From the NCBI GenBank assembly GCA_903917235.1, contig CAIWZS010000180.1, forward strand, positions 1-33,325: a stretch of DNA of 33,325 nucleotides, given 5' to 3'. The stretch comes from an uncultured Planctomycetaceae bacterium (GTDB lineage: Bacteria; Planctomycetota; Planctomycetia; Pirellulales; UBA1268). Every line of letters starts with the position of its first letter. Positions within the stretch are counted from its first letter, which is position 1. Made by a program: the position numbers and the translations under genes. A model generated the notes under the pieces. The model did no database searches, was not told where the DNA came from, and saw only the letters and a list, made by a program, of their open reading frames with translations. Positions 1 to 33,325 of this stretch are shown here, one piece after another.

Positions 1-654
1 CTCGATCCGCTTCATCGCGAGCACCTCACCGTCGGGCTTGCGGGTGAACTTGTAGGCCCCGTGACTCGTGCCGATCGCCACGGCGAGCGCGTCGACGCCC
101 GTGGCCGCCACGAACCTCGCCGCCTCGTCGGGATCGGTGAGGAGCTGGTCGTGCGAGAGCTTGCCGGAGGCGCCGTGGCCGTCCTCGGCCTCCCCCTCGC
201 CGCTCTCGAGCGACCCCAGGCAGCCGAGCTCGCCCTCCACCGACACTCCCTGGCGATGGGCCGACTGCACGACCTCCTTCGTCACCTTCACGTTGTAGTC
301 GAAGTCGGCCGGCGTCTTGCCATCGTCCTTGAGTGAGCCGTCCATCATCACGCTCGTGAAGCCGTTGTCGATCGCGCTCTGGCAGGTGGCCGGCGAGTTG
401 CCGTGGTCCTGATGCATCGCGATCGGGATCTTCGGGTAGAGCTCAGCCGCGGCGAGCATGAGGTGGCGGAGGTAGTTGTCCTGCGAGTAGCTGCGGGCGC
501 CGCGGGAGGCCTGGATGATGACCGGCGAGTCGGTCTCCTTCGCGGCCTCCATGATCGCCTGGACCTGCTCCATGTTGTTGACGTTGAAGGCGGCCAGGCC
601 GTAACCGTGCTCGGCGGCATGATCGAGCAGGATGCGCATCGGGACGAGCGGCAT
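1..654 (-). CDS. fba: Fructose-bisphosphate aldolase, class IIB (Calvin-cycle subtype), 3' end outside window
   Basis: This is the N-terminal 218 residues of a class II (zinc-dependent) aldolase that interconverts fructose 1,6-bisphosphate with dihydroxyacetone phosphate and glyceraldehyde 3-phosphate in the cytosol. The frame stays open to the first base of the window, so the C-terminus is missing; class IIB enzymes are usually about 345 residues. Visible signatures are [12 protein letters not shown] near residue 20, [13 protein letters not shown] near 47, the metal-ligand segment AMHQDHGNS near 80, and the acidic loop [15 protein letters not shown] near 150 followed by [11 protein letters not shown] and [11 protein letters not shown]. 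These loops are typical of the Calvin-cycle subtype rather than the E. coli FbaA (class IIA) form. The start is the ATG at 654 (MPLVPMR), with a weak GGAG about 12 bases upstream. It is transcribed away from the DUF454 gene. Confidence 0.95.
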
Positions 655-746
655 GGCGGGAGTCTCCGGAGGCGGGCGGGACGGCCGAGTCGCACAGGGG
701 GCGCGAGCGCGGCGCGGTGGCGGGCAGCATACGGCAAAACCGACCG

Positions 747-755
747 TGCTAGAAT
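747..755 (+). promoter_or_regulatory. Candidate extended -10 promoter for the DUF454 gene
   Basis: The sequence TGCTAGAAT matches the extended -10 pattern (TG, one base, then a TATAAT-like hexamer TAGAAT). It lies 33 bases before the ATG at 789. No good -35 hexamer is visible at the expected distance, which is tolerated in extended -10 promoters. It sits in the divergent gap between fba and the DUF454 gene. This is motif matching only. Confidence 0.45.
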
Positions 756-788
756 CCCGCGGTCGCGCCCCTCTCCGGATGACCGTCG

Positions 789-1214
789 ATGGACCTGCGC
801 CCGGTCACCGACCCGCTCAAGAGTTTTCTGTACGTCGCCGGGGGATGGGCCTGTCTCGCGCTCGCGATGCTGGGCGTCGTGCTCCCGCTCCTGCCGACGA
901 CCCCGTTCGTGCTGCTGGCGAGCTGGTGCTTCTATCGGGGATCCCCTCGCATCCACGCGTGGCTCCACCGGTCGCAGTGGTTCGGCCCGACCCTGGACGA
1001 CTGGCACCACTACCGCGGCATCCGCCGCGGGCTGAAGCACCGCGCGATCCTGCTCGTCGGCGTGGTCGTCGCGGTGAGCCTGCTCTACAGCAGCCTGCCG
1101 TGGTGGCTGCGGTACGTCTTCCTGGCGGCCGTCGCGGCCGGGCTCTACACGATCTGGACCGTGCCCACGCTGCCCGACGACGCCCCCCGGGCCCCGCGCA
1201 CGCTCGCGGAGTGA
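789..1214 (+). CDS. DUF454 (YbaN-like) small inner-membrane protein
   Basis: This 141-residue protein has the DUF454/YbaN layout. A first hydrophobic segment (about residues 15-45) contains the family hallmark [22 protein letters not shown] soluble loop follows with [22 protein letters not shown], and two more hydrophobic segments lie near residues 67-85 and 88-108. The biochemical role of DUF454 is not established; YbaN of E. coli is the best-known relative. It is the only plus-strand gene in the first 7 kb and converges on the MFS gene, with only 11 bases between the two stop codons. The ATG at 789 is preceded by a candidate extended -10 promoter. Family assignment is firm and function unknown. 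Confidence 0.88.
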
Positions 1215-1225
1215 GCGGCCGGCCG

Positions 1226-2770
1226 TCAGGCGTCGATGTCGCCGGAGGGCTCCGGCAGCAGGAAGCTCGCGGCGAGGCCCACGAGACAGATCAGCCCGCC
1301 GACCAGGGCGGCGGCCGTGGAAAACGTGACGGGGGGGGAGCCGCCGGGCATCAGGCCGGCCAGCGCCGACGTGAGGGCGGCGGCGGACGTGCCGATCATG
1401 CGGCCGCCGATGTTGGCGGCGAAGCTCTCCCCGGTGCCCCGCAGGTGGACGGGGAAGACGTGGGGAAGGTAGTTGCCCCAGAACGAGAGCTGCGCGACGG
1501 TGCACAGCCCGATGAGGAACATGCCCACCGACATCGTGGTGACCGGAATCGTCCCGAGATGGATCGACTCGAGAGGAATCTCGAAGAAGGTCGTGTTGGG
1601 GACGCGCAGGAAAAACCAGAACACCGCCGGCACGAGGAGGAGCCCCGGAATCTGGAAGAGCCGGAGCTTCCATCCCCACGCGAGGCCGCCCGCGAGCACC
1701 ACGGCCATCAGGCAGCGGCCCAGCAGACCTCCCACCTCCTGCACCTTCGTGTACTCGGACGCCACCTTCTGACCGTGACGCGCCATCGCGGGGCCGGCGA
1801 CGGCGGCGAGCGCCTTCGGATCATCGGTTCCCTTCGCGATGGCCGCGGCCTTCGCCTGCTCCCCGAGCTCGCGGCCCTTCGCCTGCACCTCGGAAAGCCC
1901 GGGCACGACCTGCGGCATCTGCTGGATCGCGCCGAACGCGATGCCGAGGGTGCAGGCGAACCCGACGGTGGTGGCCAGGGTCGTGCGACGCAGCGCGGGC
2001 GAGAAGAGCTCCGCGATGCTCGGCCGGCGGAGCGTGCCCTCGTCGCGACGGCGGGCCCAGATCGGGGATTCAGGCAGGAACGGCCGGATCAGGATCAGAG
2101 GCAGGGCGGGAATCAGGCCGCTCATGAGCGTGTACCGCCAGGGCTCGTGCTGGTGCGCCGCCCCGATGGAACCGAGGAACGAGAGGCTCTCCGGGATCCG
2201 GATCGCCGGAAACGAGGTCGCATTCTCGACCGCGATGCCGTTGGCGACCGCCACGAGCAGCCCTCCGATCGACGAGAAGGCCTGCGTGTAGCCGAGCACG
2301 CGCTCGCGTTGCTTCGGATCGGGGAACAGCTCCGCGAGCCAGGCCACCGCCGCGACGAACTCCACGCAGACGCCTACGAAGACGAGGCACCGACAGACGA
2401 GCAGCATCCACAGGTTCGTGGAAAAACCGGCCGCGAAGGCGGCGAAGGCGTAGACGAGGATGCTCCACGTGAGCACGCGACGCCGGCCCAGCCGGTCGGT
2501 GAGATAGCCTCCGAGCAGGCCGAACAGCCCGCCGCAGAGGGCCGGCACGTAGAACAGGATGCCGACCCACCTGAGGAACCCCGGGCTGCCGGGCTGAAAG
2601 TTGCCGAGTTCGAGCAGCGCCGGCCGCGCGATGAGCGGCAGCATCAGCAGCTCGTAGATGTCGAACGCGAAGCCGATCGACGCGATGATGCAGACCAGCC
2701 AGCCGACCGTGGTCAGCCGACCCGTCGCGTCGGTCCCGAAGCCGGATGTCGAGGGTTTCGGTGCGCTCAC
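1226..2770 (-). CDS. MFS transporter (metabolite:H+ symporter type)
   Basis: This 514-residue polytopic protein of the major facilitator superfamily should act in the cytoplasmic membrane. The signature between helices 2 and 3 is clear: GYLTDRLGRRRVLTW near residue 90. A later segment, FPVHLRGTGESFAANIGGR, resembles the second-half loop of sugar/metabolite symporters. Around residues 290-350 there is a long hydrophilic, Ala/Lys-rich stretch (AKGRELGEQAKAAAIAKG and onward) between membrane helices. This makes the protein longer than the usual 400-450 residues. The start is the ATG at 2770 (MSAPKPSTSGF). The substrate cannot be told from sequence; a sugar, organic acid or aromatic acid is possible. 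No obvious partner gene lies next to it. Confidence 0.9.
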   Translation of the reverse strand: MSAPKPSTSGFGTDATGRLTTVGWLVCIIASIGFAFDIYELLMLPLIARPALLELGNFQPGSPGFLRWVGILFYVPALCGGLFGLLGGYLTDRLGRRRVLTWSILVYAFAAFAAGFSTNLWMLLVCRCLVFVGVCVEFVAAVAWLAELFPDPKQRERVLGYTQAFSSIGGLLVAVANGIAVENATSFPAIRIPESLSFLGSIGAAHQHEPWRYTLMSGLIPALPLILIRPFLPESPIWARRRDEGTLRRPSIAELFSPALRRTTLATTVGFACTLGIAFGAIQQMPQVVPGLSEVQAKGRELGEQAKAAAIAKGTDDPKALAAVAGPAMARHGQKVASEYTKVQEVGGLLGRCLMAVVLAGGLAWGWKLRLFQIPGLLLVPAVFWFFLRVPNTTFFEIPLESIHLGTIPVTTMSVGMFLIGLCTVAQLSFWGNYLPHVFPVHLRGTGESFAANIGGRMIGTSAAALTSALAGLMPGGSPPVTFSTAAALVGGLICLVGLAASFLLPEPSGDIDA

Positions 2771-2926
2771 GGGAAGGGCCTCCGGGACGACAGGGTGCGA
2801 AACGGTCGCACCACTGTACCTTCCCGCAGGGCATGCCCGAGCCCACCGCCCTCCACCGGCGAATGGGTGGCGACCCGGTCGCTCATTCGTTCACACCGCG
2901 ACGCTGTCTCGAGGCGGCCGCACCGC

Positions 2927-3364
2927 TCACGGGCCGATGGACGGCGGGCACTTGGCGAGGAAGTCGCGGGGCCCACGCGTCGTGTAGTACGGGTACGCGA
3001 CGGCTCCGCTCGGCGGACCGGCCGGGGTGACGGCGGCGTAGTCCGAGGCCTCGAGCGCGGCCTTTTCGGCCTCGGAGAGGTGATGCTTCGCGAGGCCGCC
3101 GTAGCGGCCGACGTGCGGACCCTTGCGGAAGCCAGGCCCCGCATGGCACGCCGCTCCTTGGCACGCGCCATCCCGGCAGGCCGGTCCACACTGCCCATCC
3201 TCGCAAGCGCCGGGCTCGCAGGCACCCTCGCGACAGGAGCCCTGGTGGGCATGATGCCCGTAGGGTCCGTCGGTGTTGAGCAGGAAGAGGCGATCGATGA
3301 TCGAGCAGCCGGTCGAGCCGACGGCGAGCGTGGCGAGGGCGGCCAGGACGAAGGCGCGATGCAT
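2927..3364 (-). CDS. Cys-rich small lipoprotein, unknown function
   Basis: This 145-residue protein begins with a short signal peptide (MHRAFVLAALATLAVGSTGC), so Cys20 is the likely lipidated residue; the lipobox is imperfect, with Ser at -3. Residues 44-73 hold a Cys-dense, acidic stretch built from irregular CxxGxC units (CREGACEPGACEDGQC, then CRDGAC). It is followed by a basic, His-containing section (KGPHVGRYGGLAKHHLSEAEKAAL) and a Pro/Tyr-rich tail. Clustered cysteines could bind metal or form disulfides in the periplasm, but no known domain is recognised. The ATG at 3364 is chosen because the signal peptide starts exactly there; the same frame is open further upstream only as antisense or out-of-gene sequence. 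It appears monocistronic, between fabF and the MFS gene. Confidence 0.7.
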   Translation of the reverse strand: MHRAFVLAALATLAVGSTGCSIIDRLFLLNTDGPYGHHAHQGSCREGACEPGACEDGQCGPACRDGACQGAACHAGPGFRKGPHVGRYGGLAKHHLSEAEKAALEASDYAAVTPAGPPSGAVAYPYYTTRGPRDFLAKCPPSIGP

Positions 3365-3561
3365 GGGAGGGATTCCCGCTGATGCCAGGGCCGGCCGGCG
3401 GCGAACCACCACCGCGCACGCACCCTCGCGACACCGGTGGTATCGGTCGTGCCTCCGACGCCGATTGAGAAAACCCTGCGGTCGGCAGGATGGGCGAACG
3501 GGGCGGCCTCCGCGGAGCGGACGCGCTCCGCCTCCCGCCCTGGGCGCCGTCGCCGGCCCCC

Positions 3562-4857
3562 TCACCCCGTGAAGCGGCTCACGATCAGCGAGATGTTCTG
3601 CCCGCCGAAACCGAAGCTGTTGGAGAGGGCTCGGTCGCATCGCGCCGGCCGCACCGCATTCGGCACGTAGTCGAGGTCGCAGTCCGGGTCGGGCGTCTCG
3701 TAGTTGATGGTCGGCGGGAGCAGGCCGTCGCGGATGGCCAGCAGGCAGACGATGACCTCCGTCGCACCGGCGGCGGCGATCAGGTGCCCCATCATGCTCT
3801 TGGTGCTCGATACCGGCACGGCGTCGGCCCGATCGCGGAACACCTTGCGAATGGCGAGCGTCTCGACCCGGTCGTTGACGTCGGTACTCGTCCCGTGTGC
3901 GTTGATGTAATCGATCGCGTCCGCCCCGAGGCCCGCGTCGTCGAGCGCCATCTGCATGCAGGCGGCCGCTCCGCGCCCCTCCGGATGCGTGTCGGTGATC
4001 CGGTAGGCATCGGCCGTCGAACCGTAGCCGACCAGTTCCCCATGGATCGTCGCGCCGCGGCGCTTCGCGTGCTCCAGTTCCTCGAGCACCACCATGGCGG
4101 CGCCTTCGCCCAGCACGAACCCGTCCCGGTCGCGATCGAACGGCCGACTGGCCCGCGTCGGTGCGTCGTTGCGGGTCGAGAGCGCCGTGAGCAGGTTGAA
4201 GCCGGTCACCCCGAAGGGATGGATCATGCTGTGCGTGCCGCCGGAAAGCATCACGTCGGCCTCGCCGCGACGGACGATCTCCGCCGCCTCCCCGATGGCC
4301 TGGCTGGACGCGGCGCACGCCGTGAGGCAGTTGAGGTTGGGCCCCTGCGCGTCGAACATCGCCGCGAGGTGGCCGGCGGGCATGTTCGGCTCCTGCTCGA
4401 CCTCAGAGAGGGGATGGAGCGTCTCGAGTCCGAGCTTGGTGAACTTCGCCACGTCGAGGGTCTCCCCCTCGATCGCAGCCATCATCATGCGGGTGAAGGC
4501 CTCGAAGTCCTGCTGCCCTTCCCCACTGCCGAGATAGACGCCGAGTCGCGTCGGATCGGCCGCCAGGCCGTGCGGGAGGCCCGCATCATGCATCGCCTGG
4601 AGGGCGGCCCCCGCCGCGAACTTCGTATGGCGGCCGCAGAACCGCCAGCGATCCGCGTCCTGTCCCTCGTCCGTGATGTCCCACCCGCGCACCTCCGCGG
4701 CGATCTTCGTGGGGAACCGGCTGGCGTCGAAGAGCGTGGTCGGTCCCACCCCGGACGCGCCGGCGACGAGCTTCTGCCAGACCTGCTCGACACGCGTGCC
4801 CAGCGGCGTGATGCAGCCCACCCCGGTGATCACCACGCGTCGTCTGTCGGACCGCAT
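3562..4857 (-). CDS. Beta-ketoacyl-ACP synthase II family (FabF-like)
   Basis: This 431-residue condensing enzyme joins malonyl-ACP to an acyl chain in fatty-acid-like synthesis. Motifs are complete: MRSDRRRVVITGVGCITPLG at the N-terminus, nucleophile Cys181 in LTACAASSQ, His321 in NAHGTSTDVND, Lys353 and His358 in STKSMMGHL, and the C-terminal NSFGFGGQN. The segment around residues 112-160 (SGEGQQDFEAFTRMM to EQEPNMP) is divergent from E. coli FabF. GTG codons at 4863 and 4860 immediately precede the ATG at 4857; the ATG fits the family N-terminus. It lies 16 bases after the stop of the upstream dehydratase and belongs to a KS-dehydratase-ACP-dehydratase set lacking reductases. It may therefore be a specialised ketosynthase rather than the housekeeping FabF. 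Confidence 0.9.
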   Translation of the reverse strand: MRSDRRRVVITGVGCITPLGTRVEQVWQKLVAGASGVGPTTLFDASRFPTKIAAEVRGWDITDEGQDADRWRFCGRHTKFAAGAALQAMHDAGLPHGLAADPTRLGVYLGSGEGQQDFEAFTRMMMAAIEGETLDVAKFTKLGLETLHPLSEVEQEPNMPAGHLAAMFDAQGPNLNCLTACAASSQAIGEAAEIVRRGEADVMLSGGTHSMIHPFGVTGFNLLTALSTRNDAPTRASRPFDRDRDGFVLGEGAAMVVLEELEHAKRRGATIHGELVGYGSTADAYRITDTHPEGRGAAACMQMALDDAGLGADAIDYINAHGTSTDVNDRVETLAIRKVFRDRADAVPVSSTKSMMGHLIAAAGATEVIVCLLAIRDGLLPPTINYETPDPDCDLDYVPNAVRPARCDRALSNSFGFGGQNISLIVSRFTG

Positions 4858-4873
4858 CACCACCGCCTCCGCA

Positions 4874-5374
4874 TCACCAGTCGGGCCGCGCGAGCGGCTG
4901 GCCGGCCTCGTCCCGGCCGACGTCATACATGTGCATCTGGTCGAGCCAGCGAAGGAGCTGCTGCGGCTCGAAGAGCTGGGGGACACCGTCGCCCGGCTCG
5001 AGATGGGCGAAGAACAGTTCGGCCTCCCCCTGGGTGCGATCGCCGACCGTGCTCACGACCTTGGCGAGCGAGCCGGTGGGCTTGAGATCGAGCACCTCCG
5101 CCTCGAAGCGGATGCAGTCACCGGGGACGGCATCGAAGTGGAACTCGGCCGCCGCCACCTTCGCCAGCACGACGCGACGGGCGTATTCGATGGCGTCCGC
5201 CACGAGCAGGCCCGCGGTCTGGGCCATTCCCTCGACGACGAGCGAATTGGGCATCAGCGGCATGCCGGGAAAGTGGTCGTGGAGGTGCTCCTCCGCCAGC
5301 GAGACGTTCTTGACCGCCACGGCCCGCCTGCCGCGAACGAACTCCTCGAAGCGATCGATCCAGAACCACCGCAT
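4874..5374 (-). CDS. FabZ/FabA-like hotdog 3-hydroxyacyl-ACP dehydratase
   Basis: This 166-residue hotdog-fold protein resembles FabZ, which dehydrates 3-hydroxyacyl-ACP. The active-site segment is LHDHFPGMPLMPNSLVVEGM, with His34 and Glu48 in the catalytic positions. The FabZ consensus FPGVLILEA is altered to MPNSLVVEG (Asn for Gly), so substrate preference may differ. The second half (FHFDAVPGDCIRFEAEV) matches the second part of the hotdog. The C-terminal 35 residues (EPQQLLRWLDQMHMYD and beyond) extend past the normal FabZ end. It precedes the ketosynthase by 16 bases and follows the acyl carrier protein. It could be a dehydratase or a non-catalytic hotdog partner; the intact His/Glu pair favours an active enzyme. 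Confidence 0.82.
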   Translation of the reverse strand: MRWFWIDRFEEFVRGRRAVAVKNVSLAEEHLHDHFPGMPLMPNSLVVEGMAQTAGLLVADAIEYARRVVLAKVAAAEFHFDAVPGDCIRFEAEVLDLKPTGSLAKVVSTVGDRTQGEAELFFAHLEPGDGVPQLFEPQQLLRWLDQMHMYDVGRDEAGQPLARPDW

Positions 5375-5414
5375 TCGGTTGCTCCCCGCCGCCCTGCGAC
5401 GAACACTCCGGCCC

Positions 5415-5453
5415 CGCCTGCCCGTCGCGCCTGCCCGTCGCGCCTGCCCATCG
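5415..5453. repeat. Three 13-bp tandem repeats
   Basis: The unit CGCCTGCCCGTCG occurs three times in a row, the third copy with one G-to-A change. The array sits in the 156-base gap between the ACP gene and the dehydratase gene, so it lies in the leader of the latter. No function can be assigned. Confidence 0.75.
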
Positions 5454-5530
5454 TGCCCAGAGCCACCGGTCGTCCCGAGCGACGCTCAGGCGACCTCGAC
5501 CGCACGCCGCCGGCACGCAGCCGCCCGCGG

Positions 5531-5917
5531 TCACGCCGCCAGCTTGCTCTCCACGTACCGCACCATGTCGTCGACGGTGAGCGTGTTGGCGAAGTTCTGC
5601 ACGCTGGGATTCTGCTCGAACTTCGTCAGGTTGGCGAACGGCATCCGGGACTTGAGTGCGGCGAGCCCAGCCGCATTCACCCGACCGTCGGACACGAATT
5701 CCGAACTGGAGAGGACATCCTCGGGGAACAGTTCGCCTCGGGAAATCTTGATCCCGAACGCCTTCTCCAGCCGGAAGACGATGTCGAGGAAATCGATCGA
5801 TTCCGCACCGAGGTCACCCACCATCGTCGCGCTCGGGGACACATCTTCCTCGTCCACGCCGAGGGCATCGACGAGGGCGGCCTTCACCTTCTCGAATATT
5901 TCATCACGCGACGGCAT
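5531..5917 (-). CDS. Acyl carrier protein, extended (128 residues)
   Basis: This 128-residue acyl carrier protein has the phosphopantetheine attachment serine at Ser40 in GDLGAESIDFLD. The N-terminal helix (MPSRDEIFEKVKAALVDAL) and the second helix (IDFLDIVFRLEKAFGIKI) match normal ACPs, and the C-terminus LTVDDMVRYVESKLAA matches the usual last helix. Between them, at about residues 62-110, lies an extra stretch (LFPEDVLSSSEFVSDGRVN, then LKSRMPFANLTKF) that makes the protein about 50 residues longer than the typical 78. The ATG at 5917 is the only start that fits the first helix, and AAGGTG lies 7-13 bases upstream. It lies between two dehydratase genes in a ketosynthase cluster, so it probably carries the chain for that dedicated pathway. 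Confidence 0.9.
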   Translation of the reverse strand: MPSRDEIFEKVKAALVDALGVDEEDVSPSATMVGDLGAESIDFLDIVFRLEKAFGIKISRGELFPEDVLSSSEFVSDGRVNAAGLAALKSRMPFANLTKFEQNPSVQNFANTLTVDDMVRYVESKLAA

Positions 5918-6288
5918 CGACGGGCACCTTGGGGCAAACGGTGTTGGGGCAAACGTGGGAGCGAAACCGGAGAATGGGCAGCACCGCCGCAGGCGGCATG
6001 CCTCTCCCTGAAGGACCCCGGAAGCCGCGATCCTTCGACGACCGTTGTAATGCGGTCCCGGCGCCGTGGAAACCCGAATCGACGAAATTCGACACCGCGG
6101 CCGCAGGCGGGCGGCCCACGGCCGTCCTCGGTAGAACGGCCCCCACAAGGGGCTGGGGACGGTGAAAGTGGCCGAGACGACGAAGCCCCGCCGACGAAGC
6201 CCCCGGTGGACCCGCGCTCCCCTTCGCGAGCCCCAGAGCCGTGAAGACCCTGAGGCCGGGCGGCGTTTGGCGGGACCTTTTGGGGCTG
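5918..6288. other. Intergenic gap of 371 bases between ACP and dehydratase genes
   Basis: No gene is supported here. The gap contains a 12-base direct repeat (TTGGGGCAAACG at 5929 and 5944, spaced 15 bases) just upstream of the ACP start. A second direct repeat, CGACGAAGCCCC, is at 6178 and 6192 with 14-base spacing. Short GC-rich inverted repeats around GCCGCAGGCGG occur near 5985 and 6105. Minus-strand frames of up to about 80 codons are open, but they have no start signal or protein-like composition. Confidence 0.6.
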
Positions 6289-6849
6289 CTAGCCGTCTCG
6301 CCGCCCGCCCGCGGGGACCGACGCCAGCCCCATCGGGATGCCGACCCGGACGTGGGGCTCCCTCGCCGCGGGAGGCGTGGCGGGGCCCTGCAGGATGGCC
6401 CAGAGCTTGCGGAGTTCCGAACGTACCCGGGCGTCGATCGCCGCGCCGTGCGGGCGTCGATCCGCGAGGTTGTAACGCTCGAGGACGAGTCGTGCGGTCA
6501 GGCTCGTGCGGTCCCCGACCCGGCCGCTCGCCTTCACCTTGGTGAAAGACTCGTCCTGATCGAGCACCTCGGCGGTGACCGTGAGCATGCGGCCGGGCTG
6601 CACGAAGTCCCCGTACTTCACGTTCCGCGCGGCCCGCAGGACGACGACGCTGTGAGCAAAATCCTCGCCGACGCGGATCGTCCACGCGGCCGCCTGCGTC
6701 ATCGCCTCGAGCATCATGACGCCCGGAAGCACGGGAAACCTGGGAAAGTGATCGGCGAGGTACTCCTCGGAGAGCGCCAGTGCCTTGACGGCCGTGATGC
6801 TGCGTCCCGGTTCCACCGAAAGGACGCGATCGATGAGCGTAAATCGCAC
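6289..6849 (-). CDS. FabZ-like 3-hydroxyacyl-ACP dehydratase
   Basis: This 186-residue hotdog protein has a canonical FabZ active-site loop, LADHFPRFPVLPGVMMLEAM, with His34 and Glu48. It is followed by TQAAAW, a DFVQPGRMLTVTAEVLD strand segment, and a conserved ASGRVGDRTSLTARLVLERYN end. These features support dehydration of 3-hydroxyacyl-ACP, probably on the ACP encoded 371 bases downstream. The last 40 residues are Arg/Pro/Ala-rich and outside the fold. It is the first gene of the minus-strand set and shares the 401-base upstream gap with the divergent hsp20 pair. The two dehydratases of this cluster are distinct paralogues, not a recent duplication. The start at ATG 6849 gives the usual short FabZ N-terminus. 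Confidence 0.87.
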   Translation of the reverse strand: MRFTLIDRVLSVEPGRSITAVKALALSEEYLADHFPRFPVLPGVMMLEAMTQAAAWTIRVGEDFAHSVVVLRAARNVKYGDFVQPGRMLTVTAEVLDQDESFTKVKASGRVGDRTSLTARLVLERYNLADRRPHGAAIDARVRSELRKLWAILQGPATPPAAREPHVRVGIPMGLASVPAGGRRDG

Positions 6850-7024
6850 GACAGACCTCGACGCCTACGATCCTGCACCGGCCCGACGAGCAGGCCGGCA
6901 CCGCGGGTTTGCCGCCGACCTGGCGACGGCCCGCCCGGCACTGTTTTTCACCGCGGGGGCCGTGGCCCGCCGAAAGGTCGGCAGTATAGGGGATCGAGTC
7001 CCGCCCACAACGTGCCGAGCTCGA

Positions 7025-7074
7025 CTGTCACGGGTGGCGCGACGAACTGCCACGCTGACAGCCCGCGCCACCCG
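7025..7074. promoter_or_regulatory. Interlocked inverted repeats, candidate upstream activator sites
   Basis: An 11-bp perfect inverted repeat (CGGGTGGCGCG at 7031-7041 and CGCGCCACCCG at 7064-7074) is interlocked with a 6-bp one (CTGTCA at 7025-7030 and TGACAG at 7056-7061). The arms alternate rather than nest, so both hairpins cannot form together without a pseudoknot. The centre is about 140 bases before the predicted sigma-54 start site, a usual distance for enhancer sites of NtrC-type activators. The repeat is seen directly; the role is inferred. Confidence 0.5.
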
Positions 7075-7096
7075 CGTTACCGGAATCCTCGCCCAG

Positions 7097-7113
7097 CGGG
7101 ATCGGTGATCCCG
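7097..7113. promoter_or_regulatory. 7-bp inverted repeat with 3-base loop before a T run
   Basis: CGGGATC, GGT, CGATCCCG-type symmetry (7097-7103 and 7107-7113) is followed by GTTTTT. It may be a second activator site, about 90 bases before the predicted sigma-54 start point, or a short intrinsic terminator read on the plus strand. No plus-strand gene precedes it, which favours a regulatory site. Confidence 0.4.
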
Positions 7114-7166
7114 GTTTTTCCGGCGAAGAAGACCCGGCCCACCGTCAGCCGCGATGACGCGGCCGA

Positions 7167-7182
7167 TGGCACGCTGTTTGCA
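7167..7182 (+). promoter_or_regulatory. Sigma-54 (RpoN) promoter of the hsp20 pair
   Basis: TGGCACGCTGTTTGCA matches the sigma-54 consensus TGGCACG-N4-TTGCW at every defined position, with GG (7168-7169) and GC (7180-7181) separated by exactly ten bases. The predicted transcription start is near 7193, giving a leader of about 58 bases to the ATG at 7251. Inverted repeats at 7025-7074 and 7097-7113 lie where an enhancer-binding activator would sit. The 401-base gap 6850-7250 holds no gene. Confidence 0.82.
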
Positions 7183-7250
7183 TTTTCGGAGATCGGTTGG
7201 TTTTTGGCGGCGTCGCCGCGAGGTCCACACCGTTCTCCAGGAGTTGTGCC

Positions 7251-7721
7251 ATGCCCACGATTCGTTCCGGGTTCGCGCACCCGTTCGAGGAACTGCGCGA
7301 GGAGTTCGACCGTCTCTGGGGTTCGCTCACCGCGACGCCGACCATGCGCGCGGAGTGGGCCGCGGCCTCCGGCGGTTTCCCGCTGGTCAACGTGGCCGAG
7401 AGTGACGCCGCGGTGACCATTGAGGCCGAAGTGCCCGGCCTCGACGTCGGCGACATCGACATCGCGGCGACCGCCGAGGAACTCGTCTTGAAGGGGTCTC
7501 GCCACGCATCCGCGCCGGACGGCGGCGACACAGGTTCCGGACGCCCGGTGACCTGGCATCGCCGGGAGCGTCTGGCGGGCGGCTTCGAGCGGCGGATCGC
7601 GATGCCGGTGGCCATCGACGCATCGCGTGTCGAGGCCAGACTCGTGAATGGCGTGCTGACGGTGACCTGCCCGAAATCGATGCAGGCGCAGCCGCGGAAG
7701 GTGGAGATTCGCACGACCTGA
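7251..7721 (+). CDS. Hsp20/alpha-crystallin small heat-shock protein (first of pair)
   Basis: This 156-residue small heat-shock protein is an ATP-independent holdase in the cytosol. The N-terminal region begins PFEELREEFDRLWG, typical of class A bacterial Hsp20. The alpha-crystallin domain runs from about residue 44 (PLVNVAESDAAVTIEAEVPG) to VNGVLTVTCPK, and the C-terminal tail carries a V-x-I motif (KVEIRT) used for oligomer contacts. The ATG at 7251 is preceded by AGGAG eight bases upstream; the same frame is open back to 7197, but the added residues do not resemble the family. It is led by a consensus sigma-54 promoter and followed after 44 bases by a second hsp20, so the two are probably co-transcribed. 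Confidence 0.93.
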   Translation: MPTIRSGFAHPFEELREEFDRLWGSLTATPTMRAEWAAASGGFPLVNVAESDAAVTIEAEVPGLDVGDIDIAATAEELVLKGSRHASAPDGGDTGSGRPVTWHRRERLAGGFERRIAMPVAIDASRVEARLVNGVLTVTCPKSMQAQPRKVEIRTT

Positions 7722-7765
7722 CTCGATCGCACGACAACCCTTGACCGAACGAAAGGAGACTGCAG

Positions 7766-8182
7766 ATGACCAGCGAGATGCGTGCACAGAACGGTGCGGC
7801 TTCCGCCGCGAGCCCGCGGCCGACGCCACGGGCGGCGGTCCGCAGTGAAGGGGCCTCGGCCTACACGCCCAATGTCGACGTGTGCGACTGTGGCACCGAG
7901 GTGCGAATCGTCGCCGACATGCCCGGCAGTTCCGCCGACGTGATCGACGTGGCGTTCGACGACGGGGTGCTATCGATCGCGGCGGCCGTGCCCGCCCGCG
8001 AGCTGCCCGGCACGCTCGTACGGCAGGAGTACGGCGTGGGCGACTACCGCAGGTCGTTCCGGCTCGGTGACGGCTTCGATGCGTCGCAGATCACCGCCGA
8101 CCTCACCCGCGGCGTCCTGACCGTCCGGATTCCGCGGCTCGCGGCCGTGCGTCCGCGCAAGGTCGAGGTCCGGACCGGCTAG
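7766..8182 (+). CDS. Hsp20/alpha-crystallin small heat-shock protein (second of pair)
   Basis: This 138-residue Hsp20 relative has its alpha-crystallin domain starting at about residue 34 (YTPNVDVCDCGTEVRIVADMPG) and ending in LTRGVLTVRIPRL, with a V-x-V tail (KVEVRT). The N-terminal arm is short and Ala/Pro-rich, unlike that of its neighbour, so the two subunits may form mixed oligomers. A CDC motif near the start of the domain is unusual and could be redox-sensitive or metal-binding. A strong ribosome-binding site (AAAGGAGA) precedes the ATG at 7766. It lies 44 bases after the first hsp20, probably in the same sigma-54-driven transcript. Confidence 0.92.
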   Translation: MTSEMRAQNGAASAASPRPTPRAAVRSEGASAYTPNVDVCDCGTEVRIVADMPGSSADVIDVAFDDGVLSIAAAVPARELPGTLVRQEYGVGDYRRSFRLGDGFDASQITADLTRGVLTVRIPRLAAVRPRKVEVRTG

Positions 8183-8301
8183 AGCACGCCGTGCACAGAT
8201 GGAGCGACGACTCGGCAGCCCGAGGCGGGTGGGCGACGGGGGTCGACACCTGATTCACCGTCGGCTTCGTGGCACCCCGCCGGGTTGCCGCGAGCTATGC
8301 T

Positions 8302-8334
8302 GCGTGGCCGCGGGAGGTCGTCCCGCGGCCACGC
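8302..8334 (+). promoter_or_regulatory. Perfect 14-bp hairpin just upstream of fhcC
   Basis: GCGTGGCCGCGGGA (8302-8315) and its exact complement TCCCGCGGCCACGC (8321-8334) flank a five-base GGTCG loop. The hairpin ends 19 bases before the fhcC ATG. A possible -10 hexamer TATGCT (8296-8301) would place the hairpin at the very 5' end of the message. No T run follows, so it is not a typical intrinsic terminator for the hsp20 transcript. It may be an mRNA-stabilising or translation-control structure, or an operator. Confidence 0.55.
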
Positions 8335-8353
8335 TCGCTTCCGGTCACCTCCG

Positions 8354-9178
8354 ATGCCACTCACGCTCTCGCTGCGCGACCTCGGGGCAGCCGCGCCGCT
8401 GGCGATCGATCTCGGTGGTGTCGTGCCACAGGTCGTCCGCGATCTCGACGCGTCGGCCATCGCCCGGCTCGAGGTGCGGGCCGACGGCGAGCCCGTGAGG
8501 CTCGGCGATGTGGCGTCGGTCGGCGGGTCTTCGGGCGACGGCACGATCGAATGCCTCGGCGACTTCGCCCGGGTGCATCGGGTCGCCGCAGGCATGACCT
8601 CCGGCGCGATCGTCGTGCGCGGCTCGGTCGGAAGGCACGCCGGCGCGGGCATGACGGGGGGCACGCTGACGGTCGAGGGGAGCGCCGGTGACTGGCTCGC
8701 CGCCGAGATGATCGGGGGCTCGATTCACGTCGCCGGGGACGCGGGTGACGGGATCGCCGGAGCCTTTCCCGGCAGTGCGCACGGCATGCGCGGAGGTCTC
8801 GTCGTGGTGTGCGGAAGCGTCGGGAGCCTCGCCGGCATGCGGCTGCGTCGCGGGATTGTCGCCGTGGGCGGTGACTGCGGCGACGCTCCCGCATTCGAGA
8901 TGCGCGCAGGAACGGTGGTCGTCGGAGGGCGCATCGGCAGCCATCCCGGTCTGGGCATGCGCCGCGGCTCGCTCGTGGCGCTCTCCGATACGCCCGTGCC
9001 ACCCCCGACGTTCGTCCGCGGGGCCGCCTGGTCGCCCGCCTTCCTGCCGCTCTTGCTCCAGCGACTCGCCCGCGCGGGCCTGCGCACCGCCGCCGAAGGG
9101 GTGCATGCGGGGTGCTGGCGGCAGTGGCATGGAGACGGTCTGACGGGAGGTCGGGGGGAGATTTTGCATCGCGTCTGA
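8354..9178 (+). CDS. fhcC: Formyltransferase/hydrolase complex subunit C (FhcC/FwdC-like)
   Basis: This 274-residue protein is built largely of a right-handed beta-helix like subunit C of formylmethanofuran dehydrogenase and the C-terminal domain of glutamate synthase. About seven turns of roughly 20 residues are visible, each with a Gly-Met-x-x-Gly start ([42 protein letters not shown]). In bacteria the Fhc complex works in tetrahydromethanopterin-linked C1 transfer, releasing formate from formyl-methanofuran or formyl-H4MPT; this pathway is known in Planctomycetota. No fhcA, B or D is present nearby, so this subunit gene is detached from its partners in this window. The ATG at 8354 ([11 protein letters not shown]) is chosen on family similarity; no clear ribosome-binding site is visible. 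A 14-bp hairpin precedes it. Confidence 0.85.
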
Positions 9179-9288
9179 CGAGGGCCCGGAGTCGGCGGAT
9201 CACGGCCTTTCCCCGGGCCGCTTTCATCAGCGGGCCCCTTCCGCTAGCATTCGGAGTTCCCGGAATCCCGTCCCTCTCCAAGAGCGTC

Positions 9289-9657
9289 ATGCCCACGATC
9301 AGCCAACTCGTCCGCAGCCGGCGGCGTCCGAAGCGGAAGTTTTCCAAGTCGCCGGTGCTCGACCGCTGCCCGCAGAAGCGGGGAGTCTGCCTGCAGGTCC
9401 GCACCATGACCCCGAAGAAGCCCAACTCGGCGCTCCGAAAGATCGCCCGCGTGCGGCTGTCGAACCAAAAGGAAGTGACGGTCTACATCCCCGGCGAGGG
9501 TCACAACCTTCAGGAGCACTCGATCGTGCTCATTCGCGGCGGCCGCGTTCGCGACCTGCCGGGCGTGCGGTACCACATCATCCGCGGTGCGCTCGACACG
9601 CTCGGGGTGTCGGGCCGCAAGCAGTCCCGCAGCCTGTATGGCGCGAAGAAAGGCTGA
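9289..9657 (+). CDS. rpsL: Small ribosomal subunit protein S12
   Basis: This 122-residue S12 of the 30S decoding centre has the expected motifs: MPTISQLVR at the start, CPQKRGVC (27-34), [11 protein letters not shown] (41-51), [10 protein letters not shown] (69-78) and RGALDTLGV. Lys43 is conserved. Position 88, normally Lys in E. coli and Mycobacterium, is Arg here ([13 protein letters not shown]; codon CGC at 9550-9552). A Lys88-to-Arg change is a known streptomycin-resistance substitution in mycobacteria, so this ribosome may be naturally less sensitive. The ATG at 9289 is fixed by homology. rpsG follows after 104 bases, as in the classical str operon, but fusA and tuf do not follow. Confidence 0.97.
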
Positions 9658-9761
9658 CAGCGCTTCGCGATTCGACCAAGGACGACCCCTTGCAGCGCCC
9701 GGCTGCGGATCCCGGGCGGCAGACCTTCACCTTCGACAGCACCTGACGAGCGATCTCGACG

Positions 9762-10232
9762 ATGGGAAACATCACCGCCAGCCGCGAACAACTCCGTCCG
9801 GACCCGCGTTACGGGTCGCTCCTCGCCAGCAAGTTCATCAACTGCCTGATGGAGGACGGCAAGAAGAGCGTCGCCCAGTCGATCTTCTACAAGGCGATGG
9901 ACATCGTCGCGAAGAAGATCGGAGACGCCGAGCCGATCGAGGTCTTCCATCGGGCGGTCGAGAACGTGAAGCCTGCGGTCGAGGTCCGGTCGAAGCGGGT
10001 GGGCGGCGCCGCCTACCAGGTGCCGATGCAGGTCAACCGCAATCGGCAGCAGTCGCTCGCCATCCGCTGGCTGCTCGCCGCGGTGCGCGAGAAGAAGGGC
10101 CGGGCCACGTTCGAGAAACTGGCCGAGGAGATCGTCGCCGCCTACAAGCGCGAGGGCGCCGCGGTGACGAAGCGGGACAACGTGCATCGCATGGCGGATG
10201 CGAATAAGGCGTTCGCGCACTTCGCCTGGTGA
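9762..10232 (+). CDS. rpsG: Small ribosomal subunit protein S7
   Basis: This 156-residue S7 binds the 3' major domain of 16S rRNA and lines the E site. Motifs are standard: [60 protein letters not shown] and a C-terminal [17 protein letters not shown]. Length and start agree with the family. The last four codons and the TGA stop lie inside a perfect 13-bp inverted repeat (10217-10246), with the stop codon in the loop. The sequence from 10223 is then copied again 113 bases downstream. The usual next gene of the str operon, fusA, is absent. Confidence 0.97.
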
Positions 10233-10246
10233 ACCAGGCGAAGTGC
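10217..10246 (+). terminator. 13-bp hairpin with the rpsG stop codon in its loop
   Basis: GCACTTCGCCTGG (10217-10229) pairs perfectly with CCAGGCGAAGTGC (10234-10246), and the four-base loop TGAA contains the rpsG TGA stop (10230-10232). The left arm encodes the last S7 residues. No T run follows directly, so classical intrinsic termination is uncertain. It may instead protect the 3' end, affect termination of translation, or represent a palindromic repeat that landed at the stop codon. Confidence 0.6.
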
Positions 10247-10271
10247 TCTTGCTGCACGTCTGCCGGGCCAT
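10223..10271. repeat. 49-bp direct repeat, copy 1
   Basis: These 49 bases recur without mismatch at 10336-10384, an offset of 113 bases. The copy starts inside the last codons of rpsG and ends within a GTCTGCCGGGCCAT segment. It includes most of the 13-bp hairpin around the stop codon. Confidence 0.95.
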
Positions 10272-10336
10272 CCTTGGCCCCGGCAGACTGACGGCTCGCT
10301 GCTAAGCAGCGAGAGGGATCGCCTCCAGGGCGATCC
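10258..10336. repeat. Three consecutive GC-rich hairpins between the 49-bp repeats
   Basis: Three perfect inverted repeats follow one another. GTCTGCCGGG (10258-10267) pairs with CCCGGCAGAC (10279-10288). CTCGCTGC (10295-10302) pairs with GCAGCGAG (10306-10313) around TAA. GGATCGCC (10316-10323) pairs with GGCGATCC (10329-10336) around TCCAG. Together with the flanking repeats they make a nearly continuous run of hairpins. No coding function is suggested. Confidence 0.75.
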
Positions 10337-10384
10337 GCCTGGTGAACCAGGCGAAGTGCTCTTGCTGCACGTCTGCCGGGCCAT
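10336..10384. repeat. 49-bp direct repeat, copy 2
   Basis: Exact duplicate of 10223-10271. Its left flank differs, so only a 7-bp stem (CGCCTGG/CCAGGCG) of the stop-codon hairpin is retained. It runs directly into the dispersed 57-bp repeat that begins at 10382. Confidence 0.95.
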
Positions 10385-10438
10385 GTGGCCGCCGCGGCCA
10401 CAGCGAGGAGACTTTTGCCGCCCCCGAGCCGGTGCTCC
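10382..10438 (+). repeat. 57-bp dispersed repeat, rpsG copy
   Basis: This segment matches 27356-27412 in inverted orientation at 55 of 57 positions. It contains a small hairpin (GTGGCCG at 10385-10391, CGGCCAC at 10395-10401), then AGCGAGGAGACTTTTGCC and a CCCCCGAGCCGG tail. One of the two mismatches falls in the hairpin loop, as expected for a structure under pairing constraint. It lies 3' of rpsG; the other copy lies 3' of lexA. Confidence 0.9.
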
Positions 10439-10509
10439 ATGGACGCCGGATGCGCTGGTGCGGGACCATTCGCGCGTCTGGAGGCATGCGCCGCAGGGGG
10501 GCGGTTGGG

Positions 10510-10530
10510 CGGTCATTTTTGGTATGACCG
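10510..10530. promoter_or_regulatory. 7-bp inverted repeat, candidate operator
   Basis: CGGTCAT (10510-10516) and ATGACCG (10524-10530) form a perfect inverted repeat around TTTTGGT. It lies 29 bases before the ATG at 10560. It is the only notable element in 10439-10559 and could be an operator or a weak hairpin. Confidence 0.35.
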
Positions 10531-10559
10531 TGGGACAGTCGCGTCCGAGGAACCGCCCC

Positions 10560-10874
10560 ATGCCCACCCCATCCTGCCTGCTGTCCACCCGCGACGTCGT
10601 CGATCTCTACTTCATGGAGCACCGTGCCAAGTTGCTCGACATCGCCGCGTTTCTCGACCGTCTCGACCGGGCCGCTCCCGCCCCGTCGCATGCGGCCGAT
10701 GGGCATGACGATGTCCGGGTGCGGGCGCTGCGTCGGGCGATCCCCCTGCTCCTCGACGGCGCGCCAGACCGCGTCCGCCGGATCCTCGAGCTCTTGAGTG
10801 ACCATTCACGGGACCCGATCGCCGCGGCCCATACGCAGTCGGCCCTCGGCGCCGATCCCCGAGGCGACTACTGA
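10560..10874 (+). CDS. Small hypothetical protein upstream of EboB-like gene
   Basis: This 104-residue, probably cytosolic and helical protein has no recognised domain. The N-terminal part (STRDVVDLYFMEHRAKLLDI) looks like a conserved helix, and the C-terminal half has RRAIPLLLDGAPDRVRRILE. The ATG at 10560 has GAGG 10-13 bases upstream and gives a compact protein; the frame is open further upstream only through the repeat cluster, whose sequence is not protein-like. The stop lies 39 bases before the EboB-like gene, so co-transcription is likely and a functional link with that hydrolase is plausible but unproven. Confidence 0.7.
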   Translation: MPTPSCLLSTRDVVDLYFMEHRAKLLDIAAFLDRLDRAAPAPSHAADGHDDVRVRALRRAIPLLLDGAPDRVRRILELLSDHSRDPIAAAHTQSALGADPRGDY

Positions 10875-10913
10875 CCGACCGCTCCGCACACGCTTCCCCC
10901 TCACTCTTTCGCC

Positions 10914-11717
10914 ATGGCCTACATCGATCCACACATCCACATGGTGAGCCGCACGACCGACGATTACCGCCACATGGCGGCCGCCGGCTGCGTCGCCATC
11001 ACGGAGCCCGCGTTCTGGGCCGGTTTCGACCGCGGCAGCCCCGAGGGCTTCCGCGACTACTTCCGGCAGCTCACCGAGGTCGAGCCGAAGCGGGCGGCCG
11101 CGCATGGCATCGCGCACTTCTGCTGGCTCTGCATCAATCCGAAGGAGGCGGAGGACGTCGGCTTCGCCCGCGAGGTGATGGCGCTCATTCCCGACTTTCT
11201 CGACCGTCCCAACGTCCTCGGCATCGGCGAGATCGGACTCAACAAGAACTCACGGAACGAGCTGGAGGTGCTCCAGGCTCAGATCGACATCGCGAGGCGG
11301 CACGATCGGCTCATCCTCGTGCACACCCCGCACCTCGAGGACAAGCTCAAGGGCACGCGGCTCACGATGGACGCCCTGCGGGACGCCGGCATCGATCCGG
11401 GTCGCGTTCTCATCGATCACGTCGAGGAGCACACCGTCGGAGAGGTGCTCGACCGGGGCTTCTGGGCGGGCATGACGCTCTACCCCGACAGCAAGTGCAC
11501 CCCGCAGCGGGCCGTCGACATCATCGAGTGCTGGGGGTCGGAGCGGATCTGGATCAACTCCGCCGGTGACTGGGGGCACAGCGACCCGCTCTCCGTGCCC
11601 AAGTGTCATGTCGAGATGCGACGCCGCGGGCACCTCCAGGCGCTCGTCGACCGGATCAGCCTGCATAATCCCGCGGCGTTCCTCGGCCAGTCTGCCCGGT
11701 TCCGGCTTCCCGGTTGA
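10914..11717 (+). CDS. TatD-family metal-dependent hydrolase, EboB type
   Basis: This 267-residue TIM-barrel amidohydrolase-type protein has all metal ligands of the TatD fold. They are His7 and His9 in IDPHIHM, Glu106 in GIGEIGLN, His137 in LVHTPH, His169 in LIDHVEEHT, and Asp219 in [11 protein letters not shown]. The N-terminal [15 protein letters not shown] and the late [11 protein letters not shown] and [13 protein letters not shown] match, from memory, the EboB branch encoded in ebo clusters of cyanobacteria and Bacteroidetes, rather than the TatD DNase branch. Ebo clusters act in trafficking or maturation of terpenoid and other secondary metabolites, but the EboB substrate is not known. 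No other ebo gene is recognised here. The MEKHLA gene starts at the next base after its stop. Confidence 0.8.
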
Positions 11718-12215
11718 GTGGTCGTGACCACCCTCGAGCCCGTCATGCTTCACGCCCCCGAGATCGCGGCCGACGTGCCGCACGTGCAGCTCCTGCTCGA
11801 CTCCTTCGGCCGCCTCCTCGGCCGCGAACTCGTGCCTCGCGAGGGATCCGCGAAGGAGCAGGCCCGCTGCCTCTTCACCGCCGCTTTCGTCGTCGTATCG
11901 CACGGCGTCGAGGCCGACCCGTTGCTCACCTACGGGAATCGGGCGGCGCTCGACCTGTGGGAGATGACGGCGGCCGAATTCCGCGGCACGCCATCCCGGC
12001 TCACGGCCGAACCGGTCCACCGGGACGAGCGTGCCCGGCTCCTCGAACGAACCCGCCGTGACGGCTTCGTGGACGACTACCGCGGAATCCGCATCTCGCG
12101 CACGGGCCGCCGCTTCCTCATCGAACGGGCGATCGTCTGGAACCTGACCGACACCGACGGCACGCTCCGTGGCCAGGCTGCGACGTTCGCCGAGTGGACG
12201 CCGCTCGCAGGATGA
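11718..12215 (+). CDS. MEKHLA domain protein
   Basis: This 165-residue protein is nearly all one MEKHLA domain, a PAS-like fold also found at the end of plant class III HD-ZIP proteins. Conserved pieces are LLLDSFGRLLGRELVP, FVVVSHGVEADPLLTYGNRAA, MTAAEFRGTPSRLTAEPV, DDYRGIRISRTGRRF and IERAIVWNLTD. The likely role is sensing a small molecule or redox signal; no output domain is fused. The GTG at 11718 directly abuts the stop of the EboB-like gene, which suggests translational coupling. An in-frame GTG at 11724 or ATG at 11745 could also be the start, since the domain begins only near residue 20. It converges on the MFS gene 33 bases away. Confidence 0.82.
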   Translation: MVVTTLEPVMLHAPEIAADVPHVQLLLDSFGRLLGRELVPREGSAKEQARCLFTAAFVVVSHGVEADPLLTYGNRAALDLWEMTAAEFRGTPSRLTAEPVHRDERARLLERTRRDGFVDDYRGIRISRTGRRFLIERAIVWNLTDTDGTLRGQAATFAEWTPLAG

Positions 12216-12248
12216 CCGGGACTCGTGCTTTCCCGGCCCGATCGCCCT

Positions 12249-13751
12249 TCAGTCGGGGAGCGGACGCCCCTTCGTCTCGGGGCCGAACCAGACGAGCACG
12301 ACGCCGACGAGATAGATCGCCACGAGCACCGATCCCGCCTTCGGAAAGCTGCCGTCGAAGAAGGCCATCAGGGTGGCGGTCTGCAGTCCGCCGATCGCCG
12401 CGATGATCCGTCCGAAGTTGAACGCGAAGCCCTGCCCCGTCGCCCGCACCGCCGTGGGAAAGAGCTCCGGGAAGTAGAGCGGAAAGAAGCCGTAGAACGA
12501 CGCGCTGATCCCCCCCGCGGCGAACGCGGCAAGGAGGAACGACGCGCCGTATGCGTCGTGGCCCTGGTAGAGCCAGAGCGCCGCGGCGATCGTCGCGAGG
12601 CACAGGATCGTGAACGTGGGACGCCGTCCGATCCGGTCGGCGACGAGCGCGGTGAGGAACGTCGACAGGATCGCCCCGAGCGCGGTGGCGATCTGCGAGT
12701 ACTCCTTCGCGTGCGGCACGTCCTTCCCCGCGAGCTCCATCGCCCAGCGGGGAATCCACTGGATCGCCCCCCAGGTGCCGAGGAGCGTCACGCCGGCCAG
12801 CCCCGCGCCGAAGAGCATCCGACCCACGACGGTGCGGCCCGACCCCGCCGGCAGTGATCCGGCCCGCTCGGCCCGATCGAGGTAGCGCAGCACGGGATAG
12901 AGATAGCCCGCGGCCGCGATCAGGAGGCCGGCCACCGTGACCGCCGTCGCCCACGCGGGCGGCAGCCCGGCCGGCGACCACGCCCAGATGATCGAGAGCG
13001 CCGCCCCGCCACCGACGAGCACGCCGAGGAGATCGGCCTTCATCCAGTGCGACGTGGCGCCGCGCTCGTTCTCGGCCTCCCACTTCTCCGATTCCGGCAC
13101 CCAGATGCGGATCAGGAAGATGAGGAGCGCCGGCAGGGCGCCGCTGATCATGAGCAGCCGCCAGGCCGAGTTGGCCACGAGCTGCGTGACGACGGTCTCG
13201 GAAAGTCCCATGCCCGTGAGCAGGGACCGCGTGCCGTCGATGACGCTGCCCAGGCCGAGGCTGAGGAGCGCCACGAGCAGGAAGCCGACGTTCGCCGCCG
13301 CGCCGATGAGGCCCGCGGTGACCGCCCGCGACTTGCCGGGCCAGATCTCGTTGACGAGCGCCACGCCGAGCGACCATTCCCCGCCCATGCCGAGCGACGC
13401 GATGAAGCGCAGCGCGGCGACATGCCACGCCTCGGTCGCAAAGCCGCACAACCCGGTGAAGACCGCGTAGGTGAAGATGCTCAGGGCCATCGCGCGCACG
13501 CGGCCGATCACGTCCCCCAGCCAACCGAACAGCACGCCCCCGGTCGCCGCCCCCACGAGGAAGACGGCGATGATCGCGCCGAACCACTTGTCGGCATCCC
13601 CGGGAGCCGCGCCGGCCCCGAGGAGATCCTTGATGGCCGGGCCGCCGATCAGCGGGAAGAGCCCCATCTCGAAGCCGTCGAAGAGCCATCCAAGGATGGC
13701 CGCCACGAGGGCCGCATTGCGGCCGAACGCCGACGCAGAGCGATGGGTCAT
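12249..13751 (-). CDS. MFS transporter (sugar/aromatic-acid symporter type)
   Basis: This 500-residue polytopic transporter has the MFS signature between helices 2 and 3 (GWLGDVIGRVRAMAL), LRFIASLGMGGEWSLG in helix 4, and a second-half ADRIGRRPTF loop. FFPLYFPELFPTAVRATGQG is typical of the metabolite:H+ symporter group. The start at ATG 13751 overlaps the stop of the Gfo/Idh gene as ATGA, so the two are translationally coupled. The frame is open further upstream, but that is the antisense of nothing and lies within the oxidoreductase gene. Coupling suggests transport of the sugar, inositol-like or acid substrate handled by that oxidoreductase. It is not closely similar to the MFS gene at 1226-2770. 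Confidence 0.9.
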   Translation of the reverse strand: MTHRSASAFGRNAALVAAILGWLFDGFEMGLFPLIGGPAIKDLLGAGAAPGDADKWFGAIIAVFLVGAATGGVLFGWLGDVIGRVRAMALSIFTYAVFTGLCGFATEAWHVAALRFIASLGMGGEWSLGVALVNEIWPGKSRAVTAGLIGAAANVGFLLVALLSLGLGSVIDGTRSLLTGMGLSETVVTQLVANSAWRLLMISGALPALLIFLIRIWVPESEKWEAENERGATSHWMKADLLGVLVGGGAALSIIWAWSPAGLPPAWATAVTVAGLLIAAAGYLYPVLRYLDRAERAGSLPAGSGRTVVGRMLFGAGLAGVTLLGTWGAIQWIPRWAMELAGKDVPHAKEYSQIATALGAILSTFLTALVADRIGRRPTFTILCLATIAAALWLYQGHDAYGASFLLAAFAAGGISASFYGFFPLYFPELFPTAVRATGQGFAFNFGRIIAAIGGLQTATLMAFFDGSFPKAGSVLVAIYLVGVVLVWFGPETKGRPLPD

Positions 13752-15145
13752 GCGCGCACCTCGAAACCGGACCGCTGCGGCCGCGACCGCAGGGCGTCGG
13801 CCTCGGAATCGTCCGGAAAACGCTCCGCCTCGGGGTCCCACCGGAGCGTCCGGCCGAGCCGGCAGGCGATGCCGCCGAGGTGGCAGGTCGTCGCGCTCCG
13901 ATGCTGGCTCTCGACGTCGGAGATCGGCCGCCGCCGTGACGCCACGCAGTCGAAGAAGTTGCCCATGTGGTTCTTGATCGCCTCGATCTTGCCCGACCGC
14001 TCGGGCCGGGAGGTGTTGTCGAAGTCGTAGAGCGAAAACGATCCGCGTCCGAGGGGATGCGCGGCGAGTTCGTCGACGGGCCTGCCCGAGAGGTTCTCCC
14101 GATTGACGAAGAGCCGGCCCGCGGTGCCGGTGAAGAGGATGCCGTTGCGCCCATGATCGGCGACCGTCATCTCGACACCGTTGGCATAGCGGTAGCGCAC
14201 CGCAAAATCGACCGGCACGGTGTAGCGATCAGCCGGGGCGGTGCCGGCGACCGGCTCGCCGAACCGTGCCGACCCCTCCACCTCCACCGGCAGCGAGCCG
14301 ATCGCCCACTGGGCGATGTCGAGGTGGTGCGCGCCCCAGTCGGTGATCTGACCGCCGGAGTAGTCGAGCCACCACCGGAACGTGTAGTGGCAGCGCTCGG
14401 GCACGTAGGGAACGTCCGGCGCCTGCCCCTGCCAGAGGTTCCAGTCGAGGGCGTCGGGGACCGGCGCCGTGTGGAACGGTCCGCCGGCGACGTTGCGACC
14501 GAGCACCACCTCGACTTTTTCCAGCGTGCCGATCCGGCCCTGCCGCACCATCTCGACGGCCGTGCGAAAACGATGATCGCTGCGCTGCCACGAGCCGACC
14601 TGCACGACCCGTCCGCTCATCTCGACGGCGCGACGGATCGCCCTGCCCTCGTCGATCGTGAGGGTCAACGGCTTCTCGCAGTAGACGTCCTTCCCCGCCT
14701 GCACCGCATCGACGATCATTTTGGCGTGCCAGTGGTCGGGCGACCCGATGAGCACGACCGCGACCCGCGGGTCGTCGAGCACCCGGCGGTAGTCGACGTG
14801 ACGATCGGCGGCCGCGACGTCCGCGTAGATCGCCTCCGGCGACAGGCCCGTCTGCTTGGCGACGTTGCCGTCCACGAGCGACAGGTCCAGCACCCGACGA
14901 TCGGCGTCGGCCAGCGCGACCACGCGGCCATGCGCCCTGGCCACGGCGGCGATGACGGACCCCTGGTAGCGGGCGCCGACCACGCCGATTCCGGGGCCGT
15001 CCGCCGGTGTCGAAGCGGGCTGACCGGCCGGACGGCCCGCGGGATCACCCGCATGCACGAGCCGGTGCGTCGTGCAGAGCGCGGCGAGTCCTGCGGCCCC
15101 CGTGAGCCAGCCCCGGCGGTGGAGCGTGCCGGTGCGGGTGTGCAT
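13748..15145 (-). CDS. Gfo/Idh/MocA-family oxidoreductase, Tat-type leader
   Basis: This 465-residue protein starts with a twin-arginine-like leader (HRRGWLTGAAGLAAL), which suggests export in folded form, as is common for planctomycete members. The nucleotide-binding fold follows at about residue 53 (IGVVGARYQGSVIAAVA). The family catalytic region is SPDHWHAKMIVDAVQAGKDV and then CEKPL with EKP at 157-159. The C-terminal half contains GGQITDWGAHHLDIAQWA, a typical substrate-side segment. Members oxidise or reduce sugars and polyols with NAD(P); the substrate here is unknown. The ATG at 15145 has GGAGGAGG about 10 bases upstream. It follows the E1-like gene by 68 bases and overlaps the next MFS gene. 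Confidence 0.9.
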   Translation of the reverse strand: MHTRTGTLHRRGWLTGAAGLAALCTTHRLVHAGDPAGRPAGQPASTPADGPGIGVVGARYQGSVIAAVARAHGRVVALADADRRVLDLSLVDGNVAKQTGLSPEAIYADVAAADRHVDYRRVLDDPRVAVVLIGSPDHWHAKMIVDAVQAGKDVYCEKPLTLTIDEGRAIRRAVEMSGRVVQVGSWQRSDHRFRTAVEMVRQGRIGTLEKVEVVLGRNVAGGPFHTAPVPDALDWNLWQGQAPDVPYVPERCHYTFRWWLDYSGGQITDWGAHHLDIAQWAIGSLPVEVEGSARFGEPVAGTAPADRYTVPVDFAVRYRYANGVEMTVADHGRNGILFTGTAGRLFVNRENLSGRPVDELAAHPLGRGSFSLYDFDNTSRPERSGKIEAIKNHMGNFFDCVASRRRPISDVESQHRSATTCHLGGIACRLGRTLRWDPEAERFPDDSEADALRSRPQRSGFEVRA

Positions 15146-15213
15146 GATGGGCCATCCTCCTCCGACGTGAATGTCCAAGGATACCCCGCAGGCACCGACG
15201 AGTCGCCCCCGGG

Positions 15214-16023
15214 TCACGGCGGCGGCGTGTCGCCAGCCGATGCCGTTCCCTCCGCCCGCGTCCCGCACACCCGGCACCCCGATCGCGCAGCGATCTCGAC
15301 CTGCCGACAGGCGAGCGTCGTGACGTCGAGCACGACGAGCCGGCCGGCAGCCGCCGGTGCGGCGCCGGCGAGGATTCGCACCACCTCGACCGCGGCGAGC
15401 GCGCCCGCGACTCCCGAGACGGCGCCGAGGACGGGAAACTCCCGCTTCCACTGCGGCGGCGCCTCGGGGCAGAGGCAGGCGAGGCAGGGTCCGCCGGGCG
15501 CCACCGTGAAGATCCGCACCTCCATGTCGTACATCGCGGCATCGACGAGCATGACGCCGGCCGAGACGGCCGCCGCGTTGAGTGCCAGTCGCTCCGTGAA
15601 GAGCGGTGCCGCGCCGACGGCCGCCGCACAGCCCACGACGAGCCGACTCGCGTTCGCCTCCGACACGTTCTCGCCCACGGTCTCCACGACGACGTGCGGA
15701 TTGAGTGCCGCGAGCCGCTCGGCCGCGACCTCGATCCGCGGCCGGCCCAGCTCGGGCGTGGACATGAGCACCTGCCGGTTCAAGTCGTCCCGGCGCACCG
15801 GGCCTGCATGCGCGAGCACGAGCCGCCCGACGCCAGCGGCCGCGAGGTAGAGCGCCGCGGTGCCCCCCACGCCACCGATGCGTGACACGAGGACGCTCGC
15901 CTGCTTCAGCCGACGCTGGCCCGCCACGCCGAGATCGGTCACGCCGAGCTGCCACGCATACCGGTCGAGTTCGGCAGGCGAGAGCAGGTCGTCGGCGTCG
16001 ACGGGCGGCCGAAGGTGTCGCAT
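15214..16023 (-). CDS. E1-like MoeB/ThiF/HesA family protein with altered ATP site
   Basis: This 269-residue protein has the MoeB/ThiF fold. The dinucleotide-like loop RIGGVGGT lies at 48-55, the DLNRQ motif at 80-84, and two zinc Cys pairs at CLAC (180-183) and CRVC (250-253). Such proteins adenylate the Gly-Gly end of a sulfur carrier, here probably the MoaD-like protein whose gene stops five bases upstream. Several conserved residues are missing. The Asp of the usual DCTDN motif is replaced in GCAAAVG (131-137), the acidic D-x-D segment before LNRQ reads HAGP, and no Cys stands at the E. coli MoeB Cys187 position. Activity may therefore be changed or lost. GGAGG precedes the ATG at 16023 with nine bases of spacing. 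Confidence 0.85.
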   Translation of the reverse strand: MRHLRPPVDADDLLSPAELDRYAWQLGVTDLGVAGQRRLKQASVLVSRIGGVGGTAALYLAAAGVGRLVLAHAGPVRRDDLNRQVLMSTPELGRPRIEVAAERLAALNPHVVVETVGENVSEANASRLVVGCAAAVGAAPLFTERLALNAAAVSAGVMLVDAAMYDMEVRIFTVAPGGPCLACLCPEAPPQWKREFPVLGAVSGVAGALAAVEVVRILAGAAPAAAGRLVVLDVTTLACRQVEIAARSGCRVCGTRAEGTASAGDTPPP

Positions 16024-16028
16024 CCGTG

Positions 16029-16313
16029 TCAGCCTCCGGCCACCGGCGGGAGGAGCAGCACGGTCGCGTGGTCGCCGATGACCAGCGCCTCACGCGCGTC
16101 GCCCGGCACCGCACGGCCATCGATGACGACCACCAGCGTCGGCTGGATGCGGCCGTCGGCGGTCAGCAGGTGCGGCCGCAGCGCCGGCGGACCCAGTGCG
16201 GCCAGGGAGGCGACGAGACCGCCGAGCGAGGTGCCCGCGTCCACCTCGACCTCGTCCGCATGCCGGCCCGCCGCCGCACGCACCTGGCCCGTGTATTCCA
16301 CGCGAACGGTCAC
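16029..16313 (-). CDS. MoaD/ThiS-like ubiquitin-fold sulfur carrier
   Basis: This 94-residue beta-grasp protein ends in Gly-Gly (LLLPPVAGG), the form required for C-terminal adenylation and thiocarboxylation. The first strand (TVRVEYTGQVRAAAG) and the middle (GTSLGGLVASLAALG) fit MoaD. MoaD donates sulfur to molybdopterin with MoaE; no moaE is in the window. The start is a GTG at 16313 whose sequence GTGA overlaps the stop of the upstream ATPase gene, so the two are translationally coupled. Position between a Mod-type ABC transporter and an E1-like protein supports a role in molybdenum or tungsten cofactor sulfur transfer. A role in another thio-modification is possible. Confidence 0.87.
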   Translation of the reverse strand: MTVRVEYTGQVRAAAGRHADEVEVDAGTSLGGLVASLAALGPPALRPHLLTADGRIQPTLVVVIDGRAVPGDAREALVIGDHATVLLLPPVAGG

Positions 16314-16984
16314 GCGTCGTCTCCAGCGGCCGCGAGCGATGCCAGCGGTCGCGCCGTGACCACCCCGCGCTCGATCACGTAGAGGATATCCGCCAGCCGT
16401 CGCGCCTCGTCTCGCGAGTGCGTGACGTGGAGCGTGGTGACGCCGTGCTCCCGCTGGATCCTGCGAAGCAGCACGCAGAGGCGGTCGCGGGTGGCCTCGT
16501 CCACGGCGGCGAGCGGCTCGTCGAGCAGCAGGAGCCGTGGCCGGAACGACAGCGCCCGCCCGAGCGCGACGCGCCGCGCCTCGCCACCGCTCAGGTCGCG
16601 CACGCCACGCTCGACGAGGTGGGCGATCTCCAGCGACTCGGCCAGCGTGGCGACGCGGGTCGCGATCTCCGCGCGGGGAACGCGGCGCACGCGTAGGGCG
16701 AAGCCGAGGTGATCCCGCACCGACATGGTGGGAAAGAGCGCGAGATCCTGGGGCACGTAGCCGATGTCCCGCGCCGAGAGCGGAGCCCCCGTGATGTCGA
16801 TCCCGTCGAGGCGGACCGCTCCCGCCGTCGCCGGACGGAGTCCACAGATGCCCTCGAGGAGCGTTGTCTTGCCCGACCCGGTCCGGCCCATCAGCACGCC
16901 GTAGCCGCCCGACGGCACCTCCAGGTCCGCCGCGGCCAGCCGGAACCCGCCGCTCCGCACGGTGAGACCGCACACCTCGATCAT
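16310..16984 (-). CDS. ABC transporter ATP-binding protein, ModC/WtpC type
   Basis: This 224-residue ATPase has Walker A GRTGSGKT (33-40), Q-loop YVPQDLALFP around Gln79, signature LSGGE (131-135), Walker B LLLLDEP (151-157) and H-loop His189. It lacks the C-terminal TOBE regulatory domain that makes classical ModC about 350 residues, so oxyanion feedback through that domain is absent. It energises import together with the permease encoded directly upstream (TGATG overlap) and the twin ModA-like protein. Molybdate or tungstate is the likely cargo because of the neighbouring ModA-like and MoaD-like genes; sulfate or another anion cannot be excluded. Confidence 0.9.
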   Translation of the reverse strand: MIEVCGLTVRSGGFRLAAADLEVPSGGYGVLMGRTGSGKTTLLEGICGLRPATAGAVRLDGIDITGAPLSARDIGYVPQDLALFPTMSVRDHLGFALRVRRVPRAEIATRVATLAESLEIAHLVERGVRDLSGGEARRVALGRALSFRPRLLLLDEPLAAVDEATRDRLCVLLRRIQREHGVTTLHVTHSRDEARRLADILYVIERGVVTARPLASLAAAGDDA

Positions 16985-17874
16985 CACGCCACCTTCCCGC
17001 CGAGGAGCCGCACGATCGCGAGCACGACGATCGCCGCCGCGATCATGATCAGCGACACGGCCACCGCGGCCTCCAGCTGGCCGACGCTCAGCTCGAGAAA
17101 CACGGTCGTCGAGAGCACCTCGGTGCGCATCCGCGTGGCACCGGCGAAGACGAGGATCGGTCCGAACTCGCCGAGCGACCGCGCCCACGCGATCGTGAAC
17201 GCGGCCACCACCCCCCGCCACGCCTGGGGCAGCACCACGCGGCAGAACGCCTGATCCCGGCGGCAGCCGAGCGTCCGCGCCACCTGCTCGGCCCGCGGAT
17301 CGATGCGGTCGAACGTCAGCTGCAGCGAGTGCGCCGCGAACGCACAGGCGACGGCGAACTGCGCGATGACGACGGCGACGGGCGTGTAGGCCACCCGCAT
17401 GCCGAGGTGCCGCTGCGCGAGCGACTCGAGGGTCGCCCCCGCGACGGGCAGGTGGAACAGGATGAGCAGGCTCAGTCCGAGCACGAGGGGAGGCAGCACG
17501 ACGGGGATGTCGAGGACGGCCTCGACGGCACGCCGGCCCGGGAACTCGTGCCGCGAGAGCAGGTAGGCCAGCGGCATCGCCACGACGATCGAGAGCAGGG
17601 CGGCGATCGTGCAGGTGACGAGCGTGAGCTGCACGGCGAACCGGATCTCGGGCTTCGCGAGCGCCTCGAGCAGGTGACGCGGCGACGTCGAGAGCACGTC
17701 GGCGGCGAGCAGCGCCACCACGAGGAGCACGTAGACGCTGCCGAGCGTGATGAACGCGGCATGAAAGGGCCAGTCGGGTCCGGCCCGATACGGTCGTTCC
17801 GTTCGGCCGGGCGGCACCGCGCCGGGAGGCGGCGCCTCGGCACCGGCCGCCGGATCGTCCGCAGCACGTCTCAT
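16984..17874 (-). CDS. ABC transporter permease, ModB/WtpB type
   Basis: This 296-residue membrane permease has about six hydrophobic segments. The cytoplasmic EAA loop, which contacts the ATPase, reads EQVARTLGCRRDQAFCRVVL and continues into AWRGVVAAFTIAWARSLGEFGP, a pattern of molybdate/tungstate/sulfate permeases. The first 45 residues are Pro/Ala/Arg-rich and cytosolic, longer than in E. coli ModB. The ATG at 17874 overlaps the stop of the substrate-binding gene as ATGA, and its own stop overlaps the ATPase start. This tight overlap shows that the three transporter genes are expressed together. Confidence 0.9.
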   Translation of the reverse strand: MRRAADDPAAGAEAPPPGAVPPGRTERPYRAGPDWPFHAAFITLGSVYVLLVVALLAADVLSTSPRHLLEALAKPEIRFAVQLTLVTCTIAALLSIVVAMPLAYLLSRHEFPGRRAVEAVLDIPVVLPPLVLGLSLLILFHLPVAGATLESLAQRHLGMRVAYTPVAVVIAQFAVACAFAAHSLQLTFDRIDPRAEQVARTLGCRRDQAFCRVVLPQAWRGVVAAFTIAWARSLGEFGPILVFAGATRMRTEVLSTTVFLELSVGQLEAAVAVSLIMIAAAIVVLAIVRLLGGKVA

Positions 17875-19421
17875 CGCGTCGTCCCGACGCCGACGCCGTC
17901 GCCGAGCCAGCGGAAACCCTCGGCCTCGAAGATCTCCCGCGACTCGGCCGTCTCGATGGCGGCCAGGAGCCGCATGGCCAGCCGTCGATGGGTCGATCCT
18001 GTCGCGACTCCATAGGGCTGATTGGCGATCGAACAGGACAGCCCGTCGATCCGCACCGCGTCGAGCACATCGCCCGAGCCGGCGGCATTGGAGAGGTAGA
18101 CGACCGCGGCATCGAGCGAGCCGCTCCGCATCTGGTTGACGAGCATGTCGCCGGTGGGGGTCTGCACCACGACGTTCTCCATGAGTTCGGACCGGAGTCC
18201 GGCCTCGGTGAAGGTCCGCTGCGTGAGCCAGCCCATCGCGCACTGCTTCTCGTGGCCGATGCCCACCCGCAGGCCGGGTTTCGTGAGGTCGGCGAGGCTG
18301 CCGACGCCGAGCGGATTGCCCTTGGCCACGAGGATGACGAGTTCGTTCTGCGAGACGACCCGCGACTCGGGAAAGAGATCCCCCACCTGCGTCATGAACT
18401 CCGTGTCGCAGGCGAAGTAGGCGTCGGGTACGCGTCCGGCCCGCATCTGGGCGACGAGGATGCCGCAGCCGTTGTAGACGCGGGTCACGCTGACTCCCTC
18501 GCGTGCCTCGAACTCCGCCACCGTGCGCTCGAGCGCCGGTCGCAGCATCGATCCGGCGTAGAGCACGACCTCGGGATCGGGATCCCACGCATCACCGGGC
18601 AGGGGCGTGAAACCGTGCTCTCGGTAGCGGGCGAGGCCGCGATCGCGCGCGGCACAGAACCGGGCGAAACGGTGGGCCCGTGCCGAGCGGGCCGACCCGG
18701 CGGCCGCCTCGCCCCGCGGGTCGGCCGGCTCGACGACGGCGACGCCCACGAGCGACACGACGTCGGCGAACTCCGGCACGCGCACCCCCTCGAGGTTGTC
18801 GAAGTCGTGAAGCAACGCGTCGTAGACGATCGCCGCATCCACCGACCCGAGCTTCACGGCCGTGGCCGCCTCGGTCACCGTCGTCGTGACCACCGCCGCA
18901 CGCTCGGCGAGCGGCCGCCACCGGCCCACGGGATCGAGCGCCGCACGGACGACCGCGCCGATCGCGGCCGCATCGGGGTTGGCGATCGCGAGTCGCAGTC
19001 CGGGATCGAGCAGGTCGTCGAGCGCGTCGATGCCCCGCGGATTGCCGCGAGGGACGGCGATCAGCGGCCGCATCTCCGCGAGCGGATAGTCCGCCGCGAC
19101 GAGCCCGCGCTCGCGCGCGATCGACATGAAACGATCGTCCGCGGGGAGGTAGAGATCGGCGGCGCGCACCACCTCGAGTCCGGCGAGAAGCGCTTGCGAC
19201 GGTCCGTACTGGGCCACGACACGTCCGCCGGTTTCCGCGGCGTAGTCGGCCATGATCGCCTCCATCACCGAACGGTTGCTCGCGGCGCAGGCGATCACGA
19301 GCGGCTCGTCGTCCCGCACGCGCGGGTCGCCTCGGTCGATCGCGCCGCATCCGGTCAACGCCGCCAGAAGCGGGAGCAGGAGCGGCGGCAGAACACGACG
19401 GAGGACGACGCGGCGGCACAT
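17871..19421 (-). CDS. Tandem two-domain ModA-like substrate-binding lipoprotein
   Basis: This 516-residue lipoprotein has a clear lipobox (LAALTGC, Cys25). It then contains two successive ModA-like periplasmic binding domains. The first (about 38-265) runs from EPLVIACAASNRSVMEAI through YLPADDRFM and IAVPRGNPRGI to AAIVYDALL. The second (about 283-505) runs from EVVLYAGSMLRPALERTV through YFACDTEFM, ILVAKGNPLGV and VGIGHEKQC to AAVVYLSNA. A normal ModA is about 250 residues, so this is a head-to-tail fusion. The second domain carries extra Cys residues (YNGCGIL, FACDT, EKQCAMG) near positions that in ModA line the anion pocket. It probably delivers molybdate or tungstate to the permease; the two domains may differ in ligand. 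Confidence 0.87.
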   Translation of the reverse strand: MCRRVVLRRVLPPLLLPLLAALTGCGAIDRGDPRVRDDEPLVIACAASNRSVMEAIMADYAAETGGRVVAQYGPSQALLAGLEVVRAADLYLPADDRFMSIARERGLVAADYPLAEMRPLIAVPRGNPRGIDALDDLLDPGLRLAIANPDAAAIGAVVRAALDPVGRWRPLAERAAVVTTTVTEAATAVKLGSVDAAIVYDALLHDFDNLEGVRVPEFADVVSLVGVAVVEPADPRGEAAAGSARSARAHRFARFCAARDRGLARYREHGFTPLPGDAWDPDPEVVLYAGSMLRPALERTVAEFEAREGVSVTRVYNGCGILVAQMRAGRVPDAYFACDTEFMTQVGDLFPESRVVSQNELVILVAKGNPLGVGSLADLTKPGLRVGIGHEKQCAMGWLTQRTFTEAGLRSELMENVVVQTPTGDMLVNQMRSGSLDAAVVYLSNAAGSGDVLDAVRIDGLSCSIANQPYGVATGSTHRRLAMRLLAAIETAESREIFEAEGFRWLGDGVGVGTTR

Positions 19422-19427
19422 GGGCGA

Positions 19428-20366
19428 TCAGCGGGCTCGGCCGGGGGCGAAACCGGGAGGAATCGGCACGGGACGCGGCAGGCCGTTGCCGGGGCCACGC
19501 GTCGGCGGCGGGGGTGGCTCACCGCCGAAGAGCCGCTCGTCCCACGATGCCGCGAGGAGGAGGTCGAACCCCGGGGCGAGCTGCTTGGCCTGGCACGAAC
19601 ACGCGCCGCAGAGGAATGCCGTCGTGGTGGCGATCGTGTCGGCATCGAGGTCGGCGGCGGGCATGACGTGGGCGACCCGACCCCTGCCGAAGACGGCCGC
19701 CACGAGTGCCGCGTCGTTGTGATCGATCTTCTCCGCGGAGAGATGGGCCGCGAGCGTGTGCCGCAGCAACGCGGCATCGGCGGCGGCGGAGTCGGCCACG
19801 AGCACGGAGAAACGCACCTCGAGAGGCACTTCGGACAGCAGTTCCGACCCGGGCAGGCCGATCCCCCGAGGCAGCGGCGTGTCGGCGGCCACGAGCGGCA
19901 GTTCGGACTCGAGCAGGGCGCGCGTCCGCTCCGTCTCGCTGGGATCGGATCCCGGCACCACGAGCCACACCACCGCATCGCCCCCGAGCAGGCGCCGTAC
20001 GAGCTCGCGCTGGCTCGGTCCACCGGCGACCACGCGTGCGGCCTCGGCAGCCGTTCCCTGCCAGAGGATCGCGTCGCCGCGGGGCGCGCGGATCGTCACC
20101 CGCGCCGTGTCGGTCGCTCCGGGTCTCCGTTCGACCGTGTAGTTGCCGGAGCCACCGTTGCCCGCCGCACCATCCTCGAGCTGGCCCAACGCCGCCCGAT
20201 CATCGTCGCCGAGCGATCCGGGAAGGGCCGCCTCGATCCGAAACGGATCGGCCGGCCACCGCTCGAGCGCGTACCGAAACACCGGGATCGAACAGGCCGA
20301 GGCCCCGACCTGCGCGAGCAGGACCACGACTACGGCACCGGGAACCGTCCGCGCGATGCCGCTCAT
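19428..20366 (-). CDS. Exported Cys-containing protein, unknown function
   Basis: This 312-residue protein begins with a signal peptide (MSGIARTVPGAVVVVLLAQV) followed by GASACSIPVFRYALERW; Cys25 may be lipidated or may be the first residues of the mature domain. A later segment, TTTAFLCGACSCQAKQLAPG, holds three more cysteines, and the C-terminus is Pro-rich. The pattern suggests a periplasmic redox or metal-binding protein, but no known family is recognised with confidence. Its ATG at 20366 overlaps the stop of the large propeller gene as ATGA, and it stops six bases before the twin-ModA gene. It is therefore embedded in the transporter operon and may act with it. Confidence 0.75.
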   Translation of the reverse strand: MSGIARTVPGAVVVVLLAQVGASACSIPVFRYALERWPADPFRIEAALPGSLGDDDRAALGQLEDGAAGNGGSGNYTVERRPGATDTARVTIRAPRGDAILWQGTAAEAARVVAGGPSQRELVRRLLGGDAVVWLVVPGSDPSETERTRALLESELPLVAADTPLPRGIGLPGSELLSEVPLEVRFSVLVADSAAADAALLRHTLAAHLSAEKIDHNDAALVAAVFGRGRVAHVMPAADLDADTIATTTAFLCGACSCQAKQLAPGFDLLLAASWDERLFGGEPPPPPTRGPGNGLPRPVPIPPGFAPGRAR

Positions 20367-23300
20367 CGACGTGGCCCATGACACACGATCCGTCCGTCGG
20401 TCGTCGATGCGTAGATGCGACCCGCCGCCGCGACCACGCCGTCGAACACCGGAAGAAAGTCCACCTCGAGCGACTGCACCTGGCTGCCGTCGTCCAGTGA
20501 TACGACGCTCACACGCCCACCCTCGGCCCCGCCGAGGGCCGCATCCTGCCTCGCGAGCGCCTCGACCATCCCCGCATCTCCGGCGGCGAGCCCCCGCAGG
20601 GCCTCCTCGGAGTCGACGAGGTCCGGAGGACCGGCGACGAGGAGTGCATCTCGACCCAGCACCATGCCCCGCGCGAAGATCGGCACGAATCGCGTCCACT
20701 TCTGGTCGAAGGCGAGACCCTTCGCGGCCTCGGCGCCCGGCCCGGCCTTCGCGCCCGCCGGCCCACCGCCCGCCGCCGCAGCGCGGGTCCGTGACGGAAA
20801 GACGACCGCCGAGCCGATGCGGCCCTTGCCGGTGGGCAGGTCATGCAGCCCCGCGGCCGCGACGCCACCGACGGCCCCCGACGTGTCGCGGGCGTTGCCC
20901 GCATCGAACGTGAGCGCGAGCACGGCTCCGGCGAGCGTGCGCCGCGACGCCTCGGGGTCGGCATGCGCCGCGGCGATCTCCGCGGCCGTGAGCTCCCGGT
21001 GGAAGATCCGCACCTCGTCGAGCGCACCCGCGAGCGGCGTGTCGGAACCCTCGCCTCCGACCACGCTGCCCGTGTCGCCTCCCAGATCGAGCCCGGTCTT
21101 CGGCGTGTCGAGCAGGCCGGGACCGGGCCCTGCCGCGACCTCGCGACCATCCAGGAAGAGCCGGAGCGTGCCATCCGCCGCGAGCATCCCCACGACATGA
21201 TTCCAACCGTCGGCGAGCCGGACGTCCGCCGCGAGCGTGCCGAGCCGCTGGTCGGACCGCACCCGGAACACCGGCCGGCGCTGCTCGATCGCGAGCGCAT
21301 AGCCCTGTGCCGCGCCGCCATGCGCGAGGATCGTACCATTGGGCTTCTCCGGCCTGACCCACGCCTCGACCGTGACCGGCACGCCCCGCGGATCGATCGC
21401 CGCCGCGGGCTGAAACGAGACGACCGGCGTCGATGCCGCGCCGCCCCTCCGCGGCGGCAGGCTCACGGGCTCCGCCACGACGGCGTCGCGGCCCGCGGCG
21501 AAGAGCTGATGCTCCAGCGGCGTCGTCCACTTGTAGTACTGCGGCTGCCGCGCGTAGCCGAACACGTCGGTGTCGTTGAACGCGAGGATGCGGCCCGCCG
21601 GCGTGTACTTCCCCGCCTGCCAATAGCCGTTGTGGCCGCCGGCGAAGTTCCTGCCATAGACCCAGTAGGAGCGGTGAAACCAGGTGTCGTCGAGGAAGCC
21701 CGTCGGCGCGTACAGGTGCCGCCCGGCCCCGGCCTGGGTGCTCCCCTGGCGCGCCGCATCACCGGACACCGGCCCGATCCCGACCCGTCGCCCGTCACGG
21801 TCGAACGCCTGCGAACGCAGGAAAATCCGCTCACCGTCGAACGAGAGGATGTCGGCGAGACCGGCGGGCATCTGGAGCACCGCGATCCGTGCCTCGATGG
21901 CCCCCCCCGTCTCCGGATCGCGGTCGTCGAGGATCGTCCGCGAGACCACCGCGCCGGAACGCGGGTCGAGTCGCACGTACTGCATCCCATCGTCGAGGAA
22001 GCACGACCGGCCGACGACGACGTGGACGAGGTCGTCCACCACGAGCACGGTGCCGTGGACGGGCCAGACCGATTCGAGCTGCTCGAGCGCCATGAGCCGG
22101 CGGTCGGACGGCGCCGCGAAGAAGCGCCAGGCGAGCGCGCCATCGGAGGCCCGCAGGCAGTACACGGCCCCGTCCGCCGATCCGAAGAGCACGCGCCCCT
22201 GCCAGATCGTCGGAGGCGAGTCGATGCGACCGCCGGCGGTGAACGACCAGCGTCGGCCACCGCTCACCACGTCGATCGCGTGGATCGCGTGCGCGTCCAC
22301 CTGCGCGACGTAGAGGGTGTCGGCGACGACCACCGGCTGCGAGAGGCGACCGCCGATCACCACCTCCCAGGACCGATCGAGCGTGCCGGGCAGCGGATCG
22401 GGGCTCGCGCCGCTGCGGGCGGCGTCATGGCGATAGGTCGGCCAGTCGGACGGGGTCTGCGGGGCCGCGTCGAAGGGGCCGTCGAACGCGGGGCCACGGG
22501 TCAGCCGGGCGTCGTCGGCGGGGCGTGGTGGCGGTGCCGCGCGCTGCGCGGCGAGCGCGTTGAACCCGCTGAGCTTCGTTTCCGGATAGCAGGCGCAGTC
22601 GTGCGGCGGGGCGTAGAGCAGCCCGTTGCAGGGAAGCACGCCATAGAGGCAGCCGCCGCGCACCCAGTGGTTGGTGTCCCACGTCCGCTTCTCGGTGTCG
22701 ACGAACTCGATCCCCGTACGCGACGGAATGAGGAACCGGTCGGTGCCCTTCGCGATCGAGCAGCGGTGGTGAAACCAGTACGTGTCGACGTCGGGCGGAA
22801 ACTCCACCTTCACCTCGCCCGTGAGGATGTCCCGACCCTTGTAGATGCCGCTGTCGCCGCCACTCGTCGTGGGCGCGACCCAGACGAGGCCGTTGCTCAC
22901 CATGAGATCCTGTGGCGACTGATAGCCCGACGGGGCGTGCTCCGTCTCCCAGAGCTGCCGGCCGTCGGCCGTCGCGTACCCGCGCATCCTGCCCTCGCCG
23001 CCGGCGTAGAGCACCACCTCGCCCTGCATCACGAGCCGCGGCCCGAAATTGAAGGGGATCGCCTGCCGTCGCGGAGCCGGCGCGCTCGCCCACCGCTCCT
23101 CGCCGCTCGACCGCTCGACGCACACGATCCGCTCCCCGTCATGCCAGGCGACGCCGCCCGCGTTCGCACACAGCGTCAGCGGCACGACCGGACCGGTGCG
23201 CGTCCAGAGCACGCGGCCGCTCTCCGGTTCGATCGCGCGGACCTCACGCGGCTGCTCGTTCCAGAGGAACTCCCGCTCCACGCGCCCCTGATCGCCGACC

Positions 23301-24373
23301 GACGCCGCCGGCCGGAACGTGTCGAGCTCCGAAGGGCCGCGATTGACCAAGAGCAGGAGCACGCCCCCGTCGAGGATGATCTCCTCGGTGGTCACCGTGT
23401 CCGCGTACTCACGGACGACGCGGCCGGTGCGGCCGTCGAGGCGCACGAGCGGCGCATGGAGTCCGAGCGTCGCGAACACGTCGTCGCCGAGCGCCACGAG
23501 GCGGCGGGTGAGCTGCGTCGGGCCGCTCTTCAGCGGCCACATGTGGTCGTGCCACACGGGAATCGGCACGCTCCAGAGGGGCGTGCCGTTGAAGGCGTCG
23601 CGCGCGAGCAGCCGCCACTTCGCCGGCAGTTCGATCGCCGTCCGCGAGCCCTCGTCCTGGATCATGTACAGGCGGCCGTTGGCCGACACCATCGAGGTCA
23701 GGCTCGCCATCCGGTCGTGGTGCCGCGACCACCGTGGGCTGCCGACCCACTGGAGCGAGCGCGGCGGACCGACGAGCGTGTCGTGCGCGACGGGATTGCC
23801 GGACGCGTCGTGGAAGTAGTGCGTCCACTCGTCCATCTCGACGGGCCACGGCTTCACCCGCCTTGTCCAACCCTCGGCGCCCCGGATGAGCGCGACACCC
23901 CGTGGACAGAGCACCCGGTCGATCTCCTCCGCCGCGATCCGGTCCGCGTGCGCCGCCTCCACGACGAGCAGGTTCACGAGACCGTCGACGTACGGCAGGT
24001 GCGTGCCGTCGAAGTGGTCGGCGCTCGCCGGCCCGTTCAGGCCCGCCGCGACGAGCCGCGCCCGTGCGGCGGCGACCGCGGTGGCGGAGGTGTCGAGGCC
24101 GTGGACCTGCACCGCCGCCACGCGCGCACCCCCGGCGATGCCGTCCACGTGCGGCGTATCCCGGGCGAGCGCCTCGAGGAGGCCCCCGTCGCCACATCCC
24201 ACGTGCACGGCGAATCCACCCGCGAAGCCCGAAGCGGCGAGGATCTCGGCCGCCTCCCGCCCTCGCGCCACGACCCCCGGCACCGCGTGCAGCAGCATCA
24301 CGGCCGCCACGGCGGCGCGTCGCCCCAGGCCGCGGCTCCCGCCGTCCCGCCCGCGTCCTGATCCGCTCCGCAT
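20363..24373 (-). CDS. Exported methyltransferase-fold / PQQ-like propeller / LamG fusion protein
   Basis: This 1336-residue protein starts with an Arg-rich leader and hydrophobic segment (AAVAAVMLLHAVPGVVA). Residues about 50-165 look like a SAM-dependent methyltransferase fold (GGFAVHVGCGDGGLLEAL, then VLCPRGVALIRG). Residues about 200-960 hold BamB/PQQ-dehydrogenase-like propeller blades, for example ALDGDDV-type strands LVALGDDVFATLG and VSANGRLYMIQDEG. A LamG/concanavalin-like domain follows at about 985-1150 (VPVTVEAWVRPEKPNGTI, LADGWNHVVGML, ALDEVRIFHREL). A last propeller-like segment closes the chain. GAGGAGG overlapping the sppA stop favours the ATG at 24373 over the GTG at 24376. 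A role in periplasmic binding or matrix contact is a guess; the methyltransferase part may be inactive outside the cytosol. Confidence 0.82.
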   Translation of the reverse strand: MRSGSGRGRDGGSRGLGRRAAVAAVMLLHAVPGVVARGREAAEILAASGFAGGFAVHVGCGDGGLLEALARDTPHVDGIAGGARVAAVQVHGLDTSATAVAAARARLVAAGLNGPASADHFDGTHLPYVDGLVNLLVVEAAHADRIAAEEIDRVLCPRGVALIRGAEGWTRRVKPWPVEMDEWTHYFHDASGNPVAHDTLVGPPRSLQWVGSPRWSRHHDRMASLTSMVSANGRLYMIQDEGSRTAIELPAKWRLLARDAFNGTPLWSVPIPVWHDHMWPLKSGPTQLTRRLVALGDDVFATLGLHAPLVRLDGRTGRVVREYADTVTTEEIILDGGVLLLLVNRGPSELDTFRPAASVGDQGRVEREFLWNEQPREVRAIEPESGRVLWTRTGPVVPLTLCANAGGVAWHDGERIVCVERSSGEERWASAPAPRRQAIPFNFGPRLVMQGEVVLYAGGEGRMRGYATADGRQLWETEHAPSGYQSPQDLMVSNGLVWVAPTTSGGDSGIYKGRDILTGEVKVEFPPDVDTYWFHHRCSIAKGTDRFLIPSRTGIEFVDTEKRTWDTNHWVRGGCLYGVLPCNGLLYAPPHDCACYPETKLSGFNALAAQRAAPPPRPADDARLTRGPAFDGPFDAAPQTPSDWPTYRHDAARSGASPDPLPGTLDRSWEVVIGGRLSQPVVVADTLYVAQVDAHAIHAIDVVSGGRRWSFTAGGRIDSPPTIWQGRVLFGSADGAVYCLRASDGALAWRFFAAPSDRRLMALEQLESVWPVHGTVLVVDDLVHVVVGRSCFLDDGMQYVRLDPRSGAVVSRTILDDRDPETGGAIEARIAVLQMPAGLADILSFDGERIFLRSQAFDRDGRRVGIGPVSGDAARQGSTQAGAGRHLYAPTGFLDDTWFHRSYWVYGRNFAGGHNGYWQAGKYTPAGRILAFNDTDVFGYARQPQYYKWTTPLEHQLFAAGRDAVVAEPVSLPPRRGGAASTPVVSFQPAAAIDPRGVPVTVEAWVRPEKPNGTILAHGGAAQGYALAIEQRRPVFRVRSDQRLGTLAADVRLADGWNHVVGMLAADGTLRLFLDGREVAAGPGPGLLDTPKTGLDLGGDTGSVVGGEGSDTPLAGALDEVRIFHRELTAAEIAAAHADPEASRRTLAGAVLALTFDAGNARDTSGAVGGVAAAGLHDLPTGKGRIGSAVVFPSRTRAAAAGGGPAGAKAGPGAEAAKGLAFDQKWTRFVPIFARGMVLGRDALLVAGPPDLVDSEEALRGLAAGDAGMVEALARQDAALGGAEGGRVSVVSLDDGSQVQSLEVDFLPVFDGVVAAAGRIYASTTDGRIVCHGPRR

Positions 24374-24384
24374 CACGTGCCTCC

Positions 24385-26265
24385 TCAGTGCAGGGTGAGC
24401 CGCAGCGGCGGCAGCAGTTGTGGCCGGCCCGAGAGCACCTGCCTCAGTCCCCGGGCGCCGCGGACGGCCTCCTCGAGCGCCGGCACACCCGCGGCCCGCG
24501 AGAGGAGCAGGCCCACGACCGGATCACGTCGTGCCGCATCGGCCGCTCCGAAGAGCTCGTCGAACAGCCCGCGCGGCTCCGGCAGCAGCATCCGCTCGAG
24601 CTTCTCGTCGGCCGGGACCTGCGCGAGCCGACGCGCCTCGTCGATCGCGTCGTCGAGCGTGCCGAGACGGTCGACGAGCTTCGCCTCGAGCGCCATGCGC
24701 CCGGTGAAGACGCGGCCCTCGGCGAGGCCCTTCACCGTCTCGACCTCGAGGCCGCGGCCGGCCGCCACCTTCGACGTGAAGAGCCGGTAGATGTCCTGCA
24801 TCGTGCCCATGAACGCCTCGCGCTCCGCGGCCGTGAAGGGATGCTGCGGCGAGAGCCATCCTGCATTGCGACCTCGGCTGACGACGTCCGTGCGCACGCC
24901 GACCTTCTCGAGCGCACCCCCGACGGCGATCTTGCCTCCCACGACGCCGATGGAGCCCGTGAGCGTCCCGGGTGAGGCGACGATGCGATCGGCCCCGACG
25001 GCCACGTAGTAGCCGCCACTCGCCGCCGTGTCCGACAGGCTCGCGACGACGGGCTTCTTCGTCCGCTGGGCCTCGCGCCAGATCAGGTCGCTGGCCAGTG
25101 CGGATCCTCCGGGCGAATCGATGCGCAGCACGATCGCCGCCACGGCCTCGTCCTCCGCCGCCGTGCGAATCGCCTCCACGATCGTGTCGGCTCCCGCCCC
25201 CGGCATGGCGAGAAGCTCGTCGGATGAGCGACCCTCGCTGATTTCCCCCACCACGTGGACGATCGCGATCGTGCGGCCCTTGCCACGCGCGGCCTTCGCG
25301 CCGCCTCCGGAGACGGCCTCCATCAGCTTCACCAGGCCGGTCAGCCCGGAAAAATCCTTGTCGACGTTCCGCCGGCCGTAGTCGCGGGCCACCCGTGGCT
25401 CGCCGCCGACCCGCGCGACCAGCGCCGCGACCGCCTCGTCCTCGTAGCCGACGGCATCGACGAGCCCCGCCTCGCGCGCCGTCTCCGGGGTGAAGACCCC
25501 GATATCCACGAGCTCGCGCACCCGTTCCGCCGGCAGCTTCCGATCGCCGGCGATCCGCCCGACGAACTGATCGTAGAGGTCACCCACGAACGCCTCGTAC
25601 TGCCCGCGGAGTTCGGCACTCATCTCGCTGCGCGTCAGCGGCTCGCCAGCCCCCTTGAACGCGCCCACCTGCAGAATCTCGGCCGCGACCCCCAGGCGGT
25701 CGAGCAGCCCCTTGAAGAACATCACCTCCGCACGAACGCCGGTGATCTCCAGCGTCGCGGCGGGAACGAGCGTCACCGTATCGCAGGCCGTGGCGACTCC
25801 GTAGTGGAGCGGCGAGCCACCCACGAGGCAGGCCGCCACCGGCTTCCCGGTCGCACGCACCCGGCCGATGGCGGCGCGGATCTCGTCCACCCGTGCGCGG
25901 CCGAGATCGGGCGACTCGATCACAAGCAGCACACCCCGGACGCGAGTGTCCGCCGCAGCCTTGTCCAGCCGCTCGATGAACTGGCCCAGCCGGGGCGAGA
26001 CGTCTCCGAGCAGGCCCCCCTGGGACGTCCCTTCAGCCAGCCCGCCGGCCAGTCGCAGGTGCGCGATCGTCGTGGCGGCCGCCTTCGTCGCCTGATCGGC
26101 CGGTCGCTCCGGCTTGGCCGTCGGCTTCTCGCCCGCCGCCGGGGCCGCGGGCTCCGCCATCGCCTCCCAGGCCACGCCGGTGAGGAGCATCGCCAGGGTG
26201 CCGATCGCCCCGGTGATCCGAGAGAATCGGCCGTGCATCCGTCGTCCGCCGCCGTGCGCCGTCAT
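24385..26265 (-). CDS. sppA: Signal peptide peptidase SppA, 67K type
   Basis: This 626-residue serine protease of the S49 family cleaves remnant signal peptides in the membrane. It has an N-terminal membrane anchor or signal (ITGAIGTLAMLLTGVAWEAMA). It has the duplicated S49 layout: catalytic Lys204 in QVGAFKGAGEPLTRSEMS in the first repeat and catalytic Ser416 in SDTAASGGYYVAVGADRIVA in the second. IDSPGGSALASD and TGSIGVVGGK are also conserved. Size agrees with E. coli SppA (about 618). It is the first gene of the ten-gene minus-strand run, read divergently from lexA, and stops 11 bases before the next ATG. A second in-frame ATG (residue 10) could be the true start. Confidence 0.92.
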   Translation of the reverse strand: MTAHGGGRRMHGRFSRITGAIGTLAMLLTGVAWEAMAEPAAPAAGEKPTAKPERPADQATKAAATTIAHLRLAGGLAEGTSQGGLLGDVSPRLGQFIERLDKAAADTRVRGVLLVIESPDLGRARVDEIRAAIGRVRATGKPVAACLVGGSPLHYGVATACDTVTLVPAATLEITGVRAEVMFFKGLLDRLGVAAEILQVGAFKGAGEPLTRSEMSAELRGQYEAFVGDLYDQFVGRIAGDRKLPAERVRELVDIGVFTPETAREAGLVDAVGYEDEAVAALVARVGGEPRVARDYGRRNVDKDFSGLTGLVKLMEAVSGGGAKAARGKGRTIAIVHVVGEISEGRSSDELLAMPGAGADTIVEAIRTAAEDEAVAAIVLRIDSPGGSALASDLIWREAQRTKKPVVASLSDTAASGGYYVAVGADRIVASPGTLTGSIGVVGGKIAVGGALEKVGVRTDVVSRGRNAGWLSPQHPFTAAEREAFMGTMQDIYRLFTSKVAAGRGLEVETVKGLAEGRVFTGRMALEAKLVDRLGTLDDAIDEARRLAQVPADEKLERMLLPEPRGLFDELFGAADAARRDPVVGLLLSRAAGVPALEEAVRGARGLRQVLSGRPQLLPPLRLTLH

Positions 26266-26420
26266 GGGGTCGCCTCCGCATCCGTGGGGTCGTCGGCCCC
26301 GTTACCCGCACGGGAAGCCGACCGACTCATCCTACCGGCGGTTCGCGACGAGCGAGAACCACAGGGGGCGAGGCTTGCCCGGCGTGGCAGCCGGAGCCCA
26401 CGAACCTCCGCCGAGCCCTC

Positions 26421-26448
26421 TTGAAAATGAACGGCCGTATAGTAAGAT
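26421..26448 (+). promoter_or_regulatory. Sigma-70-type promoter of lexA with central palindrome
   Basis: TTGAAA (26421-26426) and TAAGAT (26443-26448) are spaced 16 bases and lie 80 bases before the lexA ATG. The spacer contains the perfect palindrome ACGGCCGT (26431-26438). LexA normally represses its own gene, so this palindrome is a candidate operator, but it does not match an SOS box known to the annotator. A 13-base palindrome (26508-26520) lies just before the ATG. Confidence 0.5.
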
Positions 26449-26527
26449 ACCGACGTCCATTCGACGCCACCCCGTCCTTCCTTCTCCTTCATCCTCTTCC
26501 CCGGGACGCGGCAGTGCCGCAGCCACC

Positions 26528-27337
26528 ATGCCCAAGACCAAATCCAAGCCCTTCGCGAAGTCCTCCGGCAAGCCCCTCTCCCAAAACGGATCTCGAGCCT
26601 CCGGAACCCGGGGCCGCCGGACCGCGGGCCGCTCAGCGGTGCGTCGTGACACGGCACCGAGCAAGGCGCGGCGCGCAGCGGCCGTCGCAGCCCTGAGTGG
26701 CGATCCGTTCGGGCTCGTCTGCAACACCGACGACGGGGCGGACACCGAGGACGCTCCCACCGAACGGCAGCTCGAGATCTACGCCTTCATCCGCGACAAG
26801 ATTCATTCGCGTGGATTCGGCCCCACGGTCCGGGAAATCGGGCAGGCATTCAAGATCCGCTCCCCCAACGGCGTCGTGTGCCACCTCAAGGCACTCGAGC
26901 GTAAGGGGCTCATCACCCGGGGCAAGAACATGTCCCGGGCGATCGAGCTGGTCAACGAGCCGGCACATCTCAGGGGTCTGCCCCTGGCGGGCTGGGTCGC
27001 GGCCGGCACGCTGCGACCGGCCGAGGAGCAGAGCGAACGCATCGACTTCGAGAGCCTCTTCAACCGGGACAATCATTTCGTGCTGAAGGTGATGGGCGAT
27101 TCGATGATCGACGCCCAGATCGCCGATGGCGACTGGGTCATCATCCAGAAGAAGCACACGGCGCATTCCGGCGACATCGTCGTCGCACAGACGGAAGAGG
27201 GTGAGGCGACCCTCAAGCAATGGTTCCCGGAGCGGGACCGGATCCGCCTCCAGCCGGCCAACGCGGCCATGAAGCCGATCTACGTGCGCAACGCGCGGGT
27301 GCTCGGCGTGCTCGTGGGCGTGGTCCGCAAGACGTAG
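26528..27337 (+). CDS. lexA: LexA SOS repressor with basic N-terminal extension
   Basis: This 269-residue LexA represses DNA-damage genes and self-cleaves when bound to RecA. The winged helix spans about 77-140 (TERQLEIYAFIRDKI, FGPTVREIGQAF, SPNGVVCHLKALERKGLI). The cleavage site is Ala154-Gly155 in LPLAGWVAAG, and the catalytic pair is Ser192 (MGDSMID) and Lys230 (EATLKQWF). The first 75 residues are an extra, Lys/Arg/Ser-rich and disordered-looking stretch absent from the 200-residue norm. The ATG at 26528 lacks a visible ribosome-binding site; an in-frame GTG at 26639 would shorten the extension to about 38 residues. It is transcribed away from sppA and converges with the sigma-54 activator gene, and a dispersed repeat follows its stop. 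Confidence 0.93.
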   Translation: MPKTKSKPFAKSSGKPLSQNGSRASGTRGRRTAGRSAVRRDTAPSKARRAAAVAALSGDPFGLVCNTDDGADTEDAPTERQLEIYAFIRDKIHSRGFGPTVREIGQAFKIRSPNGVVCHLKALERKGLITRGKNMSRAIELVNEPAHLRGLPLAGWVAAGTLRPAEEQSERIDFESLFNRDNHFVLKVMGDSMIDAQIADGDWVIIQKKHTAHSGDIVVAQTEEGEATLKQWFPERDRIRLQPANAAMKPIYVRNARVLGVLVGVVRKT

Positions 27338-27355
27338 CGCGCATCCCCCGTGCGC

Positions 27356-27412
27356 GGAGCTCCGGCTCGGGGGCGGCAAAAGTCTCCTCGCTGTGGCCGT
27401 GGCGGCCACATG
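27356..27412 (-). repeat. 57-bp dispersed repeat, lexA copy
   Basis: On the minus strand this segment matches 10382-10438 at 55 of 57 positions. It lies in the 198-base gap between the convergent lexA and sigma-54 activator genes, starting 18 bases after the lexA stop. It holds the same small hairpin, here GTGGCCG/CGGCCAC with a different loop base. The rest of the gap (27413-27535) contains nothing recognisable. Confidence 0.9.
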
Positions 27413-27535
27413 CTCGTCGAGCGTTCGCCGACCCCCTTCGCCTCTCCGTCCAGACTGCAGGGGCGTCGCTCCACCGCCATCGAATCCGCGCGGGCGACGA
27501 CGCAGAAGCGCTCGATGGTCCGCCGCACCGGGTCG

Positions 27536-29071
27536 TCAGGCGGTCGCGCGGTCCTGCGACTCCATCTGGTGGAGTTTGTTGTAGAGCGTCTTCAGGCTGA
27601 TCCCGAGTTCCTCCGCCGTGCGAGGCTTGTTGCCGCCGTTGCGCTCGAGCCCCTGGCGGATCGCCTCGAGTTCGAGTTCCCGCAGCGTGCGGATCGCCGT
27701 GTCGCTGCACGCGGCGACGGCCCGGCCGCCACGATTCAAGGTGGCCGCCACGGCAGCCGTCGTCTCACTCGACCCGACGTCGTGTGCCGATGCCTCGGGC
27801 GTTGCCGTCGCCCCTGAGCTCGGCGGGGGCACGCGTGCAGCGGTTTCCTGCCGAAGGGATGCCGGCGGCGTGCGGGCCGTGGACCCGAGCCGTGCCGGCA
27901 GATCGGCGAGCGTGAGGGGCAGGTGATCGGAAAGCACGAGGGCATGCTCGATGACGTTGGCGAGCTCGCGCACGTTGCCCGGCCAGTGGTGCGCGGTGAG
28001 TGCGGCGAGCACCGCCGGCTCGGCGACGTCGGCCTCGGAGGGGACCTGTGGCCGAGCGCGACGCACGAAGTGCCTCACGAGCGAAGGGATGTCGTCGCGC
28101 CGCTCGCGCAGCGGCGGCACCGCCACCTCGAACGTGTTGATCCGGAAGAGGAGGTCCTCGCGGAAGGCGCCCTCGGCCACCATGCGATCGACGTCGCGGT
28201 GGGTCGCGCACACCACGCGGACGTCCACCGTGATCGAGTGGTTCTCGCCGACGCGACGGATCTCGCCGCTTTCGAGCACCCGCAGCAGCCGCGACTGCAG
28301 CGACCGCGGCAATTCGCCGATCTCGTCGAGAAACAGCGTGCCACCGTCGGCCACCTCGAAGAGCCCGGCCCGATGCTCGTCGGCACCCGTGAAGGCGCCG
28401 CGGCGATGACCGAACAGCTCGCTTTCGACGAGGTGCTCCGGCAGCGCGCCACAGTTCACCGCGACGAGGGGCCCCGCGGCGCGGCGGCTGCCCTCGTGGA
28501 TCGCGCGGGCGACGAGCTCCTTGCCCGTCCCCGTCTCGCCGCGCACGAGCACCGTCGCGTCGCTCGCAGCCACGCGGGCGACGAGCCGACGCACCGTCCC
28601 GAGCGCGATCGAATCGCCCACGAGCTGCGGAGCGCCCTCCGCGCGCTGCACCCGCCGCTCGAGGGCGCGCATGCGGGCGGTGAGCTCACGCTTTTTCCTG
28701 ACCCGTTCGAGGACCGCCTGAATCTCGGCGAGCTTGCACGGCTTCGTCAGGTAGTCGAAGACGCCCTGCCGCACCGCCGCGACGGCGCTCTCCACGGATG
28801 ACTTGCCCGTCACGATCACCGTCTCGGTGTCGGGCGACGTCTCCCGCACGCGGGCCACGACCTCCAGCCCTCCGGCGCCGGGCATGTCGAGATCGACGAT
28901 CACGCAGTCGTAGGCGGTGCGCTCGAGCGCCGCGAGCGCGGTGCGGCCGTCCGGGCAGACCGTGGCCTCGTGGCCCAGACGCGGCAGCTCGATCCGCATC
29001 AGCTCCTGGAGCGATGCCTCGTCGTCCGCGAAGAGCACCCGCATCGGTCTCGTCGTCGCTCGCTGTGCCAT
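27536..29071 (-). CDS. NtrC-family sigma-54-dependent response regulator
   Basis: This 511-residue protein has three parts. The receiver domain (about 10-125) has phosphoacceptor Asp60 in VIVDLDMPG and Lys110. The AAA+ domain (about 148-385) has Walker A GETGTGKE (178-185), the sigma-54 contact loop GAFTGA (225-230), Walker B GGTLFLDE (243-250) and a [16 protein letters not shown] sensor region. The Fis-type helix-turn-helix lies at the C-terminus ([20 protein letters not shown]). It should activate sigma-54 promoters when phosphorylated, almost surely by the kinase encoded directly upstream. A Pro/Ala/Thr-rich linker precedes the HTH. Possible starts are 29089, 29071 and 29044; none has a strong ribosome-binding site, and 29071 is a compromise. 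A consensus sigma-54 promoter occurs at 7167-7182 in this window. Confidence 0.93.
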
Positions 29072-29133
29072 GTCGTGTCCCGTCTCCATGTCCTGAGTGT
29101 GTCGTCGCCTGCGCGGAGCCTGTCCGGCGGGGT

Positions 29134-30744
29134 TCACGCGGCCCGCCCGGGTGTGGCGCGCTCCCGGCCACCAGCCGCCATGCCGCCGACCTGGGCGAGC
29201 GGCAGCGTGACGCGGAACGTGGAGCCGAGCCCCGGCCCACCGCTCGACACCTCGATCCGCCCTCCGTGATCGGTGACGATCCGGTGCACGATCGAGAGGC
29301 CGAGTCCGGTGCCCTGCCCCGATTTGCGCCGTGTGAAGAACGGCTCGAAGAGGTGCTCGAGCACCTCCTCGGTCATGCCACAACCGTCGTCGGTGACGGT
29401 GAGCACCGCCTCACCGGCCCCATGCAATGATTCCGGCACCGGCGACCTCCGCGCCGCGATCCGCACGTGCCCCGACTCCTCGATCGAGTCGAGCGCATTG
29501 ACGAGCAGGTTGAGCACCACCTGCTTGAGCTCCTGCGGGTTGGCCATCACGAGCACGTCCTGCCCCTCCTCGATCTCGATCGCTCGGCCCTTGAACCGGC
29601 CGACGTGCCGCAGCATCTCCGCGACGTCGCCCACGAGGGCGACCAGCGCCGTGGCCTGACGACGCACCTCGCCGAGCCGCGAAAAGTCGAGCAGCTTCTC
29701 CGTGATGCCCTTGCACCGGAAGGCTTCGGCCTGGATGAGCTCCACGTAGCGCCGGGCGATGCGCGCCTCGTCGTCGTTTCCGGCGAGCGATTCGAGCCGG
29801 CCCTCCAGAGACTCCGCGCACATCGCGATCGAAGCGAGGGGGTTGTTGATCTCGTGGGCGACGCCCGCGGCGAGAAACCCCACGCTCGCCAGCTGCTCGC
29901 TGCGGATCACCTCGCGCGTGCGCGACTGCACCTGGCGATCGAGGTCGTCGCGGATCTCCTGGAATCGCTCGGTCATCTCGTTGAGCGCGGCGGCCAGCTC
30001 GGCCATCTCGTCGCGGGTGTCGAGGTGGATCCGGTAGCCGAAGTCACCCGCCGCCACGCGCCGCGAGCCGTGGCCGAGCTGCCGCAGCGGACGGAAGACC
30101 CAGCGGTAGGTGAGACCGGCGATCGTCGCCAGCAGCACGGCCGCCGCGGTCGCCGAGGCCCACGTGACGATGATGAGCGTGCGATACCGCGTGCGCACCT
30201 CGCTCGCGAGGTCGTGCAGTCGGTCCTGCAGGAAGGACGGCAGGGCGGACGTCAGCTCCGCGAGCGACCGCAGCTCGGGGTCGACATTGCGGAGCATCGC
30301 ACGGCGGCGGATCGACGGGGGCTCCCCCGGCACCGGCGTGGCCCGCACGATGCCGTCGATCGCCTCGAGGCGGGCCGCGATGCGCAGCGCCGTCTGTCGC
30401 TCACGCGAGCGGTCCCCGAGCGGAGCGTCCTCGAGTTCCCCGGCGGTGATCTCCTGGCAGTAGGCATCGAGTGCGAGTCCGGTGGCCATGAGGCCGCCGA
30501 GAAAATCCGCGATCGCGCCGCTCTCTCCGGCGAGGGCCCGCGTGTGGGCGAGCCGCGCGAGCCCCACCTGCTCGTCGAGCGCACTGGCGCGCGGCAGCTC
30601 GGCGGCGCGAGCCGACAGGGCCCGCACGAGCCGCCGGTAGGAGTAGACGCCGAGAAAGCTGCTCGCCGACAGGACGCCGACGATGACGCCCACGAGGAGG
30701 GCGCCGAGGAGGAGTTTTTCGCGGATCGGTCGGCGCCTTGGCAC
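29134..30744 (-). CDS. Membrane sensor histidine kinase (HAMP, HisKA, HATPase)
   Basis: This 536-residue kinase has two membrane segments (about 10-35 and 189-214) enclosing a periplasmic, mostly helical sensor of about 150 residues. A HAMP domain follows (215-267), then the phosphoacceptor His297 in GVAHEINNPLASIA. The ATPase has an N box (QVVLNLLVNALDSI), DDGCGM, an F box FEPFFTRR and a G box GQGTGLGLSI. It is of the NtrB-like kind that often pairs with sigma-54 response regulators, and the regulator gene starts about 60 bases downstream. The GTG at 30744 is chosen because GGAGG lies eight bases upstream and because it places the first membrane helix near the N-terminus. The sensor ligand is unknown. 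It lies 86 bases after the AAA+/RF2-like gene. Confidence 0.92.
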   Translation of the reverse strand: MPRRRPIREKLLLGALLVGVIVGVLSASSFLGVYSYRRLVRALSARAAELPRASALDEQVGLARLAHTRALAGESGAIADFLGGLMATGLALDAYCQEITAGELEDAPLGDRSRERQTALRIAARLEAIDGIVRATPVPGEPPSIRRRAMLRNVDPELRSLAELTSALPSFLQDRLHDLASEVRTRYRTLIIVTWASATAAAVLLATIAGLTYRWVFRPLRQLGHGSRRVAAGDFGYRIHLDTRDEMAELAAALNEMTERFQEIRDDLDRQVQSRTREVIRSEQLASVGFLAAGVAHEINNPLASIAMCAESLEGRLESLAGNDDEARIARRYVELIQAEAFRCKGITEKLLDFSRLGEVRRQATALVALVGDVAEMLRHVGRFKGRAIEIEEGQDVLVMANPQELKQVVLNLLVNALDSIEESGHVRIAARRSPVPESLHGAGEAVLTVTDDGCGMTEEVLEHLFEPFFTRRKSGQGTGLGLSIVHRIVTDHGGRIEVSSGGPGLGSTFRVTLPLAQVGGMAAGGRERATPGRAA

Positions 30745-30830
30745 GTCGCACGCCTCCGGTCGGGACGGGAGGGCGGACGGTACCAGAGCGACCCGGACGG
30801 CAGAAGCGGGAAATCGAGCGTTTCCACCGC

Positions 30831-33125
30831 TCACGGACGGCCCGGCCCGCTCTCGTCGGGCTCGACGTCCCCGGTGGAGTCGGGCTCCACGGCGCCGGCG
30901 AAGAGGTCGAAGTCGCCGGCGAGGACTCGGTCGATTCGCCCGGTCCGCCAACCTCCGATCGTGTCGCGCACGAGCGGGCTGGGCCGTTGCCGGTAGCGCC
31001 GGACGATCTGGGCCGTCACCGCGCCACGACCCTCGAAGGCCGCAAGCGCCTGCGCGACGGCACCCGTCGCTCCGCCACCCGGTGGCGTCTCGGGCTGCGG
31101 CGCGACGCGCACGACCACCCGCAGCCGGGAAAAATGCCGCGTCTGTGGCAGCGGTTCCTCGAGAACGTGCACGCCCGATTCAGCCGCGAGCAGCGTGTGC
31201 GCCCCGAGACCGCTCACGGCCAGCACCACGCGGGGCATGCGGCCTCCCCGGTCGTCGAGGATCGTCTCGGCCTTCAGACCTCGACGGTCGGCCCACGCCC
31301 GGTACATCGTGACGATCATCGCGAAGAAACCCGCCGCCGCCCCCTGCTCCGCCTCGGTGTGCTCCACACCCTCGACCAGGATGAAGGCGTCGAGCGGCCG
31401 CGACTCGACGACGTCGGTGATGGCCGTCTCGAGCACCAGCAGCCGCTGCGCCAGCCGCCCGACGTGCTCGCGCGTGAAGCGGGTACGACCGGGACCGGTC
31501 CGGCCTCGCAGCTGGTCGAACAGCCTGACCGCCGACGCGACACCGGCCTCGATCCGATCCATCTGTTCGATCGCGCCGAAGACGGCGAACCGCCCGGGCG
31601 AATCCCAGAACCCGGCCTCCCGTTGACGGTCGAGTGCCGCTCGCTTGCGGTCGCGCCACGCCTCCTCCTCGATGCATTCGACGAGCTTTCCGAGATGATG
31701 CTCGAGGCACGGCACCTCGTCGTCGCTCCCGCACGGGTCGAGGGCCAGGCCCTGCAGGCCGCGCTCCCCACCCGCCGGCGCCGTGGCCGCTTCCTGCTCC
31801 GCACCGTCGTCGTCGGGATCGATGAACTCGACCTGCAAGCGGTCCCCCTCGCTGCGGACGAAGAGGAACTGGTCGCCCCGCGGGTACTGATGGGCGACGA
31901 TCGTGCGGGCGAGCGGCGCGAGGACGTGCCGCTCGATGGCTCGCTTGAGCGGCCGTGCCCCGAGGTGCGGCGTGGTGCCGCGATCGAGCAGGAAGTCGAT
32001 GGCGGTCTCGTCCCAGATCACCACCCACTCGCGGTTGCGCAGGCCCCGGCGCCGGAAGACATCGTGCAGTTCCTTGTGAAGGATCTCCCGCAGCACGTCG
32101 CGCGACAGGGGGCGGAAGACGACGAGTCGATCGATGCGGTTGAGCAGTTCCGGACGGAAGGCCGTCGCGACGGCCTGCTCGACGGTCTCCGGAACGCGGG
32201 GTGGGCTGCCGACGAACCCGAGCCCCGGACCCTTCGGCAGAGCGGATCCGAGATTCGACGTGAGGATGATGATGCAGTTGCGGAAATCCGCGGTCACACC
32301 CTGCTGGTCGGTGAGCCGTCCGTCGTCGAAGACCTGCAGGAACAGGTCCCAGACCTGCGGATGCGACTTCTCGAACTCGTCGAGCAGCACGACCGAGAAC
32401 GGGTTCCGTCTGATCTGGTCGATGAGCGATGTGCCCACCATGTCCCGCCGGTCGTGCCCGACGATCCGGGCGAGCGATTCGGGCGTCTGGAGCTCGCTCA
32501 TGTCGATGCGGACCAGACGGTCCGCGGACCCGAAGAGGCACGCGGCGAGCGTCTTGGCGATCTCCGTCTTGCCCGTGCCCGTGGGGCCGGCGAAGAGGAA
32601 GACCCCGAGCGGCCGGGTCGGATCGGTCACGCCGGCCTTCATCATCGCCACGCGCTCCACGAGCGTCTCGATCGCCTCCGGCTGGCCGACGACACGCGAC
32701 GCGAAGAACCGTGTCAGCTCGTCGAGGTCGAGCTCCCGACGGTCGTCGAGCACCTCCTCCGGCAGCCTCGTCATCCTCCCGAGGCAGGCGATCAGGTCGT
32801 CCGTGGTCAGGTCCGGCCGGCCCGCGTCGGCCGCGGGCTTGGCGAGGTTCCTGAGGAGATCGACGAGATTCCCGGGGGCCGCCGACTCGCGCAGATACTG
32901 CTGCGCGAGGTGGGATGCCTCGCGCAACAGTGGCTCGGAGAGCGGGTGCGGCGGCCGCGGCCGCTGCCGGTCCCAGCGTCGCGCGAGGTCGAGACTCTCC
33001 TCCTCCGGCAGCGGCTCGAGCCGCACGATCTCGAACGCCGTCAGCACGATCGGCTTCGCGCGGAGGACGAGGTCGAGTCCGGCGGGCTCCGTGATCGCGA
33101 TGAAGGGGAACCGCCCCTCGACCAC
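30831..33125 (-). CDS. ClpB-like AAA+ ATPase fused to an RF2-like region lacking the GGQ domain
   Basis: The readable frame gives 764 residues. Residues 1-100 resemble the second half of a ClpB first AAA domain (EGRFPFIAITEPAGLD). Residues about 135-435 are a ClpB second AAA domain: Walker A GPTGTGKT (180-187), Walker B VVLLDE (245-250), LTSN (288-291), FRPELLNRID (323-332) and GARPLKRAI (389-397). The pore-loop Tyr is replaced (RRDMVG for GYVG type). Residues about 485-745 resemble peptide chain release factor 2: EAGFWDSPGRFA, HTEAEQ (RF2: GGTEAQ), MYRAWADRRGLKAE, AAESGVHVLEE and an RF2-like tail RTGRIDRVLAGDFDLF. The GGQ domain is missing, replaced by a short linker, and the SPF stop-codon motif is not kept. 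The role is unknown. The GTG at 33125 is only the first start in frame; the true 5' end is upstream. Confidence 0.85.
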   Translation of the reverse strand: MVEGRFPFIAITEPAGLDLVLRAKPIVLTAFEIVRLEPLPEEESLDLARRWDRQRPRPPHPLSEPLLREASHLAQQYLRESAAPGNLVDLLRNLAKPAADAGRPDLTTDDLIACLGRMTRLPEEVLDDRRELDLDELTRFFASRVVGQPEAIETLVERVAMMKAGVTDPTRPLGVFLFAGPTGTGKTEIAKTLAACLFGSADRLVRIDMSELQTPESLARIVGHDRRDMVGTSLIDQIRRNPFSVVLLDEFEKSHPQVWDLFLQVFDDGRLTDQQGVTADFRNCIIILTSNLGSALPKGPGLGFVGSPPRVPETVEQAVATAFRPELLNRIDRLVVFRPLSRDVLREILHKELHDVFRRRGLRNREWVVIWDETAIDFLLDRGTTPHLGARPLKRAIERHVLAPLARTIVAHQYPRGDQFLFVRSEGDRLQVEFIDPDDDGAEQEAATAPAGGERGLQGLALDPCGSDDEVPCLEHHLGKLVECIEEEAWRDRKRAALDRQREAGFWDSPGRFAVFGAIEQMDRIEAGVASAVRLFDQLRGRTGPGRTRFTREHVGRLAQRLLVLETAITDVVESRPLDAFILVEGVEHTEAEQGAAAGFFAMIVTMYRAWADRRGLKAETILDDRGGRMPRVVLAVSGLGAHTLLAAESGVHVLEEPLPQTRHFSRLRVVVRVAPQPETPPGGGATGAVAQALAAFEGRGAVTAQIVRRYRQRPSPLVRDTIGGWRTGRIDRVLAGDFDLFAGAVEPDSTGDVEPDESGPGRP

Positions 33126-33288
33126 GGCCGGCAGGACGAGATCGGCGACTCCGGTCGGATTCCCCGCATGCCTGCCGGCGAACAGGAAGCCCTGGAAGGA
33201 GGCGGCGCAGCGCTCGGGCGATCAGATAACCGCCCGCCGCGGCGCCGACGCCGAGCACCGCCACCGCCCCGGCCACCGCCCAGTCCAT
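33126..33288 (-). pseudogene. Displaced 5' part of the AAA+/RF2-like gene (frame disruption)
   Basis: The ATG at 33288 has a strong ribosome-binding site (GGGAGG, six bases upstream) and encodes a membrane anchor, DWAVAGAVAVLGVGAAAG then GGYLIARALRR. Its frame is one base off the AAA+ frame. The AAA+ frame is open from 33221, just after a TGA at 33222-33224, and reads FQGFLFAGRHAGNP, then TGVADLVLPAVVEG, which aligns with the part of a ClpB first AAA domain after Walker B. The Walker A half of that domain is absent. An internal deletion with a frame change, either real or from assembly, explains this best. Bases 33289-33325 hold no feature. Confidence 0.6.
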
Positions 33289-33325
33289 GCGCGACCTCCC
33301 GCGTCTCGCGTGATCAGACGAGCCC

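Follow-up and report, generated by a model that had tools for sequence, protein, structure and literature searches.

A predicted Clp-like AAA+ motor fused to a descendant of release factor 2 in many bacterial phyla

PrfB3 of land plants is a relative of release factor 2 (RF2, PrfB) without the SPF and GGQ motifs, a stand-alone plastid protein with no AAA+ part that protects the end of petB mRNA (PMC5897788). Balon likewise lacks codon-recognition and GGQ motifs, and is a stand-alone hibernation factor with an aeRF1-like rather than an RF2 fold (PMC10901736). In eukaryotic ribosome quality control, the release-factor relative Vms1, reported as a peptidyl-tRNA hydrolase, is paired with the AAA+ unfoldase Cdc48, according to an excerpt of a release-factor survey (PMC6514570). 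Among Hsp100 proteins, the loops that dock on ClpP carry IGF, MGF, or LGF, and ClpB does not bind ClpP (PMC9753991).

Here, we describe a gene from an uncultured Planctomycetaceae bacterium (contig CAIWZS010000180.1; the whole 33,325-nucleotide stretch analyzed is hereafter called the window) whose product combines an Hsp100-type motor with an RF2-derived C-terminal arm. Like RF2, the arm has the fold of domain 1 and superdomain 2/4 and the core residues FW, MY..WA, E.G.H, R.Y, and G..D; unlike RF2, it has no GGQ domain, GGT tip, SPF, or switch loop, and it is fused to an Hsp100. The arm resembles PrfB3 as an RF2 relative devoid of SPF and GGQ, and Balon as a release-factor relative devoid of codon and GGQ motifs. 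The pairing of a release-factor relative with an AAA+ unfoldase recalls Vms1–Cdc48, which, in the same excerpt, consists of two proteins with a different release-factor fold and a different AAA+ (PMC6514570). The motor, as read from its motifs, would be similar to ClpA and ClpC in its tandem AAA1–AAA2 modules without a long middle domain, its intact AAA2 catalytic motifs, its D1 pore aromatic, and its xGF loop. It differs from them in carrying a membrane helix and a helical domain instead of the Clp N-domain, in the added RF2-like arm, and in the loss of the AAA1 Walker B and Arg fingers and of the AAA2 GYVG loop. Although its D2 sequence scores highest with the ClpB model TIGR03346 (284 bits), its spacing is too short for the M-domain of ClpB, and it has the xGF that ClpB lacks. 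No Hsp100/Clp–release-factor fusion was described in the literature searched, which lay outside subscription journals and preprints, and none is mentioned in the excerpt of the release-factor survey (PMC6514570). Both halves are known; it is their combination that was not found in this literature.

The C-terminal arm is a genuine RF2 descendant. Pfam PCRF matches residues 597–654 of the window open reading frame (ORF) with 27.2 bits against a curated cutoff of 24, and was found in 31 of 32 full-length relatives; among NCBIfam models, prfB (26.7 bits) ranks above prfA (14.3 bits) on the window ORF. When searched against PDB chains, a profile of 28 fusions matched RF2 at 1.5e-51 and RF1 at ~1e-33, and a profile restricted to the window-type clade matched RF2 at 1e-15. 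An AlphaFold model of window residues 424–764, computed with 50 relatives (pLDDT 89.8, pTM 0.85), returned exclusively RF2 and RF1 among the top Foldseek rows, and VIA-align 2 superposed it on Escherichia coli RF2 (1gqe) over 275 residues covering domains 1 and 2/4 (Z 19.5, rmsd 4.8). The original prediction had proposed a true RF2 relationship and named profile searches and predicted structures beforehand as able to overturn it; RF2 came out best in both, and together with the Pfam match these results bear the relationship out and rule out a chance resemblance. The predicted span, residues 485–745, needs extension, as RF2 homology begins at about residue 464 and includes domain 1. FWDSP (506–510), MYRAWADRRG (607–616), ESGVH (649–653), and the C-terminal VRRYRQRPSPLVRD/VLAGDFDLF (707–742) lie where they had been placed. 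In a tree rooted on RF1, with RF2 sampled from Planctomycetota only, 60 fusion rows formed one clade (bootstrap 95) that joined RF2 to the exclusion of RF1 (97). The same genome encodes a separate canonical RF2, in which SPF and GGQ are present, as well as an RF1; the fusion arm is thus an extra, specialized copy, and a misannotated canonical prfB is ruled out.

The positions that are invariant in the sampled RF2 and kept in the fusions form the core of the fold (numbering of the genome's own RF2): F44 and W45, M147 and Y148, W151 and A152, G181 and A184, and further E191, G193, and H195, R318 and Y320, D330, and G346. Lost are the GGT tip, the SPF phenylalanine, the TSF of the RQTSF element, the switch-loop glycine-phenylalanine, and the whole GGQ domain, so that none of the scored RF2 decoding-centre elements is left. 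The clean absence of the GGQ domain and the loss of SPF had both been anticipated, and the RF region of the window ORF indeed contains neither GGQ nor SPF. HTEAEQ, also claimed as an RF2 motif, does align loosely with the GGTE region of RF2, but the GGT itself is gone. At least 80% of the window-type clade have a gap in place of the catalytic domain 3, and where the catalytic loop would lie, neither the window protein nor the aligned fusions have a GGQ; all GGQ matches in the multi-phylum set fall off that position, which rules out an active GGQ in some members. As judged from these motifs, the arm is predicted to be incapable of stop-codon reading or peptide release. In two other fusion clades, part of domain 3 survives as a relic whose GGQ loop has been replaced, whereas the window-type clade deleted the domain, which suggests that catalysis was lost first and the domain deleted afterwards, the relic possibly representing a stage between intact and gutted RF2. 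Relics were seen in loci L093, L097, L102, and L106, and the replaced loop is basic in some, e.g., GKGKRMKALR in L097.

The motor combines an intact second ring with a degenerate first one. Residues 129–419 are an Hsp100 D2 (Pfam AAA_2, 171–332, 8e-42; ClpB_D2-small, 340–419, 2e-15), and Walker A, Walker B, Arg finger, and sensor 2 of D2 are present in all 75 full-length relatives. None of the 75 has the D2 GYVG pore loop: the pore tyrosine, predicted to be replaced, is absent as claimed, but through deletion of the entire loop. D1 retains the P-loop lysine in 72/75 relatives and the pore-loop aromatic in 73/75; its Walker B DE is gone, with P at the D position in 63/75, as are the RR fingers, so that a catalytic D1 was not recovered. 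Two AAA+ modules with intact D2 motifs can thus be recognized in the relatives, D1 being truncated in the window. Between sensor 1 and the Arg finger lies an xGF motif with F in 75/75 relatives, G in 74/75 (one has AF), and L, I, V, or M at x in 61/75; the GLGF of the window fits the [I/L/V/M]GF form of a ClpP-docking loop, and Lysobacter-type members have PGF instead. This motif aligns with the FGF of Planctomycetota ClpC and is absent in two ClpB controls. In a model of the 1144-aa full-length relative L132, the xGF loop is disordered, and an invariant F within a disordered loop suggests a binding motif. The best fold matches of the L132 model are ClpC, several of them from ClpC–ClpP complexes, and the model starts with a 28-residue N-terminal helix, followed by an alpha-helical domain ahead of AAA1; an N-terminal membrane helix occurs in almost all full-length relatives. 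ClpB, with its M-domain, needs a spacing of ~400 between the two Walker A motifs. In the fusions, this spacing is ~270 in most relatives and up to ~315–350 in a few, and ~270 leaves no room for the ClpB middle domain. With no M-domain spacing and with the ClpP loop that ClpB lacks, the motor reads as ClpA/ClpC-like, and the "ClpB-type" label of the original prediction does not hold.

Table 1. Features of the fusion gene in the window, listed from the 5′ to the 3′ end of the gene.
Feature	Coordinates	Strand	Basis or remark
Fusion-gene open frame as kept in the window	30831..33221	-	796 codons; annotated 764-aa ORF from GTG 33125
Putative true N-terminus: ATG 33288, MDWAVAGAVAVLGVGAAAGGYLIARALRR, one membrane helix	33202..33288	-	Relatives with a membrane helix at the same place
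AAA1 (D1) C-terminal remnant; P-loop and pore loop missing in the window copy	32811..33221	-	Homology to relatives
AAA2 (D2) large domain, residues 129–332	32130..32741	-	Pfam / NCBIfam
D2 Walker A GPTGTGKT	32565..32588	-	GKT invariant in 75/75 relatives
D2 pore-loop region, GYVG loop of ClpB/ClpC deleted	32406..32504	-	Alignment
D2 Walker B LLDEFEK	32367..32387	-	DE invariant in 75/75
GLGF, an xGF motif where ClpC/ClpA have the ClpP-docking loop	32214..32225	-	Alignment; disordered in the L132 model
D2 small domain, sensor-2 GARPL at 31947–31961	31869..32108	-	Pfam, sequence
Low-confidence linker, D2 to RF2-like region	31737..31856	-	AlphaFold model
RF2 domain 1-like helical bundle, FWDSP at 31596–31610	31407..31736	-	Model, fold matches
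RF2 domain 2-like region (PCRF), MYRAWADRRG and ESGVH; GGT tip and SPF lost	31098..31397	-	Pfam, model, alignment
Short helix replacing the entire GGQ domain 3	31029..31073	-	Model, alignment
RF2 domain 4-like C-terminal segment VRRYRQRPSPLVRD...VLAGDFDLF	30891..31007	-	Sequence, profile

We next consider how widely the fusion is distributed. With one and the same profile, fusions were told from canonical RF2 (~350–400 codons, ~60–90 bits) and RF1 (~20–37 bits) by score and frame length. They occur in 9 of 72 genomes of the family and, counted as long frames, in ~35 of 392 genomes of the phylum, and a scan of 84,980 species genomes yielded 80 fusion loci. The titles of these 80 loci include Acidobacteria, Alpha-, Beta-, and Gammaproteobacteria, Latescibacterota, Krumholzibacteriota, Gemmatimonadetes, Calditrichaceae, Desulfobacteraceae, and others. 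Titles of metagenome-assembled genomes (MAGs) may err, but the carriers include the cultured Lysobacter antibioticus, Luteimonas, Labrys okinawensis, Inquilinus limosus, Tahibacter, and Rudaea, so that the wide spread is not explicable by wrong titles. Conservation of the fusion had been raised for Planctomycetota; it is conserved there, but the loci in many phyla rule out a Planctomycetota-only family, and independent copies in many genomes rule out a one-off fusion, a frameshift read-through, or a chimeric contig. Both halves are under purifying selection (dN/dS 0.10–0.33), with ratios across six close pairs of 0.12–0.33 for the whole gene and 0.12–0.32 for the RF region. One genome, G050, holds two fusion paralogs, a window-type one on contig C311 and a more distant one on C277 that is 37% identical to the window protein.

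Gene context is variable. No conserved operon partner or neighbor was found in Planctomycetota, where neighborhoods vary, and translation genes were not found among conserved neighbors. In Lysobacteraceae (L172, L176, L178, L182, L183, and L204), mutS immediately precedes the fusion on the same strand, and local synteny around the fusion is also seen in Acidobacteria; neither arrangement is shared more widely. Genes of trmD/rplS type were noticed close to the fusion in those Lysobacteraceae loci. In the window, a sensor histidine kinase and a sigma-54 response regulator (27539–30744) lie directly downstream on the same strand, a pair absent beside the fusion in most relatives; kinases similar to the window's adjoin it in L097 and L162. 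In L101 (G123, 13376–18909), the fusion gene and an MFS transporter are followed by genes that, by eye, look like those for type III CRISPR RAMP proteins, and in L104 (G329) a 1212-aa protein whose start, likewise judged by eye, is TIR-like (FVSYRHVDPDRGWADWLHEAL) is encoded directly downstream of the fusion. A role in anti-phage defence was set aside, PADLOC having given generic AAA matches only, and a tblastn search for plasmid carriage of the fusion gave no match.

The copy in the window itself appears damaged. The minus-strand ORF 30831–33125 (764 aa) was confirmed, yet GTG 33125, predicted as its start, is not the true start of the gene, because the frame stays open and homologous to the AAA1 of relatives up to 33221. 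The probable N-terminus is ATG 33288, whose membrane-helix segment is out of frame with the rest of the window gene. A 96% identical gene in genome G006 aligns to the window gene in two blocks, with a net 730-nt deletion between them; the junction (33202–33288 / 33209–33221) is GC-rich, with a frameshift relative to G006. The G006 gene itself is without another N-terminal part that is present in G050, a deletion different from that of the window. The window copy thus appears either naturally truncated or misassembled at the contig end, and breaks at nearly the same spot in two close MAGs suggest an assembly problem or real decay. Since the window copy lacks an intact 5′ part, the intact architecture was read from relatives, which carry the membrane helix, helical domain, and AAA1 that the deletion or an assembly fault removed.

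The explanation we favor, tentatively, is that of a membrane-anchored Clp unfoldase with an RF2-derived recruiting arm. It builds on what the computation established, i.e., architecture, RF2 descent, catalytic and decoding loss, conservation, an intact AAA2, degenerate AAA1 catalysis, and a conserved xGF. The order would be N-terminal membrane helix, alpha-helical domain, AAA1, AAA2, and C-terminal arm. AAA2 would be the only ring hydrolyzing ATP, while AAA1 would bind nucleotide at most and provide the aromatic pore-loop grip. We infer a hexamer, docked on ClpP by the AAA2 xGF loop, and its orientation at the membrane. The arm would hold a client or partner beside the motor, most plausibly from the translation machinery (our guess being the ribosome or a translation factor), and the client would be remodeled or delivered to ClpP at the membrane. 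Several points count against this explanation: there is no conserved operon partner, the arm exits AAA2 on the expected ClpP face and could hinder docking, loss of GYVG in the only hydrolyzing ring is unusual for a threading unfoldase, Lysobacter-type members carry PGF instead of I/L/V/M-GF, and the window copy is apparently broken. In addition, with all scored RF2 decoding-centre contacts lost, the arm may have no remaining connection with the ribosome.

How far the ribosome is involved separates the main alternatives. The protein may be a ribosome-directed quality-control or hibernation machine, its arm still entering or touching the A site or GTPase centre without codon reading, with the motor pulling on nascent chains or taking stalled complexes apart at the membrane. 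The RF2 fold of domains 1 and 2/4 is fully kept, as this would lead one to expect, and there are precedents in Balon, which binds the A site without codon and GGQ motifs (PMC10901736), and, in the survey excerpt, in the RF1 relative Vms1, which acts with the AAA+ Cdc48 in ribosome quality control (PMC6514570). We nevertheless regard such a machine as doubtful, given the loss of GGT tip, SPF, RQTSF element, switch loop, and domain 3, and conserved neighbors that include no translation genes. A more specific version, a one-protein bacterial counterpart of Vms1–Cdc48 (as that pair is presented in the excerpt), in which the arm docks ribosomes or termination complexes and nascent or released chains go directly to ClpP, seems rather unlikely. 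Because every scored decoding element is lost, ribosome targeting by the arm, while plausible, is at most an even bet against a non-ribosomal adaptor. The RF2 fold could have been co-opted as such an adaptor or as a hexamer cap, in a general membrane-associated chaperone or unfoldase unlinked to translation. The residues shared with RF2 are those of the fold core only, gene neighborhoods vary, and in the most diverged copy, L124 (G081, 551–1642; L011 is the same protein), not even the FW and MY motifs are left, all of which would suit this reading. Very distant lineages, however, still share RF2 domain 1 with its FW as well as the C-terminal RRY...GDFD strand, seemingly beyond the need of a bare scaffold, and we consider the co-opted adaptor or cap unlikely, if well worth keeping in view. 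The RF region of L124 still keeps GLH and an R.D-like end.

Alternatively, the arm could bind RNA and the AAA+ motor remodel an RNA–protein complex, in the manner of PrfB3, an RF2 relative without SPF and GGQ that binds the petB 3′ UTR (PMC5897788); in the window-type clade, however, the arm carries a net negative charge (mean −6), which makes this improbable. Finally, the 730-nt deletion and frameshift relative to G006, and the N-terminal part that G006 lacks relative to G050, could mark a decaying pseudogene or an assembly artefact in the window genome. This would apply at most to the window copy and not to the family, which has many intact relatives, and as the preserved 764 codons show a dN/dS of 0.16 against G006, we judge it very improbable.

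Overall, two textbook families, Hsp100 unfoldases and class I release factors, are here joined in one conserved protein of many phyla. Its arm clearly exemplifies a release factor that has been deprived of both its catalytic and its codon-reading function and yet remains under selection, and its motor, with the grip in one ring and hydrolysis in the other, would be an unusual natural variant of the Clp design. The fusion may link protein destruction to the translation machinery, and with it one can test directly whether, at the membrane, translation in bacteria is physically coupled to protein unfolding or to degradation by ClpP.
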